Source of the DNA: Halorussus halophilus
Lineage (GTDB): Archaea; Halobacteriota; Halobacteria; Halobacteriales; Haladaptataceae
Direction: 5' to 3'
Assembly (NCBI RefSeq): GCF_008831545.1
Contig: NZ_CP044523.1
Location: 1,736,001 to 1,800,000, forward strand
DNA length: 64,000 nucleotides
Of the stretch, positions 1-64,000 are shown in pieces. The position numbers and the translations under genes were made by a program. The notes under the pieces are model-generated. The model saw only the letters and a list, made by a program, of their open reading frames with translations. It did no database searches and was not told the origin of the DNA. The first letter of the stretch is position 1; each line of letters starts with the position of its first letter.

Positions 1-1424
1 AACAACCACTCCATCGGCGCGAGCGCCTCTACATCGACGGCGAGTGGCGCGACGCCGACGACGCCCTCGAAGTCACCGACCTCGCGGACGGCGGGACGTT
101 CGCGCAGGTCGCGGCGGCCAGCCCCGAACAGGCAGACGGCGCGCTCGCGGCGGCCCAACGCGCACAGGCCGAGATGCGCGAGACCACCATCCCCCAGCGC
201 GCGGAGTGGATGGACCAGATTGCAGACGGCCTTCTAGAGCACAAGGAAGAACTCGCGGAGGTCATCGTCCGCGAAGCAGGCAAGCCAATCTCGTCCGCGC
301 GCGGGGAAGTCGAGAGCGCGGCCGAACGGTTCCGCCGCGCGAAAGAAGAGATTCGCTCGATGAAGGGCGAGTTCCGCGAGGGCACCACCGACGGCCACGA
401 GGGCTGGAACGCCATCGTCAAGCACGAGCCAATCGGCACCGTGCTGGCGATTACGCCGTACAACTACCCCCTCGCGACGACCGCTCTCGAAGTCGCACCT
501 GCGCTGGCGGCGGGCAACTGCGTCGTCCAGAAACCCGCGAGCGACACTCCCGTGAGTGCCGCGATTCTCGCCGACGTGATTTCCGAGATTGGGCTTCCCG
601 ACGGCGCGTACAACTTCGTCTCGGGCCGCGGGAGCGCCATCGGCGACGTTCTCGCTGGCGACGACCGCATCAACATGGTTGCGATGACCGGGTCGTCGGC
701 CGCTGGCAAGCACGTCGCCAAGGAGAGCGGCATGGTCGAACTCCACATGGAACTCGGCGGCAACGCGCCCGCCGTCGTCTTCCCGGACGCGGACTTGGAC
801 GAGGTCGCAGGCGCGTGCGCGAAAGGTTCGTTCAAGTACGCCGGACAGCGTTGCTCGGCAGTGAGTCGCGTGCTGGCACACGAGTCGGTCCACGACGAGG
901 TAGTCGAGAAGATAGAGGCGGAGATGGATAGCTGGCAACCCGGCGACCTCTTCGACGAGGACACCGCGCTCGGGCCGCTCATCAACGAAGGACAGGCCGA
1001 GTGGGTCGAGGAACTGGTCGAGGACGCCGTCGAGAAAGGTGCGGAGGTCGTCCGCGGTGGCGAGCGCGACGGCACCACGTTCGAACCCACCCTCTTGGCG
1101 AACGTCCCCCACGACGCTCGCATCGTCCACGAAGAGCAGTTCGGCCCGGTCGCAGTCGTCACGACGTTCGAAGACCGCGAGGAAGCGATCGAAATCTCGA
1201 ACCACGGCGAACTGGCTCTCGACGCCGCCGTCTTCACCAAGGACTACGACCGCGCGATGGAGCTAGCCGACAAATTGGACGCAGGTGCAGTTCGCATCAA
1301 CGGCGCGCCGAGCCACGGACTCGGCGACGTGCCCTTCGGCGGGAACAAGGCCTCCGGCATCGGTCGCCAAGGGCTTCACGACACCATCGAAGAGATGGTC
1401 CGCGAGAAGAGTATCATCCTCTAA
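1..1424 (+). CDS. NAD(P)-dependent aldehyde dehydrogenase (5' end cut by window)
   Basis: The frame is open from base 3 to a TAA at 1422-1424, giving 473 visible residues. ALDH-family proteins are about 470-490 residues long, so only a few N-terminal residues are missing. The family motifs are visible: the general-base glutamate in ELGGN (codon near 750), the nucleophilic cysteine in GQRCSAVSR (Cys codon 852-854), a TGSS NAD-binding turn, and a C-terminal PFGGNKASGIGR. It oxidises an aldehyde to a carboxylic acid in the cytoplasm. The overall look is close to the lactaldehyde/succinate-semialdehyde/GapN-like group, but the substrate cannot be fixed from sequence. It converges on the next gene with a gap of 23 bp. 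Any ATG downstream, such as the one at 174, would delete the N-terminal part of the cofactor domain. Confidence 0.9.
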   Translation, partial: QPLHRRERLYIDGEWRDADDALEVTDLADGGTFAQVAAASPEQADGALAAAQRAQAEMRETTIPQRAEWMDQIADGLLEHKEELAEVIVREAGKPISSARGEVESAAERFRRAKEEIRSMKGEFREGTTDGHEGWNAIVKHEPIGTVLAITPYNYPLATTALEVAPALAAGNCVVQKPASDTPVSAAILADVISEIGLPDGAYNFVSGRGSAIGDVLAGDDRINMVAMTGSSAAGKHVAKESGMVELHMELGGNAPAVVFPDADLDEVAGACAKGSFKYAGQRCSAVSRVLAHESVHDEVVEKIEAEMDSWQPGDLFDEDTALGPLINEGQAEWVEELVEDAVEKGAEVVRGGERDGTTFEPTLLANVPHDARIVHEEQFGPVAVVTTFEDREEAIEISNHGELALDAAVFTKDYDRAMELADKLDAGAVRINGAPSHGLGDVPFGGNKASGIGRQGLHDTIEEMVREKSIIL

Positions 1425-1447
1425 TCCTGCGTTCGTCACGACGAATC

Positions 1448-2827
1448 TCATCGTTTTCCACGGACGTTCAGGACGTCGAGCAGTCGGCTTAGGAAGGACT
1501 CGCGCCGATTCAGGAACGACTCGCCCTCCGCTTCGGTCTCAGATTGTTCGTCCGAGTCGAGTTCCGTCATGGCGTTCGATTTGCCCTGCTGGGTCACGGC
1601 CCGGGAGCCGTCCGACTTCGATTGGTCGTTCGGTTCCGACGCGTCAGCAAATCCGAATTCGGTGGTAGGGTGTGCCGTTTCGGAGTCGTTCGTTCCGACC
1701 TTGGGGTAGGGAAACGGATGTGACTGCCACGACGACGGAAACGCGTGCCGCTCGGGAACGTCGAGTTCCGATAGTTCGTCCGCTGGCATGCCGCCACCGG
1801 TCCCCGACAGCGAAGCGATCTTCTCGGGTCCAGTCGCGTCGCCCGTCGCCACTGCCGCGGCGTCGGCCTTCGAGTAGACTGCGCCGTCCGCGTGGAACAG
1901 CCCGTTGACTCGCCCGCGTTCTCGTGGCGTCTTGAGGTACGCGGGTTTGAGCATCAGGCTCCAAAAGAAGTCACCGTCGATAGTTCCGTCGGCGGTTGCC
2001 CCCCGGACGGTCGGCCCGAGACTGGAGAGATTCGGAGCGAATCTCGACGGTGGCTCTTCGAGGGTGCGCTGCCACTCGGTACACCAGAGTGGCTTGTCGG
2101 TGTCCGTCCGGTCGGCGGCTGTGCGTTGTTTCTCTAAGTAGAACTTGGCCGCGGCCGGGTCCTTCGGGAGATTCATGTGGAACTGGTAGACGTCGAGGTC
2201 GTCGTCACGGTCGTACAGCCTCGCGTAGCGCACGTCTTTCGTCCCCATAGTCAGCGTAGCAGACGGGGCGGCGTCCCGAACCGCTCGGAGTGCGTCGAAG
2301 GCGAAGTCCCTGCGCGGGCGAACGTCGCCGGGTTCGTTCACGATTTCGGTGGCGAGCAACCGGTCGTCTTCGCCGAACGAAGTGGCCCACCAGCGGGAGA
2401 ACTGAATCGGCGAACCGTCGCCCTCGTCCCAGTTTCGTCGTTGGAGGATTCGGGGTCTAGAGGGTGAGTGAACCCCGAACGCACTGGCAGGGTCGGTGTT
2501 CCGGAGGTTCGATTTCTTCGGGGGTTGCTTCGGCGGAGCTTCGAAGAGAACGATGAGTGGGCGGATGCCGTGGTCTCGGCACGTCGAGAGGAAGTGTTCG
2601 GTGCGGTCGAACAACTGCGATGCGCCCTCTCGCCAGTACTCGTATGACGACCAGACGCGAACGCTGTCGAGGCCCAATCGGGCCGCGTAGCCGAGGTCAC
2701 GTTCGACGACGTCGCTCTCGTAGTTCGCCCAGAACTGATAGGCATTCCACGCGTCCTGTGGGAGATAGACCGCACCGCGAACGTTACTGAGTTCGGTCGG
2801 ACGCCGACGACCTCGTGGGCTCGCCAT
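1448..2827 (-). CDS. GH5-like cellulase-superfamily protein
   Basis: This 459-residue protein has a TIM-barrel glycosidase look. A probable acid/base glutamate sits in EIVNEPGD (E165), after a strand like that of clan-A hydrolases, and a second glutamate in LWCTEWQ (E251) fits the nucleophile position. The N-terminal segment GAVYLPQDAWNAYQFW resembles the first barrel strand of GH5-like 'sugar-binding cellulase-like' proteins of haloarchaea. No signal peptide is visible, so it may act in the cytoplasm or be exported by another route. The last 100 residues are polar, low-complexity and rich in S, E and D, and end in a basic RLLDVLNVRGKR tail. The substrate is unknown. It is divergent to orc1/cdc6 across the putative origin. 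Confidence 0.72.
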   Translation of the reverse strand: MASPRGRRRPTELSNVRGAVYLPQDAWNAYQFWANYESDVVERDLGYAARLGLDSVRVWSSYEYWREGASQLFDRTEHFLSTCRDHGIRPLIVLFEAPPKQPPKKSNLRNTDPASAFGVHSPSRPRILQRRNWDEGDGSPIQFSRWWATSFGEDDRLLATEIVNEPGDVRPRRDFAFDALRAVRDAAPSATLTMGTKDVRYARLYDRDDDLDVYQFHMNLPKDPAAAKFYLEKQRTAADRTDTDKPLWCTEWQRTLEEPPSRFAPNLSSLGPTVRGATADGTIDGDFFWSLMLKPAYLKTPRERGRVNGLFHADGAVYSKADAAAVATGDATGPEKIASLSGTGGGMPADELSELDVPERHAFPSSWQSHPFPYPKVGTNDSETAHPTTEFGFADASEPNDQSKSDGSRAVTQQGKSNAMTELDSDEQSETEAEGESFLNRRESFLSRLLDVLNVRGKR

Positions 2828-3112
2828 GCTCGCCGTATGAAAGCCAGTAGTCGTCCAAAAAGCTTTCCCGAAATGTGTACAGAAATATTGTTCTAGCCAT
2901 CGAACACGTCGTTTCGAATATTCCTTCTCATTTCTCTATTTAGTTCTCATAAATTCGGGGGTGCTCTCGGCAAGTCGAAATCCGACGCCCGCATCGAGTC
3001 CGTGTGATTCGTATGTGCGGCCGCGCCACGAGAAAGCCAGCCATACGACGAGTAACCATGATATCGCCAACCACCATTTCCGGTGTTTCATCTGTCCGAT
3101 GGTGTTTATATG

Positions 3113-3139
3113 TACCCCCACCCCTCTGTTCCGCTGAAT
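3113..3139 (-). repeat. ORB-like box 1 (minus orientation)
   Basis: Read on the minus strand it begins ATTCAGCGGAAC and ends AGGGGTGGGGGTA. It differs from box 2 at only 3 of 27 positions. The arrangement of a TTCAGCGGAA half followed by a G-string is the layout expected of an Orc1/Cdc6 recognition box. Confidence 0.72.
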
Positions 3140-3320
3140 CTCGTGAAACTGGTGGGGTTGGGATTTCCGCGAGCAGAATTTCGGCGTTCATTCTACACTA
3201 ATATAGACGAAATAGTCTTGATTGACTCTACTACGGATACTGTTTTCTCGTCTAGGACAAGAAGGTTCCCATTCTAAGTATCGCTACTGACCACTCCCCA
3301 CCCCTACCCTCCCGCACCAC

Positions 3321-3347
3321 ATTCAGCGGAACGAAGGGGTGGGGGTG
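3321..3347 (+). repeat. ORB-like box 2 (plus orientation)
   Basis: It begins ATTCAGCGGAAC and ends AGGGGTGGGGGTG. It is the inverted partner of box 1 and lies 48 bp before the GTG start of orc1/cdc6, so Orc binding here could also autoregulate the gene. Confidence 0.72.
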
Positions 3348-3394
3348 TCTTTTAAGCAAATCGTTCACATGAATCAGCGGAATCAACGGAACGG

Positions 3395-4654
3395 GTGGTT
3401 TCGATAACTACTTCACCCACCACCGACACCGACCTGCTAATGGGTTCTTTCGACTTCGTCCGCGAGTACTCTCCCTATACCAATCGGGAAGCCCTCTTGG
3501 ACGATTACACTCCGCAAGTACTGGTCGGCCGCGACGACGAACTGGACGAGTACCACGGTGCGCTCCAACCTGCCATCTACGGTGAACAGCCAGACAACAT
3601 CTTTCTCTACGGGAAGGCAGGCGTCGGCAAGACCGCGGCGACACGCTTCCTCCTGAACAAACTCGTCGAGAACGCAGAACAGTACGAAGACCTCACTATT
3701 CGTACCGAAATCATCAACTGCGACGGTCTCAACTCCAGTTACCGAGTCGCCAGCCACCTCGTTAACTCCATCCGAGACCCCTCGAACCACATCAGCGAGA
3801 CGGGCTACTCCCGCTCGCAAGTGTACGACATCATGTGGGACGAGTTGGACGACTACGGTGGCATCATCCTCATCGTACTGGACGAAATCGACCACCTGAA
3901 AGACGACTCCATCCTCTACCAACTCTCGCGTGCCCGCGAGAACGAGAACCTAACCGAAGCTCGCATCGGCCTCATCGGCATCAGCAACGACCTCACGTTC
4001 CGAGATTCGCTGTCACCGAAAGTTCGTTCTTCCCTCTGTGAACGCGCCATCTCCTTCTCGACGTACGACGCCAACGAACTCCGGGCAGTCCTCGACCAGC
4101 GCCGCAAAGTCGCGTTCAAGCCGGACGTGCTTACAGATGATGTTGTTCCCCTGTGCGCCGCGTTCGGTGCCCAAGAGTCAGGTGACGCCCGAAAGGCGCT
4201 CGATCTCCTGCTCAAGGCTGGCGACTTAGCCCGCGAGGAGAACGACGAAGTCGTCACCGAACAGCACGTCCGACGCGGCCGCGAACTGCTCGAACGCGAG
4301 CAAGTCGCCCGCGGCATCGCTGACCTCAACGACCACGAGCGACTGGTCGTCTACGCGCTGGCCACGCTCGAAGCCGAAGACGACACGCCAGCACGCTCCC
4401 GTGAAATCTACACCCGCTACAAATCTCTCTCCGACGCCGCTGGAAAGGACTCGCTGACCGCGCGCTGGCTCCGGGAACATCTGGACGACCTCGCCATGCT
4501 CGGCATCCTCAACGTCACCGAAATCAACGAAGGCTCGGCGGGCGGGAAGTACAGAGAGTACGACCTCCAACAAGACCTCGCCGTCGTCTTGGACGCGCTC
4601 GAAGAGACGCTCGAATCGATGGGCGTCCACACCAGCGTGAAAGGCTACCTCTAA
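3395..4654 (+). CDS. orc: Orc1/Cdc6 replication initiator
   Basis: This is a 419-residue AAA+ initiator of normal family length. The Walker A motif GKAGVGKT is at residues 73-80 and Walker B VLDEID at 161-166. A sensor-1-like GISN follows, and a C-terminal winged-helix region starts after about residue 310. The N-terminal segment with a Y-P-x-x-LVGRDDEL pattern is typical of archaeal Orc proteins. It binds origin recognition boxes and loads or recruits the MCM helicase. The frame opens at GTG 3395; an in-frame ATG at 3440 (residue 16) is a strong alternative start because conservation seems to begin there. It lies immediately beside the inverted ORB-like pair. Haloarchaea carry several orc paralogues, so which one this is (orc1-orc10 naming) cannot be told here. 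Confidence 0.93.
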   Translation: MVSITTSPTTDTDLLMGSFDFVREYSPYTNREALLDDYTPQVLVGRDDELDEYHGALQPAIYGEQPDNIFLYGKAGVGKTAATRFLLNKLVENAEQYEDLTIRTEIINCDGLNSSYRVASHLVNSIRDPSNHISETGYSRSQVYDIMWDELDDYGGIILIVLDEIDHLKDDSILYQLSRARENENLTEARIGLIGISNDLTFRDSLSPKVRSSLCERAISFSTYDANELRAVLDQRRKVAFKPDVLTDDVVPLCAAFGAQESGDARKALDLLLKAGDLAREENDEVVTEQHVRRGRELLEREQVARGIADLNDHERLVVYALATLEAEDDTPARSREIYTRYKSLSDAAGKDSLTARWLREHLDDLAMLGILNVTEINEGSAGGKYREYDLQQDLAVVLDALEETLESMGVHTSVKGYL

Positions 4655-4750
4655 CTTTCCCACGAAAAGCGACCGCCGAGACCTGTAGAACGGCGAACTA
4701 ATACGCTCCCCTCTTTCGATTCTCATCGATGATAACGGGCTGGTAGTTTT

Positions 4751-5641
4751 ATGAAAGAGAGGTTTCTCGTAAGGAACGTAGGCAGAAAGATGGTCTCGAA
4801 GGCGTTCTTCACGGGGTCGCGTTACCTCGTGGAAGACAACGACGGGCGGCAAGACTACCTCCGATACAACGGAGAGCGATTTCTCCAGTCGCTGGCCACC
4901 GCGGGCCAGTGGGTCGCCGACACGCCGATAGACGCGGACGAAGCGAAGACCGCGTACCTGAAAGCACTCGTGACGCTCAACGACGCGTACTTCGAGGCAC
5001 GACAGTACGAGGACTCCGCGAAGGGGAACTTCTTCAAACACGACGAGACGGCCGAGCGACGGTTCCGCATCACGACCGCCGAACGTCTCACCGACGCTAT
5101 CGAGAACTTGCGCACCCTTTTCAGTGCGCACGACGCACTGCTCTCAGCCATCGAGAACGCGAACGAGACGGCGGCGGACTCGATTGGCAGTGAACTACGC
5201 ACGAGTCTGCTCGCCCACACCGACCAGGCAATCGCAGCGGGCTGGTTTCCCACCGTTCGGGCGTACTTCTACAGTCTCACCCCCGGAGAGAACATCTCGG
5301 AAGGGCGCGAGCGTCGAAAACAACGGGTCGTCGGTTCAGAGACGCTCCCCGGACTCGACGAACTGCTCGGCAAGTTCACCTTCGAGAAACTGACCGACCG
5401 CGACATGCGCCGCATCCGCACCACCAATCAGTCGTCGCCCGGTCCGGACACCGGCACGTGGCAACGACTCAAAGAGCGATACGCGTGGTTGGTCGAACGC
5501 GGTGCGCTTCGGTCCAGTCCGGACGACTGCGAAGACACGAACCCCCGTCCGCACACTGCGTCCGACCGGCAAACGCGAACCGACCATCAGACGCCGTCCG
5601 ACCACCAGACGCAATCCGACCAGCGAACCCCCTCTAACTAG
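4751..5641 (+). CDS. Hypothetical protein, repeat-tailed
   Basis: This 296-residue protein is not recognised. It has high coding quality (acidic, haloarchaeal codon use) and is predicted to be mostly helical, with no membrane segment or signal. The C-terminal 35 residues are an imperfect six-residue repeat (TDHQTP / SDHQTQ / SDQRTP) encoded by 18-bp DNA repeats at about 5565-5635, a sign of slippage expansion. An in-frame ATG at 4790 (residue 14, MVSKAFFTGSRYL) is an alternative start. It lies 96 bp downstream of orc1/cdc6 in the same direction, but the gap suggests its own promoter. Confidence 0.6.
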   Translation: MKERFLVRNVGRKMVSKAFFTGSRYLVEDNDGRQDYLRYNGERFLQSLATAGQWVADTPIDADEAKTAYLKALVTLNDAYFEARQYEDSAKGNFFKHDETAERRFRITTAERLTDAIENLRTLFSAHDALLSAIENANETAADSIGSELRTSLLAHTDQAIAAGWFPTVRAYFYSLTPGENISEGRERRKQRVVGSETLPGLDELLGKFTFEKLTDRDMRRIRTTNQSSPGPDTGTWQRLKERYAWLVERGALRSSPDDCEDTNPRPHTASDRQTRTDHQTPSDHQTQSDQRTPSN

Positions 5642-5706
5642 CGGCAATCGCTGAGTACCGCGGCAAGCCCTGACTATTGTGGCAACCGATGACTACAGCG
5701 GCAACC
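5640..5706. repeat. Imperfect tandem repeat of about 20 bp, 3-4 copies
   Basis: Units built around GCGGCAA...TGACTA recur from 5640 to 5706. They bridge the two convergent stop codons of the flanking genes: the TAG of the upstream gene is at 5639-5641 and that of the minus-strand gene at 5693-5695. It is probably a slippage product at a gene junction. Confidence 0.55.
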
Positions 5707-6382
5707 ACTCGGTCGTGATGTCCTCGTCCACGAGGTGCCAACGTTGCTCTACCTGCTCGTCGTCCCGACGAACTTCGACGACTGCGTCGAACAGCGGTCG
5801 GAGCGAGCGGACGACTTCGGAGTCGAACGTTGCCGAGACGTGGTAGTGGGCCATCCCGTTGACCCCCGTCACCGTCTCGGAGAGTCTGAGCAGGAACCGA
5901 CGGAGGTCTCGCCGTTCGTACTCGCCGACCAGCGGCGTCAGCGAGTCGAAACAGACGCGCAACTCTGCGGGCGATAGCGGGCCAGAATCCGCTTCGAACG
6001 TCTCGATAGCTTCCTCGACGGCGGTCTCCAAGGCATCCAAGTCAGCCTCGACAGGCGCGACGCGGACCGACGACTCGCCGGGTCCGTCGGCGGACGTACC
6101 ACGGGACACGCCGTCCCAGTCGAGAATCGTCGCCGAATCCCTGGCCGTCCGCGCTCGAACCGCTTCGAGTCGAGCGCGAGCGGTCGTGGGCGTCGCGTCG
6201 GTCGTCACGAGAAGCCGACGCCGCGGCTTCGCGTCTGACTCGCCCAGCAAGCGTTCGCACGCCACCGGCAGTGCGTCGGTCCCGACGACCAAGATGTTGC
6301 TCCCGTTCTGCTTGAGCGTCGAGAGTCGATGCCGAAACCTCGCTGCCGCTTCGGGACTCCCCCTTCCTACCTCCCCACACAT
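5693..6382 (-). CDS. DUF7504-like (HTR-like) protein
   Basis: The protein has 229 residues from the ATG at 6382. The longer open frame upstream (to 6652) is Arg/Ser-rich and overlaps the next promoter, so it is rejected. It starts with a strand-loop NILVVGTDALPVAC, like the degenerate P-loop/RecA fold of the haloarchaeal HTR-like (DUF7504) family, and has the family-typical PLVGEYERRDLRRFLLRL and VNGMAHYHV segments. No intact Walker A motif is seen, so ATP hydrolysis is doubtful. A role in signalling is often suggested for this family but is not shown by the sequence. It is divergent from the oxidoreductase gene. Confidence 0.65.
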   Translation of the reverse strand: MCGEVGRGSPEAAARFRHRLSTLKQNGSNILVVGTDALPVACERLLGESDAKPRRRLLVTTDATPTTARARLEAVRARTARDSATILDWDGVSRGTSADGPGESSVRVAPVEADLDALETAVEEAIETFEADSGPLSPAELRVCFDSLTPLVGEYERRDLRRFLLRLSETVTGVNGMAHYHVSATFDSEVVRSLRPLFDAVVEVRRDDEQVEQRWHLVDEDITTEWLPL

Positions 6383-6507
6383 TGAATCACTAATGACGGT
6401 AATGTATACAATAAGTGTTTCGGGTTTGTGAAACACTACCACCCTAGTCTCGGCAAGAAACCGGGGGAAGCGAGGCCTTTCGAGTGTCGCCCGCCGAGTA
6501 GCCACCG

Positions 6508-7605
6508 ATGAGCGAGGACCTGTTCGCGCCGTTGTCGATTCGAGAGACGACCGTCCGCAATCGAGTGATGGTCTCGCCGATGTGCCAGTACTCCTGTGAC
6601 GAAGACGGCCTCGCAACCGACTGGCACGAGACACACCTCGGGAGTCGGGCAACGGGCGGGGCCGGAATCGTCATGACGGAAGCGACTGCCATCGAACCGC
6701 GCGGGCGCATCTCACCGAACGACCTCGGCATCTGGAGCGACGACCACGCCGACGCGCTCGCCCCGATTGCAGAGTTCGCCAAAGACCGAGGAGCAACCCC
6801 TGCTATCCAACTCGCCCACGCCGGACGCAAGGCGAGCAAGACGCCCCCGTGGGACGGCAGCGAACCACTGCAACCCGACGAGGGCGGGTGGGAGACACTC
6901 GCCCCGAGCGCGAAGCCGTACCCCTTCGAGGACGCGACGCCACCCCGAACCAGAAAGATGACCCGCAACGACATCGACGGCCTCAAGGAGGATTTCGTCG
7001 CCGCCGCCGAGCGCGCCCGAGACGCTGGCTTCGAAATCGCGGAGGTCCACGCCGCCCACGGCTACCTCCTCCACGAGTTCCTCTCGCCCGTGACGAACCA
7101 GCGCGACGACGAGTACGGCGGCGACTTCGAAGGCCGCACGAGACTCGTGCGCGAGATAACCGAGGAAGTTCGGGGCGTCTGGCCCGACGACAAACCAGTC
7201 TTCGTGCGCGTCTCCGCCACCGACTGGCTCCCGGACCGCGAGTCGTGGACCGTCGAGGACACCGCTGAACTCGCGCCACTGCTCGCCGAAGTCGGCGCGG
7301 ACCTCGTGGACGTGAGCGCGGGGGGCATCCACCCCGACCAGCAGATTCCCAGTTCAGGGCCGAACTACCAAGTGCCCTACGCGGAGCGAGTTAGCGAGAA
7401 CACCGACGCGCTGGTCGGCGCAGTCGGCGGCATCACCGAACCGAAGCAGGCCGACGCCCTGATTCGCAACGACCGCGCGGACCTCGCCATCGTCGGCCGC
7501 GAGCATCTTCGAGACCCGTACTTCACGCTCCACGCCGCCGAGGAACTGGACGCTGGCGACAGGGTAGAGTGGCCGATTCAGTACCGACGCGCAGTCGGGA
7601 AGTAA
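6508..7605 (+). CDS. NADH:flavin oxidoreductase, Old Yellow Enzyme family (YqjM-like)
   Basis: This 365-residue FMN TIM-barrel enzyme belongs to the thermophilic-like YqjM subgroup. It has the N-terminal FMN segment MVSPMCQYS, QLAHAGRKA, the active-site pattern EVHAAHGYLLHEFLSP...NQRDDEYGG, and a C-terminal phosphate-binding region IVGREHLRDPYF. It reduces activated C=C bonds with NAD(P)H. The length is normal for the family. The start is the ATG at 6508, and no longer in-frame ATG precedes it. It is transcribed alone, divergent from the DUF7504-like gene. Confidence 0.9.
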   Translation: MSEDLFAPLSIRETTVRNRVMVSPMCQYSCDEDGLATDWHETHLGSRATGGAGIVMTEATAIEPRGRISPNDLGIWSDDHADALAPIAEFAKDRGATPAIQLAHAGRKASKTPPWDGSEPLQPDEGGWETLAPSAKPYPFEDATPPRTRKMTRNDIDGLKEDFVAAAERARDAGFEIAEVHAAHGYLLHEFLSPVTNQRDDEYGGDFEGRTRLVREITEEVRGVWPDDKPVFVRVSATDWLPDRESWTVEDTAELAPLLAEVGADLVDVSAGGIHPDQQIPSSGPNYQVPYAERVSENTDALVGAVGGITEPKQADALIRNDRADLAIVGREHLRDPYFTLHAAEELDAGDRVEWPIQYRRAVGK

Positions 7606-7705
7606 GGGGGACGACGAAGTCGCACCCCGCGTCTTCGCGCATCGCCACGACACGTCGTAACACACCGAAGCAACCTATTTGTCGGTCCACCGTGCCTCTC
7701 CGAGC

Positions 7706-8932
7706 ATGGACTACCGCTCGCTTCCTGACGAGAGGACGAAGCAGTTTCAGGACTACCTCCAGTACGCTTTCAGCCCCGAAAAGGGCCCGCAGGACGACCA
7801 CGACTGGGACCCAGACGAGCAACCGGGCGAGGCCCGCGCGCTCTTCTCGGGCGACGAGATGCTCTGTGTCTGTCGCCACTACTGGTTTCGCGTGCGACTG
7901 CGGGGCCGCTGGCACGAGATGCCCGGTCTCTCTGCCGTCGCCTCGCCGCCGGAGCATCGCCGGAAGGGACACATCGAACGACTGCTCGTAGAGTCGCTCG
8001 CGGAGTACCGCGAACGCGGCGACTACCTGACCGCGCTGTGGGCGTTCAAGCATCCGTTCTACGCGAAGTACGGGTGGGGACTCTGCCAGAAGTTCGTCGA
8101 GTACGACTGTTCGCCCGACGTGCTGACGTTCGCACGAGACTCGGCCAGCGGCGAGTTCCGCCGTCTCGAAGCCGACGACTACGAACAGTTGGAACCAGTG
8201 CTGGCGGCCCACGGCGAAGCGTACGAACTCGCCATGGAGTACTCCGAGCAGTGGTGGCGAAAGCGCGTCTTCGAAGCGCACAACGAAGACCCCTACGTCT
8301 ACGCGTGGGCGGACGACGACGGGGAGGTACGCGGCTACCTCGTCTACTGGGTCAAAGAGGGCGACGACGGCAAGCGACTGTTCGTCCGAGACCACGCCTA
8401 CGCCGACGAGGAGGCGTATCTGAACCTCCTGCGCTTCTGCGCCAACCACGACTCGCAGGTCGAGACCATCAAATTCTTCGAACCGAACGAGACGACGCTG
8501 TTCGACCGCGTCGACGACCCCGCCGAACTGAACTGCGAAGTCAAGCCGGGTCCGATGGTCCGACTCGTGGACGTTCCGGCGGCTATCGAAGCACTCGACT
8601 ACTCAGACGTGACCGGCGAGTTCACGCTCTCTGTAACCGACCCGCTGGCGGAGTGGAACGACCGGACCTTCCGAGTCGTGGTGGAGAGCGGCCTAGCGAC
8701 TTGCGAGCCAATCGACGCCAGCGTAACCACCGACGCAGATGCCGACCCAGAGCCAGAGCCAGACGCCGACGTTCGGACGAACGTCAGCACGCTCTCGCAA
8801 CTGTACGTCGGCTACCACTCTGTCGCGGACGCAACGACGCTCGGCACGCTCGAAGTCGCCGACTCGACTGTCGAAGCACTCCTCGCGGCGATATTCCCCG
8901 CTCGCCCGGTCTTCCTCCGCGAAGGATTCTGA
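7706..8932 (+). CDS. GNAT N-acetyltransferase, Eis-like
   Basis: The protein has 408 residues. The N-terminal half carries a GNAT acetyl-CoA signature (LSAVASPPEHRRKGHIERLL, about residues 75-94). A second GNAT-like middle domain and a C-terminal SCP2/sterol-carrier-like domain follow (FTLSVTDPLAEWNDRTFRV). This three-part layout is that of Eis-family acetyltransferases. ATG 7706 is chosen over the upstream TTG 7679 because a TATA-like CCTATTTG sits about 28 nt before it, the usual spacing for a leaderless haloarchaeal message. The substrate is unknown; an amine or aminoglycoside-like group is typical for the family. Confidence 0.85.
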   Translation: MDYRSLPDERTKQFQDYLQYAFSPEKGPQDDHDWDPDEQPGEARALFSGDEMLCVCRHYWFRVRLRGRWHEMPGLSAVASPPEHRRKGHIERLLVESLAEYRERGDYLTALWAFKHPFYAKYGWGLCQKFVEYDCSPDVLTFARDSASGEFRRLEADDYEQLEPVLAAHGEAYELAMEYSEQWWRKRVFEAHNEDPYVYAWADDDGEVRGYLVYWVKEGDDGKRLFVRDHAYADEEAYLNLLRFCANHDSQVETIKFFEPNETTLFDRVDDPAELNCEVKPGPMVRLVDVPAAIEALDYSDVTGEFTLSVTDPLAEWNDRTFRVVVESGLATCEPIDASVTTDADADPEPEPDADVRTNVSTLSQLYVGYHSVADATTLGTLEVADSTVEALLAAIFPARPVFLREGF

Positions 8933-8985
8933 CCGACTTCCGGCGACCGGACAAACTCTTTACCGTTCGACACCTACGCCCAAAC

Positions 8986-9819
8986 ATGAGCGACAGGCGC
9001 GACGACTGGGACGACGAAGACGACCCCGAGGAGTTAGACGAACGCGTCGCGGACCTCGAAGCGCGAATGCGCGACCTCAGGACGGAGATGACGCGCCCGC
9101 CGGAGGGACCGATGGGATTGCCGCGTCCGCCGACGCCCCGCGAAGTTCTCTCGTTTACTGGCGAGTACGCTATTCCGACCGTTATCGCCATTCTGGAGGC
9201 GAACATCCGCGCGCTGGAGATGCTCCAACAGGTCGTGAAAGTACTGGACCCGAACCACAGCGTGACCGAGGAGGGCCGCGACCGACTCGAATCACGAGCG
9301 GCAGACGCGAGTCGCGCCACTCTCGACAGACTCGAAAGCGCTCTCGGCGAAGTCGAGACGGCCATCAACGAGGGGAACCTGCCACGCGAAGGCGAAGCCC
9401 GCGACATCTTACAGGACGCTCGCCGCATCAACCGCGACATCCGCGACCGGGTGCGCGAGAGTCAGGAACGAGCGGACGAAGCGCGAGCGAACGAGCGCGA
9501 GGAACGCGACCGCGACAGCGCCCGCGCCCAGGACCGTGACGCTCCACCCACCGACATCGAGGACCGAGGAACGACTATCGAACTCGACGGTGACGACGGC
9601 GACGACGAGGAAGACGACCGCGGTCAAGTAGACGTAGACGCCGAACTGCGCTCTATCAAAGACGAAATCGACGGACCAGAGGCCGACGGCGACGACGAGG
9701 TTGACGACCAGGAGGATTTGAGCGAAGACGAATCGACTGACGCCGACACGAAAACGGACGCGGATGCGAGAACAGACGAAGACGCGGAAGCGGACAACGA
9801 CGACTCGGACGACGAGTAG
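8986..9819 (+). CDS. Acidic coiled-coil haloarchaeal protein (DUF7547-like)
   Basis: The protein has 277 residues from ATG 8986, which follows a TATA-like CTCTTTACC about 30 nt upstream. It starts with a coiled coil (residues 15-35). A conserved hydrophobic helical block follows (FTGEYAIPTVIAILEANI, about 55-72, then VVKVLDPN), then a long charged helix (90-165) and a very acidic D/E-rich tail. No signal peptide or clear membrane span is present. Function is unknown; the layout suggests a scaffold or membrane-associated protein. Open frame upstream of 8986 is a shadow of the acetyltransferase gene. Confidence 0.75.
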   Translation: MSDRRDDWDDEDDPEELDERVADLEARMRDLRTEMTRPPEGPMGLPRPPTPREVLSFTGEYAIPTVIAILEANIRALEMLQQVVKVLDPNHSVTEEGRDRLESRAADASRATLDRLESALGEVETAINEGNLPREGEARDILQDARRINRDIRDRVRESQERADEARANEREERDRDSARAQDRDAPPTDIEDRGTTIELDGDDGDDEEDDRGQVDVDAELRSIKDEIDGPEADGDDEVDDQEDLSEDESTDADTKTDADARTDEDAEADNDDSDDE

Positions 9820-9843
9820 ACTCCTATCGAGGACGGCGAACCG

Positions 9844-10398
9844 CTACTCCGAAGAGGCGGACTGTCCCCAAACTTTCTGATACAACCGCACCAGCGGTCG
9901 AGGCTGCGATATCGACGGATGCCCGGCCACCACTGCGGTGAGTGCGGCCAGTATTCCGACGACGAGCACCGCGTAGTTCGCGGCGTCGTTAGTCGCACGC
10001 ACTACGTCAAGCGAGTACAATGCTGGCGTCAGCGGATACAGCGGCATGACGCCCCACGGGTTCAGCACGTCCGCGATTAGATGCGCGACGATAGCGAACC
10101 AGCCGAGGAAGAACGCCCACAGCGCGCCGACGGTCGCGTCACGGCGCGACCGACCGTAGAGTGACCCGGACAACGCGACGACGCAGAACGCGCCGACGGC
10201 GACCGCGAACCATAGCGTGTGAGTCACGCCGCGGTGGACGAGAAAGTCGAACTGACCGTCGATGTCGGGTAACAACGTAAGCGAGAGGACGACGCCGCCA
10301 CCCGACAACGCGTCCCGTACGTACCCTCGTTTCAGTAAGACGTACCCCAAGAATGCGTACAACAGCAGTGCCATCCCATAATGCCCCGGCGGGAACAT
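9844..10398 (-). CDS. Membrane-bound metal-dependent hydrolase, YdjM/DUF457 family
   Basis: The protein has 184 residues from ATG 10398; the frame continues to 10488 but the family start MFPPGHYGMALLLYAF fits. It has several hydrophobic segments and the family's metal-binding motifs: PPGHYG near the start, LLPDIDGQFD, HRGVTHT, and HLIADVLNPWGV. These His/Asp clusters are those of LexA-regulated YdjM-type proteins. It is an integral membrane protein whose substrate is unknown. It converges on the acidic coiled-coil gene with a 24-bp gap and is divergent from tatA. Confidence 0.85.
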   Translation of the reverse strand: MFPPGHYGMALLLYAFLGYVLLKRGYVRDALSGGGVVLSLTLLPDIDGQFDFLVHRGVTHTLWFAVAVGAFCVVALSGSLYGRSRRDATVGALWAFFLGWFAIVAHLIADVLNPWGVMPLYPLTPALYSLDVVRATNDAANYAVLVVGILAALTAVVAGHPSISQPRPLVRLYQKVWGQSASSE

Positions 10399-10502
10399 AC
10401 CACGAAGCGTCCACTCCCGCCTTGTAAATCTATCCCTTGTTAAAGCATCTAGAAAAAGATAAGCGAATAATTGATAATTCGTGCTCACGTACTAGAATCG
10501 CT

Positions 10503-10751
10503 ATGAATTTGCTACCACTGTTCGGCCCGATCCCCGGTGGGATGGAGATGATGGTCATCCTCCTCATCGTCATCTTGTTGTTCGGTGCGAACAAACTCCC
10601 GAAACTCGCCCGCTCGACGGGCGAAGCGATGGGCGAATTCAAGAAAGGCCGCGAAGACATCGAGCGCGAGATTCAGGAGGCCGCAAACGGCGTCGAACAG
10701 CGAGACGAAGAGTACGAGACGGAGCATACGGACGACGAGACGACGGCCTGA
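10503..10751 (+). CDS. tatA: Twin-arginine translocase subunit TatA/E
   Basis: This 82-residue protein has a single N-terminal membrane helix (MEMMVILLIVILLFG), then the FGANKLPKLARSTGEAMGEFKKG amphipathic-helix signature of TatA, and a short acidic tail. It forms the pore-like oligomer of the Tat pathway in the cytoplasmic membrane. The start is ATG 10503; the extra upstream residues of the open frame lie in promoter DNA. At least six proteins in this window carry RR signals that would use the system. No tatC is present nearby. Confidence 0.92.
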   Translation: MNLLPLFGPIPGGMEMMVILLIVILLFGANKLPKLARSTGEAMGEFKKGREDIEREIQEAANGVEQRDEEYETEHTDDETTA

Positions 10752-10819
10752 ACCGCTCTTTCTGCGATGCGCTCACACAGGCGAACAGCGGAGCAGACAG
10801 TCTCGTGGATGCCCGTCTT

Positions 10820-11200
10820 TTACTTCCAAATCAGTCCCGACACGCTCCCACTCAAAACAACCTCGTCAGCCTCGTTCCGGCAGGTAATCGACGCGTCGAG
10901 GTCGTACCGGTCGTCGTGTTCTTCGACGCGGTCGCTGACCATCTCGCAGGTGATGGTCTGGCCGGTGTACACCGGTCGGCGAAACTCGAACTCGACCCAC
11001 CGGGCGAGAACCTCGATTTCGCTCCCGAGTTTCGTGGGCATCGTCGCGGTGAGCAACCCCTGTACCATCAGTCGGCCGTCCTCGTCCGGTTCGAGGTGTC
11101 GCGGTTGCTCGTCACCGGACACTTCGGCGAACTCCCGCACTTCTTCTGTGGTGAACGTCCGCTCGAAGGTCCGTACCTCGCCTTCTTCGGGAACTTTCAT
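10820..11200 (-). CDS. MaoC/hot-dog fold dehydratase-like protein
   Basis: The protein has 126 residues from ATG 11200; an in-frame ATG at 11221 is possible. It has the hot-dog pattern TFTTEEVREFAEVSGDEQP with D and H near the usual (R)-hydratase catalytic spot (the H of RHLEPDED), then VQGLLTATMPTKLG. FRRPVYTGQTITCE is the central strand pair. Family members hydrate enoyl-CoA or bind acyl-CoA. The partner thiolase/DUF35 and acyl-CoA synthetase genes in the next 9 kb make acyl-CoA metabolism a fair context, though no operon link is visible. Confidence 0.78.
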   Translation of the reverse strand: MKVPEEGEVRTFERTFTTEEVREFAEVSGDEQPRHLEPDEDGRLMVQGLLTATMPTKLGSEIEVLARWVEFEFRRPVYTGQTITCEMVSDRVEEHDDRYDLDASITCRNEADEVVLSGSVSGLIWK

Positions 11201-11265
11201 AACTGCAATCTTCACGGCCACCCGTTAAGGAACCTTCGCGCTCCCGTCAGTCAGTGACGAACACA

Positions 11266-11706
11266 TCAATCGGCGACGACGCCGTAGAACGATTCGGCGA
11301 GGCGCGGGAACGCTCCCACAGAGAGCGCACCGACCCCGAACGCGAATCCGACCGCCAGCAACGGCGACCACGCGGTCAGCGACGCCCCGCCGAAGGCGGC
11401 GAGAGCAAGGGTGGCGTTGTAGTAGACCACTCGAAAGAGAATAAGCCACGGCGTCATCGACACCCAGCCGCGAACCTCGGTCCAGAGCGGCGCGACCCAG
11501 CCACCGCGAATCAGTGCGCCACCGAGAACCATCGTCAGCCACGCGACGAACGTGGTCGCCTTGACGCCGAACCAGTCCAAATCAGCACTCGTCAGTGCCC
11601 ACCAGAGCGTGGGCAGTGCCAGCAACGACACGTCGGCGAACACGTAGGCGATGTCGTCGAGAAAGACGCCGAAACTGTCTTTCTCCGAACTCGTCGCCTC
11701 TCCCAT
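11266..11706 (-). CDS. Hypothetical integral membrane protein
   Basis: The protein has 146 residues from ATG 11706. Four hydrophobic segments are visible: VFADVSLLALPTLWWAL, TTFVAWLTMVLGGALI, TPWLILFRVVYYNATLALAAF and SPLLAVGFAFGVGALSVGAF. Charged residues are few. It is not assigned to a family. The upstream open frame to 11772 (Arg-rich) is probably not translated. It lies downstream of the hairpin cluster. Confidence 0.65.
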   Translation of the reverse strand: MGEATSSEKDSFGVFLDDIAYVFADVSLLALPTLWWALTSADLDWFGVKATTFVAWLTMVLGGALIRGGWVAPLWTEVRGWVSMTPWLILFRVVYYNATLALAAFGGASLTAWSPLLAVGFAFGVGALSVGAFPRLAESFYGVVAD

Positions 11707-11844
11707 TCCGTGCCACGACTGTCGCCGCCGATTTTGGGCTGGGCGCGTCTGCCTGCTCGGCCGGTCTGCCATCTCCCGGCACTACTGCACCCGCTGGCAA
11801 AAATTTATGGTACAGTGATAGGACGAACGTTGAAATGCGAAGAC

Positions 11845-12085
11845 GGAACCAACTCGGCCCGGACGTTTCAGGTCGCTCGCGTGCGAGCGACCGCCAGTCC
11901 GTGTAGCCAGAACGGCCACCGACGGCGGCCGTTCGGGCCGAGCTACAATGTCGCTTCAGGCCTGCTCGAACCTTCTCGTTTTGATTCCCGGCGGCCGCAT
12001 AGACGCGGCCTTAGAGGGAATCAAACCTAACAGATTTGAATCTGAGCGCGCACACGAGAGTGCGCTTAGGCAGATTCAAATCTGT
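11845..12085. repeat. Cluster of four perfect hairpins with a shared repeat module
   Basis: This gap holds four hairpins: 11871-11892 (arms GGTCGCTCGC, 2-nt loop), 11910-11934 (arms GAACGGCC), 11980-12025 (outer arms TTTGATTCCC, inner arms GGCCGC) and 12030-12085 (perfect 15-bp outer arms, inner GTGCGCT pair). The first hairpin with its flanks (11847-11906) matches the module at 30131-30200 read in the opposite orientation. The last hairpin overlaps the 3' end of the DUF35 gene (stop 12066-12068) and may act as its terminator. No gene is seen between 11707 and 12065. Confidence 0.75.
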
Positions 12086-12431
12086 ACCCATCCCAGTCCT
12101 GACTCTCGCGCTCCCGAATGCCAGCGTCGGGGTCGCGGAGTTCCTCGGCGTAAACCGGTCGAACCTCGTCGCCAATCTCCACCTCTGCATCCTCGACCAA
12201 CTGGCCAATCGCGCGAACAGATTCGCCATCCACTTCGAACTCTACGATAGCGAGCGAGTTCGGTTGCCGGACGCCCGGTGGTGTCGCCGTGCTGGTCGTC
12301 CACGTCACGACTTCGCCGGTCTCGTCGCTCAAATCTACGCTTTCGACCTGCTCCTCGCCACAGTCGGGACAGAGTTCGTGGCCGGGATAGGTCAGGTGGC
12401 CGTTCGGACAGCGGTGTGCGTCGAGAGACAT
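12066..12431 (-). CDS. Zn-ribbon OB-fold protein (DUF35)
   Basis: This 121-residue protein has an N-terminal rubredoxin-like zinc ribbon (HRCPNGH then CPDCG) followed by an OB-fold. It belongs to the DUF35 acyl-CoA-associated family, which in archaea bridges thiolase and HMG-CoA synthase and channels acyl-CoA. The start codon abuts the thiolase stop with no gap (12431/12432), so the two are translationally coupled. The last codons lie in the arm of a 15-bp hairpin. HMG-CoA synthase itself is not in the window. Confidence 0.88.
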   Translation of the reverse strand: MSLDAHRCPNGHLTYPGHELCPDCGEEQVESVDLSDETGEVVTWTTSTATPPGVRQPNSLAIVEFEVDGESVRAIGQLVEDAEVEIGDEVRPVYAEELRDPDAGIRERESQDWDGYRFESA

Positions 12432-13583
12432 CTATGGTTCCTCCAGAATCGTCGTCGTCACGCAGTTGCCGAACCCGCCGACGTTGCAGGCCAGACCGAC
12501 ATCGGCCTCGACCTGTCGGTCTCCGGCGTCGCCGAGCAACTGCTGGTGTAGTTCGTACGCCTGTGCGACGCCGCTCGCGCCGAGCGGGTGACCCTTCGAC
12601 TTGAGGCCGCCAGAGGTGTTGATGGGTAACTCACCGTCACGGTCGGTGACGCCCTCCTCGACGGCTTTCCAGCCTTCGCCCTGCTCGAAGAAGCCGACCG
12701 CTTCGCTCTGCAGGAATTCGAGGATGGTGAACATGTCGTGCAGTTCCGCCACGTCCACGTCTTCCGGACTCCGGTCGGCCATCTCGTAGGCCTGTTCGGA
12801 ACTTTCGACCGCGCCGCCCATCACCGTCGGGTCGTCGCGCTCGTGGACGACGTGGGTGTCTGTCGCGCCGCCGATGCCGGAGACGACTGTGTAGTCGGTG
12901 GCGACTTCCTCGGCCACGGATTCCGGGCAGAACAGCAGTGCCGCGCTCCCGTCGGTAATCGGGCAGAAGTCGTACAGTCGAAGCGGGTCAGCCACGATTG
13001 GCGACTCCATGACCGTCTCCAAATCGACTTTCTTTCGGAACTGGGCGTGCGGGTTGTCCAGTCCATTCTCGTGGTTCTTTACGGCGACCTTCGCTAGACT
13101 CTCGCGCGGCGCGTCGTACTCGTGGAGGTACCGGCGCGCGGTCAGTCCCGCGAACGAGGGCAGGGTCACGCCGTGCTTGTATTCGACGGGATGGGTTAAC
13201 GAGGCGATTACGTCCGTCGATTCCGCCGTCGTCCGGTGGGTCATCTTCTCGCCGCCCACGAGGAGTGTCATCTCTGACGCGCCGGAGGCGATAGACTGCC
13301 ACGCGGCGTAGATGCCCGCGCCGCCGGACGCGGAGGTCTGGTCTACTCGTTGGGTGTACGCCGGCAACGCGCCGAGGTCGTGCGCCAAGGCGTTCGGTAC
13401 GCCCGTCTGGCCCTCGAACTCGCCGCTCGCCATGTTCGAGACGTACAGATGCTCTACGTCGTCGGGGTCGATGTTCGCGTCGGCGAGGCACTCGCGGCCC
13501 GCTTGCGCGAGCAGTTCGCGTAGCCACGCGTCACGCTCGCCGAACTGCGTCATCGACGCGCCGATGATTGCGACACGGTCCAT
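12432..13583 (-). CDS. Thiolase-family protein, catalytic Cys replaced by Ser
   Basis: The protein has 383 residues of the SCP2/archaeal thiolase type. The start is ATG 13583; a TATA-like CTATAAAT about 25-30 nt upstream supports a leaderless message and argues against GTG 13592. The C-terminal catalytic elements are present (SKGHPLGASG; CNVGGFGNC). However, the nucleophile position, normally CASG, reads QTSASGG with Ser (about residue 84, codon TCC). Claisen condensation or thiolysis by the usual mechanism is therefore doubtful unless another Cys substitutes. It is co-transcribed with DUF35 and is probably in an acyl-CoA binding or condensing complex. Confidence 0.87.
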   Translation of the reverse strand: MDRVAIIGASMTQFGERDAWLRELLAQAGRECLADANIDPDDVEHLYVSNMASGEFEGQTGVPNALAHDLGALPAYTQRVDQTSASGGAGIYAAWQSIASGASEMTLLVGGEKMTHRTTAESTDVIASLTHPVEYKHGVTLPSFAGLTARRYLHEYDAPRESLAKVAVKNHENGLDNPHAQFRKKVDLETVMESPIVADPLRLYDFCPITDGSAALLFCPESVAEEVATDYTVVSGIGGATDTHVVHERDDPTVMGGAVESSEQAYEMADRSPEDVDVAELHDMFTILEFLQSEAVGFFEQGEGWKAVEEGVTDRDGELPINTSGGLKSKGHPLGASGVAQAYELHQQLLGDAGDRQVEADVGLACNVGGFGNCVTTTILEEP

Positions 13584-13707
13584 GTCCTCCACGAGTCACC
13601 CCGAGGATTTATAGCTTCGAGATGTGGGCAAGCGACGAATCCACGAGGAGACGGCAGACCGTGACGGCGGGAACAACCTAATACCCGTGCGTCCCAGAGC
13701 AGAGACC

Positions 13708-14013
13708 ATGGGGGACGAAGACGACCTGAGTTCGATTTCGGGGTTGCCGGACGAGTTGGGAATCGACGAGGACCTCGGCCGCGCCGAGCAACGACTGCGC
13801 GTCCGCGTGGACGAGCGAACCTACGGCAAGTCGATGACCATCGTAGAGGGGTTCGACCCCTCCGGCGTGGACCTGAAGGACCTCGCCTCGGAACTCAAAT
13901 CGAAACTCGCGACTGGGGGCACCGTAGACGACGACCGCATCGAGTTGCAGGGAGACCACCGCGACCGGGTAGTCGAACTCTTGGGCGAGCAGGGCTTCGA
14001 AGTGGAGACGTAA
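13708..14013 (+). CDS. SUI1-family translation initiation factor aIF1
   Basis: The protein has 101 residues from ATG 13708, with a TATA-like CCTAATAC about 28 nt before it (leaderless). A short acidic N-terminal arm precedes the SUI1 fold, with the YGKSMTIVEGF strand and a C-terminal GDHRDRVVELLGEQGF helix-strand. It is homologous to eIF1, which monitors start-codon selection on the small ribosomal subunit. Confidence 0.92.
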   Translation: MGDEDDLSSISGLPDELGIDEDLGRAEQRLRVRVDERTYGKSMTIVEGFDPSGVDLKDLASELKSKLATGGTVDDDRIELQGDHRDRVVELLGEQGFEVET

Positions 14014-14060
14014 GCCCCGCTACCCAGAGTTATTTTAGATTCCAGTCCGCCTGTTAGCGT

Positions 14061-15032
14061 ATGCTCCCGCGCGTTCACGTCGTCGCAACCGGCGGCACAA
14101 TCGCCAGCACGCCCGGCGAGAACGGGGCCGCTCCGTCCATCTCCGGCGAAGACCTCCTCAACTCGGTGCCAGCACTCGAAGCGAAAGCCGACCTCTCCGT
14201 CGAGTCAGTCTCGCAAGTTCCCGGCTTCGACGTAGACTTCGAGGTCATGGCCGACGTCGGCGAGGCCGCCCGAGAGGCCGTCGAAGACGGCGCTGACGCT
14301 ATCGTCGTCACCCACGGCACGGACACGCTGGCCGAGACGGCCTACTTCCTCGATTTGACCCTCTCGGTCCCGATTCCCGTCGTCGTCACGGGCGCACAAC
14401 GACGACTGGACGAATCGAGTTCCGACGCGCCGGCGAATCTGCTCGCGGCGGTCAGGGCCGCAACGCACCCGCGCGTCAGCGAGGGCGTCTTCGTCGCGTT
14501 CGACGACGAACTCCACGCTGCGCGCGACGTTCGGAAGGTCCACACGCACAAACTCGCGGCGTTCGACTCGCCGAACGACGGCCCAGTGGCGACGCTGATG
14601 CGCGACGAGATAAGTTTCCACCGCGAACCGGACAGCGAGTCGGTGTACCTGCCCGCCGCTTCCACTGACGCGGACGTAGCAGTCGTCCTCTCTGGCGCGG
14701 GCGTCTCGGGTGCCCAATTCGAACGCGCTGTCGAATCCGGCGCGGATGGTCTCGTCGTCGCCGGAACGGGTCTCGGAAACGTCACGAGTGACCTCGGCGA
14801 AGCCATCTCTGACGCCGTCGAAGCGGGCGTCCCCGTCGTCGTCACGTCGCGCTGTCACGCAGGTCGGACGGGTGCAGTGTACGGCACTCCCGGCGGCGGC
14901 CAGACGCTACGAGTTGCGGGCGCGATTTCGGGCGGTGACCTGCCGTCGTGGAAGGCCCGCGTGAAGTTAGCACTGGCACTTCGAGCGGCCGACGACCCCG
15001 ACGATGTCGAGTCGTTCTTCGACTCCTCGTGA
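14061..15032 (+). CDS. L-asparaginase
   Basis: The protein has 323 residues. The first catalytic Thr is in VVATGGTIAST and the second in VVTHGTDTLAET. GAQRRLDESSSDAPANL is the conserved substrate loop and DDELHAARDVRKVHTHKL a dimer/active-site segment. It converts asparagine to aspartate plus ammonia. No signal peptide is present, so the enzyme is cytoplasmic (type I-like). TTATTTTAG about 25 nt upstream is a plausible TATA element. Confidence 0.92.
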   Translation: MLPRVHVVATGGTIASTPGENGAAPSISGEDLLNSVPALEAKADLSVESVSQVPGFDVDFEVMADVGEAAREAVEDGADAIVVTHGTDTLAETAYFLDLTLSVPIPVVVTGAQRRLDESSSDAPANLLAAVRAATHPRVSEGVFVAFDDELHAARDVRKVHTHKLAAFDSPNDGPVATLMRDEISFHREPDSESVYLPAASTDADVAVVLSGAGVSGAQFERAVESGADGLVVAGTGLGNVTSDLGEAISDAVEAGVPVVVTSRCHAGRTGAVYGTPGGGQTLRVAGAISGGDLPSWKARVKLALALRAADDPDDVESFFDSS

Positions 15033-15118
15033 CACGGCGATGGAGTTCCACAGTTAGAGTGTTGTAATTAACAGCTGATTATCAGATTTGAACAACCGGG
15101 GCATACTTATTGCTTTTT

Positions 15119-15135
15119 AGATACGTATTGTATCT
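15119..15135. promoter_or_regulatory. Palindrome upstream of the histidine-kinase gene
   Basis: AGATAC-GTATT-GTATCT is a perfect 6-bp inverted repeat in an AT-rich stretch, about 130 bp before the kinase ATG. It sits just after a TATA-like TACTTATT (about 15104). This is a candidate operator and transcription start region for the 15263 gene. The regulator is unknown. Confidence 0.45.
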
Positions 15136-15262
15136 GAGAGACCGGAGTGGCGACCCCCGAAAGCTGTAGACGGGGTATTCGACGGTCGAAACGTGGTATC
15201 GGCCTTCGAGTAGTCTCGCTTGGAAACGCCACCCCACTGTCAGGATTCAACAATATGCACCG

Positions 15263-17311
15263 ATGATGTGGCAATGGCAATGGACGCCGTACACAGTCCC
15301 GCTGTTACTGGCGACGGTCGTCACGGCCGGATTAGCAGGCTACGCCCTCACGCAGTGGCGACGACACTCCCACCGACCGAGTAGAGTGGCGTTCGGACTG
15401 CTCATGCTCTCGACGAGCGTTTGGGCGCTCGGCGACGCGCTCCAACTGGCTAGCGTCGGACTCGGACCGAAGTTCGTCTGGCGGGTCGTCGCGTACGTCG
15501 GGCACAACTTCGCACCGGCGACACTGCTCGTGTTCGCGCTCCTCTATGCGAACCGCGAGGAGGCGCTGACTCGCGGTAGAATAGGCGTACTGGCGGCCGA
15601 ACCGCTCGTCGCGAGTGTCTTGGTAGCCCCGACGACGCCACTCCACGGATTCATTTGGACCGACCTCGACGTGACGACCGTCGAGTTGTTCTACGTCCTC
15701 GACCGGAGTTTCGGCCCGTGGTACTGGCTGAACACCGCGTACAACTACGTCCTCATCCTCATCGCAATCTACCTGCTGGTTCGGACGGTTCTGGACTCTC
15801 CGGAGCAGTACCGCGGCCAACTCGGCGCGCTCGGGGTGGCAATCGTCCCGCCGTTCGTCGCGAACGTCGCGTGGGTCGTCGGACTGACGAGCGTAGATTT
15901 CACCTCGATGTCGTTCGCCTTCACAGGGGCCGCGTTGGCGTTCGCCGTCTTCCGGTACCAGTTCCTCGAACTCGTGCCCATCGCGCGAGACACCGTGGTC
16001 GAGCGGATGCGCGACGGCTACATCGTCGCCGACGACGAGGGGCGAATCGTGGACCTGAACCCGGCAGCGTGCGACCTCCTCGGGGTGACACGAGACGCGG
16101 TCGGTCGTCCGTCCGACGAAGTCGTTCCGGAGTGTGCGGAGATTCTGGCCGACGAGCAGGTCGAACAGTCGGAACTCGTCTTCGAGGACGGCGACGACCG
16201 ACGCTACGTCACCGTACGCGCTTCGACGCTCGACAGCGGCGGGCGGTTGTTGATACTCCACGACGTCACCGACCGGAAGAGTGCAGAACGACGCTTTCAG
16301 GCGCTCTTCGAACACTCCTCCGACCTCCTCACGGTGTTGGACCCCGACGGGACGATACAGTATCAGAGTCCGTCCATCGAGCGAATCATGGAGTACGAGA
16401 CGACGGCGGTCGTCGGTCGTTCGATGCTCGACTTCGTCCATCCCGACGACCGAGAGACGGTCGCCGACGAACTCTTCAAAATCGCGCGAAACGACGACTA
16501 TCGAGCGAACATCGAGTACCGATTCCGAAACGCCGACGGCGAGTGGCGAACCGTCGAGACGCGCGGGCGCAGTCTCCTCGACGACCCGGCGGTGGGCGGC
16601 ATCGTCGCCAACACGCGTGACATCACCGACCGAAAGGAGCGCGAGCGGACACTCGAACGACAGAACGAACGACTCGACCAGTTCGCCAGCGTCGTCTCCC
16701 ACGACCTGCGCAACCCGCTGAACGTCTCGAAGGGGTACGTCGAACTGGCGCGCGAAGAGGACGACACGAGCTATCTTCCGCGCGTGGAACAGGCGAACGA
16801 GCGCATGGAGCGCATCATCGGGGACGTGCTGACGCTCGCTCGGGAGGGCCAGAGCGTCAACGAGACCGCGCCGGTTTCGCTCCCGGAGGCAGTCGAGGAG
16901 TCGTGGACGACCGCCAAAACCGGGGATGCGACCCTGTGCGTCGAGACCGACGTGACGGTCTCGGCCGACCGCACACGACTGTTGCGACTGTTCGAGAACC
17001 TGTTTCGAAATTCGATCGAACACGGCGGTGAGCAAGATAGCGGCGAAGCGCTAACGGTTCGGGTCGGCGCGCTCGAAGACGACTCGGGCTTCTACGTCGC
17101 AGACGACGGCCCCGGCATCGCCCCCGAAAAGCGCGACCGCGTCTTCGAAGGGGGCTACACCACCGGCGATAACGGGACTGGCCTCGGCCTCTCCATCGTC
17201 GCAGACATCGCCAGTGCCCACGGCTGGGACGTGACCGTCGGCGAGGGAGAAGACGGGGGCGCGCGCTTCGAAGTTACTGGCGTCGAACTGCTCGACATCG
17301 ACAAAAGCTAA
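15263..17311 (+). CDS. Membrane sensor histidine kinase (7TM + 2 PAS + HisKA + HATPase)
   Basis: The protein has 682 residues. It begins with about seven membrane helices (residues 10-230) of the HisKA_7TM type. A PAS domain (about 245-340) and a second PAS plus PAC (about 345-465, with the GEWRTVETRGRSL strand) follow. The H-box VVSHDLRNPLNV has His480, and the HATPase shows NLFRNSIEHGG (N-box), DDGPGIAP and NGTGLGLSIV. It autophosphorylates and would pass phosphate to an unlinked response regulator; none is adjacent. The ATG 15263 is the first of two consecutive Met codons. It is the same kinase type, with very similar H-box wording, as the one at 38121. Confidence 0.92.
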   Translation: MMWQWQWTPYTVPLLLATVVTAGLAGYALTQWRRHSHRPSRVAFGLLMLSTSVWALGDALQLASVGLGPKFVWRVVAYVGHNFAPATLLVFALLYANREEALTRGRIGVLAAEPLVASVLVAPTTPLHGFIWTDLDVTTVELFYVLDRSFGPWYWLNTAYNYVLILIAIYLLVRTVLDSPEQYRGQLGALGVAIVPPFVANVAWVVGLTSVDFTSMSFAFTGAALAFAVFRYQFLELVPIARDTVVERMRDGYIVADDEGRIVDLNPAACDLLGVTRDAVGRPSDEVVPECAEILADEQVEQSELVFEDGDDRRYVTVRASTLDSGGRLLILHDVTDRKSAERRFQALFEHSSDLLTVLDPDGTIQYQSPSIERIMEYETTAVVGRSMLDFVHPDDRETVADELFKIARNDDYRANIEYRFRNADGEWRTVETRGRSLLDDPAVGGIVANTRDITDRKERERTLERQNERLDQFASVVSHDLRNPLNVSKGYVELAREEDDTSYLPRVEQANERMERIIGDVLTLAREGQSVNETAPVSLPEAVEESWTTAKTGDATLCVETDVTVSADRTRLLRLFENLFRNSIEHGGEQDSGEALTVRVGALEDDSGFYVADDGPGIAPEKRDRVFEGGYTTGDNGTGLGLSIVADIASAHGWDVTVGEGEDGGARFEVTGVELLDIDKS

Positions 17312-17407
17312 CCTGCTACGCGGTGTAGGAACAGTGGTGCGTACTCCGAAGTAACGTCGGAAAACACCGAGCGAAGACACGCCGAGTAGGCACTCCGGAG
17401 GGGAGGT

Positions 17408-17839
17408 ATGGCAGCAACGTCCAGCACCGAGGAAAACAAGCGAATCGTCCGGCAAGCGACGGAAGCGTTCAACGAGCAGAACTTCGACTCCATGGCGGAA
17501 GTGTTCGCCGAAGACGTAATCGACCACACGCCGATGGGAGAGACGCGAGGCCGCCAAGCGGTCAGGGAGCTGTCCGAACATCTGCATTCGGCGTTCTCGG
17601 ACTTCACAGTCAGCATCGAGGAACTGGTCGCCGAGGGAGATACGGTCGCATTGCGTGGGAAAGAGCACGGAACCCACGAAGGCGAGTTCATGGGTATCGA
17701 CCCGACTGGCCGGCAGGTCGAACACGAACTGATGGAGTTCGCTCGCATAGAGGACGGGACCGTCGTCGAACGATGGGTTCAGCCCGACATGATCGACCTC
17801 ATGCAACAGTTAGGCGCCGTCGAATTGCCCGAAAAGTAA
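17408..17839 (+). CDS. SnoaL-like / ester cyclase (NTF2 fold) protein
   Basis: This 143-residue protein has the SnoaL-like alpha+beta pattern: VRQATEAFNEQNFDSMAEVF, then DHTPMGETRGRQAV, HSAFSDFTVSIEELVAEGDTV and a closing VVERWVQPDMIDLMQQLG. In the family this fold forms a cone-shaped pocket for small ligands, and the actual reaction varies. No partner gene suggests a pathway. Confidence 0.85.
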   Translation: MAATSSTEENKRIVRQATEAFNEQNFDSMAEVFAEDVIDHTPMGETRGRQAVRELSEHLHSAFSDFTVSIEELVAEGDTVALRGKEHGTHEGEFMGIDPTGRQVEHELMEFARIEDGTVVERWVQPDMIDLMQQLGAVELPEK

Positions 17840-17880
17840 CGGCAGTCTCGCCGCTATTTGTCGTCGCTATTTCCCCGTAG

Positions 17881-19521
17881 CTACTCGCCGAACTGCTCGC
17901 GTTCTTGGCTCCGCAACTCGATGCGGCGAATCTTCCCGCTGGAGGTCTTGGGCAACTCCGCGACGAACTCGATTCGGCGCGGATACTTGTAGGGTGCCGT
18001 CTCGGACTTCATGTACTCTTGTAGCTCCGTGGCTAGTTCGTCGCTCCCCTCGCGCTCGTCGGCGAGGACGACGTACGCCTTCACGACGTTGCCGCGCTCG
18101 TCGTGCGGACTCGCAACCGCGGCGGCCTCCGCGACTGCTTCGTGGCCGATGAGCGCGTCCTCGACTTCGAACGGCCCGATGCGGTAGCCAGCGGAGATGA
18201 TGATGTCGTCCGCACGACCTTCGAAGAAGAAGTAGCCGTCCTCGTCACGCGATGCGAGGTCACCCGTTCGATAGTAGTCGCCGGAGAAGGTCTTCTCGTC
18301 CAAGTCCGGCTTCTCGTAGTAGCCGTCGAAGATACCCGGGCAATTTGCTGGCACTGCGATTTCGCCGATGTCGCCCGCGTCCAGTTCCTCCTCTTCTTGG
18401 GTGTCGATGATTGTCGTCCCCAGTCCGGGCGTCGGTTTGCCCATGCTACCGGGCTTCACGTCGATACCGGGGTAGTTCGTGACGAGCGCGACCGTTTCGG
18501 TCTGGCCGTAGCCGTCTCTGGGGGTTACGCCGAAGGCGTCCTCGAAGGCCTGTATCGGCTCTCTGTTCAGGGGTTCGCCCGCCGAGACTGCTTCGCTGAG
18601 CGCGAGGTCGTACTCTTCGAGGCCTCCGTGCTGGGCGAACATCCGATACTGCGTCGGCACGGCACAGAGGCGCGTGACGTCCTCGTCTGCCATCACGTCG
18701 AGGAACGTCTCGGCGTCGAAGTCGCCCTCGTAGAGCAACTGCGGTGCGCCGGTGGTCAGTGCCACGCCGACCGGACTCCAGAACCACTTGGCCCACCCGG
18801 TGCCAGTCGTCGCCCAGAGTAACTCGTCCGAGAAGTCGGTGCCTTGCTCGACGCCCCACCAGTAGCGGCCGTTGACGAGTTCGAAACAGCGCATCCAGCG
18901 GTGGCGGTGGAGCACGGGCTTTGGCTGGCCGGTCGTCCCCGAGGTGTAGTTGATGGACATCGGGTCGTTCGCCTTGAGTTCGGGACCGTCGTGACTGGTG
19001 TCTCGGCCGTCGAGCAGTGCGTCGAAGGAGTGCCAATCTTCGCCTCCGTGACCCTGCTCGTCGCCGTCGAGAACGACGACTCGTTCGAGCGGCGTCTCCT
19101 CGATAATCGGCTCGACCATCTCGGTCAGGTCTGCGTGACAGACCACCGTCTCGGCCTCGCAGTCGTTCGCCCGAAACGCGAGGTCCTTCGGCTTCAGCAT
19201 CGCCGAGCAGGGCACGAGGAGCGCACCGCGAGCGAGCGCGCCAAGTTGAATCGCAAAGGCGTCGGGATGGCGCGGCATCAAGTGCATCACCCGGTCGCCC
19301 TCGCCGACGCCCAACTCCGCGAGCGCGTTGGCGAATCGGTTCGCGTCGTCCCGGATGTCGCCGTAGGTTCGCTCGGCCTCCCAGCCGTCCTCGTCGCGGT
19401 ATCGTACCGCGAGGCGGTCCCCGAAGGCGTCGGCGTGACCCTCGATGACCGCCGGGAGATTGTAGTTAGCCGGAATGTCCCACTCGAAGTTCGACAACTC
19501 CTGCTCGTAGTCGAGTGACAT
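17881..19521 (-). CDS. Acyl-CoA synthetase, AMP-forming
   Basis: This 546-residue ANL-superfamily enzyme has the ATP P-loop YTSGTTGQPKP, a GYGQTE motif, the hinge region YRTGDLASRDEDGYFFFEGR, and the C-terminal catalytic Lys in LPKTSSGKIRR. It activates a carboxylic acid via acyl-AMP to acyl-CoA. The sequence resembles medium-chain/benzoate-like acyl-CoA synthetases of haloarchaea. Chain length cannot be read from sequence. It converges on the SnoaL-like gene. Confidence 0.9.
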   Translation of the reverse strand: MSLDYEQELSNFEWDIPANYNLPAVIEGHADAFGDRLAVRYRDEDGWEAERTYGDIRDDANRFANALAELGVGEGDRVMHLMPRHPDAFAIQLGALARGALLVPCSAMLKPKDLAFRANDCEAETVVCHADLTEMVEPIIEETPLERVVVLDGDEQGHGGEDWHSFDALLDGRDTSHDGPELKANDPMSINYTSGTTGQPKPVLHRHRWMRCFELVNGRYWWGVEQGTDFSDELLWATTGTGWAKWFWSPVGVALTTGAPQLLYEGDFDAETFLDVMADEDVTRLCAVPTQYRMFAQHGGLEEYDLALSEAVSAGEPLNREPIQAFEDAFGVTPRDGYGQTETVALVTNYPGIDVKPGSMGKPTPGLGTTIIDTQEEEELDAGDIGEIAVPANCPGIFDGYYEKPDLDEKTFSGDYYRTGDLASRDEDGYFFFEGRADDIIISAGYRIGPFEVEDALIGHEAVAEAAAVASPHDERGNVVKAYVVLADEREGSDELATELQEYMKSETAPYKYPRRIEFVAELPKTSSGKIRRIELRSQEREQFGE

Positions 19522-19609
19522 GGTATCATGACTGACGCTGGGCTACTTTGCTCTATCGCCGACTCTTGGTTTGTGGTGACGACGAAGCAATGATTTCGTT
19601 CCGACCAAT

Positions 19610-19785
19610 CGGCGCGCGCTGGCGTGACCTCGTGTCACGCCGAACTGCGCGAGGGATGAGTATCGCAGGCTGGAGCGTAGCGGAAGCCGAGAAACGCAGT
19701 CGGGTGGGGAGGCGTGTGGCCCCCGCGGTGCGGTGCTGTGCAGTGCGGTCTCTCCTCGGTTTCGGGAGTAGCGAGCCTCACTGCG
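19610..19785 (-). repeat. Dispersed mosaic intergenic element, copy A
   Basis: Read on the minus strand this copy runs from GCAGTGAGGCTCGCTACTCC through the C-rich block CCTCCCCACCCGACTGCG to CATCCCTCGCGCAG. It then has a perfect 8-bp hairpin (19621-19641, arms GGCGTGAC, 5-nt loop) and ends AGCGCGCGCCG. It lies in the 524-bp gap between the acyl-CoA synthetase and trpS genes. The rest of the gap (19786-20045) shows no gene. Small ORFs here are by-products of the repeat. Confidence 0.8.
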
Positions 19786-20045
19786 TTCGTCGGTGCAATG
19801 TAGCAGTTGAAGCGACCGACAATTCTTCCACGAAAGCCCCCGGACGTTCGCGGCCGTTCGGCGACATATCGACGCAAACCGCACGTCGATAGGGGTCGCT
19901 GAACGCCCAAGACGAGCGCGAACGCCCGGCCCCTTTCAGTCCCGCCGTATGGTTTCCTCAGTCAGCTTTCGCTGTCGGTTGAGTAGCCTGCAATAGCCTC
20001 TCCAACCCCGACTACACGAAAGACAAAAACCCAAACCCCGAAAAT

Positions 20046-21203
20046 TCAGTACAGCAGGTCGCTGGTCAGCGTCGCACGCTCCTCCTCAGTAAACGTATAT
20101 TTCTCCAATTCGGCCTCGAACTCTCCCAGTGCCTCCTTGCGCTCCTGATGCGCTTCGAGGAAGTCTGCGACCTTCTCCGCCGCTTTCAGCTTCATCTCGC
20201 CACTGAGCAACTCACCCGAGCGGTACTCTTCCGCGAGACGCTCGACGACTTCGTCGTCCTCTTCGAAGAAGTAGTACATCAGCTGATACGACACGTCCAC
20301 GTCGGGGTCGCCGCCCTTCTCGCGGTGTTCGTCCAGACTCGTCTGACCACCGGAGTAAGCGTAGGTCTTGATCTTGTCCTCGACGGTCTCGCGGTCGTCG
20401 TCCAGATAGATGGTCGGGTCGTTGCCCGAACTGCTCATCTTACCGCCGTCGCCCTTCAGTTGCGGGAAGAAGCGACTCAGGATTGCGGAGGGCTTGGTCA
20501 CGTCGAACTGCTCTTTGGCCGCCACGTCGCGGCACAGGCGGATGTGCGGGTCTTGGTCCACCGCGATGGGGACCAGCGTCTGGTGCTTGCCATGCACTAA
20601 CTGGGGCAACAACAAGTGCGTCGCCTGCACCGCCGGGTAGAACGACAGGCCGATGTTGTCCGGATTGCCGTAGGTCGCGTCCACCGTCGATTGAGTGTAC
20701 TTCTTGGCGAACTTCGCGGCGTGGGGGTAGACGACGTCGGCATCAGCAGTGTCCACGATGAAGCGGGTCTTCTCCGGGTCGAAGCCGACGGCCATCAGTT
20801 CCCGGATGTTGTTCTTCGCCCAGCCCTGAATGTCTTCGAACGACTGGTCCTTGGCGAAGTACTTCTCGTCGTCGGAGATGGGGATGTAGACGTGCGCGCC
20901 GGTCTGCTCCTGCAGATACTTGGCGAGGTAGAACGGGAAGGCGTGGCCGAGGTGCATCTTGCCCGAGGGGCCACGTCCCGTGACGATAGAGACCGTTTCG
21001 TCGCTCTCGACGCCGTCCAACCACTCGTCTACGTCACGGCCACCGTAGAAGATGCCGCGGCGGATGAGCGGGTGGAGCGGTTCAGGAAAGCGGTTGCGGT
21101 CCTCGTCGGTGAGTTCGTCCGCACCGAACTGTTCGAGGACCTTGTCGTAGTCCACGTCGCCCTCGACGGCGTAGGGCGTGACGGTGAAATCCTCGTCTGG
21201 CAT
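20046..21203 (-). CDS. trpS: Tryptophan--tRNA ligase
   Basis: This 385-residue class-I synthetase is of archaeal/eukaryal type. The HIGH-equivalent is in GPSGKMHLGHAF and the KMSKS-equivalent is GGKMSSSGND. An AVDQDPHIRLCRDVA segment binds the substrates. It charges tRNA(Trp). The length and sequence order are complete. It is a single gene with promoter-like AT content before ATG 21203. Confidence 0.93.
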   Translation of the reverse strand: MPDEDFTVTPYAVEGDVDYDKVLEQFGADELTDEDRNRFPEPLHPLIRRGIFYGGRDVDEWLDGVESDETVSIVTGRGPSGKMHLGHAFPFYLAKYLQEQTGAHVYIPISDDEKYFAKDQSFEDIQGWAKNNIRELMAVGFDPEKTRFIVDTADADVVYPHAAKFAKKYTQSTVDATYGNPDNIGLSFYPAVQATHLLLPQLVHGKHQTLVPIAVDQDPHIRLCRDVAAKEQFDVTKPSAILSRFFPQLKGDGGKMSSSGNDPTIYLDDDRETVEDKIKTYAYSGGQTSLDEHREKGGDPDVDVSYQLMYYFFEEDDEVVERLAEEYRSGELLSGEMKLKAAEKVADFLEAHQERKEALGEFEAELEKYTFTEEERATLTSDLLY

Positions 21204-21298
21204 TGTCGCGTTCTACTGACCGTGCGTACATTAACCCTTTCAAGACGGCGCGAAGAGCGCAAACGCACCGACGCCGCAGGTATCTGTACTGCAGGCAT

Positions 21299-21481
21299 CT
21301 ACACCGCTCGCCCCCGCCGAGAGAGGCCGACCAATAACGCTCCGGCGGCCGCACCCAGCACGCCAACTACGAGCAGTATCGTCGTGTACCGCCAGTTCAG
21401 CACGAGCGGTGCGAACAGTAGAACCCCGGCGAGGACGAGCAACACTGCCCCACCCCAGAGTTCGGCGTCGTCTCGGTTCAT
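21299..21481 (-). CDS. Small two-helix membrane protein
   Basis: This 60-residue protein has two hydrophobic segments (AVLLVLAGVLLFAPLVL and TTILLVVGVLGAAAGALLVGL) and a basic tail RRGRAV. It lies upstream of trpS in the same direction with a 95-bp gap. An AT-rich TATA-like stretch about 25 nt before the ATG supports real expression. Function is unknown. Confidence 0.6.
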   Translation of the reverse strand: MNRDDAELWGGAVLLVLAGVLLFAPLVLNWRYTTILLVVGVLGAAAGALLVGLSRRGRAV

Positions 21482-21544
21482 GACACACCGTCACGACGTG
21501 CGGGTACTTAGCTTCGGTTGCCGTCGGAGTGGCTAAACCAGTGG

Positions 21545-22678
21545 TTACCGAGTCGTGGTTGGTTTAGAGTTCGGCCACTTCTCAGGACTCGCTGAGAGCG
21601 GTATCTTCTTCTCGAAGAGCGCCCCCTCATCGCTCTCCTGAGTCTGAACCTTCGCAGTTCCACTCTCGGGCGTCGATTGGTCCGGGACGCGCGAGAGCAC
21701 GAGGTAAGTGTACTCTACGTTCAGTCCCCCGGTGAAATTCTGCTGGCGAACGTGCACGGAGACGCCGGATGGCCCGTGTTCGACTGACTGGGGCCACGCG
21801 TGGTAGTTGTTGTTCGGCATCGTCGCCTGCACCGCAAGCACGTACGACGAGTCGAACTCCGTCTCGCGGACGAACGACGCGAACGACGCGTCCTCTGACA
21901 CAAACTTAGTGGCTGTCTCCGAACTCGTTACGAGCGCCCCACCGGGGACCGGCATGCGCTCGGTGATTTGCTCGTACGACTGAGGGTGAACGTTCACGGA
22001 CTGCAACAGCGACTGGTTCGGCGGTCGGAACGTCTCGACGGCGTGAAGCGAGTCGGAGAGACGAGCGCCAGCGTCGTCTACGAGGGTGACCGCAGGGTCC
22101 GGTGCGACCGAATCGGGCACCCGAGCGAGGAGTGTCGAAGTAACTTCGCTAGACTGAGATTCGGCCTCCCCATCACGGTGCCCGACGCTGACGACCACTT
22201 GTGGCGGTGACGCGGTCCGGTCCACGAACTCGAAACGGAGTTCGTACTCCTGCGACGGAAGTTCTGCCTGCACGACGTACAGCGAGTGGTCCGCAAAGTC
22301 GGTGTCGCCGACGAACTGCCGGAGCATTTCGAACTGCCGTTCGGTCATCTCGGCGCGGACCTTCGACACGTCGAAGGTCCTCACGCTACGCTCGCCGTCG
22401 AAGACGCGAGCGTAGTACCACGAGTCGGCGTCTGCGACGCCGGAGTCGAATATCGGACTCGAATGCGCGAACTCGACTGCTCGGCGGTCGGTCGTCGTGA
22501 CGGACGTACTTGTAGTCGTACTCGAAGTCGTTCGAGCGATTTGGTCGGTCGTCTCAGTCGCGTTTTCTGTTCGATTCGTCGTCGGTTTCGGGCCTTCGGG
22601 GTCGGCCGGACAACCGGCGAGCGCGCCGAGCATGCAGAGTGAACTGCTGTGGAGGAAGATCCGACGAGTTGGGGACAT
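21545..22678 (-). CDS. Tat-exported lipoprotein, unknown function
   Basis: This 377-residue protein has a SPTRRIFL twin-arginine motif, a hydrophobic stretch and the lipobox LAGC (Cys about residue 24). A Thr/Asn-rich linker follows, typical of haloarchaeal surface lipoproteins. The body looks like two similar halves, each with a region of the form VRETEFDSSYVLAVQATMP / VGDTDFADHSLYVVQAELP, so an internal duplication is likely. It shares a 95-bp divergent promoter region with the GT75-like gene, which contains the palindrome at 22741-22756. ATG 22678 has a TATA-like AAAATACTT about 27 nt upstream. Confidence 0.78.
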   Translation of the reverse strand: MSPTRRIFLHSSSLCMLGALAGCPADPEGPKPTTNRTENATETTDQIARTTSSTTTSTSVTTTDRRAVEFAHSSPIFDSGVADADSWYYARVFDGERSVRTFDVSKVRAEMTERQFEMLRQFVGDTDFADHSLYVVQAELPSQEYELRFEFVDRTASPPQVVVSVGHRDGEAESQSSEVTSTLLARVPDSVAPDPAVTLVDDAGARLSDSLHAVETFRPPNQSLLQSVNVHPQSYEQITERMPVPGGALVTSSETATKFVSEDASFASFVRETEFDSSYVLAVQATMPNNNYHAWPQSVEHGPSGVSVHVRQQNFTGGLNVEYTYLVLSRVPDQSTPESGTAKVQTQESDEGALFEKKIPLSASPEKWPNSKPTTTR

Positions 22679-22740
22679 ACTCGGTTCATATTACACCACT
22701 GTCAAGTATTTTCTGTGAGTCCGACGCAGATAGATAGCCT

Positions 22741-22756
22741 TTTAGGTTTCCCTAAA
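22741..22756. promoter_or_regulatory. DtxR/IdeR-like iron box before the GT75 gene
   Basis: TTTAGG-TTTC-CCTAAA is a perfect 6-bp palindrome with a 4-nt spacer, located 18-33 nt before ATG 22774, so it overlaps the core promoter. The same type of box precedes the iron ABC operon. It matches the TTAGG...CCTAA style of DtxR-family sites. The assignment is by resemblance. Confidence 0.62.
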
Positions 22757-22773
22757 CCACAGTGTGGCAACGA

Positions 22774-23937
22774 ATGAGCGCGAGCGAGGACATCTGTGTC
22801 GTCGTGCCGACGATACGAGAGTACGAGTGTATGCGAGCGTACTTCCAGAACGCCCGCGACCACGGCTTCGACTTGGACCGACTCCACGTCTTGCTGGTCA
22901 CCGAAGACTTCTGTGACACCGAGGAGATGCGCGAGATGCTCGCCGACGAGGGCGTCTCCGGTGAAGTCTTCGACGGGAGTCGGCGCGAAGCGTGGTACGC
23001 CGAACAGGGCATCGAAGAGTACGGCCACGTCGTTCCCGCGGCGAGTCACGCCGAGACGAGTTTCGGCCTGCTCTACCTCTGGGCGAACGACTTCGAGTAC
23101 GGCTTCTTCATCGACGACGACACGCTCCCCCACGACGACGCGGACTTCTTCGGCCAGCACATGGCGAACCTCGACTTCGAGGGCGAGATAACAGAAGTCT
23201 CCTCCGACGAGCAGTGGGTCAACGTCCTCTACCAGAACTACGACGACCACGGACTCTACCCCCGCGGCTACCCCTACTCCGCGATGGACGAGTCCGTCGA
23301 AACCGGTACTACCGAAATTTCGGAAGTCGTCGCCTCCCAAGGCCTCTGGACCAACGTCCCCGACCTCGACGCCGTCAGAATCCTGATGGACGGCGACCTG
23401 CGAGGACAGGCCCAGACCAGAACCACAGAAGACGACTACGGCGAGGACTTCGTCGCCGCGCGCGGCAACTACCTCACCGTCTGCTCGATGAACCTCGCGT
23501 TCCGCCGCGAAGTCGTCCCGGCGTTCTACCAACTCCCGATGGACGACAACCGCTGGGACGTGGGCCGATTCGACGACATCTGGTCGGGCGTCTTCCTCAA
23601 GCGCGCCTGCGACCTGCTGGGCAAGCGCATCTACAACGGCGGCCCGCTCTGTGAACACAACAAGGCCCCGCGCTCGACGTTCGACGACCTGAACAACGAA
23701 GTGCCGGGTCTCGAACTGAACGAGCATCTGTGGGAGGTAATCGACGGCGTCGGGGAGGACAGTGACACCTACGCAGCAGTCTTCGAATCCATGGCGATCG
23801 AACTCACGGAGGGCGAGTTCGAGGACTACAACAACGGCGAGTTCTTCAACTACGTCGGCGAGTACATGCTCGACTGGCTCGACGCGCTGGACGAACTCCG
23901 CGCGCTTCGAGCGACGCCGGCCCCTGCAGACGACTGA
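22774..23937 (+). CDS. GT75-type glycosyltransferase (reversibly glycosylated polypeptide family)
   Basis: The protein has 387 residues from ATG 22774; the GTG at 22762 is a less likely start. It starts with a glycosyltransferase-A strand ICVVVPTIREYECM and has the metal-binding acidic motif YGFFIDDDTLPHDD. MNLAFRREVVPAFYQLPM and RFDDIWSGVFLKR are typical of RGP/UDP-arabinopyranose mutase-like proteins (GT75). It is soluble and cytoplasmic, acting on a nucleotide sugar, probably for surface glycans; sugar specificity is unknown. Its promoter carries an iron-box-like palindrome. Confidence 0.82.
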   Translation: MSASEDICVVVPTIREYECMRAYFQNARDHGFDLDRLHVLLVTEDFCDTEEMREMLADEGVSGEVFDGSRREAWYAEQGIEEYGHVVPAASHAETSFGLLYLWANDFEYGFFIDDDTLPHDDADFFGQHMANLDFEGEITEVSSDEQWVNVLYQNYDDHGLYPRGYPYSAMDESVETGTTEISEVVASQGLWTNVPDLDAVRILMDGDLRGQAQTRTTEDDYGEDFVAARGNYLTVCSMNLAFRREVVPAFYQLPMDDNRWDVGRFDDIWSGVFLKRACDLLGKRIYNGGPLCEHNKAPRSTFDDLNNEVPGLELNEHLWEVIDGVGEDSDTYAAVFESMAIELTEGEFEDYNNGEFFNYVGEYMLDWLDALDELRALRATPAPADD

Positions 23938-23999
23938 TACCAACACGTTCAGTGGCTGATGGCTGTTGAGGGAGCGCGAAAATCGGCAGGTATAAGGGT

Positions 24000-24015
24000 T
24001 TTAGGGCGACCTAAT
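24000..24015. promoter_or_regulatory. DtxR/IdeR-like iron box before the iron ABC operon
   Basis: TTTAGG-GCGA-CCTAAT sits between a TATA-like TATAAG (23991-23996) and the ATG at 24023. It therefore covers the expected transcription start, and binding would block initiation. Its location upstream of an iron-type ABC importer makes an iron-repressor operator the best reading. Confidence 0.72.
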
Positions 24016-24022
24016 TTAACGT

Positions 24023-25171
24023 ATGAGCGAGCGTCGTACGTGGACGCGCCGTCGGTTCCTCGCAACGAGTACTGTCGGGGCGACGGCCGGACTCTCCGGT
24101 TGTATTTCGCAGTTTACGAACAGTGAAGAGAGCGGTACGACCGTTTCGATGGGCGACTTCCGCGGTTCCGGGCCGCTAGTCGAGAGTCGGCCCCAACCGG
24201 GCGGCACCTCGATGGACGACCTGCCGGACCTCGACGGCACCCTGAACGTCTACCTCGGTGGCGGCGAGGGTGGTCTCTACGAGAACCTCATCGACCTCCT
24301 CGAACAGAAGTACTCCAACTTCACCGCCAAGACGCGGATGAACTCCTCGACGCAACTCGCCAACGCCATCGTCGAGGCGAAGAAGGGCGGCCAGAGTCGC
24401 GCCGACGTGTTCTGGTCCATCGACTCCACGTCACTCGGCATCGTTGCCGACGCGAACGCGACGACGAAACTCCCCAATCGCGTCCAGAAACCTGTCCCCA
24501 AGGGCTTCCGCGACAGCGACGGGAAGTGGGTCGGTATCGCTGGCCGAGCGCGTTCGATTCCGTACAACACGAACAAACTTTCGGAGTCGGACATCCCCAA
24601 CAAGGTCCAGCAGTTCACGCAAACTCCTGCCCTGAAAGGCGCGATGGGTTGGGCACCGACCTACGGCGCGTTCAAGTCGTTCGTGACGGCGATGCGTCTC
24701 AACGCCGGTCCCCAGAAAACCAAGCAGTGGCTGAAGGGAATGGTCAACCACGGCGTCTCGAAGTACCCCGACGAGTTCATCACCTCGAACGCGGTCGCCG
24801 ACGGCGAAATCGCGGCCGGGTTCGCAAACCACTACTACGCACTGCGTGTCCAAGCCTCGCGTCCCGACGCACCAATCGACCTCGCGTTCACCAAGAACGA
24901 CGCGGGCGCGCTGGTCAACGTCTCGGGCACGGAAATCATCGAAGGCACCGAGAAGAAAGAACTCGCCGCCGACTTCATTGCCCACCTGCTCTCGGCGGAG
25001 GCACAGGAGTTCTTCGCCACGAAGACCTTCGCCTACCCGATGATTCCGGAGGTCAAACCGGTCGGTGGCCTGCCGACGGTGGACGAACTCGCACCGCCGA
25101 AAGTTGACCTCTCGAAGCTGTCGAACCTCGAACCGACGCTGAAGCTGATGAAGGAAGCGGGCGTTCTCTGA
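24023..25171 (+). CDS. Fe(III)-type ABC transporter substrate-binding lipoprotein
   Basis: This 382-residue protein has a Tat signal TRRRFLATS followed by the lipobox LSGC (Cys27). Extracellular solute-binding family 1/FbpA-like features follow: LNVYLGGGEGGLYENLIDLL at the start of the mature fold, then IAGRARSIPYNTNKLSESDIP and a C-terminal AEAQEFFATKTFAYPMIPEV. It captures ferric iron or a chelate outside the cell and delivers it to the permease. The stop overlaps the permease ATG by one base, so the genes form an operon. Confidence 0.88.
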   Translation: MSERRTWTRRRFLATSTVGATAGLSGCISQFTNSEESGTTVSMGDFRGSGPLVESRPQPGGTSMDDLPDLDGTLNVYLGGGEGGLYENLIDLLEQKYSNFTAKTRMNSSTQLANAIVEAKKGGQSRADVFWSIDSTSLGIVADANATTKLPNRVQKPVPKGFRDSDGKWVGIAGRARSIPYNTNKLSESDIPNKVQQFTQTPALKGAMGWAPTYGAFKSFVTAMRLNAGPQKTKQWLKGMVNHGVSKYPDEFITSNAVADGEIAAGFANHYYALRVQASRPDAPIDLAFTKNDAGALVNVSGTEIIEGTEKKELAADFIAHLLSAEAQEFFATKTFAYPMIPEVKPVGGLPTVDELAPPKVDLSKLSNLEPTLKLMKEAGVL

Positions 25172-26829
25172 TGGCGACGAGCGACCGTCTCCAGCGACTC
25201 GCCGCGAAGGTGTCCGACGACGGCGACTCGCCGTCTGTCGGCCTGACACTTCTCGCCGGAGCAGTCGCCGCCGCAGTCTCGTTCCCCGTGACGTGGCTCG
25301 TCTTGCGGTCGCTCGAAATCGGCTTCGGACAGGCACTCGACTTATTCACCAGTCCCTCGACGTTCGACGTTGTCACCAACAGTATCCTCCTCGTCGCTGG
25401 CGTCACCGCGGGGTCGGTCCTCATCGGCGTCCCGCTTGCGGTACTCACGGTGCAGACGGACCTGCCGTTCAGACGATTCTGGACCGTCGTCGCCGCACTC
25501 CCGCTGGTCGTTCCCAGTTACATCGGCGCGTTCGCGTTCGTCTCGGCGTTCGGGCCGCGCGGGGTCCTCACGGACCTACTCGCGCCGCTCGGCGTCACCG
25601 AAATTCCGGCTATTTACGGCTTCGAAGGCGCGACGCTGGTCCTCACGCTGTTTACGTACCCTTACGTCTACTTGACGACGAGAGCGTCGCTCCTCTCGTT
25701 CGACGGGTCGCTGATGGAGGCCGCCCGGACGCTGAACCACGGCCGCTGGGCCGCGTTCCGAAAGGTGACCCTGCCCCAAATCGCGCCGGGCATCGCCGCC
25801 GGAAGTCTACTCGTCGCGCTGTACGCGCTCTCTGACTTCGGGACACCGTCCATCATGCACTTCGACGTGTTCACGCGAATCATCTACCAGAACATGTGGG
25901 ACCGTAACTTGGCGGCGGTGCTCTCCCTGCAACTGCTCGGACTCGCCGCGGTCATCCTCGCGCTGGAGAAGCGCGTCGGGGCTGACGACGCGAACGCTTC
26001 GCGGGGCCACCGAGGCGCTGCTCGCTTCTCGCTCGGCGTCTGGAAGTGGCCCGCGCTCCTGTTCTGCACGCTCGTCGCAGTACTCTGTCTGGTCGTCCCC
26101 GTCGGTGTCCTGTTTATGTGGCTCACCCGCTCCGGGCCGGGCTACGCTGGCGGTGGCTTCGAATTCACGTGGAGTTTCGGATTCAACTCCATCTACGTCG
26201 CCGCACTGGCTGCCGGGGCCGCCACGCTCGCCGCGGTTCCCGTGGCGTACCTCTCGGGCCGCGACGACTCTCGTCTCGCTGCGCTGTTCGAGCGCGCGAG
26301 TTACGTCGGCTACGCGACACCGGGTGTCGTCCTCGGTCTCGCGCTGGTCTACTTCTCGTCGGCGAACACGCCCGAACTGGCTGGGTTCGAACTCAATCTC
26401 TCCCAGACGATTCCACTATTGACGTTCGCCTACGTGGTTCGCTTTCTCCCCCAATCGGTCGGCGCGATTCGGTCGTCAGTGTTGCAGGTGGACCCCAAGC
26501 TAACCGAGGCCGCCCGGACACTCGGGAAGACGCCCCGCGCTGCGTTCCGGAAGGTGACGCTCCCGCTCATCGCGCCCGGAGTCGTCGCTGGCGGGGCGCT
26601 CGTTTTCCTGACGACGATGAAAGAGCTTCCGGCGACGCTCATGCTTCGTCCGACAGGTTTTGAAACCCTCGTTACGTACATCTGGCGTGTACAGGACGCG
26701 GGCTACTACGGACAGGCGGCCGTGCCCGCGCTGGTGCTGGTCGGCGTCTCCGCGCTCTCGATGCTCGTCCTGCTCAGACAGGACGGCGGCGAGATGGAGT
26801 CGATAACGCAGGAGGAACACGATGGCTAA
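25171..26829 (+). CDS. Fe(III)-type ABC transporter permease (fused double domain, FbpB-like)
   Basis: The protein has 552 residues and about 12 membrane helices in two homologous halves. Each half contains an EAA loop that contacts the ATPase: EAARTLNHGRWAAFRKVTLP (about residue 185) and EAARTLGKTPRAAFRKVTLP (about 447). This duplicated BinB/FbpB architecture is characteristic of ferric-iron and thiamine importers. It overlaps the ATPase gene by 8 nt. Confidence 0.92.
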   Translation: MATSDRLQRLAAKVSDDGDSPSVGLTLLAGAVAAAVSFPVTWLVLRSLEIGFGQALDLFTSPSTFDVVTNSILLVAGVTAGSVLIGVPLAVLTVQTDLPFRRFWTVVAALPLVVPSYIGAFAFVSAFGPRGVLTDLLAPLGVTEIPAIYGFEGATLVLTLFTYPYVYLTTRASLLSFDGSLMEAARTLNHGRWAAFRKVTLPQIAPGIAAGSLLVALYALSDFGTPSIMHFDVFTRIIYQNMWDRNLAAVLSLQLLGLAAVILALEKRVGADDANASRGHRGAARFSLGVWKWPALLFCTLVAVLCLVVPVGVLFMWLTRSGPGYAGGGFEFTWSFGFNSIYVAALAAGAATLAAVPVAYLSGRDDSRLAALFERASYVGYATPGVVLGLALVYFSSANTPELAGFELNLSQTIPLLTFAYVVRFLPQSVGAIRSSVLQVDPKLTEAARTLGKTPRAAFRKVTLPLIAPGVVAGGALVFLTTMKELPATLMLRPTGFETLVTYIWRVQDAGYYGQAAVPALVLVGVSALSMLVLLRQDGGEMESITQEEHDG

Positions 26830-27979
26830 GGAACTGACGAACGACGGCTACGAACGACTCGACGCGAGTAGCGCGGTCGAACAGCGACAACGACGACGCA
26901 ACTTAGAGGACTCCGAGCCAGTGTTGGAACTGGACGGCGTCGTCAAGGAGTACGGCCGCGAGACGGCCGTCGATTCGCTCTCGCTGTCCGTTCGGGAGGG
27001 CGAACTACTCACGCTGCTCGGCCCGTCTGGCTGTGGGAAAACGACGACGCTCCGAATGATGGCCGGACTCGAATCACCCGATGGCGGCGAAGTTCGTCTC
27101 GCCGACGAGACCGTCGCAGACGAGACGACTTTCGAGAAGCCGGAAGATCGCAACGTCGGACTCGTCTTCCAAGACTTCGCGCTGTTCCCGCATCTCACCG
27201 TCGCGGAGAACATCGCCTTCGGCTTGACAGACGCCAGTGAGGAGGAGAAAGACGAGCGCGTGACTCAACTGCTCGACCTCGTGAACCTCTCGGCCCACCG
27301 CGAAGCCAAACCGGAGGAACTCTCCGGCGGTCAGCAACAGCGGGTCGCGCTCGCTCGCTCGCTCGCGCCGGAACCGGACATCCTCCTGTTGGACGAACCG
27401 TTCTCGAATCTCGACGTGCGCCTGCGCGTCGAGATGCGCGAGGAGGTCCGAGCGATTCTCAAAGAAGCAGGCGTCACCGCCGTCTCGGTCACGCACGACC
27501 AAGAGGAAGCGCTCTCCATCTCCGACCGCGTGGCCGTGATGAACGACGGCAACGTCGAACAGGTCGGCGAACCCGAAGAGGTGTTCGAACACCCAGAATC
27601 GCGGTTCGTCGCCGCCTTCCTCGGCCAAGCGGGCTTCCTCTCGGCGTGGTACGAGGACGGTACCGTGGTGACGCCAATCGACACGTTCGCTCCCCAGCGA
27701 CTCAACGGTCTCAGTGAGGAGTACGCGGGCACCGACCTCGACGTACTCGTTCGGCCGGACGACCTTCGTGCGACCGTCGTGGACGAACACGAAGCGGACG
27801 GCCACATCATCCACCGCCAGTACACCGGCCCGTCGTTCGTCTACCGCGTCGAACTGACCAACGGCGACGTGGTCCACTGCCAACACAACCACGTGAAAGA
27901 ACTGGGCATCGGCAAGCCAGTCCGCGTAGACCTCGTCGCCGACCACACGCTGGCGTGGTACCCCCCGAACTCGGAGTAA
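26822..27979 (+). CDS. Fe(III)-type ABC transporter ATPase (FbpC-like)
   Basis: This 385-residue ABC ATPase has Walker A GPSGCGKTT, signature LSGGQQQR, Walker B ILLLDEP and the switch His in VTHDQEE. A C-terminal TOBE-like domain (about 290-385) is present, as in FbpC/PotA-type importers. It has a longer than usual N-terminal extension of about 35 residues rich in Arg/Asp. The next gene begins at the base after its stop. Confidence 0.92.
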   Translation: MAKELTNDGYERLDASSAVEQRQRRRNLEDSEPVLELDGVVKEYGRETAVDSLSLSVREGELLTLLGPSGCGKTTTLRMMAGLESPDGGEVRLADETVADETTFEKPEDRNVGLVFQDFALFPHLTVAENIAFGLTDASEEEKDERVTQLLDLVNLSAHREAKPEELSGGQQQRVALARSLAPEPDILLLDEPFSNLDVRLRVEMREEVRAILKEAGVTAVSVTHDQEEALSISDRVAVMNDGNVEQVGEPEEVFEHPESRFVAAFLGQAGFLSAWYEDGTVVTPIDTFAPQRLNGLSEEYAGTDLDVLVRPDDLRATVVDEHEADGHIIHRQYTGPSFVYRVELTNGDVVHCQHNHVKELGIGKPVRVDLVADHTLAWYPPNSE

Positions 27980-30097
27980 ATGAACCGCCGTCGGTTCCGC
28001 CTCTTTTCGGGTGCGCTCTCCGTACTCGCAGGCGTGACTGTCTTCCTCGTCGCGTTCGAACTGTTTCCGTACCACACGACCAACCACGACGAGGGCGTCT
28101 ATCTCCAGCAGGCCGCGATGCTACTGGAGGGTCAGCTCTCTGTCTGGCCGCCTGTGCCGGAGGCGTTTCGCCCGTGGTTCTTCGTGCGTGACGGCGCACG
28201 ACTGTATCCGAAGTACGCGCCCGTCCCGGCGGCGATGTTCGCGGTGGGCAAGGTATTGGGAGAATTTCGCCTCGCACTCGCGCTCGTCGCCGCAGGCAAC
28301 GTGGCGTTGCTGTCTGCGGTCGTCACAGAGGCGTTCGACCGCAGAACCGGAATCGTTGCGGCCGTACTCTTCGCCGCCTCGCCGCTCTTTTTGATCAACT
28401 CCGCGGCGTTCCTGCCGTATGCGCCGACGACGTTCTGGAACCTGCTGTTCGCGTTCGCGTACCTTCGAGCGGCGAAGACGCAGAGCCGTCGCTACGCGGC
28501 GCTCGCCGGTATCGCCGTCGGCGTCGCCTTCTTCTCGCGGCCCTACACAGCAGTGCTGTTCGCCGCGCCGTTCATCGCCCACGCACTCTACTCGTTGGTG
28601 CGAGAGTTCTCTCGCGAGCGACTGACCCGACTCTCGGTCACGGCCGCGTTCGGACTCCTTGGCGTCGTCGCCGCACTGGCCTACAACGCCGCCGTGACGG
28701 GGTCGCCGTTTACCTTCCCCTACGAGGCGTTCGCACCCCAAGACGGTCTCGGCTTCGGACACCGCGAGATTCTGGGCTACAGTCGGAACTACACGCCGGA
28801 ACTCGCACTCCGGGCGAACGCCGAAGTCGTCTCGCTGTTCTTTACGGAGTGGGTGGTCGGTGGTCCGCTCGGCACGCTCCTCGCGGCGGTCGGACTCGGT
28901 GTGTTCCTGCGGCGCGAGTGGGTTGGCGAGGTCGATTTCCGGGGCGCGTGGCGTTCGCTTCGAATCCCGCGCGGCTTGGTGGACGCCTCGAACTTCGAGT
29001 TCACCGAGACGCAAGCGAGAGCCATCCTCGCAGGGCTGTTCCTCTCTATCGTCGCGGGCAACGTCTACTTCTGGGGGAACTTGAACGTCCTCGGGAGTCT
29101 GGCGGACCCGAACGACGGCCTCGTAGACACGCTCGGACCGTACTACCACTTCGACCTGCTCGTGCCGACCGCGGTGTTCGCGGCCCACGGCGCGCTCGCG
29201 ACGACCGACCGACTCTCGACTGCTCTTTCGCGTCGCTCGATTCGTCCCCGGACCGCGACCCTCGCAATCGCCTCCCTCGGCGTTCTCTTGCTCGCGACGT
29301 CCACCGGCGCAGTCCTCGCACCCACGGTGCAGGAGAACGCCGCCATCACCGACGAGTACGAGGCGGCCTACCAGCCGTTCGAACAGCGCGACCTCTCGAA
29401 TTCGGTGGTGTTTCTCCCGACGCCGTACGGCGATTGGCTCAATCACCCGTTCCAACATCTCCGGAACGGTCCCGACTTCGATGGCGAGACGGTGTACGCG
29501 CTGGACGACGGCGGCGACAGTCTCGCAGTCGCCGAGGCGTACCCGAACCGTACCTACTATAGATACGTCTATCGAGGGCAGTGGGCACCGTACTCGGGCG
29601 AACCGGTCGAACCTGCGCTCCAGCGCGTTCACGTTGCCCGCGGCGACGCGCTCGCGCTTCGGACGACGGTTGGCGTGCCAGCGCACGCCGACCGCGTGTC
29701 TGCACGGGTCTCCACCGAATCGGGCACCGCCTACTACGCAGTAAACGGCACGCCAGCGAACCTCTCGACCCGCATCGTCGTCGAGAACGGGACCGCTCGT
29801 CTCGCCGGGTCGGCAGTCTTGCCAGTCGGCGGCAACGCGACGGTGCCGGTCGCCCGCGAAGACGAAGTGGTCGTCCAACTGTTCGTCAGCGACGCCACTG
29901 GCGGCGGGTTCACCTACCGGCTCGAACTCCCGGTCAGGCGCGCGAACGGGACTGTTTCGGCGCTCTCACCGTACCGCGAGGTCTGCTTCGACCCGGTCAC
30001 CTGCAACGGCGAAGCCGCCTACGTCAAGGGTTCGGTCCCGGACGACGTTCGGATGGAGACGATTCTCCGTGCGGTTCGGAACGAGACTGCGTCGTGA
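27980..30097 (+). CDS. Multi-pass membrane glycosyltransferase (GT39/ArnT-like)
   Basis: The protein has 705 residues. A first helix is followed by the extracytoplasmic loop acid motif NHDEGVY (about residues 35-41), as in dolichyl-phosphate-sugar transferases of clan GT-C. About ten more membrane helices reach residue 465, and then a soluble C-terminal domain of about 240 residues rich in Asn-X-Ser/Thr. It probably transfers a lipid-linked sugar at the outer face of the membrane. It begins immediately after the ABC ATPase stop (27979/27980), so it belongs to the iron operon, an unusual partner. Confidence 0.8.
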   Translation: MNRRRFRLFSGALSVLAGVTVFLVAFELFPYHTTNHDEGVYLQQAAMLLEGQLSVWPPVPEAFRPWFFVRDGARLYPKYAPVPAAMFAVGKVLGEFRLALALVAAGNVALLSAVVTEAFDRRTGIVAAVLFAASPLFLINSAAFLPYAPTTFWNLLFAFAYLRAAKTQSRRYAALAGIAVGVAFFSRPYTAVLFAAPFIAHALYSLVREFSRERLTRLSVTAAFGLLGVVAALAYNAAVTGSPFTFPYEAFAPQDGLGFGHREILGYSRNYTPELALRANAEVVSLFFTEWVVGGPLGTLLAAVGLGVFLRREWVGEVDFRGAWRSLRIPRGLVDASNFEFTETQARAILAGLFLSIVAGNVYFWGNLNVLGSLADPNDGLVDTLGPYYHFDLLVPTAVFAAHGALATTDRLSTALSRRSIRPRTATLAIASLGVLLLATSTGAVLAPTVQENAAITDEYEAAYQPFEQRDLSNSVVFLPTPYGDWLNHPFQHLRNGPDFDGETVYALDDGGDSLAVAEAYPNRTYYRYVYRGQWAPYSGEPVEPALQRVHVARGDALALRTTVGVPAHADRVSARVSTESGTAYYAVNGTPANLSTRIVVENGTARLAGSAVLPVGGNATVPVAREDEVVVQLFVSDATGGGFTYRLELPVRRANGTVSALSPYREVCFDPVTCNGEAAYVKGSVPDDVRMETILRAVRNETAS

Positions 30098-30130
30098 GTT
30101 TGGCTCGGCCCGTGATACCTGTTTTCTACG

Positions 30131-30462
30131 GGCTACGCTGACTGGCGGTCGCTCGCTCGTGAGCGACCTGCAACGTCGGGGCGAGTTGGTCTCTGCTTCG
30201 TATTTGAAGTTTTGTGTGGCTCTCGCGGTGCTGTGCGGTTTCTCCTCGGTTTCCGGAGTAGCTAGCTTCTCTGCGCTCATCATCGATTCGTGAAATCCGA
30301 TACAACAGTCCCCGTCTACTTCCGAAAGCCCCCGCACGCTCGCGGTCGCTTTCATTCCCGCGAGTAGTGCGGAGCGAAACTCCGCAGACCATTCGAACGG
30401 GCGAAGCCCGTGAGAAGACGAAGCGAGGGGGAAGTCGAAAGACGAGTGGAGCGAGTCTTTCG
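30131..30462. repeat. Dispersed mosaic intergenic element, copy B, with hairpins
   Basis: From 30131 to 30200 lies module 2: GACTGGC flank, hairpin with arms GGTCGCTC, then GAGTTGGT and CTTCGTATTTGAA. It joins the core (30205-30276, minus orientation: AAGCTAGCTACTCC...CCGCACAGCACCGC). Three more perfect hairpins follow: 30368-30386 (TGCGGAG), 30397-30411 (ACGGGC, loop GAA) and 30436-30462 (CGAAAGAC). The remaining parts of the 433-bp gap (30098-30530) contain no credible gene. Confidence 0.75.
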
Positions 30463-30530
30463 GTAGTCCCACCCATGTCGTTTGCAAAGCCGAGCGTTTG
30501 GTGGGATTGAGAGGTCTCGCTAGTCAATAG

Positions 30531-31250
30531 TCAGTCCGGTCTCCGTCGCTCTTCCAGACACACCTTCACGATGGACTTCGCGATCGCCGCGCCGCCCGCG
30601 ATCGGGTCCAACTTAGTCTCGCCCGCGCGCTCGTCGTACTCGATAGGAACTTCGCGCACGTCGTAGCCGCGCATCAGCGGCCGAATCAGTAGTTCGGCGG
30701 AGAGTCCGGTGTTCTCGGTCCACTCGATGTCGTGGAGCAGGTCGCGGCGATACGCTCGCATACCCGTCGTCGTGTCGTGGACGAGTTGACCCATCAGGAG
30801 ACTCGCCAGCGCGGCGAACGCACGATTCCCCCAGCGGTTCATGTCCGGCATGGCTTCGGCACCCCAGTAGAGTCGGTCGCCGCTGACCACGTCGTAGCCA
30901 GCGTTGATGGCGTCGAGGAACTGGGGGAGTTGTTCCATCGGATAGGTGTCGTCGCAGTCGGTCGTCACCACGACCGGCCGGTCGGGCGTCAGCACTGCCT
31001 CCTTGACGGCGACGCCGTACCCCTGTGGCTCTTGCCGAACGACTCGCGCACCGTGTTCGCGGGCGATTTCGGGGGTCCGGTCGGAGGAGCCATCGACGCA
31101 GACCACCTCGGCGCGGCCGTCGGTCACAGCTTCGATGTCTTCGAGCACCGTCGCTATCGCGGCTTCTTCGTTGTACGTCCCCATGACGACGCTCACGTCG
31201 TCGAAGGTGTACTCGTCGATACGCCCGTTTCGGTCGGCCCCGTCCGTCAT
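30531..31250 (-). CDS. GT2 glycosyltransferase, dolichyl-phosphate-mannose synthase-like
   Basis: This 239-residue GT-A enzyme begins VVMGTYNEEAAIATVLEDIE, with the DXD-like TTDCDDTYPMEQLP and a QLVHDTTTGMRAYRRDLLHDIEW acceptor region close to DPM1/polyprenyl-phosphate glycosyltransferases. No membrane helices are visible, as in eukaryal-type DPM1. It would make a lipid-linked sugar, which is the donor type used by the GT39-like enzyme encoded nearby. The promoter holds an imperfect iron-box-like palindrome. Confidence 0.88.
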   Translation of the reverse strand: MTDGADRNGRIDEYTFDDVSVVMGTYNEEAAIATVLEDIEAVTDGRAEVVCVDGSSDRTPEIAREHGARVVRQEPQGYGVAVKEAVLTPDRPVVVTTDCDDTYPMEQLPQFLDAINAGYDVVSGDRLYWGAEAMPDMNRWGNRAFAALASLLMGQLVHDTTTGMRAYRRDLLHDIEWTENTGLSAELLIRPLMRGYDVREVPIEYDERAGETKLDPIAGGAAIAKSIVKVCLEERRRPD

Positions 31251-31283
31251 CTCACTCGTTCGTAGTCACGGACTGTACTTGTG

Positions 31284-31302
31284 TTTTTAGGTTCGCCAAA
31301 AA
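31284..31302. promoter_or_regulatory. Degenerate iron-box-like palindrome before the GT2 gene
   Basis: TTTTTAGG-TTCG-CC-AAAAA matches the boxes at 22741 and 24000 except for one missing T in the right arm. It lies 34-52 nt before ATG 31250, over the probable TATA/BRE region. The weaker match lowers confidence. Confidence 0.42.
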
Positions 31303-31503
31303 GAATGTGATTCGATTGACTGCTCGTTGCTCGTTTCGGCGACGACGTGAGCGATTACTTTCACTCTCCTCGAACACCGAGAAACGAGCGTCTCTCGACG
31401 GTGTCACGTAGTGAATCCGCGTTCCGTTCCAGTTTCACTTTCACTCCGCAGATGGCTGAGGGTAAAACGACTCTCCAAGCTATCACCGACCGGAGAGGTA
31501 CAC

Positions 31504-31824
31504 ATGACGGGAGGAGCAACCGACGGACCAGCGACGTTTCCCCGCTTGCAACCGGGACTGACCGTACCCGTACGACCGACGCGGCGCTCGCCGGCACTCC
31601 AACGACTCGTGTTGTCGGAAACTGGAGCGTGGCGAGATTCCGGAGGAATCTCGAAGCGGAGCAGTGGCGAGTTGCGCCGACCGCAGGGAGGCGGGTCTCG
31701 AATCGAAGGCGAGACGCTCTGGATAGACGCGCGAAACGAGGTCTCGACGTACGAATTCTACGAGCGCGCGTCCAGCAGACGCTGACTCTACGGCGTTCGG
31801 GTCGCTCCCAGCAAGTAACTTCTG
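31504..31824 (+). pseudogene. Decayed gene remnant with in-frame stop
   Basis: From ATG 31504 the frame reads a protein-like start (FPRLQPGLTVPV, PTRRSPALQRLVL, later ETLWIDARNEVSTYEFYE), stops at TGA 31783-31785, and continues in the same frame as LYGVRVAPSK to a TAA near 31822. The pattern WIDARN...STYEFYE...LYGVRVA reminds me of the N-terminal part of a haloarchaeal RecA-like protein, recalled from memory only. With only the N-terminal third and an internal stop it looks like a pseudogene. The rest of the 808-bp gap (31251-32058) shows no clear gene, although one other plus-strand frame is open from 31727 to about 31970. Confidence 0.4.
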
Positions 31825-32058
31825 GACCGTCACCTTCACCGCTCACCTCGAACGGAGAGACGCATCGATGAACCTGTACGCCGGTTCGTACACCGAGAAC
31901 GACGAAAATAGCGCCGCTCACCCCTCAGACGAGTATGGAAATCGTCGCTATTTCCCCGCCCGCCACCGGTAAGTTTGGATATAGCGAAATACAATTTACG
32001 TGGGCGATGTCGGACGGTATCGAAGCGTCGATGTAGCTTATATAGTCGGAAGTGCCGC

Positions 32059-33117
32059 TCACGGCATCGCGTAGATGTGCTGTTCGTAGACTTCTCGAAC
32101 CCTATCGCCCCAGTTGTGGGTGTAGGTGTCGATGATGTCTTCGGCGACGTCACCGCGGAGATACTTCACAATCCCTCTGTCGCCGGTCCTATCCCGTAGA
32201 TGCGTCGTGAAGAAGTGTCGGAAGTAGTGTGGTGTCACGTTCTCTTCGGCACCGCCGCCGGTTCGGTACCAGCCGGCCTCGCGGGCGTGGGTCTCTACGA
32301 CGTTACGCACCATCTGGGGCGTGAGTCGGTGGCCCCACTCTCTGCTCGTGCTGACGAACAACGGCTCTGCAGGCGAAATCGCGTCGGGTCGAACCGCTAG
32401 CCACCGCGTGAGGACGGCGGCTAACTCCTTGTCTACCGGCACCACGGTGTCGCGCTTGCGCTTGTTCGCCGCCGAACGCTCCTCGCCGTTGACGACTTCG
32501 CCGCGACCGACTTCGCTGGCGACGAATATCGAGTCACCGCGGCCGTCGAGGGCCACCCGCGTTCCCAACTCGTACTCCTCGGCGGCGTCTCCCGAAATTC
32601 GCAGGTCTCGCAGGTCGAGATTACAGAGTTCGCCGACACGCATCCCGGTCTTCAGGAGTGTGACGACGACGGCCCGCTCTAAGGGATGGGAGATGCCCGC
32701 GACGAACGACTGCATCTGCGGAATCGACAACTCTCGGCGCGTCGGGTCTTTGTCGATGGTTTCGGCCATCTCCTCGACGACCAGTGCCATCGGATTCGAG
32801 TCGAACGCGCCGACCTGGGTCATGTAGGCGTAGAACCGGTGGAGGTAGGAGGCGTACGTGGCGACGGTACTTTCCGCGAGGTCGCCGCGGAGGCCGTGAA
32901 CCCACGCCATGCACTCTCGCTGACTGGCTTCCGCAGGAGAAAGTGAGACGCCGCCCGGATTCTGCTCGGGGTCGGAGATGAACGACTCGAATTCACGAAG
33001 GACACGCTCGTAGGCCTCGCGGGTGCGCTCGCTCTTCCCGTGGAACCGGAGGTCTTCGAGGAAGTAGCCCACGGGGTCGTCCGTCTCCACGTCGCCCGCC
33101 GGACGACTACTCGCCAT
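32059..33117 (-). CDS. Tyrosine recombinase/integrase (XerC/D-like)
   Basis: The protein has 352 residues from ATG 33117. A SAM-like N-terminal DNA-binding domain (VGYFLEDLRFHGKSERTREA) is followed by the catalytic domain, with Arg in KTGMRVGELCNLDL (about R160), HxxR in PHYFRHFF, and a probable nucleophile Tyr in DIIDTYTHNWG. The usual LGH box is LRGD here. It cuts and rejoins DNA at specific sites, for chromosome-dimer resolution or element integration. It overlaps the upstream DUF5805 gene by 11 nt, so they form an operon. The gene sits at the edge of an accessory stretch. Confidence 0.9.
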   Translation of the reverse strand: MASSRPAGDVETDDPVGYFLEDLRFHGKSERTREAYERVLREFESFISDPEQNPGGVSLSPAEASQRECMAWVHGLRGDLAESTVATYASYLHRFYAYMTQVGAFDSNPMALVVEEMAETIDKDPTRRELSIPQMQSFVAGISHPLERAVVVTLLKTGMRVGELCNLDLRDLRISGDAAEEYELGTRVALDGRGDSIFVASEVGRGEVVNGEERSAANKRKRDTVVPVDKELAAVLTRWLAVRPDAISPAEPLFVSTSREWGHRLTPQMVRNVVETHAREAGWYRTGGGAEENVTPHYFRHFFTTHLRDRTGDRGIVKYLRGDVAEDIIDTYTHNWGDRVREVYEQHIYAMP

Positions 33118-33508
33118 CGGCGACCACCGTGTAGCCGCCACCCCGGCCGCTGTACTGGACGCGGTTCTCGTTCTGGAGTCGCTGGAGCGTCTCTTCTAAC
33201 CTGTCTTCGAAGTCGCCAGCGAGTTCTTCGACTAGTTGGTCCCACGACAAATACTCGCCCGAGTCGAGGAGCGCGAGCAACCGTGTTTCGAGGCCGTCAC
33301 CCCCAGGGTTCGAGGTGGAAGAACCACCTTCCTCGACATCCCCCGATTCGCCGACCTCGAACCCCCGTCTCCCGGCCTGTACCATCGCTCTGACGAACTC
33401 GCTCTGGGACATGTCGAGTTCGTCGGCGTGGCGCTTCCACTCTTCTTTCTGATATGTTGGCACGAACGTCTTCACGACCGCCCGTTCGGTGTCTAACTCC
33501 TCGCTCAT
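33107..33508 (-). CDS. DUF5805 protein (ribbon-helix-helix-like)
   Basis: This 133-residue protein has an N-terminal VKTFVPTYQKEEWKRHADEL then MSQSEFVRAMVQAG, which has the strand-helix-helix look of a small DNA-binding protein. A flexible Ser/Gly-rich linker and a C-terminal winged-helix-like half follow (LLALLDSGEYLSWDQLVEEL ... LQNENRVQYSGRGGGYTVV). It is coupled to the integrase gene, so it may be its regulator or accessory factor. A TATA-like TTGATATA about 30 nt before ATG 33508 supports the start. Confidence 0.8.
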   Translation of the reverse strand: MSEELDTERAVVKTFVPTYQKEEWKRHADELDMSQSEFVRAMVQAGRRGFEVGESGDVEEGGSSTSNPGGDGLETRLLALLDSGEYLSWDQLVEELAGDFEDRLEETLQRLQNENRVQYSGRGGGYTVVADGE

Positions 33509-34339
33509 CGCTCGTTTCGTGCCCTCTCACCGACGGTATATCAACCTGTCCCACTGAACTGGATAAGTAAGTTTATCTTCTCGTGTAGTGCCGAAATAGC
33601 GTGGAAAGATAGTACGACTAAGAGAGATTGGCGGATTAAAAGTGCTACTTAGGAAGATTCGAGATACGCTGGAGACGGTGCTACGAAGAGAGATTACCAA
33701 ACTGAGCGTCGAGTTTCTCGCTCAGAATGGGCCGTCGTTCTACTGAGGAACTAGCTGATTTGGGTCTGCTGTGACCCCTTACCCTCCCGCAAACTACCAA
33801 TTTTCATATACTTTTTGGAGGCGTGATTCGCCGGTTCGATTCGCCACGAACGTGGCGTGAGTAAAGGAGGGTTCGGCCCATCACAGTCTGGCCGCATCAG
33901 GAGTTTATCGAGGGAAGGGATAGTGTGGATTTTACTCGGGTCACGTAGTAGCTCTCTCTTGACTTTTCGTCGCCGACCGTGGTCGTCTGGTTCTCCTCGA
34001 TGTCGATTGCAGTCGGTTCTCGGAACGAGTCGTACGAGAGGCACCCACCAGAATCCGTTGGCTGGGGGTCTGCCGCTGTTTCCGAGACGCTATTCGTTCA
34101 GACGTGCCATTCCACATCGCAGCCACGAAAGCCGGTGAGCGGCGGCTGAGCGCGTTTTGAGACAGCACGGACGACGAACTAGATAACGCTACGCGGAGAC
34201 GCAATCTGCGCGACCAGATATAAATCCAATACCGCTATATCCTACTGTGGTCCTGAAGTCAGGCACGTCGAGAATAATTGCTTGGATTCGTCAAAAAGCG
34301 TCTACGATGAACACGATACGGAACAACCGATTTTGCGGT
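33509..34339. other. Gene-free stretch in the accessory region
   Basis: The 831 bp contain no convincing coding frame; short ORFs are Arg/Ser-rich and unsupported. Visible items are the DUF5805 promoter at its left end, a hairpin CTGAGCG...CGCTCAG at about 33701-33726, and a loose direct repeat AGAGAGATT (33621 and 33689). Composition is AT-richer than the flanks. It may hold remnants of mobile DNA, but none is recognisable. Confidence 0.45.
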
Positions 34340-34768
34340 TTATCCTGAGATGACCATATCTTCGACAGTTATTTCGATTGCAAAGAGCGAACCCTCTCGT
34401 TTGAGGTACGCTGTCCGAAGATAGTCCGGTCTATCCTTCGGCTCGCCGCCGTATTCTTCCCACTGTCGATTAATCCGTTCTTCTGAGAGGTCAATCAGTG
34501 AGTCTAACCCCTCAGATTCTGGTGGACAGGCTTTGTACCGCCCCTCTTCGCTAGCTGACTCAATAATCCCCTGTTGTTCCTCTGGGATTTCGTTGAACAG
34601 AATTGGGAAGAGGTGAGATAACTGTTCATCTGTAAGTGTGACTTCTTTAACATCGATAGTTGTACTATGCATATCATCACATTCCTGAGTAAGAGATGCA
34701 AGTTGTGAACAGCCAGAGAGTGTAACGAGACCTCCGCTCATGCACTGGAGGAACGTGCGTCGGTTCAT
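34340..34768 (-). CDS. Small Tat-type lipoprotein, orphan
   Basis: The protein has 142 residues from ATG 34768. NRRTFLQC is the twin-arginine motif and LSGC the lipobox. The mature part is acidic, with no recognised domain. The GC content is lower and codon use less biased than in neighbouring core genes, which suggests recent acquisition. A TATA-like AATAAATAT lies just upstream. It is divergent from the transposase. Confidence 0.65.
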   Translation of the reverse strand: MNRRTFLQCMSGGLVTLSGCSQLASLTQECDDMHSTTIDVKEVTLTDEQLSHLFPILFNEIPEEQQGIIESASEEGRYKACPPESEGLDSLIDLSEERINRQWEEYGGEPKDRPDYLRTAYLKREGSLFAIEITVEDMVISG

Positions 34769-34901
34769 ATAGAATAAATATCGGTACTTACCCAAGGGCT
34801 TTCTGTAAGAACAAAGGGTCATTTGAGTATAGTTGCAATCCGCTTCGTGCCACATCTCTGGTGGGTTGTATTTTTACTGTGTTTATCGTACTGGCTAGTA
34901 G

Positions 34902-36842
34902 ATGTCTGCCACAGAGTACTCTGAACCAACCTACGACATTCAGTGGAGTACCTACTTCACCGTCGGTGAAGACGCTCCTGCTTATCACGTCGCTCTCAAA
35001 TACAAGCGAACAGCGAGCGATGGGCCGGGTATTCACGGCCTCATCGGAGACCTCTACTTCGATGGTACACCCCCAGATACACGTGCCCGGTGGCATCACA
35101 ACCACACACCTCTCCTCGCGTGGCTTCGCGCTCATATTCTCCGTTTAGCGTTGGATTGGGGGGAAACACACCTCGAACGCTACTTCGAGGAGAACCCAAG
35201 AATGGCGCTTGATTACGGGTTCTACAAATGTGACATCGGCGTAGACGGACGGCCTATCGGTGGGTCGCTTTGTCCACGCCCACCGAGGCAGTCTCGACTC
35301 TGGGAGATGTGGAACAAGAAATTCACCGACGACCACCGTGATTTCTGCAAGACTGTTGCGGTGGAACTCCTTGGACTTGCCCGTGACAACGGAATCCCAG
35401 CACCCGATGCCGTGTTTCAGCCCGAAGAGACAGAGGCGACCAGCGAGCGGTCAGAAATTCGCCTCATCGCAGAGAAGACCGAGGAGGTCTGGAGACAGGC
35501 GAAACCATTCGTGACCGACTGCTTCAGTCTCAAGCGCGGCCAGAATTGGCAGATACACGAGAATGCCTTCTGGGAACAGCATACGTACATGGGGATGCGT
35601 GAGGACATGTACGCCCGTGGTGGACATCGTTCGTTTATACACGATACGTCTCGCACCTATGATGAGACGCCCACCGGCTCAACTCACCGCTACCAGCTAG
35701 GCAAGCTCAGCGTCGAAGAAATCCGCTCGATGCTTCGGAATACGACCCGAATGCTCATCGCCCGTGCCCGGCACAACTCCGAACTGGTCGGCAAGCTCTG
35801 GGCGGCCATCGACGTGACCAAGGGATTCGAGTTCACGGGCGACCTCGATGGCTACGAGGATGAGATTCTCGGGTATTCCGATGGGAAACCGTACTACCAG
35901 TGGGCGGTCATCAAACTCGTCGGCTTCGACATCCCGCTCATCCTTGACGCCATTCCTCGCGTAAGAGGGCAGTCAAAGGACGAAATCGTAGACGAGTTAC
36001 TGACTCACGCGACAGACATGGTGGACGACCTCGACCTCGTAATGATGGACAGGGAGTTCGATAGCGCGGGCGTCAAGGACACCTGTGAGACTCATGGCGT
36101 CCACTACCTCAATCCGACGCGCATCTTTAATGGGAGTGACGAGGCGGCCACTATCGACTGGATGCTCCGCAACGACGAATACTTCCACGTCACTGAGGAG
36201 GACACGCCAGACGGAGTGCCCTCTCGGAAGCAGATTTACCTTCCAAAGCGAACCGGCTCAGACGAGGATGTTTCGGAGGAGAGCGAAGCAGAGACCGAGG
36301 GAGAGGAGGTTTCAGATGTGCGGCAGGAGATGCTTGACGAGTGGGGTTTCGAGAACGATGATTTGGATGAGGGCACGGAATCCCCGTTTGCTCGGCTCCT
36401 CGCGGACATCCGTCGTGACGAAGAAACTCGCAAGCGCCTAGCGACTACCAAGGATGACAAAGCGAGGGAAGGCCCCGGCATCGTCGTGTTCGAGACGAAT
36501 CACCCGTATGTGACAGCACAAGACGCCGACGGCCAGCGGATGGATGGGAAAGCGTTCATCCACATGGTTGAGCGGATGGTACGTCGTTATCGGCATCGCT
36601 GGGGTATCGAGAACGGTTTCAAGAAGCTCAAGCACTTCATGGTGCGGACGACCTCGAAGGAGCGCAACTATCGGTTCTTCAACTTCGCGTTCGCGTGCGT
36701 GCTGTACAACGTGTGGCGGTTGGTTGACTTACTGGTGAAGCTCGCACTCGAAGGCGAGAATAGTGCGTACAAACCGCGTGTTGACGCGAATCAGTTCCTC
36801 ACAGTGGCGAAGAAATACTACGGACTCGACCCGCCTGACTAA
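34902..36842 (+). CDS. IS4-superfamily DDE transposase
   Basis: This 646-residue transposase ends in the IS4 Y-R-E-K signature YRHRWGIENGFKKLK (Y-x2-R-x3-E-x6-K). The catalytic Asp residues appear in AAIDVTKGFEF (first Asp region) and VMMDREFDSAGV (second). A 50-residue acidic insert (about 445-500) separates the last two blocks. The frame is intact, so the element could be active. The gene is lower in GC than the surroundings. Confidence 0.88.
   Translation: MSATEYSEPTYDIQWSTYFTVGEDAPAYHVALKYKRTASDGPGIHGLIGDLYFDGTPPDTRARWHHNHTPLLAWLRAHILRLALDWGETHLERYFEENPRMALDYGFYKCDIGVDGRPIGGSLCPRPPRQSRLWEMWNKKFTDDHRDFCKTVAVELLGLARDNGIPAPDAVFQPEETEATSERSEIRLIAEKTEEVWRQAKPFVTDCFSLKRGQNWQIHENAFWEQHTYMGMREDMYARGGHRSFIHDTSRTYDETPTGSTHRYQLGKLSVEEIRSMLRNTTRMLIARARHNSELVGKLWAAIDVTKGFEFTGDLDGYEDEILGYSDGKPYYQWAVIKLVGFDIPLILDAIPRVRGQSKDEIVDELLTHATDMVDDLDLVMMDREFDSAGVKDTCETHGVHYLNPTRIFNGSDEAATIDWMLRNDEYFHVTEEDTPDGVPSRKQIYLPKRTGSDEDVSEESEAETEGEEVSDVRQEMLDEWGFENDDLDEGTESPFARLLADIRRDEETRKRLATTKDDKAREGPGIVVFETNHPYVTAQDADGQRMDGKAFIHMVERMVRRYRHRWGIENGFKKLKHFMVRTTSKERNYRFFNFAFACVLYNVWRLVDLLVKLALEGENSAYKPRVDANQFLTVAKKYYGLDPPD
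34902..36842 (+). mobile_element. Insertion sequence (IS4-like), ends not found
   Basis: Only the transposase span can be supported. I compared about 130 bp upstream with about 200 bp downstream and found no convincing terminal inverted repeat or target duplication. A hairpin CCGCCCGCT/AGCGGCGG just after the stop (about 36863-36883) may be a terminator. The downstream gap to 37053 holds no gene. Confidence 0.6.
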
Positions 36843-37053
36843 CCAAGAGTCGCTCCGTGACCGCCCGCTTGTGAGCGGCGGCACTGTCTTACGCCCTTTC
36901 ATTTCGGTTCATTTCTGGGTGACTTTGAGATGACGACCCGAATCCGGTTACACCTCCATTTACCACGGTGGCTCAGAGTACAGAAGAAAGGGCTATCCTA
37001 CCGATTATTTGGGCACCTAGCCGACCTCAGGTGGTCCGAATCGAACCGCTCGG

Positions 37054-37953
37054 TCAGTGAATCGCGATTTCCGTCTCGGAGTCGTCGGTGGCGAACAGTT
37101 CCTTCGCGTGCTCCGCTATCTCGCCCGATTCCTCGTAGTTCTCCATCAGCACCGTCTCGCTGGGGAACAGTTCCTCGCCGACGACCAGACCGTGTTCTCG
37201 GGCGGTCGAACCGGTCACGGTCAGGTAGACGCCGACGCCGTCCTCGGCGATAGCGGCCTCCTCTTCTTCGTCCTCGACGGGATACGAGAAGTCCAGCGAT
37301 TCGGTGTTTCGCGTGCCGAGGACGGCCTCCACGAGTCGCTCGTAGCGCGGCGAGATACAGAGCGGGCCTTCGTAGTTAGCGAGAAAGTCACGCGTCGGCT
37401 GTTCGCCCTGCGGGAGCGACTCGGGTGTCGCCATCAGCGTGTGGTACACCGTATCGCCCATCCCGGCGACGACTCGAACGTCCGTGTCGTGGGGGTCGAT
37501 ACGGGCGTTCACGTCGGCAATTCTCGTCAGCGGGTCCGGACGGAGTCCGACGACCTCTTCCAGAACGAGGTCCGCACTGTCGAACCCGAGCGCGAACTCG
37601 TGCTTGCGGAGCGCACGAAACGGTTCCTCACGGCCGACGAGTCGAAGATTCACGTCGCCGACAGGCACCGTGACGCTGTCGAAGACGATACGCCGCGGTT
37701 TGCCCGCTCGGTCGTCACAGAGTACCGTGAAGTCGGGCTTGGTCTCCTCTTCCGGCGTGCTGTAGTCCGCGAGGCGTTCGTACGCGCCGTGCTCGGCCAC
37801 CTGCGAGCCTTTCGTCACTGCCTTCTCGTAACGGAGCGTCGAGATGATTTCGTCGGCGACCTGCTGGGCGTCACCCTCGTCGGCGACGCGCTGGAGGACT
37901 GCCTCCAGTGGCCGCCCCTTGCGCGGGACTGCGACCGGAATCGTCTCTGTCAT
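37054..37953 (-). CDS. HisG-like protein of unknown function
   Basis: The protein has 299 residues. The first strand IPVAVPRKGRPLEAVL resembles the start of ATP phosphoribosyltransferase (HisG), and GFDSADLVLEEVVGL and the two-lobed pattern fit a type-II periplasmic-binding-like fold. The HisG catalytic P-loop-like segment is not evident, so enzymatic identity is not claimed. A hisF gene lies 5 kb away, but they are not linked. It is cytoplasmic, with no signal. Treat it as a conserved haloarchaeal hypothetical. Confidence 0.65.
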   Translation of the reverse strand: MTETIPVAVPRKGRPLEAVLQRVADEGDAQQVADEIISTLRYEKAVTKGSQVAEHGAYERLADYSTPEEETKPDFTVLCDDRAGKPRRIVFDSVTVPVGDVNLRLVGREEPFRALRKHEFALGFDSADLVLEEVVGLRPDPLTRIADVNARIDPHDTDVRVVAGMGDTVYHTLMATPESLPQGEQPTRDFLANYEGPLCISPRYERLVEAVLGTRNTESLDFSYPVEDEEEEAAIAEDGVGVYLTVTGSTAREHGLVVGEELFPSETVLMENYEESGEIAEHAKELFATDDSETEIAIH

Positions 37954-38120
37954 TGTTCGGTCTCATGGACGGCGGGAGTAAACGCGTTGCGCTTCATAGC
38001 AGCGTATGCAAGTTTCTACACACTGTTAGTTACCAACGGTCCTCTCAGGAGGCGAGACGCCGATTACTCGGGGCCGTGCGAAGACTTGCAAACGCTACTA
38101 TCGAACAACGGTACGAGAAG

Positions 38121-39212
38121 TTACTCGTCGAAGCCGACGAACTCGAAGCGGGCACCGCCCGCTTGGCTCTCGTCCACGTAAATCCGCCAGTCGTGTGCGA
38201 CCGCGATTCGCCGGACGATAGAGAGTCCGAACCCAGTGCCGTCCGGTTCGGTCGAGTAGCCGCCTTCGAAGATAATCTCGCGCTCTTCTGGCGGGATGCC
38301 CGGCCCGTCGTCCTCCACGACGAGTCGGCTGTCGCTCACGGTGACGACGACTTCGCCGCCAGACGGCGCGGTCGTCGCTCCGTCTTCGACAGTTTCGTTC
38401 GTCGCGCCGTGTTCCACTGAGTTCCGGAACAGGTTCTCGAACAGCGCGCGGAGTCGTCGCCCGTCGGCGACGACGGTTCGGTCGGTTTCGACCCGCAGGT
38501 CCATCGCACCCGTCTCGACCGTCCCCCACGCTTCGCGGGCGACCTGCCCGATATCGACTGGCTCTCGGTCCGCGACGGTGTCGCCGCCGCGCGAGAGCGC
38601 CAGAACTTCCTCGACCAGTCGCTCCATTCGGTCGTGGGCACCCTCGATAGCTTCGAAGTGGTCGTCGTCGCCCGTCTCGCGGGCGAGATTGAGATGACCC
38701 TGTGCGACGTTCAGCGGGTTGCGAAGGTCGTGGGAGACGATGCCTGCGAACTCGTCCAGTCGATTCCGTTGCTCGGCCAACTGCTCCGTTCGGTATCGAA
38801 GGTGGCTGTGATACACGCCGAGTAGGCCCCCACCGAGAACGCCGACCGAGATTTTCGTCAGCACGATAGACGCAGGCTGCAACATCGACTGGCCCTGTAC
38901 GGACTGCAAGAGTGCGACCCAGCCGGTCAACAGTCCCATGACGATACCGCCCGCGAGACTCCAGAGGAAGACCACGTCGAGAAGTGCGCTCGGGAGTTCG
39001 GTCGTGCGGAGCCAGAGACCGAGTGCGACGACCAGCAGTGAGATTCCGATGGGAATGCTCGCGCCGACCAGGGCCGTCCACGAAAAGTCGCCACCGACGA
39101 ACAGATAACTCGCAGAGACGACCAGTAGCCCCCCGCCGAGAGTCACGACTGACCACCCGCGGGCGGGTGCGTCTTCGCGTGTGACTCCGGTTGTGTTGGA
39201 CCCTAGCGCCAT
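38121..39212 (-). CDS. Membrane histidine kinase
   Basis: The protein has 363 residues. Four N-terminal membrane helices (about 22-132) are followed directly by a HisKA H-box FAGIVSHDLRNPLNV (His161) and a HATPase with NLFRNSVEHG, VEDDGPGIPPEERE and GTGFGLSIVRRI. There is no PAS domain, so the membrane part is the likely sensor. No response regulator is next to it. It is followed by, or co-transcribed after, the coiled-coil protein with a 14-bp gap (39213-39226). Confidence 0.9.
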   Translation of the reverse strand: MALGSNTTGVTREDAPARGWSVVTLGGGLLVVSASYLFVGGDFSWTALVGASIPIGISLLVVALGLWLRTTELPSALLDVVFLWSLAGGIVMGLLTGWVALLQSVQGQSMLQPASIVLTKISVGVLGGGLLGVYHSHLRYRTEQLAEQRNRLDEFAGIVSHDLRNPLNVAQGHLNLARETGDDDHFEAIEGAHDRMERLVEEVLALSRGGDTVADREPVDIGQVAREAWGTVETGAMDLRVETDRTVVADGRRLRALFENLFRNSVEHGATNETVEDGATTAPSGGEVVVTVSDSRLVVEDDGPGIPPEEREIIFEGGYSTEPDGTGFGLSIVRRIAVAHDWRIYVDESQAGGARFEFVGFDE

Positions 39213-39226
39213 CTGTCTCGAAGCCT

Positions 39227-41197
39227 TCAGTTACCGAATACGTCGCTGAGTTGGTCGCGCCACGCGTGGATTCGCTCGATTTCGTCGTAGATGTCGCTGA
39301 TGTCGGCTTCCACGTCTTCGACCCGCGCTGTGAGGTTCGACTCTAGGGCGTCCACGTCGTCGGACAGCGAGGCGACTTCGTCGTGAATCGCTTCGATGTC
39401 CTCGCTCACGTCCTCGACGTTCTCCAACTCTTCGCGGACCGCTTCGAGTTCGGTGCGCACTTCGGACACGTCGGTCGTGTTCGCACCGACGAGGTCTTCT
39501 AGGTCGTTTAGCTGCGTCCGAACGTTCTCGACGTTCTCGCCGACGTCCTCCATCTCGTCGAGTTCCGACTGGACCGAGTCAATGCTCGCTCGAAGGTCGC
39601 CGACCGACCCGAGTTCGCTTTCGAGTTCAGAAACGTCTTCCTGCAACTCGCCGAGTTCGCCGACTTCTTCGCGGAGCGTCTCGACGCTGTCCAACTCGGA
39701 TTCGGCTTCGCGCAGGTCGCTCTCCAGTCGGTCCACGCTGCTCTCGACGCCGCCGAGGTCCTCTTGGACCGCTTCGAGGTCCGATTCGAGCGTGTCGAGT
39801 TCCTCTTCGGGAGCCACGTCGGCCAGTTCGCCTTCGAGTCGTTCGAGGTCCTCCCGAACCGATTCGAGGGCGTCTACGTCCGACTCGACGGCCGCGAGGT
39901 CGCTTTGGAGGTCGTCCACGCGCTCGTCGGTCTCGCCCGTCTCGGTGCGCACTGCCTGCACTTCGTCTTCGAAGGCTTGGATGTCGGCCCGGACCTGTGC
40001 GACGTCGCTCTCGAAGTCGTCCAGAATCTCCGTCGCCACGCCGTTCTCGTCGATGAACTCTTCGAGTGCTTCGGTGTACGCCGAGAGGTCCTCGACGCGC
40101 GACTGGAGGTGGCGGATGCGAACGTTGGTACTCTCGGGGGTTGCGATGTCCAACTCGCGCTGGAGAACTTGGAGGTCGTCGTCAGAAACCTCGCCCGCGC
40201 GAATTTCCTCGGCGAGCGTGGACGCGACGGTGCCCGGCGTCGGCGGGGAAACTTCCGGCTCTTCGACGGACTCCGCCTCGGCGTCGATGTCGGATTCGAG
40301 CGTCGGTTCGTCGTCGGCGGCTGCGCTGTCTTCGTCTGCGTCCTCTTCGCTCTCTTCGGGAGCGAGGAAGCTCTCCTGCTCTTCGGCGCTCTCGTCTTCG
40401 TCTCCGAGCAGGTCGTCGTCTGCGGACACCTCTTCGGTCTCCTCCTCGGTGGCCTCTGCGAGCGGGTCTCCTTCCTCTTCTGGGCCGGCCAGCGGGTCGG
40501 CGGCTTCGGCCTCGGCGAGTGGGTCGTCGGTTTCTGCAAGTGGGTCGTTATCTCCCTCTGCCTCTGCGAGCGGGTCGTCGTCGGCTTCTGCCAACGGGTC
40601 GTCCGCTTCAGCGAGTGGGTCCTCCGAGTCGTCGCCCTCGTCGTCGATGCCGAGTCCCTGCTCACCCGTGACTACGTCCCGGACGCGCCGACTCTCCTCT
40701 TCGGAGACGATGTCGGTGATGGTTTTGCCCTCGTTGCCGGACGGGCCGGTGAGTTCGCCCGTGTCCGATTCCGAGTCGAACTCCGTGCTCGCTTCCGAGT
40801 CCAGTTCGGGTTCCGACTCTCCAGCGTTCATCGTGACCGGCGACACCTCGTCGATGGTCGGCGAGCCGAGGAAGCCGTCGGGCGCGTCGTCGTCGGTGAG
40901 ACGGACGCCGTAGACAGTGACGAGTTCTTCTCCGGCTTCGAGCGTGCGCTCGAACTGTACGCGGTGGTCCTTGTAGGCGGTCCAGTTGTCGTTCTCGTAG
41001 TCGGGGTGGAACCCGACGTTGTCCATCGGGAACGACTCGGGGATGTTGTCAACGAGCCGGAAGTTCGTCTGCTCGTCTCGTTCCGAGCGGACGACGAATT
41101 TGATGGCTGGCACGGCGAACTCCTCACCCTCGAACGACTTCTCTACGACCACGTCGCTCTCCTCTGTGGTCACGACTTCGGTCAGATTGTCACTCAT
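39227..41197 (-). CDS. Highly acidic coiled-coil protein with DPLAEA repeats
   Basis: The protein has 656 residues from ATG 41197; a TATA-like TTTATAT is about 30 nt upstream. A compact N-terminal beta-rich domain (1-110: VVVEKSFEGEEFAVPAIKF, NIPESFPMDNVGFHPDYE) is followed by an extremely acidic linker with at least seven DPLAEA(D/E) units (about 200-260). A long coiled coil of about 300 residues (LESDLEAVQEDLGGVESSVD type) comes next, and an amphipathic end WRDQLSDVFGN. There is no signal or membrane helix. The architecture suggests a cytoplasmic scaffold, possibly reporting to the adjacent kinase. Family not named. Confidence 0.78.
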   Translation of the reverse strand: MSDNLTEVVTTEESDVVVEKSFEGEEFAVPAIKFVVRSERDEQTNFRLVDNIPESFPMDNVGFHPDYENDNWTAYKDHRVQFERTLEAGEELVTVYGVRLTDDDAPDGFLGSPTIDEVSPVTMNAGESEPELDSEASTEFDSESDTGELTGPSGNEGKTITDIVSEEESRRVRDVVTGEQGLGIDDEGDDSEDPLAEADDPLAEADDDPLAEAEGDNDPLAETDDPLAEAEAADPLAGPEEEGDPLAEATEEETEEVSADDDLLGDEDESAEEQESFLAPEESEEDADEDSAAADDEPTLESDIDAEAESVEEPEVSPPTPGTVASTLAEEIRAGEVSDDDLQVLQRELDIATPESTNVRIRHLQSRVEDLSAYTEALEEFIDENGVATEILDDFESDVAQVRADIQAFEDEVQAVRTETGETDERVDDLQSDLAAVESDVDALESVREDLERLEGELADVAPEEELDTLESDLEAVQEDLGGVESSVDRLESDLREAESELDSVETLREEVGELGELQEDVSELESELGSVGDLRASIDSVQSELDEMEDVGENVENVRTQLNDLEDLVGANTTDVSEVRTELEAVREELENVEDVSEDIEAIHDEVASLSDDVDALESNLTARVEDVEADISDIYDEIERIHAWRDQLSDVFGN

Positions 41198-41337
41198 ACG
41201 ATTCACATCCCATAACTTCCATATAAATCACACGCCGATAGGACGAGGAACTGACGTGAAATGCGAGTGTGGACGTAAATTCCGCGTGTGAATAGTTATC
41301 GGGTAGGCATTTGGAACTGGAGGCCGTAGCTACCGCC

Positions 41338-42288
41338 ATGACGCTCCTCGCTGGAACGTGGGACGGGGTGTATCGAACAACTGGGCCCCGGTTCGACGCG
41401 GCCGAACAGGTACTCGACTGCGGCCGGGTCCTCCGCGTCCGTCAGTTCGACGCCTTCGACGGCGTGTTCGCCGCGACAAAGTCGGGACTCTACCACTCGA
41501 CGGACGACGGCGATTCGTGGACGGACCTCGACGTGCCGCGCGAAGAAGTGTACTCGGTGGTCGGCAGTCCCGACGGCGACCGACTCTACGCGGGCACGCA
41601 TCCCGCGCACCTCTACGTCTCCGAGAGTGGCGAAGAGAGAGAAGATGACAGTCGCTCGTGGCGCGAGTTGGAGTCGTTCCAAGACCTCCCCTCGCGCGAG
41701 GAGTGGTACACGCCGCGCCACCGCAACGAGGCACACGTTCGGAGTCTGGGCGCGCACCTGGACGTACCAGAGCGCGTGATAGCAGGCGTGGAAGTCGGCG
41801 GTGTCCACGTGAGCGACGACAGGGGTGAGACGTGGGAAGAGCGCAAGGACGGAGTCCACGACGACGTACACCACGTACTCGTGCGCGGGCCGGACCACTA
41901 CGTGGCTTCCTGTGGCGGTGGCCTCTATCGGACACGAGATGCTGGCGAGAGTTGGACGCGCCTCGACGACAGCCTCGACCAGACGTACTTCCGCGAAGCG
42001 TTCGCGCACGACGGCGTGCTGTACGCCGCGGCGGCGCGCTCCTCGCCGGGCACGTGGCGCGGCGAGCGCGGCGCGGACGCCGCGCTCTTCGAGTCTGTGG
42101 ACGACGGGGATAGCTTTGACGTGGTCGAGTACCCCGGCCACCCCGAGGAAGTCGTGCTGTCGTGGACGGTCGGAGATGATACTATCGTCGCCGGGACAAA
42201 CGACGGTGGCGTGATTCTCCGCGACGGTGGAGAGTGGGTCGAAGGCGGCCGGGTCGAGGCTGGGGTTGCGGCGCTCTGCGCGTTGTAG
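41338..42288 (+). CDS. BNR/sortilin-like beta-propeller protein
   Basis: The protein has 316 residues from ATG 41338. Repeated BNR-type units are visible: GLYHSTDDGDSWTDLD, GVHVSDDRGETWEERK, GLYRTRDAGESWTRLD and ALFESVDDGDSFDVV. These Asp-box hairpins build a six- or seven-bladed propeller. No signal peptide is present, so it is cytoplasmic or unconventional. The catalytic role of sialidases is not implied; function is unknown. Its stop codon lies in a 16-bp tandem duplication. Confidence 0.85.
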   Translation: MTLLAGTWDGVYRTTGPRFDAAEQVLDCGRVLRVRQFDAFDGVFAATKSGLYHSTDDGDSWTDLDVPREEVYSVVGSPDGDRLYAGTHPAHLYVSESGEEREDDSRSWRELESFQDLPSREEWYTPRHRNEAHVRSLGAHLDVPERVIAGVEVGGVHVSDDRGETWEERKDGVHDDVHHVLVRGPDHYVASCGGGLYRTRDAGESWTRLDDSLDQTYFREAFAHDGVLYAAAARSSPGTWRGERGADAALFESVDDGDSFDVVEYPGHPEEVVLSWTVGDDTIVAGTNDGGVILRDGGEWVEGGRVEAGVAALCAL

Positions 42289-42306
42289 GTTCTGCGCGTT
42301 GTAGAG
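42275..42306. repeat. 16-bp tandem duplication across a stop codon
   Basis: TCTGCGCGTTGTAGGT is followed at once by a copy differing in its last two bases. The first unit contains the TAG stop of the BNR-like gene (42286-42288). Confidence 0.8.
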
Positions 42307-42368
42307 TTGTGATTGTGCGCGCGTAGCGTCGTGACTCGATTAGGGGGCACAGCCCTTTCAGGGTAGTC

Positions 42369-42485
42369 GGACTGGCGGATTACGAGGTCGAAGACACTGC
42401 TGACTGACTCGCCAGCTATCTGCTCGCAACCGCGCGAAACGTCCGGGGAGAGTTGGCTTTGGTTTCGTATTTGAATGTATGGGTG
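42369..42485 (+). repeat. Intergenic module 2, divergent copy
   Basis: It shares GACTGGCGG on the left and AACGTCCGGGG...GAGTTGG...TTCGTATTTGAA on the right with the module at 30131-30200 and, inverted, at 11847-11906. The hairpin interior is replaced by unrelated sequence. What follows (42480-42530) looks like a decayed core copy. The 42289-42727 gap holds no gene. Confidence 0.6.
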
Positions 42486-42727
42486 GAGTGCTGTAGCAGT
42501 GTTCTGCTCGGAGTACGGACCTGACTACAACGGACAGGCCTATCTATCTCCAAAACGCTCGATGCCTCCTTCCACCGATAACGCCCGGCTAAATATCCGA
42601 CAGGTGGTCTTCCTGAGCGAAGCGAAGGAAGGCTCTTCGGACGCGGTTTGTCCGACGGCGGACTGACAGGGGCCGGGCGCTTTCGGAGAAACTGCGGTTG
42701 CTCTGCCTGTCACGGCAGTAACGAACG

Positions 42728-42922
42728 CGGTGAAGCTAGCTATTCCCGAAACCTGTGAGAAACCGCCCAGCACCGCGACCGCACCGCAAGACCCACGTCC
42801 TCCCCACCCGACTGCGCGACTCAGTACGAACGGCGCGACGAGTCGCGCCGTTCGGGCCTCCTTGCTCGTCCCTCGCGCAGGCCGGCGCGACTCAAACAAC
42901 GAGTCGCGCCAGCGCGCGCCGG
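42728..42922 (+). repeat. Dispersed mosaic intergenic element, copy C
   Basis: The core GCGGTGAAGCTAGCTATTCC...CTCCCCACCCGACTGCG is followed by a perfect 12-bp hairpin (42828-42853, arms GAACGGCGCGAC, 2-nt loop). A TGCTCGTCCCTCGCGCAGG block and a second hairpin come next (42893-42910 region, arms GGCGCGACTC, 7-nt loop), then AGCGCGCGCCGG. It is the best-matched partner of copy D1. Confidence 0.8.
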
Positions 42923-42984
42923 ATGGGGTAGCCACTGGCTCGAAACCACTACTCACCAGTATCGAAACCCAAGAAATCCGTATT

Positions 42985-43170
42985 TCAGACCGCGAGAAAC
43001 GGAACGACGAACGCGACGAGTACGCCGACGACCATCACCGCGAAGCCGATGCCGACTTGTGACATCGAAAAGTCCTGCATCGGGGAGGTCACGCGGTCGA
43101 GTCCCTCTACGTCGTGGCCGTGCTCGTCACCGCTGTGTGCGTCGTCGTGTGCGTCAGTGTGGTCGTCCAT
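42985..43170 (-). CDS. Small single-helix membrane protein, His-rich (DUF7550-like)
   Basis: This 61-residue protein has an N-terminal His/Asp-rich arm (MDDHTDAHDDAHSGDEHGHD), then RVTSPMQDFSMSQVGIGF and one C-terminal membrane helix. The His-rich arm may bind a divalent metal. The organisation matches the small haloarchaeal DUF7550 proteins, and short conserved members of this kind are common. It is divergent from hisF. Function is unknown. Confidence 0.72.
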   Translation of the reverse strand: MDDHTDAHDDAHSGDEHGHDVEGLDRVTSPMQDFSMSQVGIGFAVMVVGVLVAFVVPFLAV

Positions 43171-43269
43171 AGCAGAGCGTTGTAGCGGTGGTCACTTAAT
43201 TTCGTCTGTCTTGGAATCTGCCGCAGTCGAAACCGTCAAACGGCGTTCGGACGAAGTTTCGCCCAACGA

Positions 43270-44085
43270 ATGACCCTCACGAAGCGAATCATCCCTTGCA
43301 TCGACGTGGACGTAGACGACGAGGGCAACCCCGCCGTCTACACCGGCGTCAACTTCGAGGACTTAGAGTACACCGGCGACCCCGTGGAGATGGCGCGGGC
43401 CTACAACGAGGCCGGGGCCGACGAGTTCGTCTTCCTCGACATCACCGCCTCCGCGGAAGGCCGCGAGACGATGCTCGACACCGTCTCGAAAGTCGCCGAC
43501 GAGGTGTTCATCCCGCTGACCGTCGGTGGCGGCATCCGAACGACGGCAGACATCAAAGAAACGCTACGCGCAGGCGCGGACAAGGTCTCGATCAATTCCG
43601 GCGCGATTGCGAACCCCGACCTCATCGAGGAGGGCGCGGCGGCGTTCGGTAGCCAGTGCATCGTCATCTCCGTGGACGCGCGCCGCCGATTCGACGAGCA
43701 GGGCGAACACTACGCCGAGGTAGACGGCGAGTCCTGCTGGTTCGAGTGTACAGTCAAAGGGGGCCGCGAAGGCACCGGACTCGACGTGGTGGAGTGGTCG
43801 AAAGAAGCAGAGGAACGGGGCGCAGGCGAGTTGTTCGTCAACTCCATCGACGCCGACGGGACGAAAGACGGCTACGACATCCCGCTGACGAAGGCCGTCT
43901 GCGACGCGGTCAGTACGCCCGTCATTGCCTCTTCGGGATGCGGCGGCCCGGAGGACATGTACGAGGTGTTCACCGACGCAGGCGCAGACGCCGGACTCGC
44001 GGCCTCTATCTTCCACTTCGGCGAGTACTCGATTCGGGACGTGAAGGAGTATCTCGACCAGCGCGGCGTCCCAGTGCGACTCTGA
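43270..44085 (+). CDS. hisF: Imidazole glycerol phosphate synthase subunit HisF
   Basis: This 271-residue TIM barrel has [11 protein letters not shown] (first catalytic Asp), the phosphate-binding VGGGIR, the second catalytic Asp in [24 protein letters not shown] and the C-terminal ASSGCGG. It is the cyclase half of IGP synthase, the fifth step of histidine synthesis, which pairs with HisH (not in window). The length is normal and the gene is stand-alone. Confidence 0.95.
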
Positions 44086-44144
44086 AAGAGACGCGGACGA
44101 TTCGGTCTCGCTTCGTTTGCTCTTCTTCGTATTCGCCTCTTGCG

Positions 44145-44909
44145 TTACCAGACTGGTGCGTCTCGTGCCGCCGACTCGTTGCTCGTGGTCGTCTCCTCGC
44201 CACTCGTCGTCTCCTCGCCACTCGTCGTCTCCTCGCCCATTCCGCCAGCCATGCCGACGGAAGCGTTCTCGATGCCCACCGATTCGGCTTCGATTTCGTC
44301 CAAGGAAACGAAGCCGGCGGTCATGTTCTCGGCTTCGATTGCGGGGTCACCTGCGTCCTCTGGCGGCACGCCGGGCGTGAGTGAGATGCCCGCACTGACG
44401 TTGTTCACCTCGGCGTCTTCGACGAGTCCGGTCTCGATTTGGATGGCCGAGACGTTGATGTCCTCGAACGACGCGTTCTCGACGGTGGCGGTGTCGTTCT
44501 CGGGCACGCCGTCAGGGAACAGCGCGTCGATAACCGTCTGGTTGCGAATCGTGACGTTCTCCAAGGTGACGTTCTCCAACGTCGCGTTGACGACCGTCAT
44601 CTGTGACGCCGTGGCGGTCCCCAGCGATGTGGTGCCGTTCGTGCCGTTGAGCAGCGTCTCGTTCAGTCGCGCGAACTCGACGCCGACGTTGGTCATGTTG
44701 AGCCGTTCGATGGTCAAGTTCGACAGCGTCACCTCGGTCGCGTTCTCCTGCACTGCGACCGACGAGGACTCGGCGTTTATCGTGTCGGTGCTTATGGCGT
44801 CAGTGCTTGCGGTACGTGCGCTCGGTGCCGCCGACTCGGCCGCGACCAGTACCGAGGAGGCACCGGCCAGCAAGACGAGTGTAGCGACGACTACTGCGGT
44901 GATTCTCAT
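44145..44909 (-). CDS. Secreted sequon-rich beta-helix-like protein
   Basis: The protein has 254 residues. A Sec-type signal peptide (first 24 residues, VVATLVLLAGASSVLVAA) precedes a mature chain with about 15 Asn-X-Ser/Thr sites, many in regular five-residue-spaced repeats (VNATLENVTLENVTIRN), which suggests a right-handed beta-helix. The C-terminus has a GEETTS repeat encoded by three 18-bp DNA units (44188-44238). It is an abundant candidate for N-glycosylation at the cell surface. Function is unknown. Confidence 0.75.
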   Translation of the reverse strand: MRITAVVVATLVLLAGASSVLVAAESAAPSARTASTDAISTDTINAESSSVAVQENATEVTLSNLTIERLNMTNVGVEFARLNETLLNGTNGTTSLGTATASQMTVVNATLENVTLENVTIRNQTVIDALFPDGVPENDTATVENASFEDINVSAIQIETGLVEDAEVNNVSAGISLTPGVPPEDAGDPAIEAENMTAGFVSLDEIEAESVGIENASVGMAGGMGEETTSGEETTSGEETTTSNESAARDAPVW

Positions 44910-45138
44910 ACGAACCCAGACTCTCCGAGCGCGCGGATAAACCGACCCGACCGTTCGCAGGCGTTCGTCAGTTCAGTGGCCCGTTGTCTCTCGTTAGTTC
45001 CGACCTATTCGGGACGGGATATCGCCAGCCCGTACGCCAGTAGGACCAGCAAACATCAAGTAACGTAGCTTACCGAACGTGTCCGGGGCTACGATTCACG
45101 CGAAGCGTGAGTCCGCGCTCAGTCCACAGAAAGAGAAT

Positions 45139-45423
45139 CTACGCGGCGTTCTGGTACTGCTCGCGGAAGTCGTCGGTCATGTCCCGCAGGTCGCCCGCGG
45201 CCCCTTCGAGTTCGTCGAGGGGGTCCGAGCCGTCTTCGGATTTGATGGTGAGAATCGGTTCCGTCTGGCCGCCGGACTGCTCGGGGTTCACGTCGTACGT
45301 CGCCGCGGCGACGCCGTCGCGTTCGAGGAGCGCGCCCTTCAGTACGTTCATGAAGGTGTGGTCCTCGCCGCCGATTTCGATGGAGAGTTCGTCGTCCTCC
45401 TTCTCGATGACCCGTAGTTCCAT
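45139..45423 (-). CDS. rpo11: RNA polymerase subunit Rpo11 (RpoL)
   Basis: The protein has 94 residues from ATG 45423. Start [20 protein letters not shown], then [14 protein letters not shown], a hallmark of the Rpo11/Rpb11 alpha-like fold, and [10 protein letters not shown]. It dimerises with Rpo3 in RNA polymerase assembly. The open frame upstream of 45423 is not conserved-looking. It is single and divergent from the rhomboid gene. Confidence 0.93.
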
Positions 45424-45565
45424 ACCGCTCTGTTCTGGTTTCGCGCGTTTCAAGGTTGCGGAAACTGGTTCTGGTATTGTTCGAACGTTCCGTCCTTCGA
45501 ATCGCCGTAAAAGCCCGAACCAAATTCAGCCGCCCATTTATACGTCTTGCGGCCAAGAGGCTGAT

Positions 45566-47431
45566 ATGGGCCAGTCCCTCACGTGGCTACCCTCGCCGGA
45601 ACAAGTAGCCATCCCCCTCGCTTTTCTGCTGTCGGTCGTGCTGGTCTGGGTGCTCGATAGGCCGCGAGGACGCTGGGGACGGAAGGTTCGCTCGCGGTTC
45701 TTGCTGGGCGTGCCGTGGGGCACTGTGGTGTCTGTCGTCGCCGTCGTCTCGGTCTACCTGTTCGTTCAGCAAGGGTGGGACCACTGGTTCAATCCCGTCA
45801 CGCTACCGTTCTCCTCGTGGTCGTATCTCTACCCGACTGGGTGGTTGCTCGCGCCGTTCTCGCACAACGGGGCCTCCCACCTCGTCGGCAACATGACCAG
45901 CACGCTCGCCGTCGCACCGCTCGCCGAGTACTACTTCAGTCACTACCCGACGAAGCGCGGTGAACGGAGCTTCGGGTCGTGGCGAACGAACCCGTGGATT
46001 CGTGCGTTCGTGCTCTTCCCGGTAGGCGTGTTCGTCGTCGGCCTCGCCACGAGCATCTTCGCGTGGGGTCCCATCATCGGCTTCTCGGGCGTCGTGTTCG
46101 CGTTCGCCGGATTCGCGGCGGTTCGATACCCCCTCGGCGCAGTCGTCGCGCTCTCGGTGCAGAGCCTCGTTCGAACGGTCTACCTCGCGATGCGCGACCC
46201 CGTCATCCTCGGGACCGCTCGGCCGGGATTCAACACGCCGTGGTGGTACGGTATCGCCGTACAGGGTCACGCACTCGGTCTCTTCCTCGGCATCGTCCTC
46301 GGCGTCGCGCTCCTCTACCAACGGCGGGAGCGCCCGAGCGCGCTCCGACTATGGACCGGTCTGACCGTTATGGGGACGTCCATGTCGCTGTGGGCGCTCT
46401 GGTGGTATCGCGGCGAGAGTACGTACGTCCTCTACCGCGGACTGGGCATCGTCTTCGTCGTTGTGGTCGCGCTGTTGGCCACGCTCGCGGCCCGCGCCAG
46501 CGACCGGTCGCTCCCCGCCGTGCCGACTCGCCGCCACGCGTCGGTCGGTCTCGCTTCGATTCTCGTCCTCGGGTGGGCGCTCTGGCGGACGCTCGGCGCG
46601 CCCGCCGCCTTCCTCCAGACGGTTCCCATCGCTGGCTACGAAATCAGCGCACTCAGTCTGTTGTTCGGGACCGTGTTCGTCGCTATCTCCGCCGTCGGCG
46701 TCGTCAGTTCCGAGAAACCGTTGCTCCCACAGACTGGCATCACGCGCAAGCAGACAGCGTACGTCGCGCTCATGCTCCCGTTGGCGGTGTTCGCCGGAGT
46801 CGCAATCCCGGTCAACATGACCGACGTTCAACCGAGCGCCGACGCGCCCGGCGAAGGACCGACTATCGACGTGAACGGCTACACCGTCACGTACGCCGAG
46901 AGCGTTCCCAACGAGAAGGTGTCCGTCATCGACGTGTCGCTGTTCGGCGAGACGACGGACGTCCAGACGAGCGGCGTCATCGTGGTCAACCCCGACCGCG
47001 AAATCTGGGCGCGGGCCGTCTCGAAGGGGCAACTCGCGTTCACCGGACGGACGGGAATCCGCGTCGGGGGCGTCGGGTGGTCCGAGGTCGTCCGCGTCAA
47101 CCGAGCGGGGTGGAAGACGGTCCACGGCGAGACGGCGTACCAAGTCTGGCTGAAAGGCCCCGAGATGGAAGGCTGGCGACACACGTTCGCTTCAGACCCA
47201 GCGACTGCGGGCCCGACACTCGAACACAAGGACTTCGCGGTGGTCCCCCAGAACGGGAAGTTCTTCCTTCGTCTCTCGGAGAACAACTCCACCGTGGCGA
47301 CTGCCCCCATGCCTGCCAAGGGCGAGAACGTGACCATCGAAGGCATCGAGTTCGAACGGAAGGGCAAGCAACTGTTCGCCGAGACGAACGGCACTCGGAT
47401 CCGAGTCGCGGCGAAAGAGAGCTATCGCTGA
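45566..47431 (+). CDS. Rhomboid intramembrane serine protease with extra TM and C-terminal domain
   Basis: The protein has 621 residues from ATG 45566, with TATA-like CATTTATAC 27 nt upstream. The catalytic Ser174 is in GFSG and the His235 in VQGHALGLFLG; the conserved HLVGN (105-109) gives the oxyanion Asn. The rhomboid core uses about six helices. Four to five further helices continue to about residue 420, followed by an exposed domain of about 190 residues (421-621) with beta-rich sequence. Both extra parts are unusual for rhomboids, which are typically 200-300 residues. It cuts membrane-anchored proteins; its substrate is unknown. Confidence 0.88.
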   Translation: MGQSLTWLPSPEQVAIPLAFLLSVVLVWVLDRPRGRWGRKVRSRFLLGVPWGTVVSVVAVVSVYLFVQQGWDHWFNPVTLPFSSWSYLYPTGWLLAPFSHNGASHLVGNMTSTLAVAPLAEYYFSHYPTKRGERSFGSWRTNPWIRAFVLFPVGVFVVGLATSIFAWGPIIGFSGVVFAFAGFAAVRYPLGAVVALSVQSLVRTVYLAMRDPVILGTARPGFNTPWWYGIAVQGHALGLFLGIVLGVALLYQRRERPSALRLWTGLTVMGTSMSLWALWWYRGESTYVLYRGLGIVFVVVVALLATLAARASDRSLPAVPTRRHASVGLASILVLGWALWRTLGAPAAFLQTVPIAGYEISALSLLFGTVFVAISAVGVVSSEKPLLPQTGITRKQTAYVALMLPLAVFAGVAIPVNMTDVQPSADAPGEGPTIDVNGYTVTYAESVPNEKVSVIDVSLFGETTDVQTSGVIVVNPDREIWARAVSKGQLAFTGRTGIRVGGVGWSEVVRVNRAGWKTVHGETAYQVWLKGPEMEGWRHTFASDPATAGPTLEHKDFAVVPQNGKFFLRLSENNSTVATAPMPAKGENVTIEGIEFERKGKQLFAETNGTRIRVAAKESYR

Positions 47432-47527
47432 CCGCTCGACCCTGTCGTTTATTACTCGCCTGCCAGTCAGTTACCGCGAGATGCGAGGGCAGTCCGTTCG
47501 GGACCAGCACGTTCGGAGGCGACACTC

Positions 47528-48521
47528 GTGAGTCCATCAGCGAACGACGGCGACCGAGGACCGAGCGAGACGTCTGACCGCCGAGACGACGAGCGAGACG
47601 TCTGACCGCCGAGACGACGAGCGAGACGACGGCGAGTCACAGGACCGACGAGGCGACACCACGGCCGACGACCGACCGGACGGCGATCCGGCAGAGGCCT
47701 TCGGTGCGCTCAGCGACCCAGTCCGCGTCGAGATTTTGCAGGCGTTGGCGGCCGACTGGCGCGAGGCCCGAGAACCGAGACCGGTCGGCTTCGCGGACCT
47801 GCGCAGGCGCGTCGGCGTCCGCGACTCCGGGCGATTTCGCTACCACCTCCAGAAACTTCGGGGCCGGTTCGTGGAGAAGACCGAGGAGGGCTACGAGTTG
47901 ACCCACGCTGGCATGGAAGTCGTGACGGCCATCCTCACCGGGACGTACACCGAGCGCGTGTCGAGGGGACCGACCGAACTCGACAGCGACTGCTTCGTCT
48001 GTGGCGAACCAGCACTGGCGAGCTACGAGGACAGCGTCTGCCACGTCACCTGTGCGAACGACCACGCGCTCTTCCAGTGGAGCGTCCCGCCGAACGCCGC
48101 CGAGGGTGCGACGCTGACAGAAATTGTGGAGTTGGGGGAACTACTGGCGTTCCAAGCCATCGAGTTGGCTCTCGAAGGCACTTGTCCGAACTGCTACGGG
48201 CCCATCGAGACGGAAGTGCTACTTCGAGAGGATGACCCTCGGCCGGGGTTCCGCGCGGAGTGTGACACCTGTGGCGGACAAGTCGTCGGACCGGTCGGCT
48301 TCTGTCTCCTCGTAGACCCAGAAGTCGCCGCGTTCTGTCGTCGTCACGGTCGGACGCTCCGAGACCGACACGTCTGGGAGCTACCGTTCGTGCAGGACGG
48401 TTCGACTGTCTCTGTTCTCGACAGCGACCCCGTTCGCGTCGAAGTCGGCGTGGCGTTCGACGCGGAGACGCTCCACGTGACCGTGGACGAGACGGGGGCT
48501 GTCGTCGCCACAGAAAAGTAA
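47528..48521 (+). pseudogene. ArsR-like winged-helix regulator, 5' frameshifted by a 28-bp duplication
   Basis: The best start is GTG 47528, preceded at 8 nt by GGAGG (47515-47519). From it the frame reads MSPSANDGDRG and then stops inside a 28-bp tandem duplication (47562-47628). Removing one unit restores the frame to the regulator AFGALSDPVRVEIL, then RFRYHLQKLRGRFVEK (winged helix). Two zinc knuckles follow (CFVCGEPA..; CPNCYGPIE with CDTCGGQ). There is no other in-frame ATG/GTG before the HTH; TTG 47736 would remove its first helix. It is either a phase-variable or broken gene, or an assembly error. The downstream part is otherwise intact. Confidence 0.7.
47562..47628. repeat. 28-bp tandem repeat, about 2.4 copies
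   Basis: The unit starting GAGCGAGACGTCTGACCGCC occurs at 47563-47590 and 47591-47618, with a 10-bp partial third copy. Because 28 is not a multiple of three, gain or loss of one unit switches the reading frame of the regulator. Confidence 0.88.
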
Positions 48522-48586
48522 AATTCTAGATAGAAGAAACGTTCGCCAAGTGCTTATGCCGGGTCCGGTCATCTCTCCCGATAGCG

Positions 48587-49585
48587 ATGACTGACACTTT
48601 GCGAAACGACCAACCGTCGGTCGAACAGTCCGACAGTCTGCTCCGTCGGCTTCCCGACCCGACGTACCTGAGTCTCCTGTTCTTGCTCGGGATTCCCGGC
48701 GTGTTCGTCCCCTCGCTGGAGTGGATGCAGCAGTTCTTCCTGTTCGGCCTGTTCGCACTCTGGCCGGTGGTTCGGGGGTTCCTACCGTCGCCGGGGAGCG
48801 ACGAGAACCCAACCGACTGGATTCAGATGGGCACGCAGTCGGGCGTTCGCCCGCTCGTCTCGATGGTGTACATCCAGTTCAACCCCTTCGTCCAAGCGAA
48901 GGGACTGTTGCAGTTGCTCGGCCACGTTCCGATTCTCTTCCGTCACCGATTCCGGCTACCGAATCCGGAACGATTCGACCAACGAGTCGAGTACACCCTG
49001 CCGGTCGAAGGCGAGTGGACCGTCGTCAACGGCGGTCCGACGCGCGACGACTCCCACTCGTGGGGGATTCTCACCCAGCGATATGCCTACGACCTCGTGA
49101 TGACAGACGAAGCGGGCAAGAGCTACGAGGGCGACGGCGACAGTCCAGAAGAGTACTACTGCTTCGGCGAACCAGTGGTCGCACCTGCCGACGGCGTCGT
49201 CGTGGAAGCCAGCGACGGCCACCGCGACTACCATCGCGCCGGTGGCTGGCTCGACCCGCGCCAGCGCGACCTGCGGGGCAACTGGGTCACCATCGAACAC
49301 GCCGACGACGAGTACAGCGACCTCGCACACCTCCGAGAAGACAGCGTCGAAGTGTCCGAAGGCCAGCGCGTCGAGCGCGGACAGCGAATCGGCCGCTGTG
49401 GCAACTCCGGTAACTCCACCGAACCGCACCTCCACTTCCACGTCCAAGACCGCCCGAACTTCTTCCTCGGGATGGGCTTGCCCGTCTACTTCGGCGACGT
49501 GCGGACGAGCGGCCGAGACGGCCAAGAGACGACGCACGAACACGTCTACCTCGAACGCGGCCAGTGCGTCGAGCGCGCGAACTGA
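48587..49585 (+). CDS. M23-family metallopeptidase, membrane-anchored
   Basis: The protein has 332 residues. Two N-terminal hydrophobic segments (about 27-62) act as anchors. The catalytic domain has SHSWGILTQRYAYD (first zinc His and Asp) and EPHLHFHVQD (HxH), the LytM/M23 signature. Archaea lack peptidoglycan, so the real substrate is probably a surface glycoprotein or peptide. Its stop is inside a 27-bp tandem repeat. The start is ATG 48587, about 60 nt after the regulator's stop. Confidence 0.9.
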   Translation: MTDTLRNDQPSVEQSDSLLRRLPDPTYLSLLFLLGIPGVFVPSLEWMQQFFLFGLFALWPVVRGFLPSPGSDENPTDWIQMGTQSGVRPLVSMVYIQFNPFVQAKGLLQLLGHVPILFRHRFRLPNPERFDQRVEYTLPVEGEWTVVNGGPTRDDSHSWGILTQRYAYDLVMTDEAGKSYEGDGDSPEEYYCFGEPVVAPADGVVVEASDGHRDYHRAGGWLDPRQRDLRGNWVTIEHADDEYSDLAHLREDSVEVSEGQRVERGQRIGRCGNSGNSTEPHLHFHVQDRPNFFLGMGLPVYFGDVRTSGRDGQETTHEHVYLERGQCVERAN

Positions 49586-49631
49586 CCGTGGCTCGCGCAA
49601 CGAACGAACTGACCGCGACTCGCGCAACGGA
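49578..49631. repeat. 27-bp tandem duplication at the M23 gene end
   Basis: The unit CGAACTGACCGTGGCTCGCG... is repeated once (49578-49604, 49605-49631) with three differences. The first unit includes the TGA stop of the M23 gene. Confidence 0.8.
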
Positions 49632-49649
49632 TTTGCTCATCGAGTCGAA

Positions 49650-49997
49650 ATGACCACGACGATGATCAAAGTTGGCAACCACTACCGGCGAACTGACGAG
49701 GCGCGTGATTCGACCGTCTACAGAGTCGTCGGCGCGACTGAAGAAGTGACACTGCTCCGAGTCACGGACGCGAACGGTCGGCGCGCACACACGGGAGAGA
49801 TACGCCACGTCTCGCGGGGCACGCTCGAAACCAAATTCGAGCCTGCAGAGAATCCGGACGCGGGCTTCTCTCCGATTTCGGTCGTCGAAAACATGCTCCA
49901 AGGAATCTACTGGCAATTCCACATGTACCTCTGGTCGCCACTCCTCCGCGTTTTCGAAGCGCTCACCACTCTATTCGAAAGACTTCGGCGTCGATGA
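49650..49997 (+). CDS. Small hypothetical protein
   Basis: The protein has 115 residues from ATG 49650; a second ATG is at 49662. The sequence IKVGNHYRRTDEARDSTVYRVVG then EEVTLLRVTDANGRRAHTGEI suggests a small beta-barrel (KOW/PRC-like). A C-terminal amphipathic or hydrophobic helix follows (IYWQFHMYLWSPLLRVFEAL) that could touch the membrane. It is not recognised. Its 3' end overlaps the convergent METTL5 gene by 35 nt. Confidence 0.65.
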   Translation: MTTTMIKVGNHYRRTDEARDSTVYRVVGATEEVTLLRVTDANGRRAHTGEIRHVSRGTLETKFEPAENPDAGFSPISVVENMLQGIYWQFHMYLWSPLLRVFEALTTLFERLRRR

Positions 49998-50574
49998 CTT
50001 CGCGCTCGCTCGTCTGGTGGTCGTACTGTTTGGCGAGGGCTAATTCTGCGCGAAACGCGTGGGTCACCTCACCGTCGTCGTCGTCGGCGAACGCCTCCAC
50101 GAACTCCCGACTACCTTCGTTGTGAATCGAGTAGGAGACCGCCGCGATGTCCGCGACTGTTTCTAGAAACGCGCGGTCGGCGTGGACGTTACCGCGCTGT
50201 GCGCCGAACGGCGGGTTCATCAAAACGGTCACATCTGAGAGACAGAGCGGTGGGCGAGTCGCGTCCGCGAGGAGCCACTCGACCCCGACTTCGGGGGCGA
50301 ATCGCGCCTCGTTCTCGCGGGCCAGTGAGAGTGCCTCTGGGTCGCGTTCGACGCCCAGAACGCGGGCCGGATTGCGAGTCGCCGCACCGAGCGCGAGTAT
50401 GCCGGTTCCGGTCCCCAAATCGACGACTGTCTTGCCTGCGAGGTCCCCCTGCACGTCCGCGAGGTGGACCAGATGGGCCGCGAGGTCGGCGGGCGTCGGG
50501 TACTGCTCGTACTCGACCTTCGGGTCGGCGAAGCCCGAAACTTCCGAGAGACGGCGCTCCAGAGCGGCCTTCAT
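49963..50574 (-). CDS. METTL5-family methyltransferase
   Basis: This 203-residue Rossmann methyltransferase has VVDLGTGTGILALGA (SAM motif I), LGVERDPEAL, and the target-base motif NPPFGAQ. YPTPADLAAHLVHLA at the N-terminus matches METTL5/HemK-type N6-adenine or glutamine methyltransferases. METTL5 modifies small-subunit rRNA adenine in eukaryotes; the same role in archaea is inference. Confidence 0.9.
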   Translation of the reverse strand: MKAALERRLSEVSGFADPKVEYEQYPTPADLAAHLVHLADVQGDLAGKTVVDLGTGTGILALGAATRNPARVLGVERDPEALSLARENEARFAPEVGVEWLLADATRPPLCLSDVTVLMNPPFGAQRGNVHADRAFLETVADIAAVSYSIHNEGSREFVEAFADDDDGEVTHAFRAELALAKQYDHQTSEREVIDAEVFRIEW

Positions 50575-50613
50575 GCGAATGGGAAGACGCCGGGAGAAAG
50601 AGAGTCTTCGGAT

Positions 50614-51012
50614 TCAGTCCAAGCTGAGGGGTCCGTCCACATCGAGCGTCACGCCCTCGCGCTCGGCGCGCTCGGCCACTGCGGCGAGCGCTGGCCGGAC
50701 TTTCGCGGGGTCGGCCACGCCGTCGAACTCGACGGTGACAGTGCCAGCGCCGAGGAAGCCAGCGGCGCGGACGTACTCCCGCACGCGGTCTGCCTCCTCC
50801 TGCGTCGCGAACGAGCAGTCCTCGTCGAAGCAGGTGTCCACGACGAGTCGCGCGGGAACGAGGTCGTCTGCGTCCAGTTCGGCTTTCACGTCACGCAGAC
50901 GCTGTGGCGCGGTCGATGGCAGTGCCTCGGCGTCGAGCGTGACGGGAGTCGCGTCCTCGATTCGGCAGTGTTCGACGGCGGTTCGGGCGTCGGCGGAACG
51001 GGTCGTACTCAT
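50614..51012 (-). CDS. Conserved hypothetical haloarchaeal protein
   Basis: The protein has 132 residues from ATG 51012, with TATA-like TTTAGTATA about 27 nt upstream. Alternating beta and helix segments (ARLVVDTCFDEDC ... VREYVRAAGFLGAGTVTVEF) suggest an alpha/beta fold of ferredoxin-like type. Two Cys are in CFDEDC. It sits upstream of the METTL5 gene in the same direction with a 39-bp gap, so it may be co-transcribed. Function is unknown. Confidence 0.65.
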   Translation of the reverse strand: MSTTRSADARTAVEHCRIEDATPVTLDAEALPSTAPQRLRDVKAELDADDLVPARLVVDTCFDEDCSFATQEEADRVREYVRAAGFLGAGTVTVEFDGVADPAKVRPALAAVAERAEREGVTLDVDGPLSLD

Positions 51013-51146
51013 CTTGACAGCACATTCCGTTTGGTTATACTAAAAGGTTTGTGTATGCGCAATAGTAATCTCTCGGTGCTGGAAAGAGTGAAGCGGTTCT
51101 TTCAGCCATCTGAAGACACTTATCCAGAGGGCGAAAAGGAATCGCC

Positions 51147-52112
51147 ATGAACCGCCGTCAAGCCCTCTCCCTCCTCGGAAGCGCAGCGTTCGGTGGCTGT
51201 CTCTCCGACACGTCGGGAAGTGGGACGACCAGCGAGACGCCGACGAACGAGACGACGACTGACCCGATTACCGAGACCCCATCCAGGACGACCACCGAAC
51301 CGCCGGAACTCGGAGTGCAGAACCCAGAGGAGTGTCCGAAGTGGGGCGAAAACTACGTCGTCTGCTCACCAAGAGCAGATAGCCCGATGGTTCTCGACGG
51401 GTCCAGCGACTCCGAGACGCTCCCGAAAGCCAAACTGTCGTTCACGCTGGAGAACACGACGAACCTCGCGTTCGCCTCGAACTTCTACGGATGGAAACTC
51501 TGGAAGCGGGTCAAGGGAGCGTGGTACCACGTCACTCCATCGTACTGGCCAGCACCACTACATACCCTCGAATCAGGCGGTTCGCACACGTGGACCCTCA
51601 CCGTCGATAACACCGACCTCGACCAGCCGATACCGACCGCGCAGGGGACTGAGGACATCTCGGTTCCCGGACTCGGCGCGGGCACCTACGCGCTCGGCGT
51701 CAGCGGCTGGTTCCGGGGCCAGAGCGACGAGCGTCAGATTGCGTTCGTCAGACGCTTCGAACTTACCGGGGACTCGCTCGAACTGACACCGGTCGGAATC
51801 GAGAGCGTCGAACGGAACGACGGCACCGTCGTCGTGACGACCACCAAGTCGAACTCGAAGAAGCGACTCACCGCAACGCGGGTCGGCGACCCACCGGAAG
51901 AGCCAAAGCGAGTCGTCACCGAGCAGGTGCTTCGAACTACTGCCGTGCGGAACGCGCTGGCGCACTTCGAGGCGGGCGTCGAGACAGTTCGCGTCGAGAA
52001 CGCACGCGAGGAGATGGCGTCGGTGATTCTGGCTACGCAAGGCCCGACCTACGTCCGGTACGACGGCGACACGTACAAAGTCGAGACGAGTGAAGAGACT
52101 GCAGATGGATGA
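51147..52112 (+). CDS. Tat lipoprotein with Ig-like domain
   Basis: The protein has 321 residues. MNRRQALSLL is the Tat motif, FGGC the lipobox (Cys18), followed by a Thr-rich linker. A domain (about 80-205) has the pattern FTLENTT...NFYGWKLWKR...TWTLTVDNTD...GAGTYALGV, a beta sandwich like BsuPI/IgD-type modules. It overlaps the next gene by 4 nt (ATGA), and that gene carries a related domain. It is a surface-anchored protein of unknown function. Confidence 0.75.
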   Translation: MNRRQALSLLGSAAFGGCLSDTSGSGTTSETPTNETTTDPITETPSRTTTEPPELGVQNPEECPKWGENYVVCSPRADSPMVLDGSSDSETLPKAKLSFTLENTTNLAFASNFYGWKLWKRVKGAWYHVTPSYWPAPLHTLESGGSHTWTLTVDNTDLDQPIPTAQGTEDISVPGLGAGTYALGVSGWFRGQSDERQIAFVRRFELTGDSLELTPVGIESVERNDGTVVVTTTKSNSKKRLTATRVGDPPEEPKRVVTEQVLRTTAVRNALAHFEAGVETVRVENAREEMASVILATQGPTYVRYDGDTYKVETSEETADG

Positions 52113-52579
52113 ACGAAGACGGCGCTGACATCCTCGCCAAATTTCCCGGTGACCAAGCACGAGTCGTCTGGTCGGCAGATGTCGCCGCCGACGCGAAGAC
52201 GCGACTCGATTCGTCTGCGACCAGCAGGTCGGTCCCCGAAGCGGAGTTCACGCTTCGGCTGGTGAACGACGGCGACACCGGCATAGAGACGAACTACTAC
52301 GGCTGGAACCTCTTCGAGCGAACCGCAAACGGATGGCGACACGTCGCCCCGAAATTCACGCCAAAGCCCGCGATGTACCTCAAACCCCGACGGAGCCACG
52401 ACTGGGTGCTGACTCTCGAACGCGATATCGACGAAACGTGCGAGCAGGAGTCCGACGGAAGCGGGACGTGGCGACTCCGCGTCGGACCCATCGAACCCGG
52501 CACGTACGCCTTCGCAGTTCCAGTCGAGCGAGACGGCGAGGGGGCCGTCTACGCGGTGGAGTTCGAACTGCACGGGTGA
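52109..52579 (+). CDS. Paralogous partner of the lipoprotein domain
   Basis: The protein has 156 residues with no signal peptide visible. Its order FTLRLVNDGDT, TNYYGWNLFERTANGWRHVAP, RSHDWVLTLERD, EPGTYAFAVPV matches the beta-sandwich domain of the upstream lipoprotein block by block, so the two are tandem paralogues. The 4-nt overlap implies translation coupling. The protein is either cytoplasmic or a second half of a once-fused protein. Confidence 0.7.
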   Translation: MNEDGADILAKFPGDQARVVWSADVAADAKTRLDSSATSRSVPEAEFTLRLVNDGDTGIETNYYGWNLFERTANGWRHVAPKFTPKPAMYLKPRRSHDWVLTLERDIDETCEQESDGSGTWRLRVGPIEPGTYAFAVPVERDGEGAVYAVEFELHG

Positions 52580-52688
52580 ACTCCGGTACGAACTCCGCGA
52601 AACATCCGCTCCGGGGAGTTTTGATAGCGGAATGATAAACTACTGTAAAGTTCATATGCTGCGGAATAAAGTTAATAATCGTTAGTGC

Positions 52689-53600
52689 ATGTCGTGGAAT
52701 ATGCGCTCACCAGACGATTCCAACGTAGACGCGACGCGACGACGATTCCTGAAAGCGACCGGCGTCACCGCAGTGGGGCTCGCCGGATTCACCGGCTCTG
52801 CCGCGGCGTTCGAGGGCGACGACGGCGACATCACCGGTCCCGCCGACTTCCCACGAGCGACCACGCGCGGACACTTCGACATCCACTGGTGGTACGGCGA
52901 CCAGTTGACCGACGGCCACACCGCGTGGGACTACAGCACCGTCGGCGACATCCCCGGCTACGGCAGTAGCGCCGACCCGGACGAAGTGATGATTTCGATT
53001 CACGGCTGGCTGGTCGAGAAGTCGGCCGCCCCGGACCACTTCCAGACTATCAAGACCTCGCTTCGGAACAACGGCTACGACCAGCCGGTCATCGGCTTCA
53101 GCTACGACTCGGACACTAGCACGACCGACTGGTGGCCGGCGACTGACATCGCCGAACGCAACGGCAAGAAACTCGCCAACTTCATCCGGTACTACCGCTC
53201 TCAGACCGGTGCCGACGTGCGACTCATCGGCCACTCGCTCGGTGGCAGGGTGCTGGTCTCGACGCTGAAGGAACTCAACGGACTCGGCGAGCAGGACTCC
53301 ATCGAGTCCGCCACGCTCCTCGGCGCGGCCGCGGACAACGACGCTGTGTCGGTCAGCGGCGAGTACGGTGACGACATCGCCGCCGTCGCCGGTCACGTGG
53401 ACAACTACTGGAAGGACGAAGACGACGTGCTGAACTGGGCGTACTCGACCGGCGAGTTCGACTCGGCAGTCGGCGAGGAAGGCTGTGAGGGCACCCCGCC
53501 AGCGAACTACACCGACCACAACGTCAACTACGTGCCGGACCACTTCTCGTACCACGAACCCGGCGACGGCTGTATGTCGGAAGTCGTCTCGAACTTCTAA
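52689..53600 (+). CDS. Tat-secreted alpha/beta hydrolase (lipase-like)
   Basis: The protein has 303 residues. DATRRRFLKATG is the Tat motif and GSAAAFEG gives a cleavage site (no lipobox). The hydrolase fold shows ISIHGWLVEK (oxyanion), RLIGHSLGGRVLVSTL (nucleophile Ser in GHSLGG) and a C-terminal His in DHFSYHEPG. It probably acts on lipid or ester substrates outside the cell. ATG 52701 is an alternative start, since an AT-rich TTAATAATC lies at leaderless distance from it. Confidence 0.85.
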   Translation: MSWNMRSPDDSNVDATRRRFLKATGVTAVGLAGFTGSAAAFEGDDGDITGPADFPRATTRGHFDIHWWYGDQLTDGHTAWDYSTVGDIPGYGSSADPDEVMISIHGWLVEKSAAPDHFQTIKTSLRNNGYDQPVIGFSYDSDTSTTDWWPATDIAERNGKKLANFIRYYRSQTGADVRLIGHSLGGRVLVSTLKELNGLGEQDSIESATLLGAAADNDAVSVSGEYGDDIAAVAGHVDNYWKDEDDVLNWAYSTGEFDSAVGEEGCEGTPPANYTDHNVNYVPDHFSYHEPGDGCMSEVVSNF

Positions 53601-53612
53601 TCTCGCGCTCGG

Positions 53613-54908
53613 CTATTCTCTTCGCGTGAGTCGCCGCGCAGTCTGCACGGCATACTTCGCGTGCCCCGCCCCGAGCAGGTAGTAACCACAGACCTGCGCA
53701 CGCGGATACTCCTTGTCGTTCCAATCCAGCGCGTCGTCGCCAGTGTCGATGCGCTCTCGTGCGGTTTCGAGAAGCCGACGAATCACGGGCGCGCCTTCCG
53801 CGTGCTGGTACGCCGATTCGAATTCGCTGACCGCAGTTCGCTTCGCGTCGGCGACCGTACTCGCATCGACCGTCTCGGTCTCGCGGGTAATTTCGAGATG
53901 TGCAGTCCCGTACCGCCACGCGAGAAATTCCTGCAACGACTCGGCGGCGGTGACGGCGGCGTAGACTCTGTCGCCCAATTTGCGCTGTCGGGTCGCATCG
54001 CGCAAACGCGACTGGCCATAGTACCAGCCGTGAGAGGCGATTCGGTCGCGGGCCCGCAGGTAGGGACCGTCTTCGAGGTGGTCGAGCGCGTCCTCGTCGC
54101 GTGCTTCGTGCATCTGCGTCGCCTGCGAGTGCAGGTCCTCGTAGTTGCGCGCCAGTGCGTCTGCGAACGGGTCTCGAACGGGGTCGCGCGAGCGATAATC
54201 ACGGTAGATTCGCTTGCCATCTTCCAAGTCCCGCTTCGCCGTCTCGACTGCCGAAACGAGGCTCGCGGCGGCCTCGATGGGATTCCCGTCGTCGCCCTTC
54301 TCCTCTTCGCCGTTTTGCGCGTCGTCCTCGACGTACCCGTCGAGGCGCATCCTCGTCTGGCGGGCGTTGTACTCTGCTCGTTCGACGTGAACGACGAACA
54401 GGTCGGTGTACCCGCAAGTGTAGTCGATACCGTCGCGGAACTGCTCAGCACCGCCGTACAGTCGCTCGGCGTCCTCTACGTGCTTCTCGCGGTCGAATCG
54501 GTCGTTCAGGTAGCGCGCCGCACCGAGCGTCTTGGCAGCCTCGCCAACCGCGTACTGGCACGCTTCGAGCGTTTGGAGCGTTGCCGTGGTCTCGTCTACG
54601 TCGGCCAGAAAACTTTCGGCCATCTCCAACTTGCTCTCGAACGAACTGTGCTGATGTCTGTCGAGTGCCGAGGTATCGGCGCGGTCCCACGCGGTTCGAG
54701 CATCTTTCAGAACTCGCTGGCCGTGTTTGCGGGCCGCTTCGGCGTGACTCGGAGTGACGGAAACCTGCGGTCGGAGTTCCGGCACCGACTCGCGTCTGGC
54801 GAGTTCTAGCGCGACGGCGTCGGGGACGCCGAGCGCGACGGCACCGATGGACCCGCCGCCGAGGACCGCTCCGGCGGCGAGAAAGTGGCGGCGGTTCACG
54901 GGCGACAC
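53613..54908 (-). CDS. Tat-exported helical protein, unknown function
   Basis: The protein has 431 residues. NRRHFLAAGAVLGGG is a Tat motif with a hydrophobic stretch. The mature part is almost all amphipathic helix with many Arg/Glu pairs and Tyr/Ala positions (AEAARKHGQRVLKDARTAW; ARDRIASHGWYYGQSR), like a helical-repeat scaffold. An acidic loop occurs around residues 195-210. It is not recognised. It converges on the lipase-like gene with 12 bp between stops. Confidence 0.72.
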   Translation of the reverse strand: MSPVNRRHFLAAGAVLGGGSIGAVALGVPDAVALELARRESVPELRPQVSVTPSHAEAARKHGQRVLKDARTAWDRADTSALDRHQHSSFESKLEMAESFLADVDETTATLQTLEACQYAVGEAAKTLGAARYLNDRFDREKHVEDAERLYGGAEQFRDGIDYTCGYTDLFVVHVERAEYNARQTRMRLDGYVEDDAQNGEEEKGDDGNPIEAAASLVSAVETAKRDLEDGKRIYRDYRSRDPVRDPFADALARNYEDLHSQATQMHEARDEDALDHLEDGPYLRARDRIASHGWYYGQSRLRDATRQRKLGDRVYAAVTAAESLQEFLAWRYGTAHLEITRETETVDASTVADAKRTAVSEFESAYQHAEGAPVIRRLLETARERIDTGDDALDWNDKEYPRAQVCGYYLLGAGHAKYAVQTARRLTRRE

Positions 54909-55054
54909 CCCGTGGTGGTTGCACTTTCGAGTTGGAGGGACATACTCGTGACCAGATAGAGTATCGACAAAAATGTAGCGACGGCGGAGACACGAACCGG
55001 TGCCTCGCAGAATTAGGCCAGTAGTTTATCAACTATCACGTCGAGTGTTAGCAC

Positions 55055-55249
55055 ATGAACCGCACGCGTCGAGGTGCGCTCCTCGCCGCCGCCGCGGCAG
55101 TGATGCTCGTGGGGGGCATCTACCTCGTCTTTCGCCAGGATGCGGTACTGACGCTTGTGGGAATTCTGCTCGTCATCGGCAGTGCAATCGTCTTCCTCGT
55201 GGATACGACAGACTTGCTCGTGCTGGCGGAACGTCGCGCGAAAGAGTAG
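55055..55249 (+). CDS. Small two-helix membrane protein
   Basis: This 64-residue protein has two membrane helices (ALLAAAAAVMLVGGIYLVF and AVLTLVGILLVIGSAIVFLV) separated by RQD, and a charged tail ERRAKE. A TATA-like AGTTTATC lies about 25-30 nt upstream of the ATG. It is similar in size and layout to the one at 21299. Function is unknown. It converges on dph2. Confidence 0.6.
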   Translation: MNRTRRGALLAAAAAVMLVGGIYLVFRQDAVLTLVGILLVIGSAIVFLVDTTDLLVLAERRAKE

Positions 55250-55299
55250 CGCGGAACGAGAGAAGCGAAGAGAAAAAAGCGGAGCGAACAACGAACCGC

Positions 55300-56349
55300 T
55301 TACCAAGTCCCGTGGAAGGTATCGAAGCTCAAGTCTTCGAGTGGCTTGTTGCCGACCGCAATCTCGTACTCGCCGGGCGTGAGCATCGGCTTGTGGAACT
55401 GCGGGCCGTCGTCGGTCGTGATGCGTGGGCACCCCGTATTCACGAACGCGTCCATGTCGAAGTTGCGCAGACGGTCAGGTGTCACCTCGTCCATGGTGAT
55501 GAGGTAAGCGTCGTCGTTGTCGTCCAGAATTTCTTGGGCCTGCTCCCAGCGACCTTGGCCGATTTTCGTACAGAAGATCACGCCCCACTTTTCGGCGTCC
55601 ATCGCCTTGTGGACCGAGGCGTAGCGTTGCTTGAGGAACTTTTCTGTATCTGCAATCGTCACGACGTTGTTCACGGGGTCGGCGATGACGACGTTCTTGT
55701 CGGGATGCTCCATTGCAAGGCCGAGCGGGTGGAACTTCCCGCCGCCGACGTACAGCACTTGGTCGGCGTCGATGTCGGCGCTGGCGTAGTTACAACCGAG
55801 GACCTGCCCCTCGTGGGTCAGGCGGTCGTCGCCCCGGCGAGTGTGGACTTCGTAGCCGCGCTCGTCCAGCCAGTCTTTCATCTCTTCGAAGCGGTTCATG
55901 TGCTGGGCGGTCGTCACGAGACCGACGTCGGGATTTTCGTCTGGGTCCGCGAGTTCCTCCAGCGACTCCTCCATGATGGGGAAGACGTCCACGTTCGAGA
56001 ACAGCGGGACGTAGATGACCTTGTCCGTGTTCTTCATCGGCGAGTGGCCGAAGTGGACGAACACGTCGGTGCGCTTCATCAGGAAGGTGTCGAGGTCACA
56101 AGCCCCGTAACAGGGCTGGCCGGAAATCATCACGGTCACGTCGTCGGGGACGAGCGCGCGGATGTCGTCGGCGACTTTCGGGCCGCGACGCTTGAGACCC
56201 TCGGGGAACTGCAAGCCGACCTTGGTGGCGTCTCGCTCTTCGACTGCCTCGACAATCCTGTCGAGTTCGTAGTCCCACTCCCGGTCGTGCTTGAGCGACA
56301 TGCCGGTCTTCCGGAGGTCGCCCTCGCTATACTCGCTCTCTTGGCTCAT
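55300..56349 (-). CDS. dph2: Diphthamide synthase catalytic subunit Dph2
   Basis: This 349-residue archaeal Dph2 makes the first step of diphthamide on EF-2 by transferring aminocarboxypropyl from SAM using a non-classical [4Fe-4S] radical mechanism. Candidate cluster Cys are C84 (GQPCYGACDL, which also has C80), C186 (VLGCNYAS) and C307 (NTGCPRI), at family-typical spacing. It is a stand-alone gene. Confidence 0.94.
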   Translation of the reverse strand: MSQESEYSEGDLRKTGMSLKHDREWDYELDRIVEAVEERDATKVGLQFPEGLKRRGPKVADDIRALVPDDVTVMISGQPCYGACDLDTFLMKRTDVFVHFGHSPMKNTDKVIYVPLFSNVDVFPIMEESLEELADPDENPDVGLVTTAQHMNRFEEMKDWLDERGYEVHTRRGDDRLTHEGQVLGCNYASADIDADQVLYVGGGKFHPLGLAMEHPDKNVVIADPVNNVVTIADTEKFLKQRYASVHKAMDAEKWGVIFCTKIGQGRWEQAQEILDDNDDAYLITMDEVTPDRLRNFDMDAFVNTGCPRITTDDGPQFHKPMLTPGEYEIAVGNKPLEDLSFDTFHGTW

Positions 56350-56483
56350 TGCAACGGGGTTGTCGTTGCGGGCGTTTAAGTGCGGTGTTCTGGAAGTGGG
56401 TGGGATGGTTGGAAAGAGTTAGTGAGTACGTCGGTGCTGCTTCTCGTTCCGGAGGAACGAATATACGAAGGATAACGGACACA

Positions 56484-56633
56484 GAGAAGCTTCCTGCTCA
56501 CACGATACAAAGGAGAACCGCACAGCACCGCTCCGCGAGGGCACACACCTCCCCAACCGATTCCTTCGCTAACGCTCAGTCATCCCTCACGTGAACGGGC
56601 GAATCACCTCTGGGATTCGCCCGCACGCGCCGG
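56484..56633 (+). repeat. Dispersed mosaic intergenic element, copy D2
   Basis: This is a diverged copy: AGAAGCTTCCTGC...GAACCGCACAGCACCGC...CACACACCTCCCCAACCGA...GTCATCCCTCACG, then a hairpin 56597-56622 (arms GGGCGAATC) and GCACGCGCCGG. It faces copy D1 (minus strand), so the two form an inverted pair in the dph2-ylbF gap. The gap 56350-56978 has no gene. Confidence 0.7.
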
Positions 56634-56670
56634 TCGTCAGCGAAAATACGCGAAACTGAGTTCATGTCAT

Positions 56671-56866
56671 CGGCGCGCGCTGGCGCGGCTCAATGCCGCG
56701 CCAAACCCGTGCGAGGGATGAGCAACGAAAGCCCGACAGACGCGACACGTCGCGCCGGTCGTACTGAGTCGCGCAGTCGGGTGGGGAGGTGTGTGGCCGG
56801 TGCGGTCGCGGTGCGGTGCTGTGCGGTCCCACCTTGGTTTCGGGAGTAGCTAGCTGCACTGCGTCA
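56671..56866 (-). repeat. Dispersed mosaic intergenic element, copy D1
   Basis: Minus-strand reading: GCAGTGCAGCTAGCTACTCC...CTCCCCACCCGACTGCGCGA...CATCCCTCGCACGG, then a perfect 9-bp hairpin (56681-56703, arms TGGCGCGGC, loop 5 nt) and the end AGCGCGCGCCG. It is the most complete copy after copy C and shares the CGACTCAGTACGA block with it. Confidence 0.8.
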
Positions 56867-56978
56867 CATAGTTCTAATAAGGCGAGACTGATTTCTCAGC
56901 GACAGCAACTAGCTCCGACAACCCAAGATAACGTCTCCATCCGGCACATCTAAAACGCCACAGGTCTAAGCCCGCGAC

Positions 56979-57380
56979 ATGAGCATCGAGACCGAAGCCG
57001 ACGGCGAGACCACGAACCTGAGCCGACTCGAAGAACTCGGCAGCGAACTCGGCGAGCGCATCGCCGAGTCTACGGAGTACCAGCAGTTCGAGGAAGCGAA
57101 GGAGGCCGTCGAGAACGACGCCGAAGCGCAGGAGCGAGTCAAGGAGTTCGAGCAACTGCGACAGGAGTTCATGCTCGCGCGCCAGACCGGCGAGGCGACA
57201 CAGGAGGACGTAGAGAAGGTCCGCGAAGCGCAGGAAGACCTCCACGAACTGCCGGTGATGGCCGAGTACATGGAAGCACAGGACGAACTCGAATCGACGC
57301 TCGAAGCCGTCAACGAGGCTATCTCGGAACCGCTCGCGGTGGACTTCGGCGAGCAGGGCGGCGGTTGCTGTCAGGAATAG
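56979..57380 (+). CDS. YlbF-family regulator-like protein
   Basis: The protein has 133 residues. It is helical, with the YlbF/DUF964 core GERIAESTEYQQFEEAKEAV ... AQERVKEFEQLRQEFMLARQ and LPVMAEYMEAQDELESTLE. It ends in GGGCCQE, a vicinal Cys pair not essential to the fold. Bacterial YlbF partners act with RNase Y, which archaea lack, so the archaeal role is open. The vicinal cysteines might bind a metal or cluster. Confidence 0.82.
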   Translation: MSIETEADGETTNLSRLEELGSELGERIAESTEYQQFEEAKEAVENDAEAQERVKEFEQLRQEFMLARQTGEATQEDVEKVREAQEDLHELPVMAEYMEAQDELESTLEAVNEAISEPLAVDFGEQGGGCCQE

Positions 57381-57385
57381 ACGAC

Positions 57386-58087
57386 TCAGCTTTCTTTCTC
57401 ACCTAAGCTGTCGGCGACGACGGAGCGGACGCCGCGGCGGATGCGCTCTGACACCGCTTGGTCCGAGACGTTCAACTCGTCGCCGAGCGCAGAGAGTGGC
57501 GTCTCTCGCGGCACTTCGAAGTAGCCGTGGTCAAGTGCTAGTCGGAGTGCTTCTCGCTGGCGGTCGGTCAACTCGTCGTCGGTTCCGCTCGTCGATGATT
57601 CCGGCCCGTACAGTCGCTTGAGCGAGAACTCGACGTCTTCGTCGAGACAGTGCTGGCGAAACTCCGATAGCGCGTCGCGGGAGGGGAACCGCATCTTCGC
57701 GTCCCACCTGTCGCCGGACCCGACCAGTTCGAGCATGGCGGCACCGAGACCCACGTAGACCGGGTACAGCGTGACGGGGTGGTCGGTCAACTGCGCGCGG
57801 TACAGGCGACACTCGCCGTCGCCACTGCCGTCGTATCGAGACAGTTCGACCGCCGACCCGTCTTCGACTACGTCGAGACGAACCACGTCGGTGACGCTCG
57901 GGTCGGCGTGCAACTCGGATTCGAAGCGGTCGAACCACCCGCCGTGGGCCCAGAAGAACAGAATCGGGCGTTCCGGGTCGGTTGCGAACTCTCGTTCGAC
58001 CTCGACAGTTATCTCGGGGACTGTGCGGAGCGTCGGAGAGAGTACTAACTCTTCGGAGACTGTCCGAAATTCGGCGACTACACTCAT
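57386..58087 (-). CDS. Bat-type helix-turn-helix transcription regulator
   Basis: The protein has 233 residues from ATG 58087, with TATA-like TTTAAG about 30 nt upstream. The N-terminal domain is the haloarchaeal sensor-like bacterio-opsin-activator domain (VVAEFRTVSEELVLSPTL...). The C-terminal HTH_10 shows LTDRQREALRLALDHGYFEVPRE and LGDELNVSDQAVSERIRRGV. It regulates genes in response to an unknown signal. It converges on ylbF with 5 bp between stops. Confidence 0.9.
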   Translation of the reverse strand: MSVVAEFRTVSEELVLSPTLRTVPEITVEVEREFATDPERPILFFWAHGGWFDRFESELHADPSVTDVVRLDVVEDGSAVELSRYDGSGDGECRLYRAQLTDHPVTLYPVYVGLGAAMLELVGSGDRWDAKMRFPSRDALSEFRQHCLDEDVEFSLKRLYGPESSTSGTDDELTDRQREALRLALDHGYFEVPRETPLSALGDELNVSDQAVSERIRRGVRSVVADSLGEKES

Positions 58088-58206
58088 GGAGAGGCCCTTG
58101 CCACTACGACGATTCGAACCCTTAAATTTGCGGCCACGAACACACCGGTATTTAGGGGGCGGCACGGCTAAGTGCGTCCTCGTAGAGAGTCGTCGTGGGT
58201 GGGAGA

Positions 58207-58872
58207 ATGGACGACGACACAGACACGACTATCACGAGCGAGGAGACGAACATCACCACGACCCACGAGACGGTCCGGACGTGGGTCGAGAGCAACGGCG
58301 CGAAACCGGCACTCAGAACGGACGAGACGCAGGGTGAGCGAGAGCTTCCGTACATCTACTACCCCGGAACCGACGGCGACGACGACGAATCGGTCGAAGA
58401 GACGTCGTGGGAGGCGTTCTTCGAGCGCTTCGACGCCCACGAGTTGGCGCTCGTCCGTTACGGCGACCGGCCGAACGAGGGTCCCGGCCAACTCGAACTG
58501 GTAGACCGTACTGGCGCGTACGAGGAAGCAGAGCGAGACACCGACCCCAAATCCAAAGTGACCGAGACCACGGAAGCGCCTGCCGAAACGGCGGCCGAGG
58601 CAGCCGTTTCGGCCACGAACGAAGCCCCGTCACTGTCGCCAGACGACGGCGACGTCGGCAAGCGCGTCGTGAACGCCAGCGGCGAGAAGGTTGGGGTCGT
58701 CACCAAGGTAGACGAAGCCTCGTCGATGGTCTACGTAGACCCGAATCCGGGCATCGCCGACAGAATCAAGACTCGCCTCGGATGGAAAAGCCGCGACGAA
58801 GAGGCCTACTCCGTGTCGGCGGAGCGCATCGAAGCTATCGAGGACGACGAGGTCCGACTGAAGAGTCTGTGA
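58207..58872 (+). CDS. PRC-barrel-like acidic protein
   Basis: The protein has 221 residues from ATG 58207. An acidic N-terminal half (THETVRTWVESNGAKPALRT) and an Ala/Thr/Glu linker precede a C-terminal beta-rich domain GDVGKRVVNASGEKVGVVTKVD ... SMVYVDPNPG with a PRC-barrel pattern. It is soluble and its function is unknown. It is divergent from the HTH gene. Confidence 0.7.
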   Translation: MDDDTDTTITSEETNITTTHETVRTWVESNGAKPALRTDETQGERELPYIYYPGTDGDDDESVEETSWEAFFERFDAHELALVRYGDRPNEGPGQLELVDRTGAYEEAERDTDPKSKVTETTEAPAETAAEAAVSATNEAPSLSPDDGDVGKRVVNASGEKVGVVTKVDEASSMVYVDPNPGIADRIKTRLGWKSRDEEAYSVSAERIEAIEDDEVRLKSL

Positions 58873-58946
58873 AGACGTGAGACTCCGGGAGTTGTAAGCT
58901 CGCCGCGAACGCAAGGCTTACCGGCCTCGTCGTCAACTCCTCGCGT

Positions 58947-59780
58947 ATGACGATTCACAGCGACTGGGGCGACTGGCTCCCGCGAGCAGTCGCCGAGGCA
59001 GCACCGGATGGCGTCGCAGTCTGGTATCTGGGCTGTAACGGCTTCGTCCTGAAGGCCGAGCAGACCACCATCTACATCGACCCGTACCTCGGCGTCGGTG
59101 ACCCACCGCGAACCACGCGGATGATTCCGGTACCGTTCGACCCCGAAGACGTGACGGAGGCCGACGCCGTGCTGGCCACGCACGAACACACCGACCACGT
59201 TGACGGACCGAGTCAGGCTCCGATTCTGGCGAACACTGGCGCAAACTACTACGCGCCCGACGACAGCCTCGCAGTCGCTCGGGACGACGAGAACTGGACC
59301 GACGAGTGGAACGTGAGCGACGACCAGTTCGAGGAAATCGAGGAGGGCGACAGCTTCGAAGTCGGCGCGTTCACGATTCACGTCGAACCCGCCCACGACC
59401 CCGACGCGACCCATCCCGTGAGCTACGTCGTCGAGTACGAGGACGCGACCTTCTTCCACGGCGGCGACACCAAGCCCAGCGACGAGTTCGCACGAATCGG
59501 CGAGACGTACGACATCGACCTCGGCGTGCTGGCGTTCGGCACCGTGGGCAACATCCCGGACAAGCAGACCGGCGAACCGACGCGCACGCGCTGGTACAAC
59601 GACGAGAATCAGGCCGTCGAGGCAGCCAGCGACCTGCAGTTCGACCGTTTCCTGCCGAGCCATTGGGACATGTGGAAGGGCATGACTTCGGACCCGAAGG
59701 TACTGCACCACCACGCGAAGAGCTTCGAGTATCCGGAGCGACTGGAACTCGTAGAAATCGGCGACAGAGTAGACCTCTAA
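58947..59780 (+). CDS. MBL-fold metallo-hydrolase (UlaG-like)
   Basis: This 277-residue beta-lactamase-fold hydrolase has LATHEHTDHVDG (HxHxDH metal site), NTGANYYAP, EPAHDPDATHPVSYVVE (metal His) and a second-half FHGGDTKPSD. A pattern WYLGCNGFVLKAEQTTIYIDPY at the start fits the UlaG/lactonase subgroup. The substrate is unknown. Confidence 0.88.
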   Translation: MTIHSDWGDWLPRAVAEAAPDGVAVWYLGCNGFVLKAEQTTIYIDPYLGVGDPPRTTRMIPVPFDPEDVTEADAVLATHEHTDHVDGPSQAPILANTGANYYAPDDSLAVARDDENWTDEWNVSDDQFEEIEEGDSFEVGAFTIHVEPAHDPDATHPVSYVVEYEDATFFHGGDTKPSDEFARIGETYDIDLGVLAFGTVGNIPDKQTGEPTRTRWYNDENQAVEAASDLQFDRFLPSHWDMWKGMTSDPKVLHHHAKSFEYPERLELVEIGDRVDL

Positions 59781-59838
59781 GTTCGACCCGACCACCTTCC
59801 CGACAGTTATTTTACAGCTCGATACTGATACGTAGTCG

Positions 59839-60327
59839 ATGCCTCGCTCTCCATCGCAGTCGCTCGGGTGGCACGACCGAATCGAGCAGTACACGCCGGA
59901 CGGCGCGCTCGGCAGGACACTGTTCGGAGTGGTCTTCGGCCTCGGTCTCGGTTCGTTCCTGTTCTTCGCGGGTATCGTGCAGGTGACCGGCCCGGTCTCG
60001 CCGCTGTTCCTGAGCGAACTCGTCGGACTCGCCTCGGTGCCGGTCGGTTCGGCATTGCTGGCGATTTCGCTGGTTGTCCTCTGGCCGGTGTACCTCTCGT
60101 TGATTGGCAATCTTGAGTCGGTGAAAGAGTACGAAGTCGGGAGAAGTGAGCGTGTGAGTAGCGATGCGAGAGTGCGACGCGACGAAGACGACCCCGAAGA
60201 GATTCTGAAACGACGATACGCGGCCGGTGAACTCTCTCAGCACGAGTTCGAACGTAGGTTGGACGGGGTTCTGGGCGTGGATTCTGGACAGGGTCGGGAA
60301 ACGCAAGTCGAACACGAAATCGAGTGA
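59839..60327 (+). CDS. Two-helix membrane protein with SHOCT domain
   Basis: The protein has 162 residues. Two membrane helices (about 29-52 and 60-90) are followed by a charged loop and a C-terminal SHOCT motif (EEILKRRYAAGELSQHEFERRLDGVLG). SHOCT is a short helical oligomerisation motif common in haloarchaeal membrane proteins. The start is ATG 59839, after TATA-like TTATTTTAC. Confidence 0.85.
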   Translation: MPRSPSQSLGWHDRIEQYTPDGALGRTLFGVVFGLGLGSFLFFAGIVQVTGPVSPLFLSELVGLASVPVGSALLAISLVVLWPVYLSLIGNLESVKEYEVGRSERVSSDARVRRDEDDPEEILKRRYAAGELSQHEFERRLDGVLGVDSGQGRETQVEHEIE

Positions 60328-60360
60328 AGAGTCAACGCGTAGAGAAGGAACAGAGTAATC

Positions 60361-60693
60361 GCAGTGAAGCTATCTACTCCCGAAACCGGGAAGACCGCAC
60401 CGCGACGGCCACACACCTCCCACCCGACTGCGTTTCTCGGGTTCGGAAGACGCGACCCGAATGGTCGCGTCTTCCGCGCTGTGATACTCGTCTCCCGGCA
60501 GACAAACCGCGTCTGCCGAGCTGCTCGAAAACCGAAGGTTTTCGGCATTGCAGGACCGGAGGTCCTGCAAGCTGTCAGACGTAGTCTGACAACATCACGA
60601 AAGGGCTTCGCCCTTTCGAACGACTTCGTTCACTGCGTTCACGAAGACCTCGCACGTGTCTGGCCGCGGCCTCAACGCCGCGGCCAGCGCGCG
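60361..60693 (+). repeat. Dispersed mosaic intergenic element, copy E, with an array of eight hairpins
   Basis: The core (60361-60435: GCAGTGAAGCTATCTACTCC to CCCGACTGCG) is followed by consecutive perfect palindromes. These are 60445-60475 (13-bp arms), 60496-60518, 60526-60544, 60548-60570 (10-bp), 60573-60591, 60598-60618 (9-bp), 60618-60631 and 60660-60687 (10-bp). Loops are mostly 3-8 nt (GAA, GGA, GTA, TTC). It ends with CAGCGCGCGCCG. The gap 60328-60735 has no gene. Confidence 0.85.
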
Positions 60694-60735
60694 CCGTTCC
60701 CGAGGACAAAGGTCGTGAAAGAGACGCCCAACTTC

Positions 60736-62088
60736 CTATTCTGTCCTCACTTCCACAGTCGAGTCCGACCCTGAAGCCGAACTGTTCCGGACGAACGACT
60801 CGTCGCCAGCGAGCAAGACCACCGACTCGTCGCTGACCCTGACCACGCGAAATCGGAGCGGGCCGTCAAGCCAGATGTCGCCTGATTGCTCGCCACGGGC
60901 CGCGAGATACTCCGTTAGGGTGGTTTCGAACTCGTTGGCTTCCGCTGGGGAGTCCCAACGAGTCGCCCAGACGAAACTCCGGTTCGGGCCTTCGACTGGC
61001 ACGACTTTGTCGTTGCCCCAGCCGTCGGCACCGCTCGACGCCCGCGAAGCGTTCAGTTCGGTCGCGAGGAAGATTCGCGTCATCAACTCGCCGTTGGTGT
61101 CGGCGAGTCCGACCGACCGGTCGTCTGTGAATGCCGTCGAGACCGAGAGTGGCTTCGGCGGTTCTGACCCCGGCGTCAGATTGTGAAGCAACTCCTCGGT
61201 CGTTCGCGGTGGGTCGTCGTACACTGTTTCGAGACCCGACGGGGAGTCGAGTCGGGCGTCGAGGTACCGGTAGCCGAAGTAGTAGCGCGCCAGCGAGTAC
61301 TGGGCCGCCGAGGGGGCGTTTCGGTACTGCGCGTTCGAAATCGTCGGCGAACCACGCCCCCCGAGGTACTCGCGGTCGTAGGCGACCTCGGTGTAGACGC
61401 CCGCACCTTCGACGACGCCGAGGTAGACCAGATACGTGTCCCGAGAGTAGTCGTCTCGGAGCGAGAGCGCGCGCTGAAGTCGCGTGAACGCATCGCGCTG
61501 GAACTGCACCGTGTGGGTGTACTCGTGGGCAAGCGTCCGCTCTAGACTCCGTTCGTAGCGCGGCGCGGTCAGGCGCTCGTTCACGACGACTGAGTACGCC
61601 GACGGCACGTAGGCCGCGACGGTGATGCCAGTCGGTCGGGAGTCGTCGCCGTCGTCCGATTCTCCGTCGTCTCGTTCGCCACCACCCGAATCCTGTCCGA
61701 CACCCATCACGCCGAGAAACGTCCGACTGGTCGTCGATTGCCCGCTCCCAGAACCACCGTTCGGACCGCTCGGCGAGGCCAACTCCTCGGGAGATTTAAC
61801 GAGCAGAACCGTCGGCGGCGAAGCGTTCGCGCCGAGCAGTCCGATAGTTCTCCCAAACGTTCGCTCGTGGTCTATCGGGAGCGACCCGCCGCTGACGGGG
61901 ATGTCGTAGCCGGATTCACCACTCTGTGTGGTCGCGTTCGAGTCGCTGGGAACGGTCGTCGTCTCGACGGGGTCGTTCGCGTCAGGCGGGGCACCGTTCC
62001 CAACGGCGTTCGTCGTCGGATTCGCAGCGGGGGCCGTACACCCCGCGAGCAAGAGACAGAAGACGCAGACGATAGCGGTCCGTGACAC
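60736..62088 (-). CDS. Hvo_1808-like surface lipoprotein with zinc-protease motif
   Basis: The protein has 450 residues. A Sec signal with lipobox LLAGC (Cys17) precedes a low-complexity Gly/Ser/Asp region (about 105-150). The metalloprotease signature HEYTHTVQF (HExxH) is followed by GAGVYTEVAYDREYLGG. Its overall order matches the haloarchaeal Hvo_1808 family of surface proteins. Cell-surface anchored; peptidase activity is plausible but unproven. Confidence 0.85.
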   Translation of the reverse strand: MSRTAIVCVFCLLLAGCTAPAANPTTNAVGNGAPPDANDPVETTTVPSDSNATTQSGESGYDIPVSGGSLPIDHERTFGRTIGLLGANASPPTVLLVKSPEELASPSGPNGGSGSGQSTTSRTFLGVMGVGQDSGGGERDDGESDDGDDSRPTGITVAAYVPSAYSVVVNERLTAPRYERSLERTLAHEYTHTVQFQRDAFTRLQRALSLRDDYSRDTYLVYLGVVEGAGVYTEVAYDREYLGGRGSPTISNAQYRNAPSAAQYSLARYYFGYRYLDARLDSPSGLETVYDDPPRTTEELLHNLTPGSEPPKPLSVSTAFTDDRSVGLADTNGELMTRIFLATELNASRASSGADGWGNDKVVPVEGPNRSFVWATRWDSPAEANEFETTLTEYLAARGEQSGDIWLDGPLRFRVVRVSDESVVLLAGDESFVRNSSASGSDSTVEVRTE

Positions 62089-62142
62089 GTTTCACCACGG
62101 GGACCGCCGGAGCAAAGGAGTTGCGGTGACCGAAGTGAAAAG

Positions 62143-64000
62143 TCAGTCCAACTCGCGGGCGAGCGTCTCTCGAAGTCCGCCGATTTCGGCCGCGTCGTAG
62201 ACTAGCGACTCGTCGCCGACCGAGAGTTCCAAGACGCCAGTGTCGTCGCTCTCGCCGAGTTCCGCGATTGGGGCGACGCCGTCGAACGCCGTGCGAACTG
62301 CTTCAGGGTCGGTGGTCTCCACCACTGCGCGCCCTGGCGTCTCTGCGAAGAGCACTTCGATGCTCGAAACGTCCACCGTCGCACCCGCCTCCTCGGTGAC
62401 CATCTCGGCGAGCGTGACCCCGAGGCCACCGTTGCTCACGTCGTGAACTGCGAGCGACGAGTCGAGGTTTGCGACTTCCGCGAGTGCCGCCACGACTTCG
62501 CTCGCGTTTTCCGGGAGTTCGGGGAACTGGTCGCTCCCGCCCATCTGCGCGAGATACTCTGAACCGCCCAACTTCGCGCCGCCGTCGTCGCCGACGACGA
62601 GCAGGGTACCGTCACCTGAGAGCGCGGCGGGCGGCGCATCGTACCCTTCTTTCGTGCCGGTCATCGCCAGCGTCGGCGTCGGCGGAATCGGCCCCGACGG
62701 CGAGTCGTTGTACAGCGAGACGTTGCCACCGACGACGGGCACCGAGAGTTCCGAACACATGTCGGCCAGACCGTCTACGATTCCTTTGAAGCCGCCGTAC
62801 ACGTCGGGTTTTTCGGGGTTGCCGCCGTTCAGGCAGTCCACTGCCGCGAGGGGTGTCGCGCCCTTCGCCGCGATGTTCGTCGCGTTTTCGAGTGCGACGG
62901 CGCGAGCGCCGTCGTACGGCGCGGCAGTCGTCCAGTGCGGAATCGCGCCCGAAGAAAATGCGAGTCCGGTTTCAGCTTCTCTGAGCGCCAACACCGCCGA
63001 ATCGTCACCCGGGCCAGTCGCCGTGCGGACCTGCACTTCGTGGTCGTACTGTCGGTAGACCCACCGCTTACTCGCGCAGTTTGGACTGGCGACGACTGCT
63101 TCGAACGCCTCCCTGAGGTCGGCGTCGGGCAGGTCCGTCTCTTGTTCCTCCGGGTTCTCAGACGCTAAGTCGTTCATCGGCGCGCCTTCCCCAAGGAAGT
63201 AGGCGTCTACGTCTACGACAGTTTCACGACCTCCCGAGTCGCTTCTCTCCTCGGTCGGCTTTTCCGAGTCGTTCGCCTCGCTATCGAAGGTGCAAGTGTA
63301 GTTGCCCTCAGTGACTTCGCCGATGACCGAACAGCCGAGGTCGTACTTCTCGGCGATTGCCTCGACTGCTTCGACGTTCTCCGGCGTGACCTCGTAGCAC
63401 ATGCGCTCCTGCGATTCGGCGAGCAGGATTTCGAGCGCGTTCATGTTGGGTTCGCGCTGGTGGACGTCCTCCAATCGAATCTCACAGCCGAGACCGCCTT
63501 TGGCTATCATCTCCGAGGACGCGCCGCCAAGTCCGGCCGCGCCGAGGTCGCGGGCCGCCTCGATGAGGTCCTCGTCCAACAGTTCCTCGTTGGCTTCGAC
63601 GAGCAACTTCTCGGTGTAGGGGTCCCCAACCTGCACGGCGGGGCGGTCCTCCGTTTCGGCGTCTTCGCCCAAGTCCTCGCTAGCGAAACTCGCACCGCCG
63701 AGGCCATCGCGGCCCGTCGCGTTGCCCACGAGAACGAGTTTGTTGCCGACTTCCTTGGCGTCGGCAGTCACGAGGCGGTCTTCGGAGAGCAGTCCGACGC
63801 ACGCGACGTTGACGAGCGGGTTACCCTCGTAGTCCGGGTGGAACTCCGTGCTGCCCGTGACCGTCGGGACGCCAATCGAGTTGCCGTAGTCCGAGATGCC
63901 CTCCACGACGCCGTCTAGCAGGTAGCGCGAATGCTCCCTCTCGAAGTCGCCGAAGTACAGCGAGTCAGCCAGGGCGATTGGGTAGGCACCCATCGAGAGC
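62143..64000 (-). CDS. purL: Phosphoribosylformylglycinamidine synthase subunit PurL (5' end cut)
   Basis: The visible 619 codons are the C-terminal part. [19 protein letters not shown] is the conserved helix after the catalytic region, with [45 protein letters not shown] and GGNVSLYND (ATP sites). The gene continues beyond base 64000, where the N-terminal FETHNHPSAVEP motif would be expected. It catalyses the fourth purine step from FGAR with PurQ and PurS. A charged insertion ([20 protein letters not shown]) in the middle is haloarchaeal style. Confidence 0.95.

Follow-up and report, generated by a model that had tools for sequence, protein, structure and literature searches.

A hairpin array in Halorussus halophilus is probably a nest of small mobile repeats and holds an enlarged form of a class-wide double-hairpin cassette

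We analyzed a 64,000-nucleotide stretch of the Halorussus halophilus genome (contig NZ_CP044523.1, positions 1,736,001 to 1,800,000; hereafter "the window"), which contains a dense array of hairpins at window positions 60431-60700. Small non-coding mobile repeats, one nested in another, probably make up this array, and their hairpins would evolve in DNA by template switching. The new part is a class-wide, 58-nt double-hairpin cassette together with its DNA-style covariation.

The hairpin array and the mosaic element that hosts it

The array lies between two convergent genes, one on the + strand ending at 60327 and one on the - strand ending at 60736. Its DNA is non-coding, and we rejected a protein-coding array: the overlapping ORFs are chance ORFs, and none of the host-element copies, of which we located at least 107 in the genome, overlaps a gene predicted from codon usage. 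The array and its host element comprise the following features.

60366-60432, + strand: leader of the host element, starting with GAAGCTATCTACTCCCGAAACC and ending with CCTCCCACCCGACTGCG, common to the at least 107 intergenic copies
60444-60476, no strand assigned: H1 of the host element, a perfect hairpin that varies between copies, arms 14 bp, loop 5 nt
60493-60649, + strand: module M, made of two hairpins, split here by the cassette; some host copies have it, others do not
60496-60518, no strand assigned: first hairpin of module M, CGGCAGAC-AAACCGC-GTCTGCCG, arms 8 bp, loop 7 nt
60522-60623, + strand: four-hairpin cassette, 102 nt inserted where GAGC meets CTTCG, left boundary ± ~1 nt
60526-60544, no strand assigned: outer hairpin 1 of the cassette, CGAAAACC, arms 8 bp, loop GAA
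60548-60570, no strand assigned: extra hairpin in the cassette spacer, TTGCAGGACC, arms 10 bp, loop GGA
60573-60591, no strand assigned: extra hairpin in the cassette spacer, TGTCAGAC, arms 8 bp, loop GTA
60598-60618, no strand assigned: outer hairpin 2 of the cassette, CGAAAGGGC, arms 9 bp, loop TTC, followed by the conserved AACGA
60625-60645, no strand assigned: second hairpin of module M, the weak eighth of the array, TTCGT/ACGAA (60625-60629/60641-60645), 5 bp, loop 11 nt
60660-60687, no strand assigned: H2, a variable hairpin preceding the 3′ end of the element, arms 11 bp, loop 6 nt
60688-60695, + strand: motif that closes the host element at its 3′ end, CGCGCGCC

The preliminary description of this DNA had announced eight consecutive palindromes, and our search confirmed them: seven are perfect hairpins whose arms measure 8-14 bp, and the eighth is a short, weak 5-bp stem. 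The arm range given there (5-13 bp) is right at its lower end, whereas the longest arm measures 14 bp; the triloops GAA, GGA, GTA and TTC are exactly as stated, and the four triloop arm pairs, said to differ, are indeed unlike one another. The chance of such an array had been called negligible, in agreement with the seven stems with arms of at least 7 bp that we observed, compared with a mean of 0.17 and a maximum of 3 in 2000 dinucleotide shuffles. The single-strand fold also stands out from shuffles, with z = -12.4 for DNA of the + strand, -10.9 for DNA of the - strand and -11.1 for RNA of the + strand. Further long-hairpin concentrations of the window (e.g., 42827-42910 and 56596-56703) are copies of the same host element only.

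When the host copies are compared side by side, they display one mosaic order: a leader (consensus GAAGCTAGCTACTCCCG...CTCCCCANCCGAYTGCG), H1, a stretch ending in CTC(A/G)TCC, the optional module M, CTCGCGCG, H2 and the end GCGCGCC, the slot of module M lying between CTCRTCC and CTCGCGCG. The genome contains 86 matches to the leader core with at most 2 mismatches and 112 matches to its start, whereas the reversed-pattern control gave 0-1. The gaps occupied by 107 copies are tandem in 59 cases, divergent in 33 and convergent in 15; since gene 3′ ends are thus not preferred (15/107), we rejected a role of the element as a terminator or mRNA end. About 16 tail-to-tail pairs were recognized by eye, in which one member carries H1 and its partner a different central part. 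The core is found in 16 of the 18 species of the genus and in 96/391 Halobacteria genomes (33 of 86 genera), the named records belonging mostly to Halorussus, Halosimplex, Haladaptatus and other haloarchaea. Elsewhere, the H1 slot is filled by different yet near-perfect hairpins, with 1566 Watson-Crick pairs out of 1588, 5 G.T and 7 A.C; the finder prefers good stems, so that this mismatch rate is a lower bound, while the balance of G.T to A.C is unaffected. H2 has 77 distinct arms in the 115 copies examined, its commonest loop being ACGAG-like.

Two other repeats came to light. Window positions 19522-20045 (- strand) and four other loci (L012, L269, L308 and L345) carry another mosaic repeat, in which the conserved ends GGGACTGAAAGGGGCC ... 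GGGGGCTTTC enclose paired sequence that varies; it often lies immediately 5′ of the host-element leader and is a cassette acceptor too. Three copies of a repeat with the order GGCTCGGCCC...GGGCTACG...GACTGGCGGTCG and an AT-rich box, TTCGTATTTGAA, nearby are found at window positions 11857-11960, 30098-30240 and 42289-42480, possibly forming a small RNA gene family. Two sister species have a sequence similar to the copy at 30098, located after the orthologous gene.

A class-wide cassette and its insertion sites

The four triloop hairpins (60526-60618) are one 102-nt insert, which is an enlarged form of the double-hairpin cassette. Its position is the junction of GAGC with CTTCG between both hairpins of module M, and not within a loop. 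A near-identical block, with four hairpins in the same order, is present at C1:2417838 (L304), within another copy of the host element, and a second four-hairpin form with the same layout and different arms is found at C1:2209904 and at C1:1137877, the latter inside a different host repeat. Since the four hairpins move as a block, the earlier suggestion that the array was built up locally, hairpin by hairpin, is unsupported. An assembly artefact, a possibility raised beforehand, is unlikely because the same block recurs at a second locus and its relatives are found in 63 genera. The two-hairpin form occurs four further times in the genome, once beside a tRNA gene. The cassettes L299 and L306 adjoin tRNA genes, L299 with a repeated tRNA 3′ end.

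The cassette has the layout T(G/C)GTY-(hairpin)-T(C/G)ATCA-(hairpin)-AACGA and a length of 55-62 nt, usually 58. Its ends, T(G/C)GTYCGAR and YTCGRACGA, are short imperfect terminal inverted repeats. We searched 391 Halobacteria genomes for the second hairpin with the pattern TSATCACGAAA-N11-TTTCGAACGA (at most 2 mismatches), which favors certain arms but whose free positions nevertheless pair, and found it in 200 of them, in 63 of 86 genera, while the reversed-pattern control gave 0. The two-hairpin cassette is also carried by 32 haloarchaeal plasmid records; it was not found on plasmid PL47, and no plasmid closely matches the target array as such. Carriage by viruses or phages was rejected, as the cassette is absent from the viral_contigs (exact pattern) and phages collections.

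Comparison of empty and filled sites shows that the cassette inserts precisely into the loops of hairpins. At four loci (L376, L390, L392 and L400), it lies within the right-end palindrome of tnpB (IS605-type) elements, a palindrome that is the expected end of omega RNAs. In its empty form, seen on plasmids of Halapricum desulfuricans and Haloferax larsenii, GCCTCGGGG directly adjoins CTTGACCCCGAGGC and the site reads GCCTCGGGG-CTTGA-CCCCGAGGC; in its filled form, seen at L376, L390 and L392 and on a Natribaculum luteum plasmid, TCGTT-(hairpin)-TGATGA-(hairpin)-AACCA separates GCCTCGGGG from CTTGACCCCGAGGC. Right ends of tnpB elements without a cassette are common, and at L351 and L365 the cassette stands directly upstream of a tnpB gene. 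Likewise, an empty second hairpin of module M has a loop of 11-12 nt and a filled one a loop of 69 nt, which is 58 nt more than the 11-nt form. We compared 35 distinct junctions: insert length ranges over 55-62 nt and is most often 58 nt (16 junctions), the preceding base is G in 32 and the following base is C in 32. Target duplication was seen neither at these 35 junctions nor between the empty and filled tnpB right ends or module M loops. Serial insertion, one of the processes proposed at first, is borne out by these three sets of sites. The cassette flanks are weakly more complementary than swapped flanks, with stems of at least 7 bp in 15 of 62 cases compared with 11% expected, some loci being entered in both orientations in the count of 62. 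Because this excess is weak, cassette copies need not all occupy hairpin loops, and we dropped the idea that the cassette always sits in one.

In our reading, the nest has three layers. A leader-H1-H2 mosaic element lies in the gap of the two convergent genes and carries the two-hairpin module M. The cassette, with its two outer triloop hairpins, occupies the junction of both module M hairpins, and its spacer is enlarged here by two extra triloop hairpins. More generally, members of the cassette family insert cleanly, with G on one side and C on the other, where palindromes already present have their loops or junctions; the end palindromes of tnpB (IS605-type) elements are among these targets.

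The preliminary description had called for a comparison of related strains, which we carried out between species. At window positions 56350-56978, the composite element occupies one and the same gap in two sister species, where its hairpins differ and extra ones are present; in other species this gap is either 114 nt long without the element (one species) or carries a remnant only (one species). Hairpins were thus gained, lost or exchanged at this site, although independent insertions into the same gap are possible as well. No insertion event between strains was observed, and the distance between these species is large. This gap is a good place for studying hairpin exchange between species. 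At the site orthologous to the target array, G004, G006 and G014 have no element, which is weak evidence as their neighbors agree on one side only.

Stem and loop evolution and the competing explanations

The cassette arms change while remaining paired. In 125 rows from 61 genomes, we counted 25 distinct arms and 102 perfect hairpins, and the stem pairs were Watson-Crick in 1095/1125 cases, G.T in 8 and A.C in 10. Stem pair 4, for instance, is A-T in 50 rows and G-C in 73, with only 2 intermediates. Of the 125 loops, 91 are GNA or its complement TNC (expected 1/8, p = 3.5e-54); C(GNA)G triloops, as in the GCGAAGC mini-hairpin, are unusually stable in single-stranded DNA. Loops also occur in both orientations: on the arm CGAGAGAGC, whose orientation is fixed by the flanks, TTC is found 18 times and GAA 5 times, TCC 5 times and GGA 3 times. 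These counts come from the flank-fixed set, and earlier, equal counts of GNA and TNC were discounted as some cassettes had been counted both ways.

According to published work (PMC8794818, PMC8604942), template switching leaves its mark at hairpins as loop inversion and as multi-base compensatory change, in which both arms change jointly. Templated copying between arms, already proposed in the preliminary description, is the best reading of our data because pairing is near-perfect despite divergence, G.T is not in excess and loops are inverted. More broadly, the empty and filled sites, the paired changes and the inverted loops support its claim that a process acts on hairpins in DNA. We infer that template switching causes the paired arm changes and the inverted loops: after a mutation in one arm, replication would switch template to the other arm, both arms would be rewritten to match and the loop would sometimes be inverted, so that perfect hairpins would persist while their sequence drifts. 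The substrate would be single-stranded DNA, either of the lagging strand or in an extruded cruciform. Selection for stable DNA hairpins, for example by a cruciform-binding protein, could also keep the arms perfect without template switching. That the class-wide ~58-nt family of hairpin pairs with GNA loops, which has no genes, reaches new hairpin loops through hairpin copying during replication or repair and without a transposase, its stems perfect but drifting, is a tentative proposal that we hold as possible rather than probable.

RNA selection tolerates G.U, and an excess of this mismatch over its mirror mismatch is expected on one strand. A structured non-coding RNA, or a part of an omega RNA, maintained by selection on RNA folding would fit the strong RNA fold (z -11.1) and the paired changes in stems, as well as the finding of some cassettes in the 3′ part of tnpB genes, the region that encodes omega RNAs (PMC12558985), but G.T is no commoner than A.C in either the cassette (8 vs. 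10) or H1 (5 vs. 7), and loops take both orientations relative to fixed flanks. Moreover, the host copies are spread over tandem, divergent and convergent gaps, tnpB right ends without a cassette are common and no Rfam family matches, nothing having reached gathering level and the best weak matches being due to chance. Because changes are paired, G.T is not in excess and loops are inverted, we favor DNA-level template switching over RNA selection, which we consider unlikely. It is improbable, too, that the repeats are REP/BIME-like or IS200/IS605-type (PATE) elements moved by an HUH transposase (TnpA or RAYT) acting on single-stranded hairpins, even though this would agree with the hairpins, the absence of target duplication and the association with tnpB elements, and the tail-to-tail inverted host-element pairs resemble REPINs. 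When the presence of PF01797, the Y1 (HUH) transposase family, was compared with that of the cassette and of the host element, no mobilizing enzyme of the cassette was found: two sister species in which we counted 40 and 46 host-element cores lack PF01797, and of the 20 Halobacteria genomes listed as lacking it, 10 carry the cassette, one of them in 11 copies, which is about the same half as overall (200/391). The earlier lead toward an IS200/IS605- or RAYT-like TnpA was accordingly not borne out, and the inverted ends and perfect arms of the cassette likewise argue against such a transposase.

The birth of each hairpin on the spot by replication errors, giving a local array with no mobile parent, might be argued from the four mutually different arm pairs and from the fact that perfect stems can arise in one step through template switching (PMC8794818). 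It is very hard to reconcile with the same four hairpins standing in the same order at C1:2417838 and with homologous outer hairpins in 63 genera, and a purely local origin is refuted, although replication errors may be the source of the two extra spacer hairpins.

Likeness to known elements and significance

Judged by their described behavior, the small mobile repeats (SMR) of Haloquadratum would be the nearest known kind of element. SMR-A and SMR-B of Haloquadratum walsbyi are short, non-coding repeats with inverted ends that cause no target duplication and insert into near-terminal palindromes of IS605-type elements, as mobile elements inside mobile elements; SMR-A is ~110 bp long, and copies of one SMR type are >95% identical (PMC3119063). 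Compared with this description, the cassette is likewise short (usually 58 nt) and non-coding, has imperfect inverted ends, leaves no target duplication and is found in the right-end palindrome of tnpB elements. Its length is 58 nt for two hairpins or ~102 nt for four, next to the ~110 bp of SMR-A, and it differs in its class-wide spread and in stems that vary freely by paired changes. PATE are non-coding, palindromic, present in many copies and targets of smaller repeats, and share their ends with IS605-type transposons (PMC3119063). The host element resembles them in being non-coding, multicopy and palindromic and in accepting smaller repeats; it differs in forming tail-to-tail inverted pairs.

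In the double-hairpin elements of fungal and other mitochondria, two tandem hairpins form the mobile unit. Set beside them by description, the cassette shares the two tandem hairpins, although theirs is organelle DNA, and the T(C/G)ATCA spacer and GNA loops of haloarchaea are not known from them. REP, REPIN and BIME elements with RAYT (PMC3116915, PMC2817692) are similar in their multicopy intergenic palindromes, inverted pairs and mosaic build, whereas the repeats described here have no link to a Y1 transposase, stems that are perfect rather than imperfect and a stem sequence that is not conserved. Hairpins (PMC8794818) and inverted repeats (PMC8604942) attributed to template switching have in common with ours the perfect arms, the multi-base compensatory change and the loop inversion; those cases concern rRNA and yeast genes, while ours are non-coding mobile cassettes with no sign of RNA selection.

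About half of the haloarchaeal genomes that were sampled carry the cassette, and its empty and filled sites are clean. At ~58 nt, it is to our knowledge among the smallest discrete mobile DNA units. Paired substitutions without wobble bias, together with flipped loops, make it a natural test bed for the hypothesis that template switching, and not RNA selection, can maintain perfect hairpins. Covariation alone, which is often read as proof of a functional RNA, can originate in DNA, and caution is needed in such readings. The cassette also has a bearing on how tnpB right ends, and hence omega RNAs, gain extra hairpins.
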